Source of the DNA: Pycnococcus provasolii
Taxonomy: Eukaryota > Chlorophyta > Pseudoscourfieldiophyceae > Pseudoscourfieldiales > Pycnococcaceae
NCBI GenBank assembly: GCA_938743325.2
Contig: OW568886.1
Coordinates: forward strand, 62,001 to 126,000
Direction: 5' to 3'
DNA: 64,000 nucleotides
Shown: positions 1 through 64,000 of the stretch, in pieces
Numbering within the stretch: the first letter of the stretch is position 1
Layout of the letters: each line of letters begins with the position of its first letter
The notes under the pieces: generated by a model
Told to the model about the DNA's origin: nothing
What the model saw: the letters and a program-made list of their open reading frames with translations, nothing else
The model's database searches: none
Program-made: the position numbers and the translations under genes

Positions 1-1724
1 TCGTGCATCTCCCATCTCCACGGCGCTGCAGATCCACTCGTACCTAGCACGCTGGCAAGCGTGCGCACCGTCCCTGCGCGCCCGGAAACCACCGCAAGGC
101 CACCTCCCATGCGAAATGATACACACGTAACTGGTGGTCGTCCGTCGGGTGAATGTACCCCGGCAATTGCCGTGGAGCTGGAATCCTGTTGCGGTTGCCA
201 GATGGAAGGCTGCTGAGGTTGCCAAGTGGATGCCGCAGGTGCGGCATTCGGCGGTTGCCAAACCTTAGGTTGTAGCTGCTGCGACTGTTCAGGAGGAGTT
301 GGTTGCCAAACCTGTGGCTGCATTTGCGATTGTTCAGGAAGAGGTTGTTGTTGTTGTTGTTGTTGCTGCTGCTGTTGTTGCTGCTGCTGCTGCTGCTGTG
401 CCGGTGGAGGTTGCCAAACCTGTGCAGGTGGCGGTGCCTCGGCTGGCTGCCAGACCTGTGGCCGCGGCGGCGGCTGGTGCTGTTGTGGTGGCGATGGTTG
501 TGCCGATAGGTGTGGCGATGGGTGTGGCGATGGTTGTGTCTGCTCAGACTGCTGCTGCTGCTGCTGTGGCGGCGGAGGCTGCCAGACCTGTGCAGTTGGC
601 TGCTGAGATACCGCGGGTGGCTGCCAAACCTGTGCAGTTGGCTGCTGCTGTTGTGGCTGCATTTGCTCAGGCTGCTGCTGCTGCTGCTGTTGCTGTACCG
701 GCGGAGGCTGCCATACTTGTGCGGGTGGTGACGTTTCCGCTGGCTGCCAAACATGTGCAGGTGGCTGCTGCTGCTGCTGCTCCTGTGGTGGTGGTGGTGG
801 ATGTGCCTGTTCGGAATGCTGCTGTGCTGGTGGTTGCTGCCACATCTGTGACTGCTGTGAAGTGGATGATTCTGGAGGTTGCCACATTTTGGCAACTGGT
901 GGTGAGTGCGTAGGTGCCGGCGGTGGCGGTGTGAACATGCGCGGCGCCTCTGCGACTGGATTCGAGACAGGTGCCGGCGCGGGTACCTGCGGCTGTTGTG
1001 CCGGAACCGGCCCTGGCAAACCCACGGGCGGAGGAGGAGTTGCCGCCGCCGTCGTCCCGAAGAAGCTCGTCGTTGCCGCGGTGCTCGTTGGCACGAACAG
1101 CGTGTTAGACGACGCGGCGGTCTTTGGCGCCGTAGAGGCAACGGTGGAAACCTTGTACGTCTGCGGCGCGTTGGCGTGATTCTGATCTGCGGGCAACTGT
1201 GGAACGAAAAAACCCGCAGGCACCACCTTCTGCTGACTCTGCACCTGTGGTTGCTGCACAGGTGCTAATGTTGGCGTCGGCTGAGTAGGCACGGCGGGTG
1301 CAGCAGAAGCTGGGGTGGGAAACGCCTGCTGCGCCGCCGAGATCGGCTGCTGCCAAGGTTGCGACGACAGTGGTTGCATGTATGCCTGCGCATGGCTCGT
1401 CGTCGACCCGTCCCCCCAGAAGTTTGCATACGGGTCTTGGGACGCACCGTTTTCCCAGCTTGGGAGCGGCGCAGGGTCAGCGATGTGCGCCATGGCAGCG
1501 GCGGATGGCACAGCCGGTGGCGGCATCGCCGGCAAGGCTGGCAAGGCTGGCATCGTCTGCTCTCCCGTGAAGAAGGAGACGTCTGACGACGCACCTGCGA
1601 ATATGTCCGGCGCGTCTCCGAACGGAATGGCAGCCCTGGGCGAGGCGGCGAACGGAATCGGCGCAGGAGGGACGGCACTGCCCGGATCCACGTCGTCGCC
1701 TGCGTCAGCGTCGTCCGCGGCCAT
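1..1724 (-). CDS. SEC16: SEC16-like COPII coat assembly protein, 5' part (3' end beyond window)
   Basis: The reading frame is open from an ATG at 1724 down to base 1, so about 574 N-terminal residues are present and the C-terminus lies outside the window. The first part is Pro/Ala/Gln-rich and probably disordered. From about residue 270 it holds poly-Gln tracts and some twelve short motifs of the type [VMTI]WQP. It ends in a globular stretch with GRPPVTCVSFRMGGGLAVV, which resembles the start of the conserved central domain of plant and yeast Sec16 (GRPPxxxVxFGFGGKL). Sec16 is an ER exit-site scaffold that recruits Sec13/Sec23 and Sar1 regulators. A long disordered N-terminus before the central domain is normal for the family. 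The Sec16 call is an inference from that one motif plus layout, since the ACE1 region is not in the window. Confidence 0.65.
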   Translation of the reverse strand, partial: MAADDADAGDDVDPGSAVPPAPIPFAASPRAAIPFGDAPDIFAGASSDVSFFTGEQTMPALPALPAMPPPAVPSAAAMAHIADPAPLPSWENGASQDPYANFWGDGSTTSHAQAYMQPLSSQPWQQPISAAQQAFPTPASAAPAVPTQPTPTLAPVQQPQVQSQQKVVPAGFFVPQLPADQNHANAPQTYKVSTVASTAPKTAASSNTLFVPTSTAATTSFFGTTAAATPPPPVGLPGPVPAQQPQVPAPAPVSNPVAEAPRMFTPPPPAPTHSPPVAKMWQPPESSTSQQSQMWQQPPAQQHSEQAHPPPPPQEQQQQQPPAHVWQPAETSPPAQVWQPPPVQQQQQQQQPEQMQPQQQQPTAQVWQPPAVSQQPTAQVWQPPPPQQQQQQSEQTQPSPHPSPHLSAQPSPPQQHQPPPRPQVWQPAEAPPPAQVWQPPPAQQQQQQQQQQQQQQQQQQPLPEQSQMQPQVWQPTPPEQSQQLQPKVWQPPNAAPAASTWQPQQPSIWQPQQDSSSTAIAGVHSPDGRPPVTCVSFRMGGGLAVVSGRAGTVRTLASVLGTSGSAAPWRWEMH

Positions 1725-1802
1725 GGCGAACCACCAACCACCACCGCGCCCGCGGAGAGAAGGAGGAAAAAAATGAACAAAAAAAAACGGAACCAGGAAT
1801 TA

Positions 1803-1812
1803 TTAGGGGTTA
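1803..1812 (-). promoter_or_regulatory. Telo-box-like AACCCCTAA element upstream of SEC16-like gene
   Basis: TTAGGGGTTA (TAACCCCTAA on the gene strand) lies about 80 bp upstream of the SEC16-like start. The same motif sits 20-170 bp upstream of several other starts in this window. A role in transcription is inferred from position only. Confidence 0.4.
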
Positions 1813-1986
1813 GCAGATCACATGTCCATTTGGGGGTTTGGTGAAGTCCGACGGTACCGGTACAAGGACGGGTACGTATGGCGTCCGGAGTTGGATGATG
1901 TGACTGTCACATGCATGTATCCTATCGGCGTTGTATTCGGCATTTTGATTTGATTTCGACACGTCCTTGTTAAGAACGCTATAAGC

Positions 1987-2024
1987 GTGTGTGCGTGTGC
2001 GTGCGTGCGTGCGTGTGTGTGTGT
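1987..2024. repeat. GT/GCGT simple repeat
   Basis: Alternating GT and GCGT dinucleotide tract in the spacer. It could form Z-DNA. Confidence 0.85.
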
Positions 2025-2149
2025 TGCATATTTCTGTCTTTGAATTTGACGATAGGTATTTCTATGTATAAAGGTTCATGTCTTCACGCTTCATCATATG
2101 TGCTTATCCTTTGATTTCATCGTGCCAGTGCTGATACTACATAACGTAC

Positions 2150-2200
2150 GTGCGTGTTGTGTGTGTGTGTGTGTGTGTGTGTCTGTGTGCGTGCGTGCGC
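2150..2200. repeat. GT microsatellite
   Basis: (GT)n tract with a few GTCT and GCGT variants, just downstream of the plastocyanin gene. Confidence 0.85.
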
Positions 2201-2342
2201 ACATGGTGGTTGTGAACTATCACACTCAACAAGAGTTAACTGTTAGGGTTAATTCCGTTTTCACAGACTGGACACTTTTCCCCAGACACGTTCTCGTCCA
2301 GCCGCCGTCTCTAGATGCACCGAGAGAAGAAGAGTTATCACT

Positions 2343-2789
2343 CTACTCGACGACAACCTTGCCCTGCATGCCCGCGCCCTGGTGCGGCTCGCAGTAGTAC
2401 TCGTACGTTCCGGGGGTGTCGAACTTCGTGGAGACGGAGTCGCCGGGGCCGTTGAGGAGGTCCTCGTGGCTGAGCTTGTCGGCGTTGATTCCCGCGGGCA
2501 CGGCATCCTCGTCGAAGACGACGTTGTGCGGGTAGGCGGCGTTGTTCACCCACGTGACGGACTCGCCCTTCTTGATCGTCACGGTGGACGGGACGAACGC
2601 GAGACCTCCTCCGTCAGCTCCGAGCTTGACGGTGGCGGCGTTGGCGCCGAACGCCACCGCGAAGGAGAGCGCCGTGGTGGCCGCCGCCTTCTTGACGTCG
2701 AACGCCGCGCGCGTCACCGTCTGGCGCGTCGTGGTCTTGGACACCGCCTTGCGGGCCGTCATACGCGTGCAGGACTTCGTGGAGAGCAT
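2343..2789 (-). CDS. PETE: Plastocyanin, thylakoid lumen
   Basis: 148-residue precursor of the small blue copper protein that carries electrons from cytochrome b6f to photosystem I. Residues 1-30 are rich in Ser, Thr, Arg and Lys and look like a chloroplast transit peptide. Residues 33-51 form a Lys-Lys plus hydrophobic lumen-targeting segment ending in GANA, so the mature protein of about 97 residues likely begins near Ala52. The type-1 copper ligands are visible: His88 (in YPHNVVFDED), Cys133 and His136 (in YYCEPHQGAGM) and Met141. Mature length and all ligands match plastocyanin. The nuclear location and bipartite presequence identify the host as a green-lineage phototroph. No intron is evident. 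Confidence 0.97.
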   Translation of the reverse strand: MLSTKSCTRMTARKAVSKTTTRQTVTRAAFDVKKAAATTALSFAVAFGANAATVKLGADGGGLAFVPSTVTIKKGESVTWVNNAAYPHNVVFDEDAVPAGINADKLSHEDLLNGPGDSVSTKFDTPGTYEYYCEPHQGAGMQGKVVVE

Positions 2790-4167
2790 CTTTGTATATA
2801 TTTGTTGTTTGTAAGTCTGTTTGTTGGTGTGAAAAAGGGAAAAGGAAAGGAAAGGAAAGGAAAGGGGGGGGGAGAGTGATCACAAGAAACGAAGTGTGAG
2901 TAAACTTTAGAAAAACATTCGTATTTATTTATGGCACCAGGATTCCCTTTCATTCAAAGCAAAGAAAGTGCCTCCTGTAGTGACAGATACAATGGAGAAG
3001 CAAGACAAAGAAGCAAGAAGAGACAAAGAGCATCACCACAGATACACGTCACCCAAATCACCAAATCACTCGTCACCCAACCAACACAACACAGGTCACC
3101 CAACCAAATCACTAATCACCAACACAACCAAGCAACAACCAGCCAACAACCAAGCAAGCACAACAAGCAAGCAACACACAACACACAACACCAACACGAA
3201 GGCAGCCATGACGTACTTGTTTGGAGGGGAAGTTGTGAGGGTATTTTCTTGGGAGAGTTATGCGTGAGGGGGGAGCGGGGCAGCCACGTAGTAGTTTGGG
3301 CGTGTCCCCTTCGTTGAAGCTTTGCCCCCCTGGGCCTTATCTCTTCTTTCTCCGAAGTCCGATCAGGAAATCTCTCCCCACCTGCAGGGGAATCTGGGGG
3401 GATACCCCTTCGGTTGCTTCAAGCCCTTAAGGGTCTTCCTCAAGGGGTATCCCCCACACCTCTGTGATATTGGCCTGGGGGAGGTCCACGTCAGGCCTGG
3501 CTCCGAGTATCTGCTCCGAGTCACCTGTTTCGAACTCCTGTTTCGGGGTTAGACCTGATGATTCGGGGTTACCTACCTTTGCCATGGTCCAGGTCTGGGC
3601 TCTGGGCGCCTGGGCGGGGTAGAAAGTAAGTCCCCCCATGGCCCATGGTGAGACTCCTGACCAGAACTAGCAGAGTTACAAAGAAATTAATTCGATGCCC
3701 CACAGATACTCCCCTTTTGCCCTATTGTCTTGGCGCAAATGAAGAGCCTGGAAGTATAAAACTTCTTTCTCCCGCATGCATGGAGAGTCCATATGCATGC
3801 ACGAAGCTAATCCACACTCGTATGTACTGTACCATCTCCATCGCCCGTAGTAGTCGTACTCGAAAACGGTGTAAACTGCACAGTAAACAGGCGGTTTTGG
3901 GGCCGTTTTTGCCAAAATGCCCCCAAACCGGGGGGGGGTTAGCGGCCACTCACCCCCTGTTAACCGGACCAAACAAACCATGTGGGTGGTCAACTCTTCC
4001 TTTTTCCATACCAAAATTCCCATCCCAAGCCAATCACAGGGAACCCTGTTAAATGTGGGACCCGTCAGATATCCGACATTGGTTGATGAGATATTTATTT
4101 TTCCCATTTAGTTTTCGGCGCATTATTCCCCTCCCTCTCGCATTCCGCACTCCTCCATGGCCGAATC
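2790..4167. other. Long repeat-rich spacer upstream of plastocyanin and TBC genes
   Basis: 1.4 kb divergent spacer. It holds an AAAGG-type repeat near 2838-2866, an ACCAAC/CAACAA-rich purine-pyrimidine skewed stretch at about 3000-3210, and a hairpin-forming inverted repeat at 3397-3455. Several short frames are open but all are low complexity and resemble no protein. I see no gene. Confidence 0.5.
3397..3455. repeat. Nested inverted repeat (hairpin)
   Basis: GGGGGATACCCCTT at 3397-3410 is the exact reverse complement of 3442-3455. The loop itself contains the 10-bp palindrome CCCTTAAGGG at about 3424-3433. It could be a cruciform, a regulatory palindrome or the core of a small non-autonomous element. 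Nothing in the sequence decides which. Confidence 0.75.
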
Positions 4168-5958
4168 ATGTCTCCCATGGAGGCAGCACCTTCTTTGACA
4201 TGCACATGCACGTCTCCTCCTCCTCCCCTGGAAGGAATCATTCATGGTCCCCTAGGATTAACCGGTTTCATGCCTGTCAATCCTTCTCTCTGGGAGCATT
4301 CCCATCATCACAATCATCTCGCCTCTTCGTTATGTTCGTTGTTGGAACATGGCCTGGGATGGAGGCGGTGTGATGTCCCAGGCTCTTCACCTGAACTGCA
4401 AGACGCGACTTCATCCTCTGCTTCCGCTTCCGCTTCGTTGGAACCTTCTTCACTTCCAGCTATAGGTAGGCCCGTCGTCGTCGTCGCTTTGAAGGTTCTT
4501 AACAACTCCTCTTCTTCTGTCTACGTGAAAGTTCAAATGCAAGTCGTCGTGGAGCCTTCCAGCCTTCGTACTACAGAGAACAACTCGCAACCACCACCAC
4601 CACAGCAGCAGCCACAGCAGCAACAGCAGCAGTTCTTCTGCAGTTCCATGGCAGAATATGACGGAAACCCTCATAACCCACGTGCTCTGCTCAAATCAAA
4701 AAAACAAGCCACGTACCGCTCAAGCCTAGTCCTGCGATACCAAACCAAGCTCAACCGGGACGCGGCGAGGCACTTCATGCGCGTCTCTCAACGCAACTTG
4801 AGAGAACGGCGCATGGAACTCGCAGGACGCGTGTGGGCAAGACTCCTCTTCGCACGCCCGTTCAGAGAACTCGCGGCTGACGCAACAGTACGCGCACTGT
4901 GGAGGAAGGGCTTGCCTCCCGCGGCACGTGGGGCTGTCTGGCCGCTAGCGGTAGGTAACACGCTCAACATCACAGGCACGCTCTACGAGGTCGTCAAACA
5001 AAGAGCTTGGGAGGTTCTGCAAGAGCACGGCACGCCGCTGCCAGCCTCCGCGACAAGTCCCAGAGACGTGCGATCGGTATCCGCGGTATCGTGCCCGAGC
5101 CCTGGCGACACCGCCAGAGATGCCGCTGCAGCCGTCGCCGCCGTCGCCGCCGCCACCACCGCTGCCTCCGATGGTGCGGACGAGTACCGCTCGCCACCTC
5201 CACAAACGACGCCACCGCCGTCGCCGTCGCCGTCGCCGTCGCAAGGATGGCTTCGTGGCAGAGAGTCTTCCATCAAGCTGCTTCTGATTGATGCGCCACG
5301 TACGCACCTTGGACCTGGCCGTTCGCTGTTCGCAGTCGGCGCGCCTCTTCACGAGTCACTGCTGAGCGTGCTCGGTGCGTACGCTTTCTACCGCCCCGAT
5401 GTTGGATACGTGCAGGGCATGAGCTACCTCGCCGGCATGCTTCTTTTGTACTGCCGCGACGAAGCGACGGCATTCCTTTGCCTCGCAAACTTGTTGAATC
5501 GTGCGCCATATCCAGCACTGCTTCGTATGGAGTCAAGCTTGCTCAGCCGCAAGCTCGAGCTGTTCGAGCGTGCTCTGAACGAACAGCTTCCAGCTCTTGC
5601 CTCACACCTGAGCGAGCTCGGATGCGCGCCAGACCTGTACTTGATTGAATGGCTGTTTACACTGTTTGCCAAGAGCCACAATCTCGAGGTGGCTGGACGC
5701 GTGTGGGACTGCTTCCTTCTCGAGGGCGAGTCGTTTCTGCTGCGAACTGCCATCGCCACGCTTCGCCTGCTGAGCGACGAAATTTTGGCGTGTGGCGAGC
5801 TTGGTGCCGTCCTTCGCATCCTAAAGCGAAGCACTCGTGCCCTATCCGAGCAGGAGCTCTTTGACATGGTGCAGGCAACTCCGATTAGTCAGAGTGTTGC
5901 TAAGATGGCAGAGCTAGCGAGTGTCGAGTACTTCACACCGCGCGTCGTGGGAACCTAA
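4168..5958 (+). CDS. TBC-domain Rab GTPase-activating protein (TBC1D12/14-like)
   Basis: 596 residues if the first ATG is used. An ATG at 4648 (residue 161) would leave a 436-residue protein, and it follows a His/Ser/poly-Gln-rich leader that looks poorly conserved, so the start is uncertain. The TBC domain spans about residues 245-575 and accelerates GTP hydrolysis by Rab proteins through a dual finger. The arginine finger is Arg378 in LLLIDAPRT (IxxDxxR motif) and the glutamine finger is Gln416 in DVGYVQGMSYLAGM. The run SVLGAYAFYRPDVGYVQGMS is typical of the TBC1D12/TBC1D14 branch. A poly-Ala/Pro insert of about 80 residues (about 290-370) splits the domain. Its 3' flank carries a repeat shared with RAD50. 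Confidence 0.9.
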   Translation: MSPMEAAPSLTCTCTSPPPPLEGIIHGPLGLTGFMPVNPSLWEHSHHHNHLASSLCSLLEHGLGWRRCDVPGSSPELQDATSSSASASASLEPSSLPAIGRPVVVVALKVLNNSSSSVYVKVQMQVVVEPSSLRTTENNSQPPPPQQQPQQQQQQFFCSSMAEYDGNPHNPRALLKSKKQATYRSSLVLRYQTKLNRDAARHFMRVSQRNLRERRMELAGRVWARLLFARPFRELAADATVRALWRKGLPPAARGAVWPLAVGNTLNITGTLYEVVKQRAWEVLQEHGTPLPASATSPRDVRSVSAVSCPSPGDTARDAAAAVAAVAAATTAASDGADEYRSPPPQTTPPPSPSPSPSQGWLRGRESSIKLLLIDAPRTHLGPGRSLFAVGAPLHESLLSVLGAYAFYRPDVGYVQGMSYLAGMLLLYCRDEATAFLCLANLLNRAPYPALLRMESSLLSRKLELFERALNEQLPALASHLSELGCAPDLYLIEWLFTLFAKSHNLEVAGRVWDCFLLEGESFLLRTAIATLRLLSDEILACGELGAVLRILKRSTRALSEQELFDMVQATPISQSVAKMAELASVEYFTPRVVGT

Positions 5959-6041
5959 GATTGCTCACTCAGTAACGGAATGTACTTTACTTTGTTTAAC
6001 GGGCCTGCCGTCGTCCATTCACACCAAACTCAGCCCATTCG
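5956..6041 (+). repeat. Dispersed 3'-flank element, copy 1
   Basis: Starts at the stop codon of the TBC gene and resembles 15271-15348 after RAD50. Shared blocks include AGATTGCTCA(C/T)TCAGTAA, AACGGG, CCATTCACACCA and TCAGCCCATTCG. It may be a small mobile or retroposed element, or a shared 3'-end processing signal. Confidence 0.6.
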
Positions 6042-6194
6042 AAGCACCGCGTGGCGCCTGCTGATGCACGATTGTTGGATGCTATCATCTATACCATGCT
6101 TGCATGTACCCTTAAACTTAGTTAACACCGACAAAAATCTTTTGCGAAAAGGATGAGTTACCTGCGCTCTTTTTATCAACCTCCTTTCAGTACT

Positions 6195-8450
6195 TCAGTA
6201 ATTTGACCCGCCGCGCTTTCGTCTCATCTCCGCCTCCGCCTCTAGCGCCTTAAGCGTCCGTCGCCGCTTCTCGAGATCTTCCTCGTATCGATCCATGAAC
6301 TCGTCCGCGTTGAATTTCCTGCTATTTGCCGCCGCCGCGGCATCATCGTCGAGGAAGGGCTGCATGATCTTCATCTCGCGCATGCGAAGATCCTCGGCTG
6401 TGTGCGCGAGGAATGCCTGGCTGCGAATGGCACGGTACGTCAGGAATGCGACGTGTTGATTCTTTTGCTGCAACGTCATCGGTTTCTTCGCGGAAGCCTG
6501 CTTCTGGTCACCGCCGAGCACGTTCTCCTCGCCATCCTTCTCGTCCGCAGGTGGCGCAGCCGTGATGCGCATAGCCTCATCTCTCCTAAGAGATGCGAGA
6601 AGCTCCACCGCCTCGTCAATCGCCTGAGCACGCTCCTCAGCCTCCTCGGCGTCGAGAGAAGATAATGCCGGCGGTGCTAACGACTCCGCGGATGCCGTCG
6701 TGGCAGCATCAACCTCCGCCGACAGCCCACCCTCCGCCGAAGGTCCGGCTGGTGCAGACGCCGCCATCGCGGACATGGAAGGTGCACCCGCAGCATACAC
6801 CTCGGCGAGCGCATCGCGTCCGTAGTCCGCAGGAAGCTCCGCGTCACGCGCGCGCGCATCTCGCACGTCGTTTGCGCGCTCCAAGAGCGCCTCGATGTGC
6901 TGCGACAGCTGCGGCGACGACAACGCGGGTCCGTCGGGGCCGCTCTTTCCGCCGAGGCCAATCTTTTTGAAGTACTTGCGCGCCTCCTTCTCGTCCGCCT
7001 TGATTTTCGCCTCACGCGTGTGACCAGCCACCTCCTGCGCCTTGAGGCTACGCACGAGCTCCTTCCTTCGCTGCGCACGTCCATTTTCGTACGCGTAGTA
7101 GCTCGCAATGAACTCCTTCGTCATGAGGTATCCTGCCAGTGCGTCGCGCTTCTTTGGCGCAGACTTGAGCTTCGACACCTTCTCCACCTGTTCACGCTTC
7201 AGACCGCACTGCTCCGTCTTGCGATCGTCAAGCAGAAAGTTGTCAAGGCTCTGCCCCAGCACCTCGTCGCTGACGTCGTTTGAAGGCGGCAGGCTGTACC
7301 CGCAAAGTCGATTCAGTTCCGTGCGCAAGTAGTCGAGCGCCTTGTTCGTCTTCTTCTTCACGGTATCCGCGCCGCCAGCCTCGAACATGGCGTACCGTTT
7401 CTTGAGCTCCTTGAGCTTCGTCTCGCGGCGTCCGAGGTCCGCCTTGAGTCGCGACAGGAAGTCGCTCCCAGTAGCCATCTCCCCAAGCCTCTCGGCGAGG
7501 ATGGCACGCGACGCCTTGCTGATTTTTGGCTTGAAGGTCATCACGGACGGGTCCGTTCGAAGGATTGGCGCGTCGCGCTCCATGGCGTAGTCCCTGTCAC
7601 CCGTCGCGCGCCACGGCACGCTTGCCGAGCTCTTGTCAAATTTCAGCTCGCGCCTCTTACGCGACTTCATGTGCGAGCGCAGTTCCGTGACGTGCCCCCG
7701 AATACGCTTCGCCTCCTCCTCGTGCAGCTTCGCGGAACGCAAGATGTCCTTCGCCTGCGCTCTGAGCTGCGCAGCTTTGACGAGTTCGTCCGTCACCTTC
7801 GCCTCGAGCCTGACGATTCGGTTCTCGCGTTCCTCGTCGGTGATGAGGTGGTCAGGAACGCGCGCGGACGGCTGCGCGGCTGCCGTTGCGTCCGCGGCGG
7901 CGTTCTTGTTCGTCGTTGCGACGGGCGCGGACGCCCTCAGCGCCGCAGCGTTTTGCTTGAGTTCCGCGACGCAGCCGAGTATGCACTCTCTGTGTCCGAG
8001 CGAGTCGATTCCGAGGTCCGCCTTGAGGTTCGCGTCCGTGAGTTTTAGCAGAAGTTTTCCGTCGACGACGTGGTGCGCGAATCTCTTTCTGTGCTGCGGC
8101 AGACCAATGTCTTCGACCCATATGCACACTTCGTGTACGTCCCACTGGTGCACCGGTTTCTTCTTCAACGACGCGAGTTGCTTGAGCCGCGTGCGGTCCA
8201 CGGACGTCATGTACGGCCGCGTGGGTGCCTGCAAGCCCACGGACGCACGCAGAGATGCGCTAGAGAGGCTCTGAGAGGCCGAAGTAGGCCTCTCAGAGGC
8301 CTCTCTGTTTCCCTGAGCGTGAGTGGTAGTAGCAGACGCAGGACGAGCAGACGCAGGTCGGGCCGGCGAACGCGAGCGCGTTAAGGACGGCTCGTATCCG
8401 AACGACGCTGACGCTCCTGGAGCCTGGAGTGAAGTGGACGACGGCGCCAT
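6195..8450 (-). CDS. SAM-domain coiled-coil protein
   Basis: 751 residues. After a Ser/Arg/Pro-rich N-terminus, residues 101-166 form a sterile alpha motif (WDVHEVCIWVEDIGLPQHRKRF ... DLGIDSLGHRECILGCVAEL), a helical protein- or RNA-binding module. Residues about 200-275 and 330-380 are coiled coil, followed by an Ala-rich middle and a charged C-terminal helix. Similar SAM plus coiled-coil proteins occur among ciliary and scaffold proteins, and dynein-related genes are nearby, but I do not recognise a specific orthologue. The start ATG lies just downstream of a plausible 5' leader. No catalytic motif is seen. Confidence 0.8.
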   Translation of the reverse strand: MAPSSTSLQAPGASASFGYEPSLTRSRSPARPASARPASATTTHAQGNREASERPTSASQSLSSASLRASVGLQAPTRPYMTSVDRTRLKQLASLKKKPVHQWDVHEVCIWVEDIGLPQHRKRFAHHVVDGKLLLKLTDANLKADLGIDSLGHRECILGCVAELKQNAAALRASAPVATTNKNAAADATAAAQPSARVPDHLITDEERENRIVRLEAKVTDELVKAAQLRAQAKDILRSAKLHEEEAKRIRGHVTELRSHMKSRKRRELKFDKSSASVPWRATGDRDYAMERDAPILRTDPSVMTFKPKISKASRAILAERLGEMATGSDFLSRLKADLGRRETKLKELKKRYAMFEAGGADTVKKKTNKALDYLRTELNRLCGYSLPPSNDVSDEVLGQSLDNFLLDDRKTEQCGLKREQVEKVSKLKSAPKKRDALAGYLMTKEFIASYYAYENGRAQRRKELVRSLKAQEVAGHTREAKIKADEKEARKYFKKIGLGGKSGPDGPALSSPQLSQHIEALLERANDVRDARARDAELPADYGRDALAEVYAAGAPSMSAMAASAPAGPSAEGGLSAEVDAATTASAESLAPPALSSLDAEEAEERAQAIDEAVELLASLRRDEAMRITAAPPADEKDGEENVLGGDQKQASAKKPMTLQQKNQHVAFLTYRAIRSQAFLAHTAEDLRMREMKIMQPFLDDDAAAAANSRKFNADEFMDRYEEDLEKRRRTLKALEAEAEMRRKRGGSNY

Positions 8451-9299
8451 GGAGACACCGCTTTTCGAAGAATGGCGAGAGGCCGTGTGGAAATTTCAGG
8501 AACCCTTTGAGAGCATTGGAGGGGTTGCTTTGACCACGAACCACATGGTCATCATGGAGAGGTGTCATCATCATCGAGTTGGTCAAACAGGACTTGTAAT
8601 TGGTCAAAGGGATCCGATCCCAATGAGCATGCTTGCCCAATGGCAGAATGGTAAAATCAATTCATGCAAGTCAAGTTCCATGCATGCAAGACAAAACAAC
8701 AAGTAGATCTTGGCACGGCACCGCAACTACTTCGTACTTCGTAGTTAGCAAGACCTGTATGTGTGCAAGGCATTCGTTGTATTGTGTTGCATGGGCTTGA
8801 TTGAATCAGTGGAATGCTCGGTCTCCAAGGTAAGAACTATGAATAACTCCAAGGCGTTGACGAGTAGGATCAGCAAGTGACCGTTGGCACGTGGAGGGCA
8901 CTCTCGGACGTTGTGGGCCCCCTCCAGTGGAGTTCGTCTTGTCACGTCACGGACTAGCGTAGCCGCCGTAGCGTAGCGTAAGCACTACTTAGCGTATTTT
9001 TAGGGAGAGAAGATGGATTTACACTGGAGTCCATGGTTGTCTTGTCCCTTGTCTTCGAAGCACTTGGCCTGGCTCGCTGCGGCTTGTACAGTACTTGTAG
9101 ATAAATAAGCCACTTGGCAGTTAGTTCTCATGCTGGGAATGAACTTGTTGTTACCTTGAATCGTGTGACAAATCCACAACAAACACATGGATTGGTGGTG
9201 TGGGCATTTATATGTATGTAGCGGGCACGGTGATTGGAGCGTGCGTCTGGGAACGAACGGCTTATGCAGTCAGTTCAGTTTGACTTTTACTTTTTCCAG
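8451..9299. other. Spacer upstream of the SAM-domain gene
   Basis: 850 bp between the start of the SAM-domain gene and the end of the kinase-like gene, both on the minus strand. It contains short CGTAG/GCGTA direct repeats near 8957-8997 and several ATGCA palindromes. No gene seen. Confidence 0.5.
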
Positions 9300-10313
9300 T
9301 TACAATACGAGCACGGCGGTTGCGTTCATCACGTGGAGAACGCACCACCCTGCGAGTCCGGCGAACAGAGGAACGGCGAAGTTGTCGTCGACCCAACGGG
9401 AACCACTCAGAACCTCCGCGGCGGCACCGGCGAACGAGACGGCGGCGGAAAAGAGTCCCAGCGTGCTCAAAGACACCACGGACTTGTACAGAACCGTCGC
9501 AAAGAGAGAAATGACGACGAAACCGGCGACGAAGAACCCAACGCAACCTTCGAGCGTTTTGTTGTTCCTGCCCAAGCTTGTTGTGCCAAACCTTCGTCCC
9601 ACGAAAGCGGCACTGGGGTCGCCGACAGCAAGTGCTAGCATGGACGCCGAGCATATCACACGAGGCGCAAACAGTGCGAGCACAGCCATTGCGAGTGCAA
9701 ACCAGGCGAAAGACGTGATTTGCTTGGGCTTTTGCACCTCGTGCGCGTGATGCGCGCCGAACGTGAGCACGTCCCACCTGTCTCCGCCTAGACAGTCCAC
9801 TCGCCGGAGTCCTTCCCAGAGCCATATAGCGGCGGATATGGGTGCAGCGATCATTACTCTTCTAGCGTGTGTTTGTGCAAACGCTTCGGTGATGAACACA
9901 CAAACCAAGCCCATTGCGACGTGCACGAGGGAACGCCTCAGGTTCTCCGGTCGACGTACTGCGAGATTGTTCGCTTTGCCTCCTGGTGCACCGTTTCCTT
10001 CGCCGTTGTTCTCCGCGGCGCCAATTGCCACAGCTAAAACGCGTCGCTTGTTTGTGAAACCACGCCGATCCTCTCTAAATGTACCTCCACACACGCATGG
10101 ATATCGTTCCACCCGCCTGTATCTGAAGAGCACTGAACTGACGGAACCCTCGAGTTTTCTTTTGAAAAAGACTCCAGATGAAGGAAGGACGTGAAGACCA
10201 TGAAGATGACGACGAGGAACTCCTGTAACATGTGAAGAGCAAGACCCATTTAGAAGAGGGAGACATCGCGGAGAGGGACCGCCACTTATTCTTACCCGGA
10301 CATGTGGCGGCAT
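9300..10313 (-). CDS. Polyprenol/phytol (dolichol) kinase-like membrane protein
   Basis: 337 residues from the ATG at 10313. The frame stays open to 10541, but that upstream part translates a CCCCCAAAATT minisatellite and is unlikely to be coding. The first 110 residues are basic and Ser-rich and may target an organelle. The rest is a chain of hydrophobic helices with the hallmarks of the CTP-dependent polyprenol kinase/phosphatidate cytidylyltransferase group: RRSLVHVAMGL, the nucleotide-binding VGDPSAAFVGRRFG (Asp232) followed by NKTLEGCVGFFVAG, and RWVDDNFAVPL near the C-terminus. This pattern is shared by dolichol kinase, VTE5/VTE6 phytol kinases and farnesol kinase. In a phototroph a tocopherol-linked phytol kinase is attractive, but the substrate cannot be fixed from sequence. 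Confidence 0.8.
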   Translation of the reverse strand: MPPHVRVRISGGPSPRCLPLLNGSCSSHVTGVPRRHLHGLHVLPSSGVFFKRKLEGSVSSVLFRYRRVERYPCVCGGTFREDRRGFTNKRRVLAVAIGAAENNGEGNGAPGGKANNLAVRRPENLRRSLVHVAMGLVCVFITEAFAQTHARRVMIAAPISAAIWLWEGLRRVDCLGGDRWDVLTFGAHHAHEVQKPKQITSFAWFALAMAVLALFAPRVICSASMLALAVGDPSAAFVGRRFGTTSLGRNNKTLEGCVGFFVAGFVVISLFATVLYKSVVSLSTLGLFSAAVSFAGAAAEVLSGSRWVDDNFAVPLFAGLAGWCVLHVMNATAVLVL

Positions 10314-10781
10314 GACGTGTATGTACTTTTGGAGGGGGGATGGAAAAGTGCTCCGGAGGGGAGGGGGAGAAGAAGACGCTTTTGGGAACACCGGCAGGAG
10401 GGACCCCAAAATTCCCAAACCCCCAAAATTTCCAACACCCAGGTCCAACACCCCTCCAACACCCCCAAAATTACCAAACCCCCAAAATTCCCAAACCCCC
10501 AAAATTCCCAAACCCCGAATCAAACGACGAATTCCCAACACCCCGAATGAATCAAATGACGACGAATTCCTCCCTCCATTGGAGCATTTCCTCCTAGGTT
10601 CCGGGGATCCCCCATAGGACTCTGTTTGGTCCGAGGGTATCCCATTCGCGCCTGCTCTTTATTTTCCGGCCTGCTTTGTGATTGCGGGGTGACACGTCTT
10701 GAGATTGCACGTCCCGCAATCTCCCTTTCCCACCCTGGCGCATTCTGTGACTGCTCCTGTCGTGCTCGCTCGCAGCCACTT
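10314..10781. other. Divergent spacer between kinase-like gene and RAD50
   Basis: 470 bp holding a CCCCCAAAATTCCCAAA minisatellite (10404-10517) and the palindrome GGGGATCCCC at 10603-10612, about 170 bp before the RAD50 start. Probably a bidirectional promoter. Confidence 0.5.
10404..10517. repeat. CCCCCAAAATTCCCAAA minisatellite
   Basis: About six imperfect copies of a 15-17 bp unit (CCCCCAAAATTCCCAAA and variants with TACC or TTCC). C-rich on the plus strand. Confidence 0.8.
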
Positions 10782-13700
10782 ATGGCGACGATCGACAAGC
10801 TGCGCATCCAGGGGATACGCAGCTTTGCACCGTCGTGCGTCGATACCATTCAGTTCGACAAACCGCTCACGTTGATTGTCGGTCAAAATGGTGCGGGAAA
10901 AACAACCGTGATTGAGTGCCTCAAGGTGGCGACGTGTGGGGAAATGCCGCCCTTTTCAGACCTGGGGAAGAGCTTCGTTCACGACCCAAAAGTCGCGGGA
11001 ACGACAGAAGTGAAGGCGCAGATCAGGCTCATGTTCCGCACGCCACCACGTGACGCGCAGTCACCCGGAATGAAGTACATGGTCACGCGGTCGTTCCAGC
11101 TCACGCAAACAGCCGCAGCGAAGAAGTCCTTCAAGACGCTCGACGGGCACGTGCGAGCGATGAACCCGGACGGAAGTGAGAAGGCGGCTGTCAACGAGCG
11201 GTGCAGCGAGATCAACAAGCTCGTGCCTCAGCTGATGGGATTCGACTCCAAGGCGATCTTGGACTCGGTCATATTTGTACACCAGGAGGCGTCCAACTGG
11301 CCACTCGCCGATGGCGCTACGCTCAAGAAGCACTTCGACGAGATCTTCGCGTCGTCCAAGTACACCAAGGCGCTTGAGGCAATCACGAAGCTTCGCAAGG
11401 AACTCCTCGCGACGGTAAAAGCTTCTAAGGCTGAGCACGAGCACTTGAAGAACTACCTTGAGACAGCCGAGAGGCTCGAGAAGGAGGTGAGAGATAGCAG
11501 GCGCGTACTGAACGACTACAACAACAAGCGCAGCCGTCTCGACACGAAGCGCGAGCTGAGACTGAAAGAGGCGAAAGCTTGTCAGTCGCACGTGCGCGCG
11601 CTTAGCACCATGCTCGACAAGGCTGAGACGCTGCGCACGAAGCTCAGTCACGCGGGAGAGCAGAAGGTACGTACGGTGGCGCGCATAAAAAACTTCATTC
11701 AGATTGACGACGAGACCGTCGAGCAGGCAACCGCTTCGGGCATCACGGCGGAGGCGTGCATGGTATCGCGCCTGAAGGAACAACAGGGTGTGCTCGCTCG
11801 CAGCGTTGCCGAGGCGGACGGAAAAATTGCAAACTGCGAGAGCAAGGCGAAGCGAATCAAAGACCAGATTGGTGCGCTGCGTGCTGAGTCGGAGAAATTG
11901 GTCAACAAACGTGCGCAGGCTGAAGCTGAGAAAAGGACACGCGTGGCCGAGAGGAAGCGGCTGTGCAATCTCGTGGCGGAGGTGTGCCGCCTATATCCTG
12001 GAAAGGTTGGCTGGGCAGAAAGCACGACCGAGGCGCAGTGCGCATCGCCGCCGTCCCACTTCGAGCTTCCAGAACTTGAGTGCTTCGAGCGCAAACTTGT
12101 GAGCTACGTGGAGGAGCTGCGCGCCGATGACGCCAAAAAGGAGGCGGACGAGTTGGCGGAAATGGAAAGGCTGCAGGAGCAGGTGGACGCCACGAGCGCC
12201 GAGCACAGCAGCCTACTTCGATCTCGCGAAGACCAGAGCAAGTCGCTCGTGGAGAAGAAAAAGAAATTAGATGCGCTGGCCATTCGGCTGTCGGATATGG
12301 AGCGTTTGTCGGGCGGCGCGCAGGCAAAGGCTCACATCGAAGACGGACGTCGTGCGGTGACGATGGCGGAGGAGGAGCTGAAAAAGACGTCCGCGGAAGT
12401 AGCAGGTCGTGACTTCGAGCACGAGATGTCCCAATTCAAGGCGCAGGCGGCGAAAGCCCAGGCAGAGATCGAAAGCCTTCGTTCGGAACGCGACAGCATT
12501 CGCAGCAGGGGTGAGGCTGGCGTGACGCTACGGCTGAAGCAGGAGGAACTAGGCAAGAAGCGAGCGGAGCTCGTGAGCTTGCTTTCGCCAGCTCTTGCTA
12601 GTTTCCGTCGCCTGGAGAGTGGTGGCGGCAACACGGCGGACGTCGTGCCAGCTACGCAGATGGAGGAAGCCGTGGTGCAGGAGACGCAACAGCAGGCTCT
12701 GCCTGGAGAAGCGGCTCGCACGACGAGGCTGCTCAAGTCGCTGAAGGCTGAGATAGACTCCGAGCTGAGTCGTGCAACATCGTCACACGATGCACAGACG
12801 TCGAAGCGTGCCACGGCGTTGGCGCAAGCGGCGCAGGCAAAAGCGGAAAACGCGTCTGCGATTTCGGATCTCGATGCATCGCGAGAGCTCCTTGAGAACA
12901 AGCTGCGCGATGTGCTGGGAAGTTCGGCAGCAGGCTCCGCCGGTAATCTGAATGCCAGTGTCGACGATATGCAGCGTGCGAAAGAGAAGGAACTCGAACA
13001 AAGTCGAAACAGTCTGGGCGTGATAAAGGCGTCGAGCAAATTATACGGGGTGTACATTAAGTCTGCGAATGAGAACAACCAGTGCCGTATTTGCGAGCGC
13101 GCATTCGGCGACGAGGCGAGCAGGCGCGACTTTGTGGAGAAATACGAGAATCAGAAGAACGCCTTGCCACAAGCACTGAAGGATGCTGAGGCGAAGGTGC
13201 AAGAGCTGGAGCTTGTTGTACAGGGCATTCGATCTCTCGGTCCACTGCAAGCTCGAGTCGAGGAGCAGAAGACTCGCGTGGCTGAAGTCCAGAAGAAAGC
13301 GGAAAGTGCAGATGCCGAGTCTATGAAAGCTGATGATGCCGCGGCACAGAGCGAGCGAACGCTTCGTGCGATCACAGAAAGACACGCGGCAGCAGCATCA
13401 CTTGAGCCACAGCTAGCGCGTTGCCTCAGCCTCGAGGAGGAGGTGGCGGATCTCGTCGACTATGTGGAACGTCTTGGTGGTGCACGTGCAGGTGTCGATG
13501 GCGCGGACACAGGCACTCGCACGGTTCGAATGATTGACGAAAAGATCGAAGGTCTAGAGGATGACAAATTTCAGGCGGAGCACAAGCGTGAGACGGCGTT
13601 CAAGCAGATGACGAGATTGCGCGATGACGAGGCTAAGGCGCGCGATCGTGTGCACACGGCAAAGGAGGAGCTTGCGAAACGTGAGGCTGCGCAGGCTGAT

Positions 13701-15257
13701 GGCAAGGCGCTTGCCGAGCAGAAAGGTGGACTCGAAAAGGAGTGCGAGGCAATCCGTGTGAATGTCGAGGATGTTTCGTCGCGGCTTGCCCCACTTGCAG
13801 GCCGTAAAACGGCTCTGATGTCTCGCCGAGACGCGCTGCGATCCGAGCACGGGCGAGCGCGCACGAAGCGGCAGGAAACTCTCGGCGAAGCGAGCGGAAA
13901 GCTGAACAGCGTTCGCGAGCGGCTTGCGACGGTGCAACGTGCCGAATCGAGCGTCGCGGAAAGTGGGGGCGTGCAGGAGATTGAGAAGCAGCTGAAGCAC
14001 GTGGAGGGTGAGCAGACGACGGAGCAAACTCGCCTCGACGAGATGCAGGAAGAAATTCAGGAACTGCGCAACGAAGTTGCGACTTCCAACGACACGAAAC
14101 GTGCAATTGACGATCACGTGGAGTACTACACGCTGCTCGAGGCGGAACGCAAACAGTCTGATGAGTTTGATGAGAGCGCTTCCACGATGAAGGCTGCCTA
14201 CGATGGCGCTGTCACGGAGCTGAATAGTCTGAGGAGCGAGCGCTTGGCTAAGGAGTCGTCGCAGGATGGCGACGACACGGATGGCGGCGACGATGGCGAC
14301 GGCGGCGCTGCTGACGTAGACATGGCGGTTGATCGCGGCGCGGGTACACACGTCGACGACCCTATTGAGTCGTGTCGCGCCATGCTGACTCGTCTTCGTC
14401 AGCGTGAGAGCAGCCTTCGCGAATCGGCGACAAACCTTGAAAACAAGATGCATCGCTTCCGGGGAACCATAGACGAGCGCAAGCAGGCTATGAAACAGTC
14501 CGAGAAAGAGCTCGAGAAGAAGCAGTACAAGGATATCGCAAAAAACGAGATGGCGAAGCGCGTCGAGATCAAGACGACGTCGCTGGCCGAGAAGGACTTG
14601 GACGCGTACGGAAAAGCTCTCGACCGCGCGCTGCAGGAGTTTCACGCGAGCCGGATGGAGGAGGTGAACGCCATCATCAAGGAGCTGTGGCAGACGACGT
14701 ACCGCAACGGGGATATCGACTACATTGCCATCCGCAGTGATGTGGAGGAAACTGCCGCGGCGCAGGCGGCGGCAGCAGCAGCGGGCGCCGCGAAGGGTCG
14801 AGGTGGAAAGAAGAAGGCGGCGGAGGCGGCAGCGGCGGCGGCGGCGGCGAGCGTGGCTCCCACGCGCAGCAAGTCGTACAACTACCGCGTGGTGATGCGC
14901 CAGGGCGACACGGAGCTTGACATGCGTGGGCGATGCTCCGCGGGGCAGAAAGTGCTTGCGTGCCTGATCATTCGCCTCGCTCTTGCGGAGACGTTCAGTA
15001 TCAACTGCGGCATCTTGGCGCTCGACGAGCCCACGACGAACTTGGATGCCGAGAATGCGGAGAGCCTCGCGAATGCGCTCAAGTCGATCATGGATGTGAG
15101 GAAGGAGAATGCAGGATTTCAGCTCATTGTGATCACGCACGACGAGCGCTTTGCCCGAACTCTCGGCGCTGGAACTGTGGATGGATACTGGCGCGTTTAC
15201 AAGGACAGTGAACAGCACTCTCGCCTGAGCCGTGTCGCCTTTCACTTCGATGATTGA
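10782..15257 (+). CDS. RAD50: DNA double-strand break repair ATPase RAD50
   Basis: 1,491 residues from the ATG of MATIDKLRIQGIRSFAP; the open frame extends upstream but this start matches the family N-terminus. RAD50 works with MRE11 and NBS1 in DNA end tethering, resection and ATM activation. Walker A GQNGAGKT is at 34-41 and the Q-loop region is SVIFVHQEASNWPL. A coiled coil runs from about 190 to 1290 with the zinc hook CRIC at 768-771. The C-terminal lobe has the ABC signature CSAGQKVLACLIIRLALAE and Walker B ILALDEP (Asp1415, Glu1416). The protein is about 180 residues longer than the human and yeast forms. Extra sequence includes an acidic DGDDTDGGDDGDGG insert near 1165 and an Ala/Gly/Lys-rich insert near 1325-1360 just before the C-terminal ATPase lobe. 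Confidence 0.97.
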   Translation: MATIDKLRIQGIRSFAPSCVDTIQFDKPLTLIVGQNGAGKTTVIECLKVATCGEMPPFSDLGKSFVHDPKVAGTTEVKAQIRLMFRTPPRDAQSPGMKYMVTRSFQLTQTAAAKKSFKTLDGHVRAMNPDGSEKAAVNERCSEINKLVPQLMGFDSKAILDSVIFVHQEASNWPLADGATLKKHFDEIFASSKYTKALEAITKLRKELLATVKASKAEHEHLKNYLETAERLEKEVRDSRRVLNDYNNKRSRLDTKRELRLKEAKACQSHVRALSTMLDKAETLRTKLSHAGEQKVRTVARIKNFIQIDDETVEQATASGITAEACMVSRLKEQQGVLARSVAEADGKIANCESKAKRIKDQIGALRAESEKLVNKRAQAEAEKRTRVAERKRLCNLVAEVCRLYPGKVGWAESTTEAQCASPPSHFELPELECFERKLVSYVEELRADDAKKEADELAEMERLQEQVDATSAEHSSLLRSREDQSKSLVEKKKKLDALAIRLSDMERLSGGAQAKAHIEDGRRAVTMAEEELKKTSAEVAGRDFEHEMSQFKAQAAKAQAEIESLRSERDSIRSRGEAGVTLRLKQEELGKKRAELVSLLSPALASFRRLESGGGNTADVVPATQMEEAVVQETQQQALPGEAARTTRLLKSLKAEIDSELSRATSSHDAQTSKRATALAQAAQAKAENASAISDLDASRELLENKLRDVLGSSAAGSAGNLNASVDDMQRAKEKELEQSRNSLGVIKASSKLYGVYIKSANENNQCRICERAFGDEASRRDFVEKYENQKNALPQALKDAEAKVQELELVVQGIRSLGPLQARVEEQKTRVAEVQKKAESADAESMKADDAAAQSERTLRAITERHAAAASLEPQLARCLSLEEEVADLVDYVERLGGARAGVDGADTGTRTVRMIDEKIEGLEDDKFQAEHKRETAFKQMTRLRDDEAKARDRVHTAKEELAKREAAQADGKALAEQKGGLEKECEAIRVNVEDVSSRLAPLAGRKTALMSRRDALRSEHGRARTKRQETLGEASGKLNSVRERLATVQRAESSVAESGGVQEIEKQLKHVEGEQTTEQTRLDEMQEEIQELRNEVATSNDTKRAIDDHVEYYTLLEAERKQSDEFDESASTMKAAYDGAVTELNSLRSERLAKESSQDGDDTDGGDDGDGGAADVDMAVDRGAGTHVDDPIESCRAMLTRLRQRESSLRESATNLENKMHRFRGTIDERKQAMKQSEKELEKKQYKDIAKNEMAKRVEIKTTSLAEKDLDAYGKALDRALQEFHASRMEEVNAIIKELWQTTYRNGDIDYIAIRSDVEETAAAQAAAAAAGAAKGRGGKKKAAEAAAAAAAASVAPTRSKSYNYRVVMRQGDTELDMRGRCSAGQKVLACLIIRLALAETFSINCGILALDEPTTNLDAENAESLANALKSIMDVRKENAGFQLIVITHDERFARTLGAGTVDGYWRVYKDSEQHSRLSRVAFHFDD

Positions 15258-15270
15258 TTCATCATCATTC

Positions 15271-15348
15271 TTAGATTGCTCATTCAGTAAAGTAATAGAG
15301 TTTTACTTCGTCCAACGGGTCGCCCATTCACACCATTCAGCCCATTCG
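15271..15348 (+). repeat. Dispersed 3'-flank element, copy 2
   Basis: Begins 14 bp after the RAD50 stop codon and matches 5956-6041 after the TBC gene in blocks: TTAGATTGCTCATTCAGTAA, AACGGG, CCCATTCACACCA and TCAGCCCATTCG. The two genes are otherwise unrelated. Confidence 0.6.
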
Positions 15349-15485
15349 CTATGCAGCCGATTCAGCGGCGCCATTCAGCGGCGCGTTTTTTTTACACTAA
15401 CTACAGTACTCTTACCTACCACCAGGGTATCTAAAGGAGTCCAATTTGTGGGAAACGGAGCTGTCTTGGAGTTGAGGAACACGGA

Positions 15486-16886
15486 TCACAACTCGTTACT
15501 GAACTTGTAGAGCATCCGATGCACGTACTTCTCACCTGGCTTCAAGATGGCGTTCGGAAAGCTGCTTTCGTTGACGGCATTTGGGAAGTTCTGCGTCTCA
15601 AGGCACAACCCACCGTGACGGGGATATTTCACACCTCTCTTGCCCATCGTGTGATTTGCGTCTAGGAAATTGCCCGTGTACAACTGAACGCCGGGCGCGG
15701 TCGTGAACAGGTCGATGCGCCGCTTGTTCGCCTTCACAGTTGCCGCGTGCGAGAGCTTACCCTGCCGGCTAGCTTCGACGTCTAGCACGAAGTTGTGATC
15801 GTAGCCGTCAATTGAATGAGGAATGCGTTCGGCAAGTTTCGTGAGGTGGCGTAAGTCGAAGGGCGTCGACGAGACGCTCGCCACCTCGCCTGTGGGAATG
15901 AGATGTTCGTCAACGGGCGTGTACGAGTCTGCTGACACGGAAACCGCGTGGTTGAGCACGGTTTCGAGCATCCCATTGCGCGCGTCGCCAGCGACGTGTG
16001 CGGCAGCCGCGAGCGTATGCCCGTTGAGGTTGAAGTACGAGTGCGAAGCGAGGTTGATGGGTGTTGGCTGCGACGCCTCGAACGCCTCGAATGTCACCGC
16101 GAGCTCACCTTCCGCGAGCGCGTACTCGACGGTGACTTCGACGTTTCCTGGATACCCCTCCTCGCCATCTTTCGAGGTGTGCCTGAGCTTGACTTTGTTC
16201 GACGTCGGCGTTCCGACGACGCTCCACACCTGCCTGTCGAATCCGCGCTTTCCTCCGTGCAGGTGGTTCCTCCCGTTGTCGTTCTTGACGAGTTTGTATT
16301 GCTTTCCGTCAAGCGTGAATTCTCCGTTCGCGATGCGGTTGGCGACCCGTCCGACGACGACTCCAAAGTACGGCGCATTGCACGCGTTGTCGAGGTACAT
16401 GAGCGGGTTGTCGTGTCCGAGCACGACGTCCTCGACAACCCCGTCTGCGTCTCGCCAGAGCAGCTTCGTGACCGCCGCACCTGCGTTCGTGACGTGAACT
16501 TCGATTCCAACTCTCTTCTCATCAGCAAGCACGAACGTCTTGACAAGTTTGGACATTTCCAGACGCGTGTTTAGCGAGTTTTTTGTATGACGAGATACAC
16601 TCCAAGGAGTATCATCCGTGGAGTCGGCATTTCCACCACTTTTGTGCTGAGATCGCCGACCTAAACGTCGCAGCTTACGTCCGATCCAAAAGGACGACCG
16701 AATAACCGAATACGCCAAGGCACAAGATGAAACTGTGACACCAAGAAGACCTATAGGAGACATGGAAGATGATGACGAGTGGTACGGCGCTGTATTGTAA
16801 AAAGGAGGCTGAGCACGCAGTAACACACGCTGTTGACGCCTTTGACGGGACGCTTCTGGGGAGGCAATGGCGTCGTCGTCCGGCAT
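15486..16886 (-). CDS. Galactose mutarotase (aldose 1-epimerase), possibly membrane-anchored
   Basis: The enzyme core begins at MSKLVKTF (ATG at 16556, 356 residues). In-frame ATGs at 16763 and 16886 would add a leader with one hydrophobic segment (SPIGLLGVTVSSCALAYSVI) followed by Arg/Lys, a plausible signal anchor; I mark the longer form, with the start unproven. The core interconverts alpha and beta anomers of galactose or glucose. Visible family features, numbered from the core Met: GRVANRIANG (around 69-78), NHLHGG (97-102), the catalytic His172 in LASHSYFNLNGH, and the catalytic Glu in LCLETQNFPNAVN near the C-terminus. Core length is normal. The gene faces away from a minisatellite that begins about 75 bp upstream of the longest start. 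Confidence 0.9.
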   Translation of the reverse strand: MPDDDAIASPEASRQRRQQRVLLRAQPPFYNTAPYHSSSSSMSPIGLLGVTVSSCALAYSVIRSSFWIGRKLRRLGRRSQHKSGGNADSTDDTPWSVSRHTKNSLNTRLEMSKLVKTFVLADEKRVGIEVHVTNAGAAVTKLLWRDADGVVEDVVLGHDNPLMYLDNACNAPYFGVVVGRVANRIANGEFTLDGKQYKLVKNDNGRNHLHGGKRGFDRQVWSVVGTPTSNKVKLRHTSKDGEEGYPGNVEVTVEYALAEGELAVTFEAFEASQPTPINLASHSYFNLNGHTLAAAAHVAGDARNGMLETVLNHAVSVSADSYTPVDEHLIPTGEVASVSSTPFDLRHLTKLAERIPHSIDGYDHNFVLDVEASRQGKLSHAATVKANKRRIDLFTTAPGVQLYTGNFLDANHTMGKRGVKYPRHGGLCLETQNFPNAVNESSFPNAILKPGEKYVHRMLYKFSNEL

Positions 16887-16962
16887 GCGAGTGAGTGGGT
16901 TTATTATTCGCCCGGGGGGGGAGAGGAGGCGGAAAACGAACCAACAAACAACAACCGCCATT

Positions 16963-17734
16963 TAGGTCGCAGGGGCGGAGAAACCCCAAGTGCATTTCGT
17001 GGGAAGCTAGGTCGAAGGGGCGGAGAAACCCCAAGTGCATTTGGTGGGAAGCTAGGTCGAAGGGGCGGAGAAACCCCAAGTGCGTTTCGTGGGAAGCTAG
17101 GTCGCAGGGGCGGAGAAACCCCAAGTGCATTTCGTGGGAAGCTAGGTCGAAGGGGCGGAGAAACCCCAAGTGCATTTCGTGGGAAGCTAGGTCGCAGGGG
17201 CGGAGAAACCCCAAGTGCATTTCGTGGGAAGCTAGGTCGCAGGGGCGGAGAAACCCCAAGTGCATTTCCTGGGAAGCTAGGTCGCAGGGGCGGAGAAACC
17301 CCAAGTGCATTTCGTGGGAAGCTAGGTCGCAGGGGCGGAGAAACCCCAAGTGCATTTCGTGGGAAGCTAGGTCGCAGGGGCGGAGAAACCCCAAGTGCGT
17401 TTCGTGGGAAGCTAGGTCGCAGGGGCGGAGAAACCCCAAGTGCATTTCGTGGGAAGCTAGGTCGAAGGGGCGGAGAAACCCCAAGTGCATTTCGTGGGAA
17501 GCTAGGTCGCAGGGGCGGAGAAACCCCAAGTGCATTTCGTGGGAAGCTAGGTCGCAGGGGCGGAGAAACCCCAAGTGCATTTCCTGGGAAGCTAGGTCGC
17601 AGGGGCGGAGAAACCCCAAGTGCATTTCGTGGGAAGCTAGGTCGCAGGGGCGGAGAAACCCCAAGTGCATTTCGTGGGAAGCTAGGTCGCAGGGGCGGAG
17701 AAACCCCATGTGCATTGCGTGGGAAGCTAGGTCG
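16963..17734. repeat. 45-bp minisatellite, 17 tandem copies
   Basis: Seventeen copies of a 45-bp unit (core GTCGCAGGGGCGGAGAAACC then CCAAGTGCATTTCGTGGGAAGCTAG). Because 45 is a multiple of three, several frames on both strands stay open through the array, giving 15-residue periodic peptides; this is a by-product and not evidence of coding. Variant bases recur at an exact 315-bp (7-unit) offset: GCGTTT at 17082 and 17397, GAAGG at 17150 and 17465, TTCCT at 17266 and 17581. So the array grew partly by duplicating a 7-unit block. The final copy is diverged (CCATGTGCATTGCG). Confidence 0.95.
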
Positions 17735-17777
17735 GGACCCGGTTCTAACCTTCTACCTTCTACGGTGGGTGTAATTC

Positions 17778-17818
17778 GGGGATCCCCCTGAGGTCGGGAT
17801 GGCATAACAGGGGATCCC
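17778..17818. promoter_or_regulatory. Paired GGGATCCC palindromes upstream of WD40 gene
   Basis: GGGGATCCCC at 17778-17787 and GGGATCCC at 17811-17818, 40-80 bp before the start of the two-exon WD40 gene. The same palindrome occurs in other intergenic regions of this window. Confidence 0.35.
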
Positions 17819-17857
17819 TTTCGGTCGTCCCCCCAACCCACACAAAGTCAGTCTCTC

Positions 17858-19605
17858 ATGCCCTCCTCCATGTCGAGCCATGTCACTCCTGGTAGGTGTC
17901 CTCCTCGTCACTCGTCGTCGATGGGTGTTGTTAGGAGTAGGAGTACGACGCGTGCTGTGCGTGCTTTGCCTACTAATAATACCCTAGGAAGTAGTAGATG
18001 TTTTCTTGCCTTGAATAATAAAAGCAATTTCATTGGGGCTCATGTCATTCATGATAAGTTTCCACGCAGGGGATGGAGTGGTGCGTCATTTGTGTGCCGT
18101 TCTTCAGGCAAGGACTCGAACGACTCCAGGGATAAGGAGACGACCTCCGATTCCGACTTCGACTCTGATTCGAGTGGTGGTGATGGTGGTGAGGAGGAGG
18201 AGGAAAAGAATGATTCCAAAGTTTTCTCAGATTCTATGGATACTCCGACTCCCATGGACGACGGCTCGCTCGGCCTGCTCGCTTCTCTCGCCGCACGACG
18301 AAGGGATATGATGAGCAAACGTCGAGCGAGGTGGCTAGCGGGACGAATGGAACACTCCGTCGCACTCGCACCGGGAGACTGGATTCGACGCATTGACGTC
18401 GACGTCTCGGAAGGGGAGGCGTTCCTGTGCGCGGGAACCGCACATGGCGCGCTGCTCGTGACGAACTTTGAAACGGGACGCGTCGTCGGGTTCGCGCCGC
18501 CAGGCTCGCACGTGCGTGAGCAACGAACAGACACCATATGGCGCATCCTAGGAGAGCACGACCCGAGGGCAGCCGTAAGTGCTTTCCTCCTAAAACCCAA
18601 AGCCGAGTTTGCATTGTGTGCCTTACTGATGACTCACTTCACACACACCAAACACCAAAAAAATAAAATAAAATAAAATAGGTCACTGCCGTGGCCATCG
18701 CACCCGGTCGTGTCGCAAGTGGAGGACGCGAGGGAACCGCCAAACTGTGGCGAGTTGTTGCCACAGGCGACGCCGAGGCGACCGACGCGCCGCCACCTGT
18801 TTCTGGAATCGCTTTTGCGGACGAGGATGGAAACAGTGGACAGCCGCTTGCACCTCTCGTGCTGCTTGCCCAGGCAAGCCACCAGGACGTCGTGACCGGC
18901 GTCGTGCTGGACGACGCGTCAACGATGGTGACGTCGTGTCTTGACGGAGGAGTGCGCGCGTGGCGGTGTGACAACACGAAGAAGTCGGAGGAAGCGCCGC
19001 ACGACCTTCATCTCGTCAGCACCGTGGATCTCGAGTCGCCCGTGACAAGTCTCGCGGCTGTGCCAGAGGAGGCGCGTGTTGGTCCACTCGAAAACGCCGC
19101 AGTCGTCGCGGGCACGTACAGTGGCTGGCTCTCAGCCATATCCGTGCAAGGTGAGGTTCTAAGCCGATGGCGTGCACACGTGGAGAACGAGGGAATCGCT
19201 CTCCCGCCAGCAGTTCGGTCTCTGCACATCTCCGCGCCAGGAGCGCTGGGAGAGAGTTCGTACCCCACGGTGTTTGCGGGAGATGGTACCGGTAACATCG
19301 TCGCGTGGTCCCGCCCGTCGAATCTCGACTACGAACGTGCTGTAGGCGACGATTCGTGGGCGCTGTGCAGGTACTTCAAGGGACACGTCGGCGCTGTCGT
19401 CGCGCTAACCCACGAGCGGGAATTGGACATGCTCGTTTCTGGCGCATGGGACGGTACCGTGCGCGTGTGGGATGTTATGGCGGGTGAGAGCCTGTATGCC
19501 ATCGGCGGTCACACCGCGTACCTAGGGAGCGTCGGCTTGGTTGGAGATACCATCGTGAGCGATGGATGCAACGACGTCGTTGCTGCACATAAAATCAGCG
19601 AGTAG
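17858..19605 (+). CDS. WD40-repeat protein with organelle-type presequence (two exons)
   Basis: Exon 1 is 17858-18574 and exon 2 is 18682-19605, joined in phase 0 to give 546 residues. The N-terminal 60 residues are rich in Ser, Arg and Thr with few acidic residues, as in chloroplast or mitochondrial presequences. An acidic Ser/Asp/Glu linker follows (about 85-130). Beta-propeller blades are visible: GEAFLCAGTAHGALLVTNFETGRVV in exon 1, VTAVAIAPGRVASGGREGTAKLWRV across the junction, TSCLDGGVRAWRCD, and at the end GHVGAVVALTHERELDMLVSGAWDGTVRVWDV. The splice is supported because WD40 sequence continues smoothly from exon 1 to exon 2, while reading through meets a stop. No specific orthologue recognised. 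Confidence 0.85.
18575..18681 (+). other. Intron of WD40 gene (GT-AG, 107 bp)
   Basis: Donor GTAAGT at 18575. The acceptor AG at 18680-18681 sits at the end of an AAAAT pentanucleotide repeat, with no polypyrimidine tract directly before it. It lies between codons. Confidence 0.85.
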
Positions 19606-19664
19606 TAGACTACTGATAGTTTTTTTTTTCTTTTCTATTTACAACACTAGAAAAAACGAGATGC

Positions 19665-22364
19665 CTATGCACCTCCACCACCGTTGGCGCGAAGCTTTCC
19701 CGCATGCGACGCCTGTAGGGTGCGTTCCTCCTTCTGCAGGCGTAAGACATCCGCGCGGAGATCATCAATGCGCCTTGGTGCCGCGATGTTCACCTCGTTG
19801 TCGTGCAAAACAGACAGACTATCGTGCGACACCATCGCGTCGCCAGCTTCCACGAAGAGCTCTCGAATCGACTTGGTCAGCGACGCAGCACGCGTCTTGT
19901 ATCCCCCGAGTAGAACGTCAAGCTTCTTCTCGAGTTTGGTGCAGCGCTTCGCGTCAGCCTCGACCCGTGATTTGACTTCTCGAAAGCTCGCCTGCACGTG
20001 CTTGAGACGCCAGGCATTCCTGGCATCCGCCTCGGCGGCAGAGGCACGCGATGACGGCGCGTCCGACGACGTGCCGCTCACGTCCGTCCACAGGGGTGCG
20101 TGCGCAGTTTTGGTCACAGATGGGTGCATCGCCACAATCGCATCGCGGTTCTCATCTAAAGCTTCCAATGCACGGCGTGCTTCTTCGTCGCTGGTATTGT
20201 CGCCGTTGGCATGGGCAACAAGCGACGCCTCTTTCGATATCAAGTGCCTTGCAGCCTCGACGTACGCCTCCGAATTCTCGCGTTCAAAACCGTCCAAAGG
20301 TCCGGCAAGCATCGCTGCATTCGTTGCACGGCGCGTCTCGAGCCAGTCCTGCGTTGATAAGGATGCCCCGGCACCCTTCGACTTTTTCCCGCCTCCGCTG
20401 CCAGCCGTCAGAGTCGACTGCGGCGCGGAGTACGCAGCGGCATCATGCTCGAGCACACGCGCAAGTTCCTCCGCAACCATCCGGCGCGCCGTGGTAACGT
20501 GTTCGCCGTCGTTGGCATTGGCATTGGAAAACAGTGCAGAGTGCGCGAGCGAGATGGGTGCGGATGAACACGTCGGCGGTGGACGAGGGAGCTGCTCGTC
20601 AGCACGATTTACCACGGCTGATCTTCGGAGTGATGCGCGTTTCGCCGTGGAGGCGCCAAGAGCAGCGGCACGGCGATCCGCTTCTGAAAGGTCGAGATGG
20701 CGATTATCGTAATCCTCGCCGTCGTCCATGGGAACGTTTGGAGCGAGAACTTGATACTCGTTCTGCGGCTGCGGCAAGCTCGCGAAGCCACTTCGCAGTG
20801 CTGCAGCGACAGCCTGCTGTGCCTTTTTCTGTGCACGAGGTGTTGTTGCATCAGGTGTCGCAAGCGGCGTTGCTGCTGCTGCTGCACCACCAGTCCACGA
20901 AATCGAAGGAGTTGGCAGATGGCCATGCTGAAATGTCGAAGCCGGCGTGAAGCCAAAGCCGCGGCCCGCCGACGCGGCATTGAGCGCCATGTCGTCACGC
21001 ACAGCCACTCCACCCGGAGTCATCGGTACCGCTGACACCCCCGCCGCTGGTGTCACCATCATGGATGATGCCGGTCGCCGTGGCGTCGCACCCGTGAAGT
21101 CCATCTGTGATACCGCCATCGCACCAGGTCCTTCGCCACCGACGAGCGGCGTCGCCGCCTCTCGAAGGCGCGCAAGATTCGCAGCGTCGCGCGAGAGGGC
21201 ATCCTCACTTCCGTCTTGGGCTTGCCGTGACTGAAGAGGCACGCGCGGTGGCGGAGGTGGCATGAGGCTGGAGGCGTTAGCATCGACAAATGGCGTGTCG
21301 AACCCCAGCCCGGATGGTGCGGCGTCGGCATCCTGCGCACGTACAATCTCTTTCAGGTCGCGATCCACGACGCCCGCCGTCGGCAGCACGAGCTTACCTC
21401 TTAATCTCGTGCCGTCCGGTGCGCTTGTCAATGCCGCCGCGCGTTCCGCCTGCGCACGAATCGCGGCGGGAAGGTCGTTATGTTCCTGTAGCGCCGCCTT
21501 CTTCTGCGCCTCCTTGCGTCGTTCCTCCTGCGTCATTTGCCTGCGAGCTGCCTCCATCGCAGATACTGTCGTGGGCTTGAAACCAACCCCGCGTGCCGCC
21601 TCTGCGGAGGCTACTATGGTCGCCGTGCGCTCCTCAGTCGTATCATACAAGCCAGCAGGTGCGACGTGCTCGAGCGCAATTTCGTTCAGGTGGTCGACAT
21701 CCTCCGACGGAATGCCTCCGGCATTCCGTCGGCCCCGCTTACGCGACGTCGTCGTTTCGATACCCGCGGCGACGAGTTCGCGCTTCTTCTGCAGCGTCGC
21801 AAGCCTCCTCGCCTCCTCGAGCTGCCGTTCTCTCTGCTTGCGCTTCGCCTTTTTTCCCTTGGTGTTGGCGAGACGTGCGCGAGCCTCCGCGAGCATTTCG
21901 AGCTCGTCTTCCTCCATATCCACCGGGTCAGGCTTCGCCGGCTTCGTCTCCGGGTGCGGGTCGATCTCACCCGGTCGCAGTCGTCTCGGGTCGTCGGCAT
22001 CTGGCGCCGCGTCCGCTGCCGCCCCACCTGACGCGGCGGTGACCGCCGCGTCGAGAAGCTTTTCGTACCGTTCCAAGCACTGCGTCGCCGTTCTGCCAAC
22101 GAGCGGCGCGATGGTGCGCCACTGCGTGGGCATGAGCTTTGCGAGGTGTAGAAGTTTTTCATCCTCCGCGCGTGTCCACTCCGTCTTGACTATGGACGGG
22201 TCGAGCCACTCGAACCACCTCGCCTTGCACTGCTTGGCGCTCTTTCTTGCCAATAGCGATGCGACGCGTCCCCACTGGTTCATGCCGTACTTCATGACCG
22301 CCGCCTTGAGCGTTTCATCCTCGCTGTTCTTCCAGATGCCACCCTTCATCACGACGCGAACCAT
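19665..22364 (-). CDS. CDC5: CDC5/CEF1 Myb-type spliceosome (Prp19 complex) protein
   Basis: 899 residues from the ATG of MVRVVMKGGIWKNSEDE; the open frame extends upstream but this is the conserved start. CDC5/Cef1 is the core scaffold of the Prp19/NineTeen complex that activates the spliceosome. Two Myb repeats occupy about residues 7-105: WKNSEDETLKAAVMKYGMNQWGRVASLL with SAKQCKARWFEWLDPSI, then EWTRAEDEKLLHLAKLMPTQWRTIAPLVGRTATQCLERYEKLLD. A basic region with RKRGRRN follows, then the Thr-Pro-rich middle expected of CDC5. The C-terminal third is helical, as in the Prp19-binding region. Length is close to the plant protein (about 840). Its presence agrees with active splicing despite few introns. 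Confidence 0.96.
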   Translation of the reverse strand: MVRVVMKGGIWKNSEDETLKAAVMKYGMNQWGRVASLLARKSAKQCKARWFEWLDPSIVKTEWTRAEDEKLLHLAKLMPTQWRTIAPLVGRTATQCLERYEKLLDAAVTAASGGAAADAAPDADDPRRLRPGEIDPHPETKPAKPDPVDMEEDELEMLAEARARLANTKGKKAKRKQRERQLEEARRLATLQKKRELVAAGIETTTSRKRGRRNAGGIPSEDVDHLNEIALEHVAPAGLYDTTEERTATIVASAEAARGVGFKPTTVSAMEAARRQMTQEERRKEAQKKAALQEHNDLPAAIRAQAERAAALTSAPDGTRLRGKLVLPTAGVVDRDLKEIVRAQDADAAPSGLGFDTPFVDANASSLMPPPPPRVPLQSRQAQDGSEDALSRDAANLARLREAATPLVGGEGPGAMAVSQMDFTGATPRRPASSMMVTPAAGVSAVPMTPGGVAVRDDMALNAASAGRGFGFTPASTFQHGHLPTPSISWTGGAAAAATPLATPDATTPRAQKKAQQAVAAALRSGFASLPQPQNEYQVLAPNVPMDDGEDYDNRHLDLSEADRRAAALGASTAKRASLRRSAVVNRADEQLPRPPPTCSSAPISLAHSALFSNANANDGEHVTTARRMVAEELARVLEHDAAAYSAPQSTLTAGSGGGKKSKGAGASLSTQDWLETRRATNAAMLAGPLDGFERENSEAYVEAARHLISKEASLVAHANGDNTSDEEARRALEALDENRDAIVAMHPSVTKTAHAPLWTDVSGTSSDAPSSRASAAEADARNAWRLKHVQASFREVKSRVEADAKRCTKLEKKLDVLLGGYKTRAASLTKSIRELFVEAGDAMVSHDSLSVLHDNEVNIAAPRRIDDLRADVLRLQKEERTLQASHAGKLRANGGGGA

Positions 22365-23582
22365 TTTGGTGACAGACTTCGACGAAAGACTGACTGACTG
22401 ACTTGGAACAGGACTCGCTTGAAAGGAAGAATGCGGGTGATGGAAAAGGTGTGGAAAGGCGTGCTTTGCTGTGGCGTTGGCTGTGGCGTTGGATGTGCTG
22501 TGCTGTGCCGCCGCCGCCGCCACGGATGGGGAAGAACAACGGGGCAGGCCGCAGGGGGGAGAACGACGACCCCCCTTGGAACCCCGAACTCGAACCCCGA
22601 ACTCGAACCCCTAACCCGAATTCCAAAGAATTCCAATTCCCACCCTCCAGTGGACCGATGTGCGTTCTTCTCTCCCTCTTCGTTTTCTCTCCTCAGCCTC
22701 TGCCATCAGGGGAGGTGGCCATGGCGCCTGAACCCGATTGTAAAGGTTTAGGCGCAGACCATCAGAAGGGGTACCCGGTAGGGTTCACGCTTCGGCTTCG
22801 ATGGGGACTGACCGCGCCTTCCTTTCCTTGGCTCTTTGCTTCGTCACGCACCAAGTCTGTCGAGGCGATAGTGAAGAGGACGGAAAAGATCAACGAAAAG
22901 CTCTCCTGCCATATTGCATTCATTACCACGGAACTTTTTCGAGGCAAGCTGCGGTTTCTTCGCGAGTTCGCGTCGGCGTTCGCAAAGGAAAGGAAAGGAA
23001 AGGAAATGGAGACAGGAAGAGGGAGAGATGAGGTTCTCGAAGCATCCTGATGATGAAAGAAAGAAATTCGTGCAAAACTTCCTTCTCCTCCTCACGGACC
23101 TGAAGACGACGTGGACGGAGGGAAGGAGAGAGGGAGGGAAGGAGGGAGGTTAAAAGACGAAAGCTTGCCGCCATAACATCAAGTCATCATCAACAAGTGT
23201 GCCATAACAATAACAGAAGCCCATTTATAAATGCATTCCATGCCTGTGCGTCAGAACAAAGGAAGGGAAGGGAAGGGAAGGGGCCGATGAGAGGGTAGAT
23301 TTGCGCGCGAGCCGAGCCAAGTGCCTGGGAGGTGGGTGGTAAACCTTTCCCGGGTCCCGGGGGAGGAAAGAACCCCGGAGCAGGTCCCACTGGAGGGGGT
23401 GTTTGGCGGCTCGGCAGCAGGGGGAGGGGGGAAGGGTTATGCTGCGGGGGAGGTGTCCCCCCTTGGAAGAACCAGCGTGCTTCCCTCCCCTCCGGAGCCT
23501 TCCCTCCCCTTCCCCCCACTTCCCAAGGCCTGCTTTCCCCCCCTCCCCTCCGGCCATCACAACAACTTCACAGCGCATTGCG
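22365..23582. other. Divergent 1.2 kb spacer between CDC5 and the UBA protein gene
   Basis: Contains a CGAACCCCGAACT/CCCCTAACC cluster at about 22575-22620, GGGGTACCC at 22768-22776, AAAGG repeats near 22985-23010, AAGGG repeats near 23260-23283, and C-rich tracts before 23583. Open frames across it are low complexity and unrecognised. Probably promoter and 5' UTR for both neighbours. Confidence 0.5.
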
Positions 23583-25946
23583 ATGGCGGCGTTGAGCAAT
23601 ACCAGTTTGCAGAAGCTTCTCTCCGGGTTGCCCGGCGATAAGGCGATATTACTAAAGAAAACCTGCGAGATTTTGTCGTACAACACACCTGCACAAACGG
23701 AACTCCTGTTAGCGACCCTGGAACGTGAAAACTGGAATGTCGATAAAACCGTCGATGAACTGCTTGAGAGTACGTCTTGATTTTGTGTTTTGTGAATTTT
23801 TTTGTTTTTGTGATTTTATTTTTTGTGTTTTTTATTTTTGGTTTTTGTGGTTTTTTTTTTGTTTTTGTGATTTCTTGTGCTGCTTCTTGGTGGTGGTGGT
23901 GGTGATGATGTTGGGTGGTGGTGTGCAGGGTGTGTGTTAGTTCGTTCGGAGCTTGATTTGGTGGTTTGGGGAGGGGGGGTTGGGTTTTGTCGCTTGATGT
24001 GATGTGTGTTGAGCAAGCAGTCTCTATAAGGTCTTGTTTACCATACATACAGTACTCAGATGAGGTCGTTCGCGTTCGTTTGGTTTCTTTGCACGTGAAC
24101 GAACGAACGAACGAACGAACGAATTCACTGAGTGGGTGGGGTTCTACAAGATCATCATATATCACATACTCACAAGAATCGCCCTTTCCTACAATCACAA
24201 ACAACAAATCAAAACAAAACAAAACAAAACAGACTCGTGGACTACAAAGGAAAGCAAATCAGCCGATGACTCACACACACGCCGAGGCGGCGGTGGTAAT
24301 AACAACGACCGTCGAGGAGGTGACCGTGGTGACCGGCGCAACCAGCACAAGTCTGCGGACGGATCAGGGCCCAAGGTGGTAGAAGCTCGTAGGCCAGAAC
24401 AAACGGGCGGTTCGGCACGAACACGCGGCGAACGCGGCGGACGCAACCGAGGCGGAAACAAGGATGGCGGGTCCGGAAAGGAGAACGCCGCGACGACCGC
24501 ACACGCGAACGGAAACGCGCCAGCCGGCAAACCCTCTTCAGATAAGAAGTCTGCCGCCGCAGCCACCGCGCAAGCTGCCGCCGCTGCCGCAATGACACCC
24601 CCGACCGCAACGGCGACGACGACGACGACGGCACCCACGTACGCGAGCGCGTCCGGCGCTTGGGGTAACGGGGGACACGCCTCCGCGGCAGCCGCGGTGG
24701 CTTCAGCCCCTGCACCAATGTCGAGCAGTTCCTCAGCAGCGACTGCGGCTGCGGCTGCCGCCGTGGCGGCAGCAACCGCACCACCACCCGCCGCAGCGAG
24801 CTCCGCTGCAGGCGGCGCACCTGCGTGGGGCAAGGCAGCTGGTCGAACTGCGGCTGACATAGTGAAGGGAAATTTGACGCAGGCACCCTCAGCCGCTCCC
24901 ACCACGGCTCAGCAGCAGCAGCAGAGGCGACAAGCCGGACAGCAGGCACAGCAAGCGCAGGGCCAGCAGAGGCAGCCAGCTGCCGAGGGTGGACGATCTC
25001 GTGGTGGACGAGGTGGACGAGGCCGAGGTGGCGGAGCGCAGCAGGCAGGAGCAGCCGCACAGCAGCAACCTCAGGCACAGCAGTCCGCCTCCGTAAGACA
25101 AGGACTCGGAGGTGGTGCGTGGGGCACGTCGTCGTTTGCATCGGCAGCCGCCGGCGGCGGCGCCGACAAGGGTGCGACTAGCGTGCAGGAGAGCGCGAAG
25201 CAAGGCGACGAGCTCGGCCTGAAGTTTGGAAGCCTCCCCTTCACAAATACAGGTACACTTGGGTTTGAGGGGACGTTCGGGAACTTCGGCTCAGCCGACT
25301 CGGCAGCGGAATCCGCATCTGGCGCATCAGCCGCCCCCACGAGTGACGCGTCAGGATCCGTACAGCCAGCCGCCCCAGCGCGCGCGGTGGAAGCGTTCCA
25401 ATCCGCGGGCCAGGGTTACTATGGCGCAAGCACAACCGCCGAGACGGCGAACGCCACATCCACGACGACCAACTATCGCGCAGCCGCGGCGGGTGCCAGC
25501 AACGACGCAAGCAAAACAGCAGCTGCCGGAGGCTTTGGAGGGTCGTACTCGGGCGCATTTGCGCAGAGCACGTATGGCACGTACGGCGCGGCGGCAGCCG
25601 CAGATGCGTCTGCGGATACGTCCAAGCCCGCGACGTCGGCTGCCCAGGATCCTTCAGCGCTTGACTCGTATGCACGCTACGGGCAGCAGTACAGCGCCGC
25701 CGCTGCCGCGACTAGCGCCGCAGCACCACAGCAGCAGCAGACCCAGCAAGCGCAAGCGCAGGCGCAGGCACAGGCGCAGGCGCAGGCGCAGGCACAGGCA
25801 CAACAGGCGCAGGCGCAGCGTCAAGCTCAGCAACAGCAAGCTCAGGTCCAGCAGCAGCAACAAGCTCAGGCTCAGCAGGTGCAAGCGCAGCAGCAGGCGC
25901 AGGCACAGCAGCAGGCACAGCAGCAGCAGTATGCAGCTCAGTATGC

Positions 25947-25979
<33 letters not shown>

Positions 25980-26700
25980 CGCAAAGTACGGGCAGCAGAC
26001 ATCAGCGTATATGCAGCATCAGCAAACTCAGCAGCAGGCTCAGCAGCAGGGTCAGACCACGGCAACTGCAACGCAGCAGCAGCAGCTTCCCCTACCGGCG
26101 TTTGCGGGCGCGCCGCCTACGATGCCGCATGCCATGGCCGCAACGCACTACGGACAGGCGATGTACACATACCCGTACATGGCATCGCCGTACGGCTACC
26201 AACCAGCTGCAATGTACCAGGCTGCGTATACGGCTGGAGCCTATGGAGCGGCTGCACCCGGCGTTGGCTCATTCGCGCAGGGAGCGTACGGAACGTCTCC
26301 TGCGGTGAATGCGAAGTACAATCAGAACGCCGCGGCATCGTACGGCGCGCAGAGCGGTGGCAAGAGTGCTGGCGGCTACGGTGCCGCAGGCACGGACGAC
26401 GGCAAGGGCGGTGCCGACAACATGCTGCTCCTGCAGCAGCTGCAGCAGCAGGCGCAAGCGCAGCAGCAGGCGCAGCAGGCTGGATCGACTGCCAATGCCG
26501 CGAGCGCCGCGCAGTACCAGGCTCCTTACGCGATGGGCGGCCTTTATGGACAGGGCGGCAATTCAGCAGCCTCCGCACAGTACGCCGCGCAGGGCCAGAC
26601 AGGCTACGCTCAGCAGTATGCGGCGGCGTACCAAGGCTGGGGTGCAGCTGGTGGCGACCGACGCGGCGGCGTTAATTGGGATGCCTCTGGCGCCCAGTAA
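23583..26700 (+). CDS. UBA-like, Gln/Ala-rich protein (GIP1/UBAP2-lingerer type layout), two exons
   Basis: Exon 1 is 23583-23769 and exon 2 is 24233-26700, giving 884 residues. The N-terminal 62 residues form a three-helix UBA/CUE-like fold (LLKKTCEILSYNTPAQTELLLATLERENWNVDKTVDELLE). Across the junction comes SWTTKESKSADDSHTRRGGGG, an Arg-Gly/Asp-Arg basic region, then long Ala, Gln and Tyr-Gly-Gln-rich low-complexity sequence, including about 60 residues of alternating Gln-Ala near 500-560. The order UBA, RGG, then prion-like QA/YG-rich tail is that of animal UBAP2L/lingerer and plant GIP1 proteins, which associate with stress granules and transcription factors. That assignment is by layout only. 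The splice is supported because exon 1 meets a stop soon after the donor and the intron is GT-rich noncoding sequence. Confidence 0.75.
23770..24232 (+). other. Intron of UBA protein gene (GT-AG, 463 bp)
   Basis: Donor GTACGT at 23770 and acceptor AG at 24231-24232, phase 1. The intron is T/G-rich at its start, carries a (GAAC)n microsatellite at 24097-24122 and ends in an AAAAC pentanucleotide repeat directly before the AG. Confidence 0.75.
24097..24122. repeat. (GAAC)n microsatellite
   Basis: Six to seven GAAC units within the intron. Confidence 0.9.
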
Positions 26701-26723
26701 GGACGACCGCGGTACTTCTGTGC

Positions 26724-26833
26724 GAGGCTGGATGTGAAGAGCGCCCTCTTCGTCAAGATAGTCAAAGAGGGCGACGCGGTTTTTGAACGGCATGCAAAAG
26801 CTCTCTAAGATTTGTGACGTGTAAAAGCTGTTT
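26724..26833 (+). pseudogene. Broken inverted copy of the RPN7 3' end
   Basis: These 110 bases match the last ~25 codons, the stop and a few 3'-UTR bases of the RPN7 gene (27082-27190), in opposite orientation and at roughly 90% identity. Shared stretches include GTGAAGAGCGCCCTCTTCGT and AAGCTCTCTAAGATTTGTGA. The copy carries one extra T in GCGGTTTTTGAACGG, so the RPN7 frame is lost, plus about nine substitutions. It has no promoter or 5' part and starts 24 bp after the UBA gene stop, so it may now serve as that gene's 3' UTR. The two arms, about 250 bp apart, could pair as a hairpin in a read-through transcript. Confidence 0.9.
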
Positions 26834-27040
26834 CGCGTACCACTCTTTATTCGTCTTCCTCCGATGTTGATGCGCGGTTTTGGTGGCGATGGCGACGACA
26901 ACAACGACAAATAGCGCAAGCGGAACTCTCCACGACGCCAACGAAAAAGCGAAGCGCCGGAAATAAGGTGCTTCCCGCCATTGCATGTGAATGGTGTGAA
27001 GTAGACAGACGAAAAAGAAAATAGACCTCTTCAACCCCAT
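26762..27040 (-). CDS. Possible small single-pass membrane protein (uncertain)
   Basis: 92-residue frame with an ATG at 27040 and another at MQWREAPYFRRFAF. It has one strong hydrophobic segment (VPLALFVVVVVAIAT) followed by basic HQHRRKTNKEWYAKQ. The layout resembles small single-pass subunits of respiratory complexes, but I recognise no family. The last ~20 residues are the antisense of the RPN7-derived fragment, so if a gene exists its C-terminus has been overrun by that insertion, or the true end is made by splicing. It could equally be chance. Confidence 0.25.
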   Translation of the reverse strand: MGLKRSIFFFVCLLHTIHMQWREAPYFRRFAFSLASWRVPLALFVVVVVAIATKTAHQHRRKTNKEWYAKQLLHVTNLRELLHAVQKPRRPL

Positions 27041-27090
27041 TCCATTTATTTGGATGAGCTTATTTTGATGTAGTGAATCGCCAACAGGTT

Positions 27091-28311
27091 TTACACGTCA
27101 CAAATCTTAGAGAGCTTTTGAATGCGGTTCAAAAGCGCGTCGCCCTCCTTGACCGTCTTGACGAAGAGGGCGCTCTTCACATCCGGCCTCGTGGTCTCGA
27201 CAATACCACCAGCCTTGTCCATGCGCGCGTTCACGCGGTCCGCAGCAATCAGCGTGCACAACTCTTCGTCAAGAAAGGCGTCGCTGACTCCAAACTGCTC
27301 CGCCATGCGGCTCATTGTCACGCTCTTGTACGCCGTAAGGAACTGCGCGTACGCACGAACGCGAACCTCTCGAAAGACGTACTTTGCGTGAGGGCGCAGG
27401 TACACGTCCCTTCCCAGGCTGTCGGTTACCTCGCACAGCGCCGTCAGGAGCTCCTTGTACCGGCACTCGTAGAAGCTCGATAGAAGAGTCTGCAGCGACG
27501 GCTGCTCGCCGATTACGGTGCGTACTTCTGGGCTATCCATGACGCGAGTTTTGATCGTCGGTCGGTCGAGAGCGCAGACGCACGTCACCACCGTGTAGTA
27601 CACAAGCGTGGGAAAGTCAAGCAGCTCGGTGCAAGTGAACGTGGCGATGGCGTCCAAAAAGAGCTGCGCGGCGTCGGAGAATTTCCGTACCGCCATCTTG
27701 TGCACCGCCTCGTACACCTTCAGGCGGTTCTTTCGTTCCCAGTCCCCTCCGCTGGCGAAGAGGGCGGTGTTGTCGTGCAGGAGTTTTCCCACCTGCGTGA
27801 GGTCGCCGTACCTGAGCGCAAGCTTAAGACGCGTGAAGACGAGGTCCATCTTCTGCCCTGTTGCGGACGTGAGAGCGTCCACCTCATCTAAAGCCTTGTC
27901 CGCCTCCTCGCGTGTCCCATGCTCGCACACGTAAAGAGCCTTGGCGAGAACCGCCGCACGCACGTCCGTGTCTCCCAGGTTCTCTCGCGCGTCGACGATC
28001 GCCGCATCGAGCTCTGTCATTTTCACCTCTTCTGCATCCTGCATATTCTTAAGGAGCTTAGCATCGAGAGGAGGCACAAGTTCCTTAAAAGCAGCGTTAC
28101 TGCTCAATGACGCGTAAAGACGAGACAGTCCACGCTCCTTCGTTAGCGACAAAACTTCTAAAGATGCCGATTTCTTCTCCGAAAGATTACAGGACGGATT
28201 CGACATTTTGAAAATTAGATTAGCAAGTTGCACACCGACATCCTGAGGTTCCTCCGTCTGCGAGTTTGTTGTCGAGGACGAAGACTCCGGGTCAACATCC
28301 ATCGTAGACAT
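27091..28311 (-). CDS. RPN7: 26S proteasome regulatory subunit RPN7 (PSMD6)
   Basis: 406 residues, the normal length for this non-ATPase lid subunit, which helps position the RPN11 deubiquitinase and binds RPN3. The N-terminal half is TPR-like helices (EEADKALDEVDALTSATGQKMDLVFTRLKLALRYGD ... WERKNRLKVYEAVHKMAVRKFSDAAQLFLDAIATF). The C-terminal PCI domain follows with YKELLTALCEV, AYAQFLTAYKSVTMSRMAEQFGVS, the winged helix FLDEELCTLIAADRVNARMDKAGGIVET, and a final helix ending in CDV. All are diagnostic. Its 3' end has a broken inverted copy about 250 bp away. Confidence 0.97.
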   Translation of the reverse strand: MSTMDVDPESSSSTTNSQTEEPQDVGVQLANLIFKMSNPSCNLSEKKSASLEVLSLTKERGLSRLYASLSSNAAFKELVPPLDAKLLKNMQDAEEVKMTELDAAIVDARENLGDTDVRAAVLAKALYVCEHGTREEADKALDEVDALTSATGQKMDLVFTRLKLALRYGDLTQVGKLLHDNTALFASGGDWERKNRLKVYEAVHKMAVRKFSDAAQLFLDAIATFTCTELLDFPTLVYYTVVTCVCALDRPTIKTRVMDSPEVRTVIGEQPSLQTLLSSFYECRYKELLTALCEVTDSLGRDVYLRPHAKYVFREVRVRAYAQFLTAYKSVTMSRMAEQFGVSDAFLDEELCTLIAADRVNARMDKAGGIVETTRPDVKSALFVKTVKEGDALLNRIQKLSKICDV

Positions 28312-28422
28312 ACTATACTATACTACTCGTGGAGAATGAAACTTACGCGCGCAGAGCAGAATGACGAGACAAATAGTTGCGCGCAGAGCCGGGGAGGAAC
28401 GCGGGAAAAAACCTAAACACGC

Positions 28423-28492
28423 AAACCCCTAACCAGTTCCAGTTTGGAAATACCAACTCTTTAAAATTATTTTAAAACCCCTAACCAGTTCC
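28423..28492 (-). promoter_or_regulatory. Duplicated AAACCCCTAACCAGTTCC element upstream of RPN7
   Basis: The 18-bp sequence appears at about 28423-28440 and again at 28475-28492, 110-180 bp upstream of the RPN7 start. It contains the AACCCCTAA core found near other starts. Promoter role inferred from position. Confidence 0.45.
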
Positions 28493-29256
28493 CCTTTTTT
28501 CTTTCCTTTCCTCTTTCTCTTTCTGGGTTTTTTTCGTTCTGGTCTTGAGGAGATATTGAGATGGAGTGAGGAAGACTATAAAGCTTCTTCCTCTCATACT
28601 GTAGACGGGCTCACGTACTGTACCTGGCTCACGCCTCACGGGCTGCTGGTGAACAGATGAGTGGGGAACGTCTGAACGGTGAGAAAAGGGAGGAGAGCAG
28701 AGAGCAGAGAAGAGCAGAGGCCGAGAAGGCGAGAAAGAAAGGCGAGGAAAGACGCCAAAGAGAGGGAAGAACGACGAGGAAAAGAACGAGGAAAAGGGTA
28801 CCCCGGTAAGTTAGACCAGCAACATGAGCAAGAGCAAGAGCACGAAGAACGAACCTCTCGCCTACGATACATAATAAACTCTCGAATAGAATTACCGTAG
28901 AATTCCAAAGGAAAGGACAAGCGGAGAACAAAAAAGACAAGTCCGGCGACAAAGTCCGGCAACAAAGGCGGCTTCCCTTAAAGGTACTTACAAGCGCTGC
29001 AAGTGCGCTGCACCAAACTGACCTGTGCTACGAGGTACATGGTCTGCCGATACTTACCGATTAGTGCCGAACGCTCGTTGGGTTGCTCGTTGGGTCCTCG
29101 CCAAGCTTGAACTCGCTCGCCCATCCTAGCTCGCTCGCTCATTCGCTCCACCCTCATCAGTCCCTCCTCTTCCCCCACATACTGACATAATAGGTGCCAC
29201 ATGATTGAGGGGGAGGTGCTACCTTATTCCCATTTCCCATTTCACAGGAACTGTTT

Positions 29257-29475
29257 GGTCGGGCGATTACGTCGGAGAAATCATTTCACAATTCACAGGA
29301 ACTGCTTTGCTTTGCTTTGGTCGGGCGATTACAGTACGTCCGGTCGGAGAGGAGAACATCGTTAATAGTTTCCCACAATACTCCTCCTCCGGGAACTCCC
29401 CCGGGAACAGTTTGCAGGTGGGATCCCACTGGGAACTGCTGTTTCTTTCCTTTTCCTTTTTGGTCGGGCGATTAC
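29257..29475 (+). repeat. Three GGTCGGGCGATTAC repeats upstream of the docking-complex gene
   Basis: Identical 14-mers at 29257-29270, 29319-29332 and 29462-29475. The first two lie in a ~62-bp tandem duplication that also includes TTCACAGGAACTG, and the first and third are followed by a similar GTCGG..GAGAAATCATTTC. They sit 100-315 bp before the ATG. Confidence 0.8.
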
Positions 29476-29571
29476 GTCGGGAGGAGAAATCATTTCCCAC
29501 CTCCGGGGCCGAACGCTTTGCCCCCTCCCCCCCCATCACCTCCCCATCCCTTCCCCCTTGCCCCACTGGTG

Positions 29572-31302
29572 ATGGGCCTCCGCCGTGGCGTTCCTCTCGA
29601 GCCGCGCCTGCCCAAGTCTGGACGGCAACTGCTCGCGGACCAGGCGGCCTTACTGGGAAAACCCGTCTCCGCTCCGCCGCTGTCGAACTTGCAGAAGAGG
29701 AGGAGAAAAAAAGCGGCGTCTTCTGCGGCGGCGGCGTCGGCGTCAGCGGCGCAGGCTCGTCTTGACGCGCAGAACAACCTGTCGAGCTTAAAGCAGCAGC
29801 AACAGCAACAGCAGCAGCATAACAACAACAACAACAACAAACTTGCAAAATTCAAAAAGAACCTTGCGCCACTTTCGGAAGTCTCCCCGGACGGAGGGGG
29901 AGATAACCCGCTGCAGTGGGCGGACCGTGCCGTCTCGTACGAACAGGCGCTCGAGCACCAGTGCGCGGTTCTCAAGGAACGACTTGACGCAGAAAGAAAG
30001 AAACTTGCCGTGCTCGAAGTGCGAAATCGAGAAGCAGAGGCGGATGTCGAAGCGAGCCGACGCTCTATGCCCGTCGTATCCGCAATACGGGAGAACGACA
30101 GGGCGGCGGACAGACACGTCACCAACCTCGAAAAACGCATCGAGCTCGCGTACGTCAGGTGGAGCAAGGCATCGTCACACAACAAAAAACTACGCGCAGC
30201 CATCAACGACCTTCGCGCACGACGCATCAAAACGCACGAGCAGAACGTTGCGCTAGAAAAGGACCTGTACAGCCAGAAGAGGCTTGTCGCGGAGATTTCA
30301 GGGCGGGCGCGACTAGCCTCCGAAGAGCGCTTCAACGCAGACTTGGCCATGCGAGAGCTCAGAGCGCAGGGCGAACGCGACCGTCTCGCGTTCGAGCGCG
30401 AGTGGCGCGACCTCGGAAAGCAAATCGAGGATGACCGCAGGAAGGCGGATGCCATCTCGCGTGAAACGCAGGCGCTCGAGCGCAAGGATAAGGAAAAGAA
30501 GGTTGTCGTGGCACAGCCGAGGCGGAGGGGCGACAACTGGAAAACGGCAATGGACAAGGCGAACACGAGGGTAAGCAAGGAGCACATGCGCATCTACATG
30601 GAAGCTTTCGCCGAGCTCAGGGCGACCGCAGGCGTCGAGTCCACGTCGGAACTTGTCGACGCGTTTATTGAGACGGAGAGCGAGACGATGCGCCTGATGC
30701 AGCACTCCACCGAGCTGTTCCGCGACGCGAACCGGATTGACAAGTCCATCGACGCGCTCAAGCAGAAGATGGCCAAGTACGAGAACGATGCCAGCGACGC
30801 CGAGTCCACGCGGCAGCGCGCTTTGTACGAATTTGAGGACCGCCGCGCAAAGGCGGAAACTACCGTCGCCGCGCAGAAAACGAAGATGGCAGGCGTGGAC
30901 GCGACGCTGAGCACGCTTCTGAATACCGTGCGCCCTCTGTCCGACAAGCTTAACTGCGCGGAGATCGTTGGCACGGATGAGGTGAAGGAGGACAGGATCC
31001 TTGCATTTTTAGGCGCAATCGAGCAGCGCACGTTTGAGATGCTGCAAGACGTGATGATGGACGAGAAGCTGCAGGTGGAGAGCACGAGCAAGACTGTGCA
31101 AGACGCCAAGTGGAGAAAAATCAAGCATGGGCGCAAACTCGGCATCGTTCCTCCGTCAACGAATGCGCGCACAGGAAACGTGGACATGGAGATCGAGGCG
31201 AACATTGACGGCGGCGGGGTATTGAAAACGGCGGACCTGCGCCACATCGCCAGGACGGAGTCCATGCGCCGAGATCATAACGCGCACGAAGAGGAACAAT
31301 AA
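29572..31302 (+). CDS. Outer dynein arm docking complex coiled-coil protein (ODAD1/CCDC63/DC2-like)
   Basis: 576 residues from the ATG of MGLRRGVPLEP; upstream open sequence is C-rich leader. After a basic Ala/Gln/Asn-rich N-terminus (to about residue 95), residues about 120-520 are nearly continuous coiled coil. VTNLEKRIELAYVRWSKASSHNKKLRAAINDLRARRI and TSELVDAFIETESETMRLMQHSTELFRDANRIDKSIDALKQKM correspond to the two most conserved blocks of the ODA1/DC2, CCDC63 and CCDC114 family. These proteins attach outer dynein arms to doublet microtubules. The family call is by remembered pattern, with no alignment done. It implies a motile flagellum at some life stage, which the Tctex2-type light chain at 38.1 kb supports. 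Confidence 0.75.
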   Translation: MGLRRGVPLEPRLPKSGRQLLADQAALLGKPVSAPPLSNLQKRRRKKAASSAAAASASAAQARLDAQNNLSSLKQQQQQQQQHNNNNNNKLAKFKKNLAPLSEVSPDGGGDNPLQWADRAVSYEQALEHQCAVLKERLDAERKKLAVLEVRNREAEADVEASRRSMPVVSAIRENDRAADRHVTNLEKRIELAYVRWSKASSHNKKLRAAINDLRARRIKTHEQNVALEKDLYSQKRLVAEISGRARLASEERFNADLAMRELRAQGERDRLAFEREWRDLGKQIEDDRRKADAISRETQALERKDKEKKVVVAQPRRRGDNWKTAMDKANTRVSKEHMRIYMEAFAELRATAGVESTSELVDAFIETESETMRLMQHSTELFRDANRIDKSIDALKQKMAKYENDASDAESTRQRALYEFEDRRAKAETTVAAQKTKMAGVDATLSTLLNTVRPLSDKLNCAEIVGTDEVKEDRILAFLGAIEQRTFEMLQDVMMDEKLQVESTSKTVQDAKWRKIKHGRKLGIVPPSTNARTGNVDMEIEANIDGGGVLKTADLRHIARTESMRRDHNAHEEEQ

Positions 31303-31814
31303 CGCAATAACCCTAATCATAGAGATGGATGAGCGCACAAAAAGGAAAGATAAGCTGCACATCATATCACACAACTTGTACCAAGTAGTTTCACTCACAT
31401 GAAGAGAAGATGGAACAAAAAAAAAACCGTTCTAACCCCTACTTCGACGATGACGATGCTGACGACGACGACGACGACGACGACGACGATGCCGACGACG
31501 ACGACGACGCTGACGACGACGTGCAAGCCAACAAAAACCACTTAGGGGTTGGTTTGTTTTTTTGTCTCCGAGAATTTCGTTACAGTTCGTTCTTTCTTCC
31601 CTAAAATGTGTCGACCCTAAAGAACTCGTTGAATTCTTTCCCTTCGCTCTTTCTTCCCACCCTATTATGTATGGCGTGCCAGGTACTACAACAGTGATAG
31701 TCGTCCGGGCTACAACAGCCAGCCAGCACATCCACATCCCCTCACTTGATGCCAACGCACGTGACATGCATGATGCCGGGAGAGCACAACAAAGGCTCAG
31801 TGCCGCCCGTGCCT
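31303..31814. other. Convergent spacer between docking-complex and PP2A-B56 genes
   Basis: 3' ends of both genes. It contains a GAC/GAT triplet repeat at 31445-31520, whose open frame (an Asp-rich peptide) is a by-product of the repeat, and two AACCCCTA-like motifs at about 31433 and 31542. No gene. Confidence 0.55.
31445..31520. repeat. (GAC)n/(GAT)n triplet repeat
   Basis: Near-perfect GACGAC tract with GATG and GCTG interruptions in the convergent 3' region. Confidence 0.95.
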
Positions 31815-33221
31815 TTATGAGGCGGATGCTTGGCTCGCTGATGCCATCTGCTCCACTCGCCGCCAGTTGTCCTCTCGCTGCCGCTTCACGGAGACGCTCT
31901 GCGCCTCCTCCTCCTCGAGAAGTCGAAGGCACTCGTCATGCAACGTGGCATCCATCTCAACGAACATCTTCTTCACGTTGCACGTCAGGCCGTGCACCGC
32001 GGCATTCCAGTGCGAGCGCACATTCCGCTCGAGTGCGCCAAATACGATTGGTAGCACCACCTTTCGGTTCTGCGCGACGAGGCTGACGATGTAGTCGTTG
32101 TTCCACAGGAAGAGCGCCCTTTCCGCCACCTGGAAGTGGTTCGACTCGATGCACCGTCCAATGCGGTAGAACAGCGGCGCGATCGCCTTGTTGAACTCCG
32201 CAGCCTGCGTCAAGTCTAGCACCTCCTCGAGCTCGTTCAGAAACAGAACCTCCTTGGACGAATTTGTCACGGGCCAGAATTTGAGCAGCATACGCAACAC
32301 CGGGTCCGCGAGCTTAGGATCCTTCTCTACAAACTGCGTGATGCAGTACGCGAGCTGCTGGTGGTACATCGCCAAGCCCCTTGGCTTGTGCAGCGGCATG
32401 AGAGCACGCATGAGGAACGTCTTGTGCTCGTCCTTGAGAGGTAGCGCGAAGCCGTTGATGATGCTGCCAAGGATCTCGAGCAGCTCGGCGATTCCGTTGT
32501 GCCGCTCCGTCTCGTAGATGAACGAGTAGAAGATGTTGTTGATAGCTTTTCGGATGAACGGCCGGTGTGCCATGAACTTTCCGTATATTCGGTGCAGAAT
32601 GGTCTTGAGGTAGTCTCGCTCGCGCGGGTCCTCGCTGTCGAAGAGGTCGAGCAGCTTGAGCACGAAAGCCTGGTCTATGTGTTTTTTGAGCACCTTGGCG
32701 TCCGTGTCGTTCGAGACGACGAAGCGCAGCAGGAACTCGTACACGATCTGCAGGTGAGGCCAACTCGGCTCGAGCGTGGGTTCCTCCTCGTCGCCTCCTC
32801 CTCCCGCGTTTGGGTCGTTTGAGTTTTCCGGGCTGCTTGGGCTTGGCGGCAGGCTTCGGAATAGGTTGCACGCCACCATGCGCGTCACCTCCGCGAACGT
32901 CGCGTCGCTGTTTCCAAACTTGTTCGGTCCTGTGTTTACGTAGTCGACGAGTTCAAGCAGCGTTTGCCTTTTGAGTTCTTTTTCTCGCACGTTAACCGTT
33001 GCGTCGGAGAAGTCGAACGTGACGCAGCACAGAGCGAGTTTTTTCAGAAAGAGGTGTTGTTTTTCCCCCAGAGGCACTTCCCTGAACGTGGGTAAGACAG
33101 GGAGTACCAAGGGACTAGAAGAATCTCGCTCTGAGCCTGATGCGGCAGAGTCACCCATGGACGCTGCTTCTGCCGCCGCTGCTGCTGCTGCTGCTGCTGC
33201 TCCGGAAGAAGCGTCCGGCAT
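31815..33221 (-). CDS. PP2A regulatory subunit B' (B56 family)
   Basis: 468 residues from the ATG of MPDASSG. B56 subunits are horseshoe HEAT-like repeat proteins that choose substrates (LxxIxE motifs) for the PP2A holoenzyme. Family sequence is present throughout: [27 protein letters not shown] at the start, [75 protein letters not shown], and [35 protein letters not shown]. The N-terminus has a short Ala run encoded by GCT repeats. An extra Gly/Asp/Glu-rich loop ([19 protein letters not shown]) lies between the first repeats. The C-terminus is short, without the long tail of some animal isoforms. Confidence 0.97.
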
Positions 33222-33723
33222 GACCAAAGCTGTTCCAGGGACCCAGGGACAAGTTCCCGACGACGACGAAGTATGGCGTTGCCGGGCACCGGGCCCGGGC
33301 GCGTTCGAGGGCGGTTTTTCCGCCTCATTTCCAAGAAGGCCCCAGGCAGGCCAGGCTCAGGAGGGTAAAATTTCTCCCCCTCGGAGCCCCTACCACCTGC
33401 CCCTACCGAAAGCACATCTCTCGTATGATTGGTCGATAAATGTGGTCGAGAGAAAAACCCTCATGGGAAGGGCCCCAACGTTAGCATGGGATCCCATCCC
33501 TCCCTCTGACACCTCCCTCTGACGGCTGACGCCATCCCGTGCCCATGCGCGGGGAGTAGAGTGGTCGAAACCCTACGCTCGTCGCTCGGGATTCCCGTTT
33601 GGTGATTTCATTTCGGGGTTAATAGGGTTTCCAGGAAATCATACGGGTCCCTTCTGAAAACGAAATCCCCGTTCTCTGGGTTTTCTCTCTCCCACACTCC
33701 CTTAGACTATTCTTACCTCTGCG
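33222..33723. other. Divergent spacer between PP2A-B56 and organelle-targeted protein genes
   Basis: 500 bp with the 12-bp palindrome ATGGGATCCCAT at 33486-33497, CGGGGTTAATAGGG near 33613 and pyrimidine tracts before 33724. No gene. Confidence 0.5.
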
Positions 33724-35034
33724 ATGTCCCCCCCTTCCGCGCTCCCAAGGGCGTTGGCGGCGGCGGCTTCCATGGCTTTGAAGCCTCGTTTTTCCCATGC
33801 TTTGTCATCTGCACCGTCTTGGCTCTTCATGACTAGAAATTATTATTCTCCATATACATCATCCATGTTGACTCAGTCCTGGTCTTCTTCCTCTGGCTCT
33901 TTGGCTCTTAACCAGCAGCAGCAGCTTTTGGGAAGTCGTCGTGGGGGTGGTGCCTTCTTTTCCAATAACGCAAACAAAATAACAACAACAACAACAACAA
34001 CAACAGGCTTTCAAGAGAGAGCTTGGGGGGGAGACACTTCCATATCCATGATCAGCGTGCGCTCGCTCTTCACGTCCGCACCACCCTCTGAGGCAACGGA
34101 GGAAGAACCTCTGCCGGAAGTCGCGCGTTCCACCAAAGCCGCGCGAAACCCAAAGCCGCGCAACCTCTTCGAAGACAAGAAGAAACGCGAGTTCGACGAC
34201 ACGACGTGGGCCGTGCGAACGACGTTCGACTGGATCTGGGCAAGGCTAGACGCGCGCGTCCTACCGCCGCGTCGTGCTCTCGTCGTGCTCTTCGACCGGT
34301 GCGACGGCGTCGGAACAGTCTCAGCGTCGGGATCCGCAGCCTCACAGCCAACCGTCATTGGAGACCTAGACACGGATAACGCCGCCGCGAACAGCGAGAA
34401 CAACGCAGCACCCTCGTTCCTTCCGTTCGAAGACGAGCTGTACCGCGACGACAACTTCAACATCGACGAGGCGGACGGGGATGGAGACGCGAAGTTCATG
34501 CACGTGCCGACCGACGCACCTGACGCGACGCTCGCGCGTCTCGCCCTGTCGCGGTATCGGCGCCACATGTGTGCGCGCGTGGAAATCGGGCACTTGCCCT
34601 ACCAGACGGCGGTGGCAGAGTCGTACCTTCGAGCTCTGCTGAGGTGCGGCGCGGTGATGTCTGCGATGGAGTCCATCACGGTACACCACTTCGAGTACGG
34701 GCTCGAGCGAACGCCCCGCGACCTGTACGTGGAAATTCTTGGACAGGTTGCGGCGCTCGGCCCCGACGCGTCGCTTGAAGGGACGACGATCGGCGACGCG
34801 AAAGAACGCGTGCAGAAGAGCGTCGAGCAAGAAGGCGGCGCGAGCGTCGTGCTCGCTCTTCGATGGTGGCACACGTTCGTGATGCACCGCGGATTTATTC
34901 CCGACAGCGAGGCTGTTGAGCACCTGTCTACGATTTTCCGCGCGGGTAACCGCGACGACCTCGTGTCGATGCTGGAGGCGGAGGTGGCGAACAACAGCGA
35001 CGGGCGCGCTGGCGCTGACATGTTTGACTTGTAG
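33724..35034 (+). CDS. Organelle-targeted alpha-helical (PPR-like) protein of unknown function
   Basis: 436 residues. The first ~110 lack acidic residues and are rich in Ser, Ala, Arg, Asn and Thr (including a Thr run from an ACA repeat), as in a mitochondrial or plastid presequence. After an Asp/Glu-rich linker (about 215-255), residues 270-330 (RRHMCARVEIGHLPYQTAVAESYLRALLRCGAVMSAMESITVHHFEYGLERTPRDLYVEIL) resemble a pair of PPR/TPR-type helical hairpins, and a similar helical pattern continues to the end (GFIPDSEAVEHLSTIFRAGNRDDL). No catalytic motif. An organellar RNA-binding or ribosome-associated role is possible but unproven. Confidence 0.7.
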   Translation: MSPPSALPRALAAAASMALKPRFSHALSSAPSWLFMTRNYYSPYTSSMLTQSWSSSSGSLALNQQQQLLGSRRGGGAFFSNNANKITTTTTTTTGFQERAWGGDTSISMISVRSLFTSAPPSEATEEEPLPEVARSTKAARNPKPRNLFEDKKKREFDDTTWAVRTTFDWIWARLDARVLPPRRALVVLFDRCDGVGTVSASGSAASQPTVIGDLDTDNAAANSENNAAPSFLPFEDELYRDDNFNIDEADGDGDAKFMHVPTDAPDATLARLALSRYRRHMCARVEIGHLPYQTAVAESYLRALLRCGAVMSAMESITVHHFEYGLERTPRDLYVEILGQVAALGPDASLEGTTIGDAKERVQKSVEQEGGASVVLALRWWHTFVMHRGFIPDSEAVEHLSTIFRAGNRDDLVSMLEAEVANNSDGRAGADMFDL

Positions 35035-35085
35035 AGACAACCTTCGTGTCTGATTTTCGGGTTTGGGAAAAGTACCCTTAGGGAG

Positions 35086-35095
35086 TTAGGGGTTA
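35086..35095 (+). promoter_or_regulatory. Telo-box-like TTAGGGGTTA upstream of ER-lumenal protein gene
   Basis: Lies about 80 bp before the ATG at 35173; same motif class as at 1803, 44481, 54928, 57922 and 59599. Confidence 0.4.
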
Positions 35096-35172
35096 CAGAG
35101 AAGGGCGAACTGGGGACCTGGTCAGGGGGGTCGACCGGCCGGCCTTGCACATTCCCCTGCGCCGCCGCGGCC

Positions 35173-36171
35173 ATGGCAGCGCACTGCTCTGGCAGCTGCA
35201 CTGGACGCTTGCTGCGGCCGACGACGCCGACGCTGCTGCTGCTGCTGCTGGCCCTAGTCCTCAGCCTTTTGGTAACTTATGCCGTTGCCCAACGCAGAGT
35301 GCCGACGGTCGGCGACGTCGACGACATCGAGGACGACGAGGAGGATGAGACGTTCCGCTCTTGGGGTGTGCACTCCGCCAACACGCCCGACCGGTCCGCG
35401 CGGCTGACGGAGAGCAAGCGTGGTCGCACGCACACGTTGCGTGAAGATCCTAACGGTAACGTGAACATGGCGGATCAGGCCTTTGCGCTCTTCCGTCAAC
35501 TCGAGTACGCGAAGACAAAGGATATGGATCCCGAGTCGGAGGAGTTCCAGAAAGATACGCTCGGTGACGGCTCTGGCGGTAGTGCCTCACAGATCTGTGC
35601 TGTTAAGCTCAAGGATGACCCGAAGCGCACGACGAGGGAGGCGGGTTCCATCGCAGGTGTGCTCAAGACGCTGCTTGTCACGGCCGGCGCGGCGAAAGAC
35701 TCGGTGATCGCGCAGGACAAAGACACCATACTGATCAACACGGTACATTCGCGGCTACGTGAAATTCGCAAGGTGGCGCTTACATACCCTGGTGTGAAGG
35801 AGTTTGAGCACATGGGAAAGGTGTGGGTGATTGATGGCGAAGACGACGACGGCGAGCCGGCATACAGGCGCTTGCCTCTCGAGCATCAGCCTGACATTCC
35901 ACACGGCGGAGACATCTACAATGATTTGGTGAAGGATCACGAGCGGGATAAGAAGCGGAGGAAGCGCGAGGCGAAGGCGGAGGCGAAGAGGCGGAGGAAG
36001 GAGGAGAAGAAGAGAAAGAGGATGGCGAAGAGTATCGAAGACGGCACGTTCCGCATGGACGACTACGAGTTCCCATCCATGGACATGGAGCAGATGATTG
36101 GAACGGAACAAGGTGGGTTTCTTGAGGACGCAATGAGCAAGAAGTTAAAGAACCAGCGCGACGAACTGTAA
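35173..36171 (+). CDS. ER-lumenal protein with RDEL retrieval signal (MESD-like)
   Basis: 332 residues. A clear signal peptide (LLRPTTPTLLLLLLALVLSLLVTYAVAQ, residues about 13-40) and a C-terminal RDEL, a KDEL-type ER retrieval signal, mark a resident ER-lumen protein. The central part (about 135-225) reads as a beta-alpha-beta unit: QICAVKLKDDPKR..., AGVLKTLLVTAGA, DTILINTVHSRLREIRKVALTYPGVKEFEHMGKVWVID. This resembles the core of MESD, the chaperone for LDL-receptor-family beta-propellers, which also ends in an ER retrieval tetrapeptide. The match is weak and by eye. A highly basic Lys/Arg/Glu helix (about 255-285) and an acidic tail follow, as at the ends of MESD. The ER localisation is more certain than the family. 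Confidence 0.75.
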   Translation: MAAHCSGSCTGRLLRPTTPTLLLLLLALVLSLLVTYAVAQRRVPTVGDVDDIEDDEEDETFRSWGVHSANTPDRSARLTESKRGRTHTLREDPNGNVNMADQAFALFRQLEYAKTKDMDPESEEFQKDTLGDGSGGSASQICAVKLKDDPKRTTREAGSIAGVLKTLLVTAGAAKDSVIAQDKDTILINTVHSRLREIRKVALTYPGVKEFEHMGKVWVIDGEDDDGEPAYRRLPLEHQPDIPHGGDIYNDLVKDHERDKKRRKREAKAEAKRRRKEEKKRKRMAKSIEDGTFRMDDYEFPSMDMEQMIGTEQGGFLEDAMSKKLKNQRDEL

Positions 36172-36230
36172 CAACACACACACCTTTTACACACACACTG
36201 GGCACACACCCCCATGATGACGCCATGAAT

Positions 36231-36295
36231 TCGGGTTAGGGCATTCGGACATTAGGGTTAGGGTTAGGGTTAGGGTTAGAGCATTAGGGTTCGGG
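36231..36295. repeat. Interstitial TTAGGG-type tract
   Basis: GGGTTAGGGCATTCGGACATT followed by about five TTAGGG units and TTAGAGCATTAGGG, 60-125 bp upstream of the ATG at 36357. Likely promoter-associated telo-box sequence, not a chromosome end, because genes continue on both sides. Confidence 0.8.
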
Positions 36296-36356
36296 TCCGC
36301 CTTGTTGTTGACTTCCTCATTTTATTTTTCATCTTTTTTTCAAGGCCTCTTCATCC

Positions 36357-37706
36357 ATGGAGCCGCCTTCGTTGCGTTCGTCGCACACGGACACGGCGTC
36401 GCAACTCTCTGTCTCACGCGTTACCACGGACGCGCACGGCAATGAAGTTCCCGCGGTGCACGGCGCGTTCCAGGCGGCGTTCCTGGCGCGCAAGAACAAG
36501 CTCGCCGAAGGGCGGCGCGAAAAGCACGACGCAGAGCAGCGCAAGGAACTTGCGGAACACGAATTCAAGGTGGCGAGGCTGCGCGAGGAGGAGGAACGGC
36601 GCCTGGAGCTCGAGAGGGCGAAAGACGAAATGAAGAGCGCGAAGGACAGCCTTAACCTCAGGCAGGCGGACTTCCTCGTCGCGCACCCGTCCGAGCTCGC
36701 GAGGAAGGAGCACGTGCGCAAGATGAAGGGCGAGAACGACGTCGCGCCCAACCCGTACGATACAAGCCTCTACGGCACGGTGCAGAACTGCGTCTTCCAG
36801 ACAAGACGAAACGTCAAGGCGCTGCGACAGATGCTCGACCTCGTGTTTGGCTTCAGCAGCGAAATCGACCCGGCGGATCTCGAGTCGGCGGAGGTTGACC
36901 TTATGGACCCGGAGGGAAAAGTGCACGTCATCAACCCGGAGAGGAGCACGCGCCGCATTCTGCTCAAGTACGCGCAGCTGCTCGACACGACGATGCCTGC
37001 GACGCAGAAGGAGGTGCTGCGGCAGAGCCTCAAGACGGTCGCGAACGAGTACGTGCAGGCGTTCAAGGATGCCAAGGTGGATGCGTACAACGCGTCGGAT
37101 CCCGTCAGGCCGCACCACGTCGCGCACAGAAATCGCGACAAGTTTCTGCACGAGCTCTTCCCCGGCGCAAGCTGGAACTTGCAAGGCCCTGCCGCGGACT
37201 TCACGCATATGAACCAGCAGGATGCGGCGGCCGCGGCGTTGGCGGCGAGCCGCAACCAGACGTTCCACCGTGGCTCGAACCAGGGCATCATCGAGGGCCA
37301 GTACGCGCACGAGGAGGCGTTCGGCTCGCAGGAGGAGCTTGGCGTGAGCACGTGGACGCTCGAGCAGGGCCAGGTGCCGGAGGTGCGCGACGGCGAGCCA
37401 CGCGCGGCCCAGCTCGGCGGCGGCGGCGGCGGCAATGCACGCTCTGCCGCAGCGCTTCGCGGCGTCGTTCGCTTCGTTTCGCGCCGGACGAACGACCCGG
37501 AGGCTGCTGTGAAGCATGGCTACGGACGCGTGGCTGGTGAACAGGCGACAGACCATGCCGGCAACGAAACTACGACAACCGCCAACGAGGTTGGTGCCGC
37601 ATTTCGCCGCGTTCCACGAGCGTGGAAGCCAGGCGCTGCGAGGTCGAGCGCGTCTGGCAGCTTGGCCGCCGCCGTCGCCGCGCTCAAGGGAGGAGCAGGC
37701 TCGTAG
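36357..37706 (+). CDS. Coiled-coil protein of unknown function
   Basis: 449 residues. Residues about 40-105 are a highly charged helix (ARKNKLAEGRREKHDAEQRKELAEHEFKVARLREEEERRLELERAKDEMKSAKDSL). A more globular helical section (about 140-290) follows, with a conserved-looking core (TSLYGTVQNCVFQTRRNVKALRQMLDLVFGFSSEIDPADLESAEVDLMDPEGKVHV ... TRRILLKYAQLLDTTMP), then a Gly/Ala/Gln-rich tail. Codon usage and GC content match its neighbours, and the antisense frame is only a shadow. I do not recognise the family. The charged helix suggests a structural or cytoskeletal role. Confidence 0.75.
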   Translation: MEPPSLRSSHTDTASQLSVSRVTTDAHGNEVPAVHGAFQAAFLARKNKLAEGRREKHDAEQRKELAEHEFKVARLREEEERRLELERAKDEMKSAKDSLNLRQADFLVAHPSELARKEHVRKMKGENDVAPNPYDTSLYGTVQNCVFQTRRNVKALRQMLDLVFGFSSEIDPADLESAEVDLMDPEGKVHVINPERSTRRILLKYAQLLDTTMPATQKEVLRQSLKTVANEYVQAFKDAKVDAYNASDPVRPHHVAHRNRDKFLHELFPGASWNLQGPAADFTHMNQQDAAAAALAASRNQTFHRGSNQGIIEGQYAHEEAFGSQEELGVSTWTLEQGQVPEVRDGEPRAAQLGGGGGGNARSAAALRGVVRFVSRRTNDPEAAVKHGYGRVAGEQATDHAGNETTTTANEVGAAFRRVPRAWKPGAARSSASGSLAAAVAALKGGAGS

Positions 37707-38097
37707 AGGCTATTTTGGTGCTTCCCGTGTATGTTGTAAGTGTATATACTGTATGCGTTTGTTCTTGACGCGTCTTGTTTTTGGTAACGCGCATACGGCA
37801 CACCCGCCATGCAAGTGAGGTGTTCAAAGGTGCGCGACGGCGCTGGACGTCGGCGCGCCCGAAGCTAGCCTTTTACGAACGACCATAGCGGGAAAGGTTG
37901 TTCGGCGTAATCCTCCGAAGAAACGTCTCCAGCGGGGGTGAGAGGAGTGAAGGAAAGATGGCCGCACCGCGCACGAGCGCGCGGCCGTGGCCGTGGGCGT
38001 GGGGTACTAGTAGAGTAGTAAGGTTAGGAAAGAGATGTAAAGATTATCAAGGTTCACAGCGACGGTTCACCACGTCACGTCACGTCACGTCACCGGC
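37707..38097. other. Convergent spacer
   Basis: 3' ends of the coiled-coil gene and the Tctex2-type light chain gene. It ends in a CGTCA pentamer repeat at 38071-38093. No gene. Confidence 0.5.
38071..38093. repeat. (CGTCA)n pentanucleotide repeat
   Basis: Four tandem CACGT/CGTCA units immediately after the light-chain stop codon. Confidence 0.85.
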
Positions 38098-38496
38098 TCA
38101 CTCGTAGTACAGGCCGTAGACGGTCGCGACGCAGTAGATGTCCTCGGACTCGAACGTCTCCGCGACCATGTTGTCGACGGCGGTGTCCCAGAGGCACCGC
38201 GAGACGATTCGCTGGCACTGTCCTCGTTTCTGTCCGAGCGTGACGAGCACGACGAATTTGTACCTGTTAAATCCCAGTCCCTTGACCTGCTCCTTGATAC
38301 CGTCGCTGAGCTCCTTTGCGACTTGTGCGGTTTTGATGGGGTCGTACGCGTATCCCGTGAGTCGTTCCTTGAGCGCGTTGGTGACGATGTCTCGCACGGG
38401 CGCGCACCTGAACTTCTGCCCTGCGCCGTATCCCTCGGGACCTGTAATATAGGTATTTTCGTATATGATTTCCTTCGGCGGGCCGTCTTCCGCCAT
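38098..38496 (-). CDS. Tctex2-type dynein light chain (outer-arm LC2-like)
   Basis: 132 residues, a complete Tctex1/Tctex2-fold protein. The pattern VRDIVTNALKERLTGYAYDPIKTAQVAKELSDGIKEQVKGLGFNRYKFVVLVTLGQKRGQ..., then SRCLWDTAVDNMVAETFESEDIYCVATVYGLYYE, matches the family. The RYKxVVxVxxGQxRG and A(R/S)C(F/L)WD blocks are closest to Tctex2/LC2 of the axonemal outer arm as I recall it. These light chains dimerise on dynein intermediate chains. TCTEX1D2 or LC9 are alternatives. Together with the docking-complex gene it points to a motile flagellum. Confidence 0.88.
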   Translation of the reverse strand: MAEDGPPKEIIYENTYITGPEGYGAGQKFRCAPVRDIVTNALKERLTGYAYDPIKTAQVAKELSDGIKEQVKGLGFNRYKFVVLVTLGQKRGQCQRIVSRCLWDTAVDNMVAETFESEDIYCVATVYGLYYE

Positions 38497-39571
38497 GGCT
38501 GGAAACTACACTGAAAAGAAACACGAAAAGGCCGGCCTCTCAGAGACGAAGAGAGAGAGCAGGACGGCGACTCCCAGAACCTCCCCCCAGGAGAGGAGAG
38601 GACTAAAAGGGTTGCAAGAACGTGGCAACGGAACAACTGGGACCCGTGTTTTGGCGTGAGCCGTGAGGTTGGTTGGTTGGACAACGAACTCTGGTTGGAA
38701 CTCGACCAACGAGAACAGGCCGACGAGAAGAGGAGCGCCTAGTCTATTATCATCCGACGAGTCCCTAGTTCTTAGTCTAGTCTAGACTCGCATCGTTCGA
38801 CTAGACGAACTTCCCTCGCTAGTCTATTGACTGGACTCAGTGGACTGGCGTGAACCTTGTGGCTTGTGCAAGGAACCAACGTCAAACGTGGGAAAGAAAC
38901 TGAATGGTACTGAAGTCTGAAGGAGGCCTCTGAAACTGAAGTTAACGAGTTGCTGAGACTTGAGAGATTACCTGAGGCACACACACAGAGTCTGGACCGC
39001 GTAAGGTTATGAGAGGTGCCAGGCCGCGTAACCTTATTCGGATGCCCTCACCTTATTGGCCTACATATTCTATTGTGGTTACGATAGGACTCGCGTGAAG
39101 GCAGTATGTACTACCTTTAGGCTTTAGCAAGGTCGGAGAGCGAGTCCTTCCTTCCTAATAAAGAACGAAAGAAGGCCCTCGCGAGTCGCGAGAAGCTCTG
39201 CTCGAGGGCCTCTTGAAAGTTGAAGGCGAGGACGGCCGAGGCTCCTCGAGCGCGAGAACCAGGGAGGAGACTCGCGCTGGTTCTTGGTTCTTGGGAGAGG
39301 AGAGGGGAGAACAAGCAGAGACAGGAAGGACACTGCAACCCACGTTGTACATAATAGTCTTAGAACTACCACCGTGGCATCAGGAAATTTAGCAGTGCAC
39401 GCTGGTCTCGCTCTCGCCTCTCGCCTCTCGGACCGTTCAGCTCCCTCACCGTTCATTCAAGCGCGTATCCCCATCACAAAGTGAGACTGTCCCATTAGCC
39501 ATTAGGACCTCTCCCAAGTCAGCATAGCGTGAGGGCTTCCCTCTTATTACACCGGGAACGAGTTTAGAATA
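38497..39571. other. Divergent 1.07 kb spacer
   Basis: Between the light-chain gene and the large helical-repeat gene. It is rich in short direct and inverted repeats of CTAGTC/GACTAG (38735-38830), CTCGCGAG and CTCGAGGGCC (39178-39260). No tRNA-like box B (GGTTCGANNCC) or open frame with protein-like sequence was found. Confidence 0.5.
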
Positions 39572-42500
39572 ATGGACGCCGCGCTCGACTTCGTCGACGA
39601 CGACGACGACGACGACAACGACTCCGGAGCCTACGACTTCGACGAGGCGGTCGCGCAGGCGCAGCACACGCACGTCACGGTCAAGCAGGCAAAGGCGCAG
39701 GCAAAGGCGCAGGCGCGCAAGCGCATACTCTCGACGCAGGCGCCCACCGCCGTGCACACGCCCGTGAAGAATGCAGCCACCGCGGAAAGTGACGGCGCGC
39801 ACACGCCAGCGGCGCACGCGGCGCGCAGGGCTGCCAGGTATGCAGAAAAGGTCGCCGCGGAGATGAACGAGGTCAAGGCGTCGGGACAACCGCCAGGTGC
39901 GAGGAGGCCGCGAACTGCGCCAACGGCGAGGCCACGAAGCGGGCGCACGACGACAGCGGCGGACGCGACCGTGCCTCGTAGTAACGGCGGGCTGACGAAC
40001 GACGCCTCGGACTTGCCAGAACTTGACGCGCTTGACGTCGTCATTCCACGCAGAGATGACCACGACTACGACGTGCCGCTCGAGAGGTGCCGCAGGCGAA
40101 GCGCAAGGAACCTTGTTCGGGAGGTGATCTACCACCTATCGCACGCGGGCATTCTCGCGACGATAAGTCAAGCGGCGCCTTTCCTGTACGGAAAACGAGG
40201 GTTCGTGCAGCTCGTGAGACATGCAGCTGACCACGTCAACGAAACGGAAGGGGCTGTGGCTGACGCCGTCACGCGCTCCGAGCTTTGCCTGATATGCGTG
40301 GACCGACGTAGCGGCGTGCAAGACGCCATGTACGCCGCCCAGCGCCTGCTTGCCACCGCGGCGATCGCGCTCGTCGACGACGACGTAGTTGCAAAACCTT
40401 TGGATGACGAGGGAAGCCTCGCTTGGATTCCGTCGCCCGAGGAGGCGAAGGCGCTCATCAAGGACCTCAGATTCCGCGCCGTACATGCAGCCACAAACCG
40501 GGCAGATGCCGACTCCGCACAGCTTGCGTCCGCACTTCTTGCTTACCTGGGCCTCTGCTGGCTGGCGCTGTGCACGTGGCCAGACGCGTGCAAGGCAACA
40601 GCCGACGCGTTCCTGCGAAATCAGTTCGGAGTTGAGCTGCTCGACGTTTGTCGGGCCGGGTCGAATGCGCCGCGTCCCGTTCGGATCGCAGGCGCACGCG
40701 CGCTCGCCTTGATGGGAACGCCCGCAGGTCAAGGCGAGCGCGCTCGAGAAATGAGATCGGAAATCTGTGAGGCTGGGGCTGCTCGTATTATCGCGCATGC
40801 CGCTCGTTGCGTCAACGGAGATTTGGGCTTGGCGGAGAAAGTGCTGGATGCGGCGGGGTCGCTGTGTGCATCCTCCGCGCGCTTTCAGCGTGCGTTTGCA
40901 CACCCTCAGTTTGCAGATGGCGCCACCGTTGCCTCGCGCATCGCTGCGACTTGCATGCGTGCGCACGCCCTAGCGCAGCACTCTCGCGCATGTGCCTCGA
41001 GCGCGATCATGTGTGTGACGTGTGCCATGGAGCCGCCGGCAGCCACTCGCTTGGCACTCAAGTCGCAACACGTCGGTGGCGAGTTCACCGGCACTGCTCG
41101 TGGGCGCAAGCTGGATACTGCAAGTATGGTGGCTATTTCGATGGAAGCACTTGATGCATGTGCATCAGCAGCCGTGGCTGTTTGCGACGCGAACATCCAC
41201 CAGACGATTCGGTCAATCTTGCGCCCGCTGGAGGAATCACCAGGCATCGTTCCAAACGACTTTGAAGCGTTTAAATTGCTTGCCCTGCAGGAGGCGAGGG
41301 AAAAGTTTAATAATGCGAATACTGAGGAGGCGTTAACATTGACTTCTTCAGCCGCCGATACGGCTGTGCACAAGGAGAATACCCCGCGAGTTGCCACCGT
41401 GTACTACATCGTCCAAGCGCAACGCAATTCGGTGATGGCGATGCACGCTTTATGTGCCACGCCTCGTGGGAGAGCTGCATTGGTATACACGGCAGGCAAC
41501 AGTATGTTGAACGAATGCCTAGCCCGCATCATCCCGTCCCCCTTTGGTGGAACTCTGAGCGGGGATATTCGATTGATTGCCTACGATGCGTGCGCAAAGA
41601 TGGTGGACGCGTCGAATGGCATGCCAGTGCGCGAACTGCCGCCGCATCACGTGCTCGACAGACTGCACGAGCAAAGAGAGCCGAATCCTTTGCCTGCAAA
41701 ACCCACGAAGGATATCAGAGGTAATATGCCGCCTTCCACCGACAACGAGACGATGACGGACACGATGGATACGATGTGCGAAAATCTCTTTCGGCGGGTG
41801 GCGGTTTATGCCTTGCTTCTCCTTCCGCGCCATAGCACTGTTTCCACCCCGCGCCCGACCTCGGCACTGGACTCAAGTGCGATGGATCGGCAAACGGCAA
41901 TTGCGATATGCGCTCGTGGATCGGATGGTGGTGCAGCAGGCGTGCGCGACTCGCAGAGCAAGCTTTCAACAATGCTTAGGAAGCGTGAAGTGTCAGGTTG
42001 GTCTGCCCAAGAAGCTGAGGAGGAGATTGAAGGACTTCACAGTCTTCGCGCTGTGCACATGGCGCTGCGCAACAGCCTTGAGGCGCGGTCTGGTGCAACG
42101 ACCTGGTACGGCAAAGGGTCGCTGATGCGCATGCTTGCGACTGTTTTCCTTCACTTCAGCGAGGGAGTGGCTACCGAGCCGCTGCATGGATTCCGGCTCG
42201 AAGTGTGCCGTCAAGCAGCTATGTGCATGGAGTTGATGATGCGTGTGGCACAAAATGAGCACTGGATATATGCCATGATTCAGTTGTCAAAATCGGCGGA
42301 GGATGCAGAGTTAGCCCTGGCGAGCGCTAGTACCGGCGCCTCGCTGCCAACGGCTGAGGCGAGAAAGGATGCCACGCTTGCGCATCACCTGCTTCAGCGT
42401 GTGATCTCCGTCTCCTCATGCGACGATGTTTTGCTGCGACATTTTTGCACGCTGATGATAGGCACTTGGATGGGCCGCTGCTCAAATGCGTGCCACGCCG

Positions 42501-43096
42501 CATCGAATGTAGGATTGCTAAAGGCGATGTGTCAGGCGATATGTTCAGAAGCGGAGACTCGCGTGGTTCACCTGACACAGCTGCGTGTCGCCGCCGGCGC
42601 GGCGTTGGCAGAGAAACGCTACTGGCGCTGGCGAGGGGCAATATTAGCGGCATTGGCGCGATGCGCGGCGCACTTTTACCTTGGTCAAAAGGTTGATCGC
42701 GCCGCAACTGAGGCATTTGTTGAGGGCGATGGCGCCTTGGCGGTGGCAGCTCTACTTGCAAGTGGAGCAAGCCACCTCGCGAGCACGAGCGCTGTGCAAA
42801 GCGCCTCGCCATTCGAGGACGACGTTCTTGGCGGGACTGGCGGGCTGAGCAGTGACGAACGCGAGACGCCCGAAGCACTCGCCGTGGTGGAATTGTGCCG
42901 TGTTGCCGTGCAGCTGAGCGAGGCATCGGAAAGCGCCGCGCTCGACTTCAGAAATGCGAGTAAAGGCGCTGCGGTAGCGGCGCTGCTCAAGCTCTGCTGT
43001 GTGGCGAGTACGCTGCCTGACGCGCAGGATGGTGCGGCTGCCGCCCTTCGCGCAATTCGTGCCGCATACGAAGCACATTCCAAGGAGGGGGCGTGA
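39572..43096 (+). CDS. Large alpha-helical (ARM/HEAT-like) protein of unknown function
   Basis: 1,174 residues. An acidic Asp run (residues 9-16) is followed by a basic Ala/Gln/Arg-rich linker to about 180. From about 185 to the end the sequence is almost entirely amphipathic helices with irregular 40-residue spacing, as in armadillo or HEAT solenoids: HVNETEGAVADAVTRSELCLICVDRRSGVQDAMYAAQRLLATAAIALV ... PRPVRIAGARALALMGTPAGQGERA ... VHMALRNSLEARSG. No transmembrane segment or catalytic motif. I do not recognise an orthologue; solenoid proteins of this size include importin-, ciliary- and centrosome-related scaffolds. The start is the first ATG, about 10 bp after an in-frame stop. Confidence 0.8.
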   Translation: MDAALDFVDDDDDDDNDSGAYDFDEAVAQAQHTHVTVKQAKAQAKAQARKRILSTQAPTAVHTPVKNAATAESDGAHTPAAHAARRAARYAEKVAAEMNEVKASGQPPGARRPRTAPTARPRSGRTTTAADATVPRSNGGLTNDASDLPELDALDVVIPRRDDHDYDVPLERCRRRSARNLVREVIYHLSHAGILATISQAAPFLYGKRGFVQLVRHAADHVNETEGAVADAVTRSELCLICVDRRSGVQDAMYAAQRLLATAAIALVDDDVVAKPLDDEGSLAWIPSPEEAKALIKDLRFRAVHAATNRADADSAQLASALLAYLGLCWLALCTWPDACKATADAFLRNQFGVELLDVCRAGSNAPRPVRIAGARALALMGTPAGQGERAREMRSEICEAGAARIIAHAARCVNGDLGLAEKVLDAAGSLCASSARFQRAFAHPQFADGATVASRIAATCMRAHALAQHSRACASSAIMCVTCAMEPPAATRLALKSQHVGGEFTGTARGRKLDTASMVAISMEALDACASAAVAVCDANIHQTIRSILRPLEESPGIVPNDFEAFKLLALQEAREKFNNANTEEALTLTSSAADTAVHKENTPRVATVYYIVQAQRNSVMAMHALCATPRGRAALVYTAGNSMLNECLARIIPSPFGGTLSGDIRLIAYDACAKMVDASNGMPVRELPPHHVLDRLHEQREPNPLPAKPTKDIRGNMPPSTDNETMTDTMDTMCENLFRRVAVYALLLLPRHSTVSTPRPTSALDSSAMDRQTAIAICARGSDGGAAGVRDSQSKLSTMLRKREVSGWSAQEAEEEIEGLHSLRAVHMALRNSLEARSGATTWYGKGSLMRMLATVFLHFSEGVATEPLHGFRLEVCRQAAMCMELMMRVAQNEHWIYAMIQLSKSAEDAELALASASTGASLPTAEARKDATLAHHLLQRVISVSSCDDVLLRHFCTLMIGTWMGRCSNACHAASNVGLLKAMCQAICSEAETRVVHLTQLRVAAGAALAEKRYWRWRGAILAALARCAAHFYLGQKVDRAATEAFVEGDGALAVAALLASGASHLASTSAVQSASPFEDDVLGGTGGLSSDERETPEALAVVELCRVAVQLSEASESAALDFRNASKGAAVAALLKLCCVASTLPDAQDGAAAALRAIRAAYEAHSKEGA

Positions 43097-43140
43097 TAGT
43101 GTTTCCATAGTGATTTTCTTTGTAACATGTTGTGATTAGA

Positions 43141-44409
43141 TTACGAATGCGTCTCGTGTGCAACCATCATTCGTTGTCCCATCACCTCGCGCCATGCTGC
43201 AAATTTGCGCACGTAGAAATGTTCCGAGTCCGCGGCGCGGCCCGTGCGTATGCTTTCGGCGACGCTGCGCCCCTCCTCGGTCGACGTGTCCATCAGACCG
43301 AAGAGCTCAACGCGCGTGCGCACCGGTCCAACGAGCGCGGCAGCTAAGACAAATGTTGACCATCCCGGGCACGCGGCGAGGATCACGCGGCATCGTGACA
43401 ATTCAAAGAACTCGTCTACGGATCGAGCACCGTCCTCGAGAGAGCGTTCTCGCTGCTCACGCCTCTGCTCGCCGGTGCTTGCCACCACGCCAACACCTCG
43501 AGACGTCAGCGCATCGTGCGTGACGTCTAGCCATCTGACGTCCTCCGTGAAGATTCGCACGGGCCTTTCGGCTGAGGTGATATTTCTACGGTCGCGTATT
43601 TGAGCCGCTCGGTCCGCCGCGGCGAGCACCGCCGCGCGCAGCTTATCCTGTGCATCCTGTGAGAGAGCCTTGTCGGAAGCACGCACATGGACACAGATTC
43701 CGCGTGGGAGGTACCGCGCGCTGCTTGCCGACTTGGTTGAGCGCGCAAGCTGCTTGTAATTCTTCTCCGTCATCGTCGTAAGGTAAGCGGCCCGCGCCTT
43801 CTCGGTCGCAGCGTTTACGTCTCGAAATTGATTTAAATTTGGGGCATGCTTCGCCGCGGCGTTCGCGACGGCATCGACAAAGCTTGCTTCGCGGAGGCGT
43901 GCGGGAGTGACCGTGGCGAACCGCGTAAAGAGCATGCCGTTGGTACCCCAGAACTCTGTTTGCGGTATATCTCTGGAAGGAACGAACTCGCACAGATGTG
44001 TTGATGGTGCCGGTCTTTTTTCTTTTCCCTGGAGTGACAAGTGCACACCGGTGCCGAGGTGCAGAAGGTTTGGGTCATAGCAGAACGCGAGTCCTTGGTT
44101 ATCCCAGTCCGTGCCACACGGCCACGTGGTGTGAAACGCCGGCGAAGCTCGCGAAGGCGTTTCTCTCGCGGCGTCGAACGCGCTTTGTCGTGCTTTTGTC
44201 ATGAGCTGGAAAGCCCACAGGTCCATGAGTCTGTCACCGAGTCCGCAACCTTTCATTTCGTCCCACGCGGGATCAAAGACGGCTAGTAAAGACGAGCCGT
44301 CGTCGGAGGAGCACGGCCACGTGTCGGCCACGGAGGATGCGGCGCACTCGGCAACACAGGCGGCCAAGACGACGACGACGAGCACTGCCAGTAAGTGGTA
44401 AGTCGCCAT
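43141..44409 (-). CDS. Secretory-pathway glycosyltransferase-like protein (fucosyltransferase fold)
   Basis: 422 residues from the ATG of MATYHLLAVL. Residues 5-24 are a signal peptide or signal anchor. The body has the marks of GT-B fucosyltransferase-type enzymes (NodZ/FUT8/O-fucosyltransferase group): GCGLGDRLMDLWAFQLM at 54-70 (Gly-rich donor loop with Arg60), HVRASDK at 241-247 (the HxRxxD motif whose Arg binds GDP-fucose), and near the C-terminus SVDEFFELSRCRVILAACPGWSTFVLAAALVG (conserved SSxFS-like helix). Four or more Cys suggest disulphides. GDP-fucose as donor is inferred, and the acceptor is unknown. The start is supported by a good signal sequence; the open frame upstream has no ATG. 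Confidence 0.6.
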   Translation of the reverse strand: MATYHLLAVLVVVVLAACVAECAASSVADTWPCSSDDGSSLLAVFDPAWDEMKGCGLGDRLMDLWAFQLMTKARQSAFDAARETPSRASPAFHTTWPCGTDWDNQGLAFCYDPNLLHLGTGVHLSLQGKEKRPAPSTHLCEFVPSRDIPQTEFWGTNGMLFTRFATVTPARLREASFVDAVANAAAKHAPNLNQFRDVNAATEKARAAYLTTMTEKNYKQLARSTKSASSARYLPRGICVHVRASDKALSQDAQDKLRAAVLAAADRAAQIRDRRNITSAERPVRIFTEDVRWLDVTHDALTSRGVGVVASTGEQRREQRERSLEDGARSVDEFFELSRCRVILAACPGWSTFVLAAALVGPVRTRVELFGLMDTSTEEGRSVAESIRTGRAADSEHFYVRKFAAWREVMGQRMMVAHETHS

Positions 44410-44480
44410 CGCTGTCAACTTGACAAGTATGTACACAAGTGTGACTGGACTAACCTTAAGCGGTTTGGGTTGCGCAAACC

Positions 44481-44489
44481 AACCCCTAA
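44481..44489 (-). promoter_or_regulatory. AACCCCTAA element upstream of glycosyltransferase-like gene
   Basis: Located about 70 bp upstream of the start at 44409 and about 145 bp before the divergent start at 44633. Confidence 0.4.
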
Positions 44490-44590
44490 ACCAAACTCTC
44501 TCCCTCCGAGCCATTCTGAGCCAACAAACCCCCAATTCACGCTCTCAGAGAGTCGTTCTCGGCCACACACTTGTCTTGTAAACTTCCCTC

Positions 44591-44626
44591 GCGTCGCATC
44601 GCGTCGCATCGCATCGCGTCGCGTCA
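44591..44626. repeat. (TCGCA/TCGCG)n pentanucleotide repeat
   Basis: Seven pentamers directly before the ATG at 44633. Confidence 0.9.
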
Positions 44627-44632
44627 CGTGCC

Positions 44633-45286
44633 ATGCCCGTCGTCGCAGCTCGCTTAAAGGGGGTTAGGGGCACTCGCACGCCTGCTTCTCGGCATAAACG
44701 CAAGGCTAGTAGCACCGTTAGCAGGACCGTGCGCACTTCCGCCGTCCTGGACGCGTACGGAAACGAGTTTGTGCCTCAGGCTGTCGACGCGTCAGTCGTG
44801 CAAAGCCAACTCGCCGTTATCGGGGCGTCTGTCGGACTTGCGGCGTACTGGTGGTACGTCTTAGTGCCGAGCGAGCGAGGGGCACTGTCGCGCGAAAAGC
44901 GAAAGGGGGAACTGCGCGCATACCTGGAGGATCTCGATCGAGAGGCGGCAGCTGCGGGAACTACGCTGAAAGGATCAAAGCGATTGGAGAGATGGTTTTA
45001 CGAAGACTGGCTGCGACGAATGCCGGGAGGAGAGTACAAGAAAGTGCGCGCTGCGAAAGAGGAGGAAGCGGCAGCGGCAGCGGCAGCCTTTGTTGCTTCT
45101 GCTTCTGCTGAGGAAGGCGTTGAGGCGACACCGAAGCAAGAGGAACTTGAGGTTGGTACACTGTGGAGCACCGCCCCTGGCGAGGGTGGAGTGACGCCAA
45201 ATTTCTGGTCGTTCGACAACCCCATTGTTGCAGCGTTCACCGCGGTCGTGGCGGCCGGTATGTTTTCGCAGCTTGCAAGCTTGTGA
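44633..45286 (+). CDS. Plastid-targeted two-span membrane protein, unknown function
   Basis: 217 residues. The first ~38 are Arg/Thr/Ser-rich without acidic residues, like a chloroplast transit peptide. One hydrophobic span (QLAVIGASVGLAAYWWYVLV, about 58-78) is followed by a conserved-looking block, PSERGALSREKRKGELRAYLEDLDRE, then RLERWFYEDWLRR. After an Ala/Glu-rich linker a second span (NPIVAAFTAVVAAGMFSQLA) ends the protein. The WFYxDWL and LSREKRKGELRxYL blocks resemble uncharacterised thylakoid or envelope proteins of land plants and algae, but I cannot name one. It is divergently arranged with the glycosyltransferase-like gene. Confidence 0.75.
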   Translation: MPVVAARLKGVRGTRTPASRHKRKASSTVSRTVRTSAVLDAYGNEFVPQAVDASVVQSQLAVIGASVGLAAYWWYVLVPSERGALSREKRKGELRAYLEDLDREAAAAGTTLKGSKRLERWFYEDWLRRMPGGEYKKVRAAKEEEAAAAAAAFVASASAEEGVEATPKQEELEVGTLWSTAPGEGGVTPNFWSFDNPIVAAFTAVVAAGMFSQLASL

Positions 45287-45368
45287 ATTTTCTATTTGTT
45301 TTTAATGTGATGATTTGTTGATATAACAGAGAAGGAAACGTGTACGTGTCGCGGTCACCCAACCCATT

Positions 45369-45806
45369 TCACTTTGCTTTTTCCGCCTTTTGCGCCTCCT
45401 CGAGCCTGTGCAACTTCGTACACAACGCAGCGACACGTGCGAGCAGGTACCACATGACGAGTGCGAACAGGCTAATCCACCAGTTTCTATCCGCGCGCCA
45501 CCTCCTCGCGAGCACTTGCATTCTCTGTGCAGGACTCATGAGCGACTCGTCTGCGATATCCTTTTCGTTCAGTAGGCGTAGGCACGTTGCCGTGCACGAC
45601 AGGAAGACGACGCTCACTACGAAAACGAACGCGTAGACGAGTCGAAACGACGACGACCCTAAAGAGACACGCGTGCTCATTATGCTCGCCGTCGATCGCA
45701 AGACGGTGCGTCTGACCCACTGGGCACCTGGGAACGTCAGTAAGAATAACAATGTAAGAGGTAAAGGGAGCATCGTGTACAGGAACCACTGCCAAGCAGC
45801 GCCCAT
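45369..45806 (-). CDS. BAP31/BAP29-like ER membrane protein
   Basis: 145 residues with three hydrophobic spans at about 5-25, 53-73 and 108-128. The last loop, SPAQRMQVLARRWRADRNWWISLFALVMWYLLARVAALCTKLHRLEEAQKAEKAK, matches the BAP31 pattern (KxFRAQRNxYISGFxLFL..R followed by a coiled-coil helix). BAP31/Yet proteins sit in the ER and help sort and export membrane proteins. The coiled-coil tail is short, more like yeast Yet or plant forms than human BAP31. Neighbouring gene order gives no further hint. Confidence 0.8.
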   Translation of the reverse strand: MGAAWQWFLYTMLPLPLTLLFLLTFPGAQWVRRTVLRSTASIMSTRVSLGSSSFRLVYAFVFVVSVVFLSCTATCLRLLNEKDIADESLMSPAQRMQVLARRWRADRNWWISLFALVMWYLLARVAALCTKLHRLEEAQKAEKAK

Positions 45807-45929
45807 GCTGAAAGTTCCTAAAGGTTAACGAAAACGTTTGCCACAAGACAAGCTGGTTCAAACACTGTGTTGCGCAACGGGCTTTCGAAAGAAACCCAAA
45901 AGAATTCGGAGAACAAAAACGAGCAGCTT

Positions 45930-46062
45930 CCTCTAACCCTAACGTAACCCTAACGTAACCCTAAAGGCTAACATCCGAACCCGTATGTAACCCTAGCCCA
46001 TAACCCTAACTCATAACCCTAACCCTATCTCATAACCCTAACCCGTAACCCTAACCCAAGTT
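45930..46062. repeat. Degenerate CCCTAA (telomere-like) tract
   Basis: A dozen or so AACCCTAA units with spacers (CGT, CAT, AGC, CTCAT), 125-255 bp upstream of the BAP31-like start and just downstream of CTP synthase. Gene-flanked, so interstitial. The repeat class is TTAGGG, not the TTTAGGG common in plants. Confidence 0.85.
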
Positions 46063-46133
46063 TGAAATCTTGATGGTGAAAAACCTTTCTTCTCTTTTTT
46101 ACTCAAGTGTTCGCCTGCTTTGAATCCGCCGTT

Positions 46134-48367
<2,234 letters not shown>

Positions 48368-49246
48368 ATGGCGTTCTCGTCGTTACCACCACATGTGCGC
48401 ATCACGCCGTGGAAAACATGGCACGAATGGGCACACGTGTACGCCCTACTGTACGCACAAACATCACGAGAAAGAAACGAAGGCGCAGCTGTCGTCGCAA
48501 TGTGGAGAGCAAGAGGACGCCTGCCCGTCGCGGCCGATGGAACCGCGTGGCTCGTCGAGGCACTTGCCGCAGGAGAGGCGGCGCCACCCCAAGCAGCGGC
48601 GCACCATAGGGTAGTGCGCAGCGCAATTGCGCTTTCCATCGCGAGGCTCGTCTCCGCCGTGGCTGACGCGAGGCAAACGCGAAGATTCGCAAGCTCCGTG
48701 AGAGAACTCGTCACAGGAGACGCACAGGGCGCCATGCCACCGCTGCTTGTGGACATCAGACACGCCGTGCACCACGACGTGCTTCCTTCGCTCGACCTTC
48801 TGCGCACAGCAGCCAGTGTGGCTCTGCAGTGGTGTGACGAACGATACTGGGCGCCGCAGCTTGCACGCGTTCGGCGGGCTCAAGAAACCGTGGAGAAAAG
48901 TGTTGCCGAGTTGCTGAGCACCTCAGAAAGAAAGTTGGCAAATGCGCCTGCCGGGCGTGCGGCTAGGGCGGCTCTTGACCTTGGAGTTAATCGCTATGAC
49001 GCGCCACCACCTTCTATCGTGCAGGCGCTCAAGCTCAAGGCTGATATCGCGGCTGGCGAAGCACAATTTGCGGCTGAATGCCTTTCTGCGGCGCTTGCTC
49101 GTGCGGGCTGCAACGGATGCACTGCGGAGGCGATCCTCCGTGCAGCTAGCGGGAACAACGGCACACCTCCACCTCCGGTGTCGACAGGTAACGTCGCTGC
49201 GTGGACGCGCGTCGACGAATGGGTGCCAAGGCCGCTTGGCCTATGA
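48368..49246 (+). CDS. LAS1: LAS1-like pre-rRNA processing endoribonuclease
   Basis: 292 residues from the ATG of MAFSSLPPHVRITPWKTWHEW. Las1 cleaves ITS2 of pre-rRNA with the polynucleotide kinase Grc3. WKTWHEWAHVYALLYA is the N-terminal block. The HEPN nuclease motif is LLVDIRHAVHHDVLPSLDLLRTAASVALQW, with the R-x4-H pair Arg131 and His136 and the LPS element that follows in all Las1 proteins. The C-terminal part is short compared with yeast or human and lacks the long Grc3-binding tail, so it resembles a minimal HEPN-only form. Codon usage is normal for the window. Confidence 0.9.
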   Translation: MAFSSLPPHVRITPWKTWHEWAHVYALLYAQTSRERNEGAAVVAMWRARGRLPVAADGTAWLVEALAAGEAAPPQAAAHHRVVRSAIALSIARLVSAVADARQTRRFASSVRELVTGDAQGAMPPLLVDIRHAVHHDVLPSLDLLRTAASVALQWCDERYWAPQLARVRRAQETVEKSVAELLSTSERKLANAPAGRAARAALDLGVNRYDAPPPSIVQALKLKADIAAGEAQFAAECLSAALARAGCNGCTAEAILRAASGNNGTPPPPVSTGNVAAWTRVDEWVPRPLGL

Positions 49247-50409
49247 TGCATGTAATTTTCGCTGTGTACTAAAGTTAAACCCCTTTTTTCCAATCCCCGG
49301 AACCCAAACCGGCCAAGGAGGATCCCGGTCGATCGGGACGTGATGTCGAGACTATCGTAGTAGTTAAAGAAAATCCCATACGACGGCGTGCACTATACTT
49401 GGCCCGGACCAACAATGCCAAAGAAACCCAACGTGGTTTCGCGTATGCGCCACTCACGTACGAAGAGATGCGGAGGACTATCGGCGAGGCGCACCACCCG
49501 AATAACGGAATAAGCTTGCAAAACAGAAAATAAAACCGAAAACATTTCCAATATATTTGTATCTACTATCTACGTGTGAGGCGCTATGATATAGGAAGTG
49601 GTATATGTTCAAGAATCAAGAGCGGATAATTGTAACAGCGCGTAATGCCGTAATCATATTAATAGCAACCGAAATAAACTTTCACACCTCAAGTAGCAAC
49701 TCAAACGCCTTCATAGCCGCGAGGATCGCCGTCGCGCCGGCGGCGCCGCGTAGGCTCGGGTCGACAATGTGTTGCACACGTTTGGCAAACCGGAGAAGTA
49801 TATCAACGGCTACCAAGGTCCGCCCGTGCGATGACGGCGCCGCCTCTCAGGGCCTTTGGCACGAACGAACGCAACGACACGCCTCCAGCCTCCTTGAAAC
49901 GATCAGCCTCCCTACTGTGGACTTCTTTACGGCATGCGCGTCGCTCTTCTGCGCTCATGACCCGCACGGCTCCGCCGCACTCCTCGTTGGTTCCGACGAC
50001 GTAAATTTCCTCTGTCCGCGTTCCGCCGTGTTCCACTAGCCGATCTTCTCGACAGCGTCGTTATGTTCTACTTACGTAACCCTAACGGTCTGCACGCTCG
50101 CACCAAGTCTTCCGCGCGCACATTGGTCCTAACTACAACTCTGCTAGATAGTAGGCTACGCATGCGCACAACGGGAGGGCGCTCGCCGCAGGCGATCCAT
50201 GGGTTCTTCCAATCCCCGAGTATCCACGAACTATTTTTTTTATCCCCCCCCAATGATGTAGAACGATGAGTGTGAAATCGGACCACATCATCGTGTCGCT
50301 GTCGAGTCAACATCCGCGTCTTCGAGACTAGCGCATTTTTCACGCGTGAAAGCGCCATTTTTGCAAACAACGTCGGCGGTGGTTACTAAATAATTTTTAC
50401 ATACCTAAA
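49247..50409. other. AT-richer island with coding-like fragments but no intact gene
   Basis: Lower GC than the flanks. The plus-strand frame 49279-49533 is open for 85 codons without an early ATG (protein-like text ending in FAYAPLTYEEMRRTIGEAHH). On the minus strand, parts of 49686-50040 read as helical protein-like sequence in more than one frame, for example IVDPSLRGAAGATAILAAMK. These may be remnants of a degraded gene or element, or exons I cannot join; I recognise no family. Short poly-C and poly-T tracts occur near 50237. Confidence 0.35.
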
Positions 50410-50706
50410 ATGTCGTTGGAGGGTTTCAAGGAGTACGTCGAGATTGCACGCAGGGAGATTTCTCAAACGAAGGGGCCCCGTTTAGTGATTCTGGAGACGT
50501 ATCTGGAGAAGGCGAAGGAGATGCTCAATGTCAGCAAGCGAAAGCTGAAGGATTTTGCAAAGGAGTGCGGGCTATGCCTCGCCAACTTCACGCTCTACGG
50601 GAAAGGTTTACGTCATTTCCTGAAGAAGCACCGCTCGCAGACAATAAGTCGCAACAAAGCGAAACAATTCGAGTTTGTCAAATTCTTTCTCATCAAGCTC
50701 TACTAG
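50410..50706 (+). CDS. Orphan small basic protein in AT-rich island
   Basis: 98 residues, Lys-rich and helical (FKEYVEIARREISQTKGPRLVILETYLEKAKEMLNVSKRKLKDFAKECGLCLANFTLYGKGLRHFLKKHRS). The ATG is preceded by AT-rich sequence (TACATACCTAAA). The frame uses more A/T-ending codons than neighbouring genes and has no shadow-frame explanation. No family recognised. Composition differs from the rest of the window, so recent acquisition is possible, but an ordinary small gene cannot be excluded. Confidence 0.5.
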   Translation: MSLEGFKEYVEIARREISQTKGPRLVILETYLEKAKEMLNVSKRKLKDFAKECGLCLANFTLYGKGLRHFLKKHRSQTISRNKAKQFEFVKFFLIKLY

Positions 50707-50958
50707 GCTAAGGTCGCTCATCACCAGCCACTACTACCAGCCTCGCGTAGAGGCCCGGCTCGCATGAAGAAGAAGCCACGGAAGAAGCCAACATCATAAC
50801 AAAACATCATCACCAAAGATTACCAAGCCGTTTCTAGCCCGTTTTGTAATTCGTGTTGCTGCAAAGATAAATCCTTGTGCTTACTACTACCACATCCAAT
50901 AGTAAATACTACCACTCACTACGTAAGAAATGCACATCATTTACTGTAGAAAATTCAT

Positions 50959-53900
50959 TCAGCGCGGGGTGGTGCCCTTCGATCGAGCTACACCAGCCTT
51001 CCTCTCACCGCTTGAGCCTGGTCTTGCTGCGCCGTCACCGGAAGTTGCGGCACTCACCATTCTGCGCAGCGTGCCCGCATGTTTCGCTTTCATTGCGCGC
51101 AGCTGTGTCGACGATTGCTCTTGATCTGAGACAAGCTTTCTATTTTCCTCCTTGGCAGCCTTGCACTTCTCTAACAGCTGACGATTAATGTCCGTAAGCG
51201 CTGCCACTTGCTCCTTGAGCTTATCAACCTCCTTGTTATCCGCGCCGCCTGCACCTTTCGATGGTGCCGCTGTGCTACTGGTAGCCGCAGCACGCTGCTG
51301 CCGCAACTCAAGCTCCAGTTGCTGCACTCGTTCGTTTGCCTGCGCAAGCTTTTCAGCAACCGCGTTTTGCGTTGCGCTTGACTGAGGTGGCGGCGGCGGT
51401 GCAGCCGCAGCCTTAGACGGCTGCGCCTTTAGCTGCTGCAGCTCGCGCTGCAGCTCGGCTGTACGCCCAGTCGCATCTGCGAGTCTCTTTTCTGCCTCGT
51501 CTTTGGTCACGCGAAGGCGATCCAACTCGCCTTGCAATTTTGTCACCTCCGCACCATTGATGTTTGTGTTCTTTTCGGATAGAGTTTTTGAGTCTTCCAT
51601 TCTAGTCTCAAGGTTTTTAATATCCTTTTCGGCCGAATCCTTCGCATGTCGCAGGAGTATTACCTCATCTTCCAGCGCACGCATCTGATCGTCATTGCGA
51701 CGTTGCAGCTGCTGAGCCTCCATCGCCGCCTCTCTCCATTTCTTGACCATCTGGGCACCGCCCACGCCACCTGACAGGTCTACATTTCGGGCACGTGTAG
51801 CAAAGTCCAACGAACACGAGCTTTCTTGCGCGTTGTAAAGGACGGGAGATGCGTTGACAAAGAGCAACGTCTTGCTGTCGTTCCCGAGCGAATCAGAGAG
51901 CATGTGCGTCAGCTTGCTGTTCCTGAACGGAACGTGTCCTTTTTTCGAGGTGAGCGCAGAGATGACGTCGCCAAGGGCACTCAGGCTCTTGTTGATGTGC
52001 AAACTTTCCTTCAGCCTTTCGCCCTCCGCCTCGGTCTTGGAGAGCCGCTCCGATCCTGCCAGGTCAACAAGACTCAGTTTTGAGACCTTCTTCGTATTCT
52101 TTGCCGTATTCGTCTGCTCGATGATGATGGCCATGACAAGGTGCGATCGCGAACTTCTGTCATTCATTTTCGTAGCCCCAACTGATCGATTCTTTGAGCC
52201 GATCGACATCACCTCAACGAACTCCTTAGGGCCGCCCACCGTCTGGTAAGTCAAGTCCGTCACGTAGGTAAAGCCGTCCTCATCCTGCTTGATCTCATGC
52301 TTGGAATTATCCGTTCCCTTCTTCACAAGTAGGTCGCGCACCGTCTCGTTGTAGATTTCAGTCATGCAAACCTTGAACTCGTACTTGTACACGCCCCACG
52401 ACTCAGAGGCGACCTTGAACAGCTCCTCAAATGAACGATACGTCACGCCGCGATTGTCGGGCTCTCCCTCCATTGTGTAAGTCTTTCCGCTACCCGTCTG
52501 GCCGTACGCAAATATGCAAACATTGTATCCATCCATGACGGACTGAACAAGTGGCTGCACGTCCGCGAACACCTCCTCCTGATCTGCGGCGGGTCGGAAC
52601 ACACGGTCATACTCATAAAGCTTCTTACCTCCATCCTGTTTACGCAATGTGCAGAGCCTGTGATTGTTGTTGTCTTCGGGAAACGTGAAGGCGTCGCCGC
52701 CAATCTGCGCAAGCTCTCTCTCCGAAGGCGGACGTACACGGCAGAATACGCGGATGTTGCCTTTGGCCATCATGAGAGCATTGAAGAGCTTTCGCTTCTC
52801 AGCGACAAGTGGGCCCATGCGTGCGTCGCACTCTTGCACCGCCAAGCGATAACGCTCCACCTCATTCTCCTTCTCCTTTACCGCGTTCGCCATCTGTGCC
52901 GCTACCCGAGAAGCCTGCTCCAGTTTCATGCGCACAAAGGAATTGAGCGCGTACATTTGGTCAGCCGCATCTCGTTGACTTTCTCGCAAGTTGCGCACGC
53001 GCATTTGCGTGCGCGCCATCTCCCGCGCGAAGCCGGCTGGGACTTTGCCGCTGCCGCTCGCACTAACCGCGGCCGCCGCAGCAGCAGCCTCTTGTTTTGC
53101 AAGCTGGGCGGCTTCCGCGACCGCCTTCTCCTTCTCCACAATCAGGTTTGTCACCCGATTTTCCAGCTCGGCCGCCCTTCGCTTCTCGGCATCGAGCGCG
53201 CCCCTCAGCTCCATTTCCTGCCGAAGTTGCTGCTCGCGAAGTTCCCGTACCGACTCCTGAGCCTTCACGCGCTCAACCTCAGCTGCTTTGCGCTCCTCTT
53301 CTTTTGAATTGACCATGCTCTGGAAGCTCGCAATGCGGCTGTCTAGGTCGGTCGTTCCAGCTCGCATCTGCGTCAGCATCTGCTCGATGCGATCGTTCGT
53401 CTGTTCGTGGTACTTCATTTTCTCACGCTCAGCATCCAGCGCTGCCTTTGACTGCGCAGCTTCACGCTCCTTCTCAGCAACCCTCTCTTGCATCAGCAGG
53501 AGATCGCGGTTGAATGCCGCCGCCGCCTGCTCAACCGCCGCTGCCGCTGCGGTGTCGCTGCCAGACGTCTGTCGCTGGCTGGCTGCAGCCGCCTCCACAG
53601 CCTGCTGCATCACGCGTTCGGCTTTACGTCGCTCTTCGAGCGCGAGGTCAGCCGCCATCTTCGCAGACTCTTCGGCGCGCGCGAGGCGATCCGCCATGGA
53701 CTGCAGCGCGGCATTGGATCGCTCAGCCGCCGCCGCTTCCTGCGCCGCGTTCGCTGCAGCCTCAGCCTTCTCGAGGCGGTCCTTTAGCACAGTGACTGCA
53801 GCCTCGTTTGCGCTATCCTTTGCGGCGACATCGCCGACCATGGTGCTGGACGTGTAGTTCACGCTGTTCAGTTGTGCGATGAGGTTCGTGAGGTCGTTGG

Positions 53901-54678
53901 TCGCAGCCGAGGCAGACGAGTCGCCTCTGGCAACCGAGTTGAGAAGTTTCTCTATGTCGGCTGGGTTCAACGCCGGTGGAGCATTCGGCAAGCCAGTCCC
54001 AGCCGCCGCCGCCGTTGCCGCGGCCACAAAGGCTAACGGGTTTCTGCTGCTCTCGGCCATGGCCTTCGCATTCTCTGCCATGGATTTTGAGTTTTCCGCC
54101 ATTGTTCGCATCAGCTCCTTCATCTCGTCGTTGCTCGCAGGTGCCGGCGTGCTTTCCGCCGCAGGAGCGGCGGCCGCCTTCGTGTTCGCCGTGGCAGCTG
54201 CGTTTGCTGCCGCCGCAGCGGCGGCGACGGCACGCATCTGCGCGTCTCCCAGCTTACTTGCAGCTACCGCGCCGTGGTTTTTGTACGCCTTGTACAGCTC
54301 TCGATAGAAGTCGTCGAGAGGGTGGTCACGCGTGACGGCGTCTGTGTTTGCGTTGTAGAAGTAGACGCGTCCTTCCCAGTCGAAGTGCTCCGTCCACGGA
54401 TCAGGCAGCGGCGCGTCGTACGCCTCCGCAGCAATCCACAGGAGCGCCTCGTCGTTGGCCGGATCCATGCCAAGGTGCAGGGCCATCTTGAGAATTTCCT
54501 CCGCAGACGCAGGTTCGTCCTCCATCTCCCCTTCTAAGGCATTGTCCGGGGCCGAAGCGGCCTGAGACACGACTGACTGATGTGCCGCACCACCCGAAGA
54601 TGCTTGCACGCCTTGCACTCCTTGGCCTTGTGCAAGCCTAATACGAGTCGCAGAGGCGGGACGGCTAAGTGTCGCCAT
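50959..54678 (-). CDS. Kinesin-14 with N-terminal CEP164-type WW domain
   Basis: 1,239 residues. Residues about 58-130 (EEILKMALHLGMDPANDEALLWIAAEAYDAPLPDPWTEHFDWEGRVYFYNANTDAVTRDHPLDDFYREL) match the N-terminal module of the centriole-appendage protein CEP164: a short helix pair, then a WW domain (Trp95, aromatic core YFYN, HP). An Ala-rich linker leads into a long coiled coil (about 290-635). The motor domain runs from about 640 (GNIRVFCRVRPPSERE) to 980, with Walker A GQTGSGKT at 726-733, switch I NDRSSRSH, switch II LVDLAGSE and SLHINKSLSALGDVI. The neck is N-terminal to the motor, so this is a minus-end-type kinesin-14. A second coiled coil follows (about 990-1200). The WW module suggests recruitment to basal bodies or cilia. 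Confidence 0.92.
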   Translation of the reverse strand: MATLSRPASATRIRLAQGQGVQGVQASSGGAAHQSVVSQAASAPDNALEGEMEDEPASAEEILKMALHLGMDPANDEALLWIAAEAYDAPLPDPWTEHFDWEGRVYFYNANTDAVTRDHPLDDFYRELYKAYKNHGAVAASKLGDAQMRAVAAAAAAANAAATANTKAAAAPAAESTPAPASNDEMKELMRTMAENSKSMAENAKAMAESSRNPLAFVAAATAAAAGTGLPNAPPALNPADIEKLLNSVARGDSSASAATNDLTNLIAQLNSVNYTSSTMVGDVAAKDSANEAAVTVLKDRLEKAEAAANAAQEAAAAERSNAALQSMADRLARAEESAKMAADLALEERRKAERVMQQAVEAAAASQRQTSGSDTAAAAAVEQAAAAFNRDLLLMQERVAEKEREAAQSKAALDAEREKMKYHEQTNDRIEQMLTQMRAGTTDLDSRIASFQSMVNSKEEERKAAEVERVKAQESVRELREQQLRQEMELRGALDAEKRRAAELENRVTNLIVEKEKAVAEAAQLAKQEAAAAAAAVSASGSGKVPAGFAREMARTQMRVRNLRESQRDAADQMYALNSFVRMKLEQASRVAAQMANAVKEKENEVERYRLAVQECDARMGPLVAEKRKLFNALMMAKGNIRVFCRVRPPSERELAQIGGDAFTFPEDNNNHRLCTLRKQDGGKKLYEYDRVFRPAADQEEVFADVQPLVQSVMDGYNVCIFAYGQTGSGKTYTMEGEPDNRGVTYRSFEELFKVASESWGVYKYEFKVCMTEIYNETVRDLLVKKGTDNSKHEIKQDEDGFTYVTDLTYQTVGGPKEFVEVMSIGSKNRSVGATKMNDRSSRSHLVMAIIIEQTNTAKNTKKVSKLSLVDLAGSERLSKTEAEGERLKESLHINKSLSALGDVISALTSKKGHVPFRNSKLTHMLSDSLGNDSKTLLFVNASPVLYNAQESSCSLDFATRARNVDLSGGVGGAQMVKKWREAAMEAQQLQRRNDDQMRALEDEVILLRHAKDSAEKDIKNLETRMEDSKTLSEKNTNINGAEVTKLQGELDRLRVTKDEAEKRLADATGRTAELQRELQQLKAQPSKAAAAPPPPPQSSATQNAVAEKLAQANERVQQLELELRQQRAAATSSTAAPSKGAGGADNKEVDKLKEQVAALTDINRQLLEKCKAAKEENRKLVSDQEQSSTQLRAMKAKHAGTLRRMVSAATSGDGAARPGSSGERKAGVARSKGTTPR

Positions 54679-55099
54679 GCTTGCTGAGTGCGAGAAATGC
54701 CGCGGCGGGATGGGCCCCCGGGGGCGGGGAGGATTCGCGTGGATTCAAACCCCTCGGGACCCCTCTTCTCCGAACACTTGGCAACACCTAACTAAAGCAG
54801 CGCATATGTAGCATAGGTGCATCTTAAAGGTACATCTAAGGCTTAGCATCCCGAGCTCTCCCTGGCTGCCTGGCGAACACATACACATGTGTGTAAGTGT
54901 GTTGTGAACGTTTGCACCAGTGTTGTGTTAACCCCTAACTCCAATAATCTTTGACATGGTGGATGGTTCTCCTCCTAACCCCGAATTGAATCAGCAATCC
55001 CCTCGGGCCCCTCTGTTGGGCCCCTCCTTTGTTTTTTTCCTCGCATTCTTTTATCCCCTAAAAAGTTTTACTGCCCTCCTCCCCATTCTCGTCCCAATA
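54679..55099. other. Divergent spacer between WW-kinesin and WDR20-like genes
   Basis: 420 bp with TTAACCCCTAA at 54928-54938 and CTAACCCCGAATTGAAT near 54976. An ATG at 54956 is in frame with the WDR20-like gene and could extend it by 48 residues. Confidence 0.45.
54928..54938 (+). promoter_or_regulatory. TTAACCCCTAA element upstream of WDR20-like gene
   Basis: About 160 bp upstream of the favoured ATG at 55100; a second CTAACCCCGAAT follows at about 54976. Confidence 0.4.
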
Positions 55100-56668
55100 A
55101 TGGCGCGCCCTATGGCGTCTGAGAAGACCAAAATGAAAATATTAGTCAAGCTACCGGCAAATAGTAGTGATAAGCACGATGCCGGTGGTGGTGGTGGTGG
55201 AACCAAACACCTGCGCGCATTGGGTCCGCCCCTTGTGCCATTCGCGTACAACTGTGCCGCTCGCGTCGCCGCTACAGTACTCGCCGAACCAGCAGGGCCC
55301 GGGGGGGGCGGTGGTGCTTCGACATACGTGCTCGTCGTCGTCGGCGACTCTCTGCTCGTTCTAAGGGCACCCTCAGACTCGGAGCTTTCTGGTGGCGCTG
55401 AACCTCAAGCGCTTGAGCAGGTTAAGCTAGTGCGATTCGCAAAGGCCAGGCCAACCGCCGTGGCTGTCGAGCCGGTTGGCGCGGACGGGACGGATGACGC
55501 CGACGTACTCGTTGGCCTCTCTACTGGTGCCGTCATGCTCCTGGGACTGCGCACACAACTTCAGCACTGCGACGACGACGCGGCGCACGCTGCCAAGCCA
55601 TTTTTCGCCGCGGCGCTCTCGAGCTTTGCCGCGCGCTCAGCCGTCACGAGTGTCGCGTGGTGCCCGCGAGGGAAGCCTGCTCTTGTGTCGGCCGCCTCCA
55701 CAGCCGCCTCTGGAACTGCCTCCGACGGATCGTCTTCGCCTGAGGCGACCGCGCGCCTTTTCGTGAGTGCTCATGCCGACGGTTCGCTACACGTCGTCGA
55801 TGCAATACGTGACGGCGCGAACACAGACCCGCTATACGACCCGCTTACAGACGGGGAACGCGTCGTGTCGCGCACCGCCCGCCCGCCTCCCTCAAGCGCG
55901 AATGGACCGAGCTTGTTCACAATGCGCGTTGTGCAGGGCCGCGGCGGAGTCGCGTGCGCATACCGCTACCGATGGCGCGTGTGCGATGTCGCCGTTCGCC
56001 ACGTATGCCTGTCGCCGGACGGATCGCGCCTCGCCGCGGCGTGCGACGACGGTGTTCTGCGAATCTTCGATTTCACGGATGCACGATACATTGGCGGATG
56101 TCGGGGTTACCACGGCGCCGTGCTGTGCTGTTCGTTTGACAGATCTGGCGAGCTCGTTGCATTAGGTTGTGAAGATGACGGCGTGTACCTGTATTCGATC
56201 GCCGCACGCGCCGTGGTTGCCGCCGCCACGGGGGTGCATCGAGCGTGGGTTAGTTCCGTTGCGTTCGAGGATTGTCTGGATGAAGACGACGGCAACGACG
56301 CGATTCGCTTCGCGTCGGTGGCACAGGACGGAAGTCTGGCAGTATGGGAGCACATGCCTACTGCATCGAGTCCGCCGCTCGACAACGTGTCGAGCGACCG
56401 TGGCGCCCGTGCACCCTTTCACCCGTATCCATCGTACGGCTCGCTCAGCGCATCGTACGCTGAAGAGACGCTCGTTTGTCGCACATCCAGCCTTCTCGAC
56501 GCACCACCTCTGCGTCTGATTTCTGGAATCACGACGCCGGGTACGTGTGCGACTGGTCCGAAGCGCGTCGGCCTTCGCGTTCACAGCGAGCCATTATCGG
56601 ATGTCGCATTTTATGGTGGCGCGATGGTGACGGCGGACGTGACGGGTTGCGTCAAGCTGTGGCGTTAA
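55100..56668 (+). CDS. WDR20/CreC-like WD40 protein
   Basis: 522 residues from the ATG at 55100 (MARPMASEK); an in-frame ATG at 54956 would add 48 hydrophobic/Pro-rich residues. I prefer the later start because promoter-type AACCCC motifs lie between the two. The C-terminal propeller matches the WDR20/DMWD/CreC pattern: YRWRVCDVAVRHVCLSPDGSRLAAACDDGVLRIFDF, GYHGAVLCCSFDRSGELVALGCEDDGVYLYSI, ATGVHRAWVSSVAF, and the late blade SEPLSDVAFYGGAMVTADVTGCVKLWR. WDR20 and fungal CreC bind and activate the deubiquitinases USP12/USP46 or CreB. The N-terminal blades are weaker, with Gly/Ala loops. Function here is inferred from the family. Confidence 0.8.
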   Translation: MARPMASEKTKMKILVKLPANSSDKHDAGGGGGGTKHLRALGPPLVPFAYNCAARVAATVLAEPAGPGGGGGASTYVLVVVGDSLLVLRAPSDSELSGGAEPQALEQVKLVRFAKARPTAVAVEPVGADGTDDADVLVGLSTGAVMLLGLRTQLQHCDDDAAHAAKPFFAAALSSFAARSAVTSVAWCPRGKPALVSAASTAASGTASDGSSSPEATARLFVSAHADGSLHVVDAIRDGANTDPLYDPLTDGERVVSRTARPPPSSANGPSLFTMRVVQGRGGVACAYRYRWRVCDVAVRHVCLSPDGSRLAAACDDGVLRIFDFTDARYIGGCRGYHGAVLCCSFDRSGELVALGCEDDGVYLYSIAARAVVAAATGVHRAWVSSVAFEDCLDEDDGNDAIRFASVAQDGSLAVWEHMPTASSPPLDNVSSDRGARAPFHPYPSYGSLSASYAEETLVCRTSSLLDAPPLRLISGITTPGTCATGPKRVGLRVHSEPLSDVAFYGGAMVTADVTGCVKLWR

Positions 56669-56770
56669 GCTAAGCGTGTAACAAAGAGTTTTTTTTCTTA
56701 AACGAAGAATTCTGATGAACAAAAATCTGAACAGCATCAGATTTGCTGTGTTACACGGCGATTAGTCCTG

Positions 56771-57868
56771 TCATGCATCTGCCACCTTGACCACCACCTT
56801 GCCTCGCTGTCTTCGGCTGTGCATCTGTGCGAAGGCGTGCTGCACTCCTTCTGAAGTGAAAGGCACCACCTCCGCGACGTGAGGCCTTACGCTCTTCGTG
56901 TCCACCAAACGTGCAGCCTCCTTCAGATCACTTGCACACCCAGGGAAACGAATCCAGTGGTGATCATGTGCTGAACTGAAAAGATTCACGCCCAGAAAAC
57001 GTTTCGTGATACTACGCACCCAGTAGCTCGTCGGACCGCCGATTGTCACGTATGCGTGCTTCGCACTCTCACGTAGCACAGATGGTTTTTCCGTCAGGCG
57101 CTGCATGTACAAGCGGTCGTTATCGCGTCCCTCGTGACTCGACACCGTGTCGAACACCATGTCAAAACGCCCAGCCTCGTTGCTCGCGCCATCGCGAAGC
57201 ACTTTAACGGCATCTTCCTGCGGATCGTCGTAGCGGATGACGTGGTCAGCCCCAAGGGACGTGACAAAGTAAGCATTGCGCGCACTGCAGACGGCGGTAA
57301 CTTCACAGCCATATGCCTTGGCAACTTGCGTTGCAATGGTGCCCACTCCGCCGCTCGCACCTAGAATCAAAATGCGCTTCCCAGCCTCCGTGCAGCCGTG
57401 CGCTCGATACGCCTGAATCGTAGTGACTATTGGTATCGGAAGTGCGGCAGCCTCCTCGTGCGAGATCGAACTTGGTTTGTTCGAGACCTGCGAGACGGGC
57501 GCGCGAACATATTCACAGTACGTCCCCTTGAACGGCGGCATACATCCATACACCTCGTCGCCCACCTTGTAAGTTGACGTACCTGCCGCCTCGACAACGA
57601 TGCCGGAGAAGTCGAAGCCCACGACGCAACCCTCGACGCCTCGACGAGCGAGCGAAACGCACCTCGCAGGCAATTTGTCGGCAATGACGCACTTGGCGTC
57701 CACTGGGTTGACCCCCGCCGCCACGACGCGGCAGAGTAGGTGTCCTTCCGAGCGCCTAGATACGGCGGGATACAATACGCGGGTAGACTCGACGACCGTG
57801 ACGTTCTGCGGCGCGGCTATGCTGTAAACGGCGGCCCGCATAAACGGCGTGCGAGGCAACGCGGACAT
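56771..57868 (-). CDS. Zinc-independent MDR quinone oxidoreductase-like protein
   Basis: 365 residues from the ATG of MSALPRTPFMRAAVYSIAAP. Medium-chain dehydrogenase/reductase fold: a GroES-like N-domain (VVAAGVNPVDAKC, GFDFSGIVVEAAGTSTYKVGDEVYG, GTYCEYV, AAALPIPIVTTIQAY) and a Rossmann domain with the NADPH loop ILGASGGVGTIATQVAKAYGCEVTAVCS. Structural and catalytic zinc ligands are absent, as in quinone oxidoreductases of the RTN4IP1/AST1/plastid enone-reductase type. The C-terminus ends RGKVVVKVADA. Probably reduces quinones or enones with NADPH; the exact substrate is unknown. Confidence 0.92.
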   Translation of the reverse strand: MSALPRTPFMRAAVYSIAAPQNVTVVESTRVLYPAVSRRSEGHLLCRVVAAGVNPVDAKCVIADKLPARCVSLARRGVEGCVVGFDFSGIVVEAAGTSTYKVGDEVYGCMPPFKGTYCEYVRAPVSQVSNKPSSISHEEAAALPIPIVTTIQAYRAHGCTEAGKRILILGASGGVGTIATQVAKAYGCEVTAVCSARNAYFVTSLGADHVIRYDDPQEDAVKVLRDGASNEAGRFDMVFDTVSSHEGRDNDRLYMQRLTEKPSVLRESAKHAYVTIGGPTSYWVRSITKRFLGVNLFSSAHDHHWIRFPGCASDLKEAARLVDTKSVRPHVAEVVPFTSEGVQHAFAQMHSRRQRGKVVVKVADA

Positions 57869-57921
57869 GATTGGCACTGTTTGCTGACGTGACGTGGCGT
57901 GACCAAACCTACGGGGCCAAG

Positions 57922-57930
57922 TAGGGGTTA
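57922..57930 (-). promoter_or_regulatory. TAACCCCTA element upstream of oxidoreductase gene
   Basis: TAGGGGTTA on the plus strand, about 55 bp upstream of the start at 57868. Confidence 0.4.
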
Positions 57931-58087
57931 AGAAGAGGAAACCTCTGGAATGTGATTCGGGGTTTGTGAATTGTGAATTCCTTATTCCTGCCCTCCCTTC
58001 CCCCCAACGTGTTTTTTTTCCCTTGTCGCTTGTCCTGTGCCCCCAACCCAAACAACTGGTTGCCGCCCTCCCTCCCTCTTAAGATAC

Positions 58088-58597
58088 ATGGCGTACATGC
58101 TCCCGCTGCACCACTCGCCTCGCGTGCGCGCTGAGACGGAAGTGCGAACCGTCTACAACTCCAACTCGCAACTCAGAGCAACGTCCATATCTGACACGAC
58201 ACAAAGACTGCTCGTCGACAACCTTAAGGTGGGGGCTAACACAACGCGACGCTCGGCTCTGAGCTCGTCGCTGAAGCTTGTGCACGCGGCCGAGCCACCG
58301 CCGCCGCTCCCGGACGCGCCACTGGGGCTCGTAAGCCGACTTCACACGAGGGTGGATGTTGCAGCAGCAGAGAGGGACGCGGCGGAGGCCTCAGACAGAC
58401 GGATGGCTGAGAGGTTGAAGACGCCGAGATTTGCCAGGCCTCGGAAGGCTGGTGACGTCAAGAACACGGCCAGGCCAACGACCGGACTGGTCTTTCCACG
58501 TGGTGGTGTGCCAATAGGATGTGTCATCGCTCAGCCAGCTCCGTTAACGCCGCGACCGACCTCCGAACACACGCCACGACGCGGCGCGTCCGACTAA
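58088..58597 (+). CDS. Small basic protein of unknown function
   Basis: 169 residues from the first ATG (MAYMLPLHHSPRVRAETEVRTVYNSNSQLRATSISDTTQRLLVDNLKVG). Rich in Arg, Ala, Pro and Thr, with one short acidic/basic helix (VDVAAAERDAAEASDRRMAERLK) and no hydrophobic span. The frame is clean, the start has a compact pyrimidine-rich 5' flank, and codon usage fits the neighbours, so it is probably real. No family recognised; the intrinsically disordered, basic composition would suit a microtubule or RNA-associated protein, but that is speculation. Confidence 0.6.
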   Translation: MAYMLPLHHSPRVRAETEVRTVYNSNSQLRATSISDTTQRLLVDNLKVGANTTRRSALSSSLKLVHAAEPPPPLPDAPLGLVSRLHTRVDVAAAERDAAEASDRRMAERLKTPRFARPRKAGDVKNTARPTTGLVFPRGGVPIGCVIAQPAPLTPRPTSEHTPRRGASD

Positions 58598-58687
58598 GGA
58601 TGGCCAAGCCTAGCGCCGCAAGCACATACGACGCCGTTGAAACATTTAAATAAAACAATATCTTATATTTACAATACCCACTCACCA

Positions 58688-59533
58688 CTACGCAACTCCA
58701 GTTCTTTCCGACGAGACGTACGTGATCGTTGATCTGCAGTGCTCGGGTATGACTTCGTGAGGTGCAAGGTTCTCCAGTTGTCTGAGGCAGTCGCCGACTT
58801 CCACTGCGTCGTCGCGTGCACCCGTAAGCTGCCTTCCTGCACGGCTATCTGACAAGGCGTCGTCGTCCTCCGCCGCACCCCCCTCTGCCGGAGCATCACC
58901 TCCTGTTGACTGCAACGGTGCCCTGTACCCAGGAACTGTCCACAGCACGTGCAACAAGAAGCTAAGCAGCGCAACGAGTGCGGCAAAGCCAAAGGCACGT
59001 GTGCACGCCTGCAACCGCCGCTGTCGGCGGTGGAACTTACCGCCGTGCAGGTATTCGGCGAGAGCGTTGCGTGTGGTAAATAGCAGCAAGTCTCCCTCGA
59101 ACGCGACGCGTGACTTACGCTCGCGTCTTGAAAAGGAGTCGCCGGCTAGCGATACTCTAGGTGCTACCGTCGTGAACAGCTCGCCGACGCGCGTGAGAAC
59201 GTCCTTCGGCCTCCACACGCGTGACGAGCGCCGACGCCTTGACGTGCTCTCACAGCCGAGTAGGATGCCCGCTTCCCGAAGCGTATCCCTGTCTCGAAGT
59301 CTCAAGTCAATCGCGCTGATTGTGAGCGTGATGTGCGACAGTGGTATGCCCAGAATTTCAGCGATGAGTCTTCTGACTTCCTTGACTTTCGTGTCGTACG
59401 TGACCCTGAGTCGAATGAGGCCGTAGTCGTCATTGATGTCCTCCGCGTACGCCTTAACTGACAGAATCAGCTCAGAGACAGGCAGCTCCCAAGACGCAAC
59501 ATCAGCCCAGGCACCTTTGGAGTCGTCCGCCAT
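58688..59533 (-). CDS. Ubiquitin-like-domain, single-pass membrane protein
   Basis: 281 residues from the ATG of MADDSKGAWADV. Residues about 20-100 read as a beta-grasp fold: LILSVKAYAEDINDDYGLIRLRVTYDTKVKEVRRLIAEILGIPLSHITLTISAIDLRLRDRDTLREAGILLGCE, with the TVxxVKxxI..xxGIP..xxxLxxxGxxLxDxxTLxxxGI spacing of ubiquitin-like domains. There is no C-terminal Gly-Gly for conjugation. One hydrophobic span (AFGFAALVALLSFLLHVLWTVPGY, about 178-201) follows a very basic segment, then an acidic tail. TMUB/HERP-type ER proteins have a similar layout, but no orthology is claimed. Confidence 0.7.
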   Translation of the reverse strand: MADDSKGAWADVASWELPVSELILSVKAYAEDINDDYGLIRLRVTYDTKVKEVRRLIAEILGIPLSHITLTISAIDLRLRDRDTLREAGILLGCESTSRRRRSSRVWRPKDVLTRVGELFTTVAPRVSLAGDSFSRRERKSRVAFEGDLLLFTTRNALAEYLHGGKFHRRQRRLQACTRAFGFAALVALLSFLLHVLWTVPGYRAPLQSTGGDAPAEGGAAEDDDALSDSRAGRQLTGARDDAVEVGDCLRQLENLAPHEVIPEHCRSTITYVSSERTGVA

Positions 59534-59598
59534 AGGCTGATAGGGGAACGAACGAACGATTGGGCCACCAGGCGAGAACACGGAGCCTGCGAAAATCC

Positions 59599-59645
59599 AA
59601 CCCCTAATCCTACTAAACAAAACTGAAGTAAATGATTAGGGGTTT
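59599..59645. promoter_or_regulatory. Paired AACCCCTAA / TTAGGGGTT elements between divergent genes
   Basis: AACCCCTAA at 59599-59607 and its inverted form ATTAGGGGTTT at 59635-59645, in the short spacer between the Ubl-domain gene (start 59533) and VPS15 (start 59801). One copy for each direction. Confidence 0.45.
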
Positions 59646-59800
59646 CCCAGAAGGACGACTTGAAGCAGTGCCGTTATTCTAGTGTCGGGAACGCGAAGTC
59701 GCGAAATTCCCAAAGTTGCATTTTGGTATGGCCGAATAGATACACTCGTTGACGCACCACAGCGCAGCACAGCCTTACAGCCTAGCCTTCTAGACGAAAC

Positions 59801-62800
59801 ATGGGTGCGGGTCCTTCGTCGGCATCCGCGCCTGGATCCGCGCAAACGCCGTCACAAACCTCGCTCGCCACCGGACGACTCTTCAGCGGTGTCGACGGCG
59901 CTGAGCTCATGTCCACGCAACTCCTGCGCGACATGGCACTCGCGGAAGTGCTCGGTGACGGCAGATTTCTTAAGTCGCACCTTTACCTCAGCGACGAGTA
60001 CGGACGTGTCGTTGTGCGCACGTTCCGGCGTGTGACTACGTCCGACGCCCCCACCAACAATGTGGCGTCACCAAGCGCAGACGTGGGTGTCGACTCGGAC
60101 AGCCAAGGTGACAGCAGCTGTGAGGGTACGCCAAGTACAGTGGAGGAGGCGATGGAACGAATGGTCAAACTGCACGCGCGGTGTCGCACGTGTCGCCACG
60201 TGCTTGCGCCTCTGCTTTACCAGATTTCTCCAGGAAGCGCGCGATACGTTCGACCTTACGTGCACCGCGACGTGAGGTCGAGATGTACGACGCGACCTTT
60301 CCTCACCTCACTTGAGCGTCGCTGGGTCGCCTATCAGCTCCTGAATACGCTCGCGCAGCTCGCTCGCCTTGGTGTCGTGCACGGTGATGTGACCAGCGAC
60401 AACGTTCTACTCACGAGTGACCTCTGGCTGTACATCGCGGACTTCAGCACTCCGTACAAGCCATCCGCATTGCCGGCAGACCACCCCGCGCTCTTCGCGT
60501 ACTACTTTGACTCTGGCGGCACAAGACGATGTGCAGTGGCTCCGGAGCGCTTTGTCGAGGCACCTTCGCCCTCGACGAACGGAAGCACGACCGTTACGCA
60601 CAAGTGCGACGCCTTCTCAGCGGGCTGCGTGATCGCAGAGCTTCTCATCGATGGAAAACCTCTGTTCGAGTACCACGAGCTGCTTGCGTACCGTAGGGGA
60701 ACCTTCGATCCAATGGAGAAGCTCGACCGGCAGCTTGGACCAAACGCGGAGGGCGGAGAAGCGTCGAGGTCCACCATGGCGGCTGAATTATCCGCATGGA
60801 GACGGATCATAGCTCTCCTTCTCACACGCGATCCAGAGTCACGCGGCAGCACGGCAGATGCCCTCGCCATGGGACTATCTCTCGGCCTCTTTCCCGTCGC
60901 GTTCGAAGCGGTGCATGACACCTTCGAAACCATGTCCACATCGCGTGATCCAGGTGAACGTCTCGGCATTCTGAATAGCCAGGTGGGTGGAATCATTTCG
61001 CAGGGTCTCGCAACGCCGGCTGTTTCCCGGACGAAGAAGGATGTCCATAAAGCACACGATGCCGTGGAAGGTCAACCTGAGCAGAGCACGCGGGATCGAC
61101 GCTTCTCACGAGATACTCTCGTGTCTATTGGCGCGAGTGTTGACAGCGAAGTGGACGTGGCGCGTGGAATTTCTGTAGATGGAGAAAATACGCCCAATGC
61201 CACGGCTGATGCGTCGTCTGCTGAAGGGACGGAGAATGACGGTGGTGCTGGTAGCATGGATCTCCAAAATGCAATCGATCTCCAGCATGCTCTCGCTTCC
61301 TTGTCAGTTCGGCGAGGTACGGTTTCTGAGATGGAAAAGGATGGCGCCCAACTTGCAGAGCACTATGAGATTTTGATCAACCATACGAGTGTGACGAGTG
61401 GTGATAAAACAGCCGAAAAAGTTGCATGGGTGCCCGCTGCTGCGTACGGAAAGGGGAGCGAGATGAAATCGTGTCGAGGACCTGAATGGGTCCAAGGCGC
61501 CCCCGCTCCATCGTCGGATACCATGCCGGCGATGCCTGTACCCAACGATACTCTACCGAAACGATCGACCTGGGAATGGGCAGGAGATTGGCGCGTTGAC
61601 AACACGCCCTTCGTAGACGCGGAATGCCCTCACGTAGAATGGGTATACCGCGAGTCGGGTGGATGGGCTACCGAGTGGAGTGAGCATTCACTTTGGAAAC
61701 AACGGCGCTGGGTGCGTCCGTGGCGTTTCATCAGCGAAGACGGTCCATCGCCTCGACAGTTCGCAAATTTGTGCCATCAGGCATCGACACGCACGCAGCC
61801 ATCGCCTGCCGCACACTCGCTATATGCAGTTGCGACATGCTCAGCACTCATGGGAGCGATTGCGACCAGGGACAAAATGTGCGCGCTCGAGCTTCTCGCG
61901 CACTTTGGCGAGCGCTGCGAATCCGAGGAGCTTGTTGTTCGACGCTGTGTCCCCTACGCGGTGGCATATCTTAGCGATAGCAGTGCAAGTGTTCGCGCAC
62001 TTGCGATGGGAACTCTTATGCGACTCCTCTCATCGATAAACTTTGATCCATCTCGTCTCTCCGAACGCCGTCTCTTCATTGACTACCTCTTCCCGGCGTT
62101 GGCTACGCTTTCGTCTGACGCATCGGATCTCGTGCGCGTAGAGCAAGCAAAGCGACTTGGGGAACTTGCGGCATCATTCACCTCTGGTGATCGGCAGCGT
62201 GCATCATCGCATACCTCAGAAGACAGCGGAGATGTGCCGAATGGAGGTGCGTCGCAAGATCTACGGGTGGCTTTTGTTAACCTGCTCGTTGAACTTTATA
62301 CGGGATGTGGGTCCGTACACGATGCTTCGGTGCGCCGAATGGCTCTGCCAAACGTGCTATCGCTCTGTGCGTCTCTTGGTGCGAACGAGGTGTCGAGTGC
62401 ACTACTTCCGCTCTTCATCACAACACTGAACGATCGCCCCTGGGAGTCTCGCCGTGCCTTCTTCGAGCATGCAGCGCACCTTGCAGCACCCCTTGGCATC
62501 GCGAGCGTCTCATCATTTCTTCTACCATGCATTGAGCAAGCCTTGAACCACGAACCCGTGCACGAGGTTGTCACTGCAACTTGGCAGTGTATGTCGCATC
62601 TCGTCACGAAGAATCTTTTGCGAACGAAAGTGAGCATGCACTACGCTGCCAAAGCGATCAGTCTTGCTTTTGGCCCGAAGCATGCTGTACACCACGCGTG
62701 CCTTGGCTTTCTAGCAACCCTGTGCAGACATCTGGGAACTGCTGGCACCTTTGCATTCATAGCCCCCATGCTTCCTGATCTCTGTGACTTCGGACAGCGT

Positions 62801-64000
62801 CATCCAAAACGAGGAGCAGGGGATCTTGATGCAATATCTGATCTGCAAACGCAGGAGGGGTGGGAAAGGCTTGTCGTCTCGCACATGCCTCGTGCGGAAA
62901 GACCCATCGACGATGCGGCAGCGAATGCAATGCAAAGCGACGATACAGACGAACGCCTTGAGATAACCGGCGTTCCAATCTACAGCCTTCCTTCACAGCT
63001 TGACGATTCGTCAACGCCTTTGCCGCAGAGTGCGCACAAGCGCTCCGCGTCCGACGACGTGGTTGGTGTCACGGGTCTCATAGATAAGCATGAGATAGAT
63101 CACGCTCCTTCAGTGAAAGACTTTACGGAATGGCGTGCACTTGTAGAGTCGCGTGCGACGCACACCGCAACGCGCGCCTCTGCTACAGGCACGCCTCAGC
63201 AGACCCCGCACGGCGCCTTTGGTGCGTCGACCTCACGTTTAGGTGGATTGACAGGGCCAGTGCGTGCCGCGGCGATGGGCATTGCAGGAGGTGCGGGCAT
63301 CACCTCACCTGGCGTGTCGCGCAATTCGACACTGTTTCGCCCGCGTGGGACGCTTGTCGCGAACCTCTGCGAGCATCGTCGCCGCATCAACGCGATTGCA
63401 TCTGCAACACCAGGACGTCCATCCAATGGTGTGGGGGTTGCCGCTGCATCTTTCTTCCTTTCGGCGTCCGACGACGGCACCGTTAAGGTTTGGGATGGCC
63501 GCAGGCTTGAGAAAGATCTTGCATTTGCTTCAAGGGCAACATTTGACCACGCAAGCTCGCACGAAGCGTCAGGATCCACCGCCCTACTCGCGCGTGTTCT
63601 CTGCTGCACTGTGATGGACGCGGCACGTGGCATTTGTGCAAGCGGCACAGCTGGCGGAGAATTGCGAATTTGGCACGTAGATGCAACCAACGGCCCAGCT
63701 TGGGCTTCTCGAGCATTGACGCAATTCGAGCCTGGATTTTCCTCAGCGTATACTGGACTCTATGCACCTGAACCAAAGCAACAAAATCGGTCATTGAATG
63801 GCGGCATACGGGCTCTTTTTCCCATGTCCCAAGATGTCCTGGCTTACACAACTGCACGGCACGGACTTGCTCTTCATGATGTACGCGCGCCATCGAACTC
63901 GCCTGCCATGGCATTGCCATTTGATCCAAGCGGCGGTGCGATTGAGCACATCGCGGGATTGCCCTACACGTCGGTGCCGCTCACGGCGTCATCAGATGCA
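59801..64000 (+). CDS. VPS15: VPS15 (PIK3R4) regulatory kinase subunit with inserted dysferlin-type domain; 3' end beyond window
   Basis: Open for exactly 1,400 codons from an ATG giving MGAGPSS (Gly2 suits N-myristoylation, as in all VPS15) to the window edge. VPS15 scaffolds the VPS34 PI3-kinase in endosome traffic and autophagy. The kinase-like domain shows VVVRTF (Arg73 where active kinases have Lys), VVHGDVTSDNVLLTSDLWLYIADFSTPYKPSALPADHPALFAYYFDSGGTRRCAVAPERF (HGD at 194-196; DFS at 214-216), typical VPS15 variants. Residues about 560-645 contain WEWAGDWRVDNTPFVDAE..., EWVY, and KQRRWVR, a dysferlin/peroxin (DysF) pattern not expected in VPS15. HEAT repeats follow (about 660-1030), then the start of the WD40 propeller (SASDDGTVKVWDG near 1222-1234; GTAGGELRIWHV). 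Confidence 0.92.
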   Translation, partial: MGAGPSSASAPGSAQTPSQTSLATGRLFSGVDGAELMSTQLLRDMALAEVLGDGRFLKSHLYLSDEYGRVVVRTFRRVTTSDAPTNNVASPSADVGVDSDSQGDSSCEGTPSTVEEAMERMVKLHARCRTCRHVLAPLLYQISPGSARYVRPYVHRDVRSRCTTRPFLTSLERRWVAYQLLNTLAQLARLGVVHGDVTSDNVLLTSDLWLYIADFSTPYKPSALPADHPALFAYYFDSGGTRRCAVAPERFVEAPSPSTNGSTTVTHKCDAFSAGCVIAELLIDGKPLFEYHELLAYRRGTFDPMEKLDRQLGPNAEGGEASRSTMAAELSAWRRIIALLLTRDPESRGSTADALAMGLSLGLFPVAFEAVHDTFETMSTSRDPGERLGILNSQVGGIISQGLATPAVSRTKKDVHKAHDAVEGQPEQSTRDRRFSRDTLVSIGASVDSEVDVARGISVDGENTPNATADASSAEGTENDGGAGSMDLQNAIDLQHALASLSVRRGTVSEMEKDGAQLAEHYEILINHTSVTSGDKTAEKVAWVPAAAYGKGSEMKSCRGPEWVQGAPAPSSDTMPAMPVPNDTLPKRSTWEWAGDWRVDNTPFVDAECPHVEWVYRESGGWATEWSEHSLWKQRRWVRPWRFISEDGPSPRQFANLCHQASTRTQPSPAAHSLYAVATCSALMGAIATRDKMCALELLAHFGERCESEELVVRRCVPYAVAYLSDSSASVRALAMGTLMRLLSSINFDPSRLSERRLFIDYLFPALATLSSDASDLVRVEQAKRLGELAASFTSGDRQRASSHTSEDSGDVPNGGASQDLRVAFVNLLVELYTGCGSVHDASVRRMALPNVLSLCASLGANEVSSALLPLFITTLNDRPWESRRAFFEHAAHLAAPLGIASVSSFLLPCIEQALNHEPVHEVVTATWQCMSHLVTKNLLRTKVSMHYAAKAISLAFGPKHAVHHACLGFLATLCRHLGTAGTFAFIAPMLPDLCDFGQRHPKRGAGDLDAISDLQTQEGWERLVVSHMPRAERPIDDAAANAMQSDDTDERLEITGVPIYSLPSQLDDSSTPLPQSAHKRSASDDVVGVTGLIDKHEIDHAPSVKDFTEWRALVESRATHTATRASATGTPQQTPHGAFGASTSRLGGLTGPVRAAAMGIAGGAGITSPGVSRNSTLFRPRGTLVANLCEHRRRINAIASATPGRPSNGVGVAAASFFLSASDDGTVKVWDGRRLEKDLAFASRATFDHASSHEASGSTALLARVLCCTVMDAARGICASGTAGGELRIWHVDATNGPAWASRALTQFEPGFSSAYTGLYAPEPKQQNRSLNGGIRALFPMSQDVLAYTTARHGLALHDVRAPSNSPAMALPFDPSGGAIEHIAGLPYTSVPLTASSDA

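What the first reader, a model, noticed from the sequence alone, without database searches (positions are those of the whole stretch)
61380..61760. A dysferlin/peroxin-type (DysF) domain embedded in VPS15
Between the kinase-like and HEAT parts of an uninterrupted VPS15 frame, residues about 560-645 contain STWEWAGDWRVDNTPFVDAE, then VEWVYRESGGWATEW, then WKQRRWVRPW. This follows the DysF signature (WxWxxxWxVDxx..D..GWxY...W....RRRRWVR) known from Pex30/Pex24-type peroxins and dysferlins. I know of no VPS15 with such a domain. DysF proteins act at ER-peroxisome and lipid-droplet contacts and in membrane repair, so the fusion could link PI3P production to those membranes.
Basis: partly seen in the sequence, partly recalled or inferred. 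Interest (0 to 1): 0.8.

Follow-up and report, generated by a model that had tools for sequence, protein, structure and literature searches.

The report
Dysferlin-type lipid domain inside VPS15
A core protein of the machinery that starts autophagy and endosome sorting appears, in this eukaryote of apparently green kinship and in two others, to carry an extra domain of a kind that elsewhere senses particular membrane lipids, which could steer the machinery to chosen membranes.

Summary
The frame is a real VPS15: one uninterrupted 1689-aa protein (window 59801-64000, running past the window edge), best PDB match PIK3R4/VPS15. Between kinase and HEAT lies the quoted stretch (residues 589-641, window 61565-61723). 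Alone it is a sub-threshold DysF: Pfam Pex24p 14 bits, cut-off 26.8, and with HMMER's composition correction it does not stand out. Three things make it credible. (1) Of 56 proteins matched on the VPS15 kinase region (the window's included), two more carry a DysF-like segment at this place: P0002 (plant side of the tree) and P0009 (oomycete side). In each excised segment Pex24p is the only Pfam family listed at E up to 10. (2) With composition handled by shuffling, 2 to 22 of about 20,000 shuffles reach its score. (3) Four of five fully conserved dysferlin DysF residues are kept, the fifth being R to K. The other 53 show no such segment. A 2012 table lists one of five Volvox VPS15 candidates as 'Pkinase+Pex24p', so the architecture is probably not unseen, only unremarked. 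Best reading: a divergent DysF giving the VPS34 complex a lipid-sensing membrane contact. The fold could not be predicted (tool off); the function is inference.

The parts
59801..64000 (+). VPS15 reading frame from Met1 (MGAGPSS, Gly at position 2 as in P0002, P0003, P0004 and P0011); continues past the window edge to contig position 126870, 1689 aa in all
60251..60868 (+). protein-kinase-like domain (Pfam Pkinase, residues 151-356; HGDVTSDN at 194, ADFST at 213, APERF at 247)
60869..61765 (+). expanded kinase-HEAT connector (residues 357-655); in P0002 the same connector is about 290 residues against about 14 (331-344) in human VPS15
61364..61564 (+). possible N-terminal half of the DysF domain (YE...W...EW), poorly conserved; Pfam matches only its last part (residues from about 572 on) in this protein
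61565..61723 (+). DysF core STWEWAGDWRVD...EWVY...WKQRRWVRPW, residues 589-641
61922..62173 (+). HEAT/helical solenoid match (Pfam VPS15-like_hel, residues 708-791, 26.6 bits, cut-off 27)
63449..63496 (+). first WD40 match (residues 1217-1232); the propeller continues outside the window (WD40 53.9 bits on the whole protein)

Best explanation
The VPS15 of this organism (unnamed; plant side in the tree) carries a divergent DysF domain inserted in the connector between its kinase-like domain and its HEAT solenoid. Shown: the protein is VPS15, the segment lies in its open frame, and a DysF-like segment occupies the same place in one plant-side and one oomycete-side relative. Inferred: it folds into the Trp/Arg-stacked DysF sheet, and its Trp-rich loop (GGWATEWSEHSLWK) docks on anionic lipid, most likely phosphatidic acid as for Pex30. 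This would give the VPS34-VPS15-ATG6 complex a coincidence input (DysF lipid plus the usual RAB and myristoyl contacts) that places PI3P synthesis on lipid-marked membranes such as ER contact sites or damaged vacuoles.
For: Pex24p is the only Pfam family listed at E up to 10 in each of the three excised segments: E 0.0011 (P0002), 0.002 (P0009), 0.027 (window), all on the C-terminal, DysF part of the model; full-length P0009 scores 23.5 bits, E 3.4e-5. A DysF HMM made without VPS15 rows, composition correction off, ranks P0009, P0002 and the window first of 56 linkers (45.9, 18.3, 13.3 bits; next 4.1). Summed Smith-Waterman score against four independent DysF domains is 222 versus a maximum of 188 in 3000 shuffles; against P0002 it is 66 versus 56. 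Profile comparison of window+P0002 with A3 (two other DysF domains of this genome plus P0009): P 2.9e-6, probability 88%. Linker Trp counts are 11, 11 and 7 versus 0-3 in the other 53. The distance from the core's last Arg to a HEAT motif chosen by eye is 34, 44 and 50 residues. VPS34-type C2 and ATG6 matches are in the genome. The other two DysF matches of this genome lie in frames with VASt and VPS13 domains. Pex30, Pex31 and dysferlin DysF bind phosphatidic acid liposomes (PMC12101078, passages); TECPR1 DysF binds sphingomyelin at damaged lysosomes (PMC10761082, whole text).
Against: The window protein alone is below the curated cut-off, and so are P0002 and P0009. With HMMER's composition correction the window is not set apart: 5.5 bits, inside the shuffle range; 3.6 bits and fourth of 56 linkers, behind P0035 (4.0); 2.8 bits for the whole protein against 2.3 for P0007. 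The HMM enlarged with P0002 and P0009 gives it 2.6 bits, and its whole protein is not among the eight best rows printed. Singly, 1, 39, 6 and 32 of 3000 shuffles reach its scores to L001, L002, TECPR1 and dysferlin, and 897 its score to P0009. The N-terminal half of DysF is barely recognisable. P0002 and P0009 as retrieved have no WD40 match. No other VPS15 candidate in the 2012 table, green algae and diatoms included, is listed with Pex24p. No structure prediction could be run. Lipid binding is wholly inferred; the printed Pex30 assays needed high (40%) phosphatidic acid.
Confidence: 0.58

Rival explanations
1. A true but degenerate DysF that serves only as a structural spacer or protein-interaction surface between kinase and solenoid (for example for ATG14/UVRAG-type subunits) and binds no lipid.
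For: The N-terminal half, where by my inference several of the Pex30 binding residues (R296-K304) lie, is not recognisable in the window protein; the dysferlin paper notes that the flat domain may serve protein contacts (PMC3898210, passages).
Against: The retained loop is unusually Trp-rich (W622, W626, W632), and the DysF domains of Pex30, Pex31, dysferlin and TECPR1 are reported to bind membranes or membrane lipid.
Confidence: 0.23
2. Convergent Trp/Arg-rich connector with no DysF ancestry; the motif match is chance helped by composition.
For: Composition-corrected HMM scores of the window segment lie within the shuffle range and within those of VPS15 linkers without DysF.
Against: P0009 (46.3 bits; best of 19,378 reported shuffles 17.8) and P0002 (19.7; best of 19,975, 13.3) are clear at the same place; window versus P0002 exceeds all 3000 shuffles; with the correction off, 6 of 19,992 segment and 2 of 19,994 core shuffles reach the window's score to the independent HMM, 22 of 19,997 and 2 of 19,985 for the enlarged HMM.
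Confidence: 0.13
3. Assembly, gene-model or intron artefact: the segment is not in the mature protein.
For: No transcript of this organism was available to me; codon usage does not favour the VPS15 frame in residues 621-660.
Against: In frame and stop-free, and no GTRAG donor ahead of it from 61301 on (donors further upstream or of other form were not tested); P0002, whose record name reads like a transcript assembly, keeps the segment.
Confidence: 0.05

Closest known systems
VPS15 / PIK3R4 (class III PI3K regulatory subunit)
   Same: kinase, HEAT and WD40 order; Gly at position 2; HGD, DF and APERF motifs; best PDB matches
   Different: about 300-residue kinase-HEAT connector holding a DysF-like segment; for P0002 the alignment leaves about 14 human residues there
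DysF domain of TECPR1 (8p5p)
   Same: WEW-x3-W-x-VD core with identical Trp spacing, W-x-Y, and a terminal basic-W-[VI]-R; TECPR1 also works in autophagy-related lipidation
   Different: TECPR1 has DysF1 and DysF2, tectonin propellers and a PH domain, and forms an E3 complex with ATG12-ATG5; it is not a PI3K subunit (PMC8172628 passages)
Inner DysF of dysferlin/myoferlin (4cah, 2k2o)
   Same: W992, W999, Y1014 and R1044 equivalents present; R1038 is Lys here (by-eye mapping)
   Different: in dysferlin one DysF is nested in another among C2 domains; the ENQR half is not recognisable here
Pex23/Pex30 family (Pfam Pex24p)
   Same: only Pfam family listed for the segment, on its C-terminal DysF part
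   Different: that family has N-terminal membrane segments; here the domain sits inside the VPS15 scaffold
Volvox carteri XP_002959907.1 (Pkinase+Pex24p), one of five VPS15 candidates of that alga in PMC3407069 Table 3
   Same: apparently the same kinase-DysF pairing in a green alga
   Different: 'Pex24p' occurs once in that paper's main text, in the table; another Volvox candidate carries Pkinase+WD40; sequence not examined here

Membership tests
VPS15 | kinase-like domain with HGD/APERF motifs, HEAT solenoid, WD40 propeller in one chain | tested here: met
   Pkinase 38.5 and WD40 53.9 bits over their cut-offs; VPS15-like_hel 26.6 (cut-off 27) and HEAT 21.5 (cut-off 23.5) just under; PIK3R4/VPS15 chains best in PDB, with HEAT part aligned
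VPS15 | partners VPS34 and ATG6 encoded in the same genome | tested here: met
   PI3K_C2 38.4 bits on C10; APG6 185.7 bits on C9
DysF domain | score over a curated model cut-off | tested here: not met
   Pex24p 14.0 bits (window), 18.5 (P0002 segment), 17.7 (P0009 segment) and 23.5 (P0009 full length); cut-off 26.8. The Pfam model spans 358 positions; the excised segments match only about its last third
DysF domain | fully conserved residues of the dysferlin inner DysF (W992, W999, Y1014, R1038, R1044; score 1.000 in PMC3898210 Table 3) | tested here: inconclusive
   W591, W597, Y616, K633, R639: 4 of 5 identical and one R to K, mapped by eye; P0002 keeps all five by the same reading
DysF domain | N-terminal half (YENQR...GW...) | tested here: inconclusive
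   clear in P0009 (FENSRFQPYQGW), weaker in P0002 (YEYQVRDPTNQW), only YE and later W residues in the window protein
DysF domain | two long antiparallel strands held by Arg/Trp stacks | not testable with these tools
   structure prediction unavailable
DysF domain | binding of phosphatidic acid or another lipid | not testable with these tools
   needs purified protein

The most novel reading that the evidence does not exclude
A DysF domain in the kinase-HEAT connector is an old feature of VPS15, present before the green lineage and stramenopiles diverged (or spread between them) and lost in animals, fungi, land plants and oomycetes. It would make class III PI3K a direct lipid sensor, firing where phosphatidic acid or a damage-exposed lipid appears.
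Probability: 0.2. Interest if true: 0.8.

Novelty: new variant of a known kind. Interest (0 to 1): 0.58.

Why it matters
VPS15 is a widely conserved scaffold of membrane trafficking, and where the VPS34 complex acts is thought to be set by RAB GTPases, adaptor subunits and the VPS15 myristoyl group. A built-in lipid-binding domain would add a direct membrane-identity input to PI3P synthesis. It could be tested in laboratory algae such as Volvox, if its listed candidate is confirmed. It would also tie DysF, so far linked to lysosome damage (TECPR1), ER contacts and lipid droplets (Pex30) and membrane repair (ferlins), to the enzyme complex that starts autophagy.

Tried and rejected
Regex tests: the first pattern set (56 proteins) found the WEW/WxVD core only in P0001, the basic-W-x-R pattern in P0001 and P0009 (RRRRWIR), and one irrelevant hit (KSRFLR in P0010). 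A second, post hoc pattern matched only 1 of 6 reference sequences, so its shuffle count (1 in a million) is not used. The full-length homology search (7991 candidates scored) and the DysF-region search (1 candidate) each returned only the window protein; the kinase-region search gave the 56 used here. PDB search of the bare window segment gave a bacterial adhesin (best E 0.028) and a gp184 chain, which I take for chance. PDB search of the P0009 segment gave no DysF chain, so P0009 rests on Pex24p and on the HMM built here. Scans of viral contigs and genome contigs (bacteria and archaea) with VPS15 alignment A6 found no relative; P0009 found nothing in the phage collection. An intron reading was judged unlikely. 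An ATG8-binding (AIM-like) motif as the reason for the segment was dropped: YEIL at 522 is not kept in P0002 (by eye). The tree used 24 of the 56 proteins (32 left out, 23 of them named as oomycetes and 9 unnamed), without the linker, the first 140 residues and those past residue 1000 of the window protein's numbering; the tool warns that long branches meet (window with P0003, P0002 with P0011). Trp density is less telling than Trp number: P0009 1.58%, Albugo P0056 1.44%. Pfam was run by me on only 5 of the 53 other proteins (P0003, P0011, P0035, P0055, P0056; for four of them only the best 25 families are printed), with no Pex24p in the printed rows; the precomputed Pfam lists show PF06398 for none of the 56, P0009 included. 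On re-checking I lowered the main confidence from 0.62 to 0.58 and raised the rivals slightly, because of the composition-corrected ranks and the codon-usage blocks.

Full report
What is there. The window is G000:C26:62001-126000 of a 32.3-Mb genome in 46 contigs. The + frame from window 59801 is open for 1689 codons and ends at contig position 126870, beyond the window. Pfam finds a protein kinase and WD40 over their cut-offs and a VPS15-like helical domain (26.6 bits, cut-off 27) and HEAT (21.5, cut-off 23.5) just under. The best solved structures are human PIK3R4 and yeast VPS15 (E 5.4e-64 to 1.9e-55). The genome search with this protein found one full match and one kinase-region match on C43, E 1.8e-5. 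The genome also has a VPS34-type C2 match and an ATG6 match. So the host protein is VPS15.

The quoted motif is real. The core STWEWAGDWRVDNTPFVDAECPHVEWVYRESGGWATEWSEHSLWKQRRWVRPW is residues 589-641, window 61565-61723. Over 61352-61765 there is no stop in frame and stops in both other frames, and codon-position composition is like the flanks. There is no GTRAG-type donor between 61301 and the core, only one inside it at 61680. Codon usage favours the VPS15 frame in 9 of 11 blocks of 20 codons over residues 481-700, the exceptions being 621-640 and 641-660. Alignment to human VPS15 puts the segment just before the solenoid: human residue 356 aligns with window residue 656. In P0002 the kinase and solenoid alignments leave human residues 331-344 against P0002 residues 310-601. 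The insertion therefore sits in a connector that is about 14 residues long in the human protein.

How strong is DysF? For the window protein alone, weak. Pex24p, whose last third is DysF, scores 13.9-14.0 bits (E 0.027; cut-off 26.8) on excised pieces of 138-150 aa, 11.3 bits (E 0.17) on 62 aa, and is not listed for the whole protein. An HMM built from five DysF sequences without any VPS15 (two from this genome, TECPR1, dysferlin, myoferlin) gives it 5.5 bits with HMMER's composition correction, inside the shuffle range; on that scale its linker is fourth of 56 (3.6 bits, P0035 4.0) and its whole protein third by a hair (2.8, P0007 2.3). An HMM enlarged with P0002 and P0009 gives 2.6 bits, and the whole protein is not among the eight best rows printed. 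The correction costs this Trp-rich segment about 10 bits. With it off and composition controlled by shuffling, the independent HMM gives 15.7 bits, reached by 6 of 19,992 shuffles, and 16.3 for the core, reached by 2 of 19,994; the enlarged HMM gives 13.2 (22 of 19,997) and 14.1 (2 of 19,985). Summed local alignment scores to four independent DysF domains are 222 against a shuffle maximum of 188 in 3000; singly, 1, 39, 6 and 32 of 3000 shuffles reach the scores to L001, L002, TECPR1 and dysferlin, and 897 of 3000 reach the score to P0009.

Relatives decide it. Of three homology searches, two returned only the window protein. The kinase-region search gave 56 proteins including it. I aligned all 56 and cut out the kinase-HEAT connector. 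Three connectors hold many Trp: the window's (11), P0002 (11) and P0009 (7); the other 53 have 0-3. The independent DysF HMM, correction off, ranks these three first (P0009 45.9, P0002 18.3, window 13.3, next 4.1 bits). With the correction on, P0009 and P0002 still stand clear (41.2 and 15.7) and the window does not. In excised segments of each, Pex24p is the only one of 24,736 Pfam families listed at E up to 10: E 0.0011 (P0002), 0.002 (P0009), 0.027 (window). P0009 shows the DysF pattern along its whole length (FENSRFQPYQGW ... GWKW ... GGWSVDLDWGPCDENGWVY ... RRRRWIR) with long insertions. Window and P0002 segments are alike beyond all 3000 shuffles (66 against 56), and their joint profile matches a DysF profile that includes P0009 at P 2.9e-6 (3.3e-6 with slightly longer rows; no shuffle control). 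The distance from the core's last Arg to a HEAT motif picked by eye is 34, 44 and 50 residues. Of the five residues scored 1.000 in the dysferlin paper (PMC3898210, passages), the window keeps W591, W597, Y616 and R639 and has K633 for the fifth; this mapping was made by eye. P0002 (complete frame of 990 aa by its label) and P0009 (1090 aa, from a contig of 4794 bases) have no WD40 match as retrieved; P0002's best structural match is PIK3R4 at E 5e-103.

Spread. In a tree of 24 of the 56 proteins with the connector removed, P0009 groups with oomycetes (99/97), while the window, P0002, P0003 and P0011 fall on the land-plant side (93/98, under the tool's own 95 mark; the window is a long branch and the tool warns of long branches meeting). 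P0003, P0011, and the land-plant, fungal, Taenia and oomycete proteins of the set show no such segment. A presence in one oomycete-side and two plant-side proteins fits an old domain lost many times, transfer, or two gains; three sequences cannot decide. PMC3407069 (passages with Table 3) lists Volvox carteri XP_002959907.1 as (Pkinase+Pex24p), one of five VPS15 candidates of that alga, another being Pkinase+WD40 with further domains. No other candidate in that column, from Chlorella, Chlamydomonas, Micromonas, Ostreococcus, Phaeodactylum, Thalassiosira or Monosiga, is listed with Pex24p. The word occurs once in that paper's main text, and I did not see the sequence. Searches for VPS15 with dysferlin-domain terms, Pex24p or DysF, and VPS34 with 'DysF domain' listed no paper whose title or shown abstract start is about a DysF domain in VPS15. 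The 'VPS15, DysF' search seems mostly to match 'dysfunction' (1,093 papers, 10 listed), and apart from PMC3407069 I opened none of the papers those four searches listed. The library is open-licence only.

How it may work. The DysF domains of Pex30, Pex31 and dysferlin bind liposomes with 40% phosphatidic acid, and Pex30 needs its DysF at ER contacts with peroxisomes and vacuoles (PMC12101078, passages). TECPR1's DysF domains bind sphingomyelin exposed on damaged lysosomes and recruit ATG8 conjugation (PMC10761082, whole text). The other two DysF matches found in this genome by the Pex24p search lie in a VASt-domain protein and a VPS13-type protein, both of families linked to lipid transfer (VASt and VPS13_C are so described). 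I infer that DysF in VPS15 gives the VPS34 complex a further membrane contact beside RAB binding and the VPS15 myristoyl group (both described in PMC13218723, passages), and so biases PI3P synthesis to membranes rich in the DysF ligand. The window protein's Trp-rich loop W622-W632 would be the docking surface; its lost N-terminal half argues that ligand or affinity differ. None of this was tested.

Verdict. The DysF reading is very likely right for P0009 and P0002 and likely for this member. The architecture is a new variant of VPS15, probably already present but unremarked in one 2012 table.

Noticed in passing
L006:2581-6306 (G000:C15, about 242580-246305): 1241-aa open frame with a VASt lipid-transfer domain (55.4 bits) and a C-terminal DysF (Pex24p 27.6 bits, over the cut-off), with a hydrophobic stretch between by eye: a LAM/GRAMD-like protein (recalled name) with DysF.
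   Followed up: partly
L008:2-6616 (G000:C15, about 315902-322516); open frame of 4809 aa: A VPS13-type protein with a DysF match (20.3 bits, under the cut-off) between VPS13_VAB (17.5, under) and VPS13_C (33.3, over) matches. A paper search for VPS13, DysF and algae together found none.
   Followed up: partly
L003:8131-9297 (minus strand, past the window end): One open frame joins a DEAD-box helicase fragment (29.2 bits) to a mechanosensitive-channel beta domain (43.4 bits); may be two genes with an intron or a true fusion.
   Followed up: no
window 58688-59635, minus strand: Head-to-head neighbour of VPS15; the frame (MADDSKGAWADV...) reads like a ubiquitin-like fold by eye but has no Pfam match over a cut-off (only ALGX, 13.3 bits).
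   Followed up: partly
G000:C5:434161-434463 (L011): Open frame of 1511 aa with a PRT_C match (56.5 bits), the C-terminal region known from plant multiple-C2 contact-site proteins (recalled).
   Followed up: no
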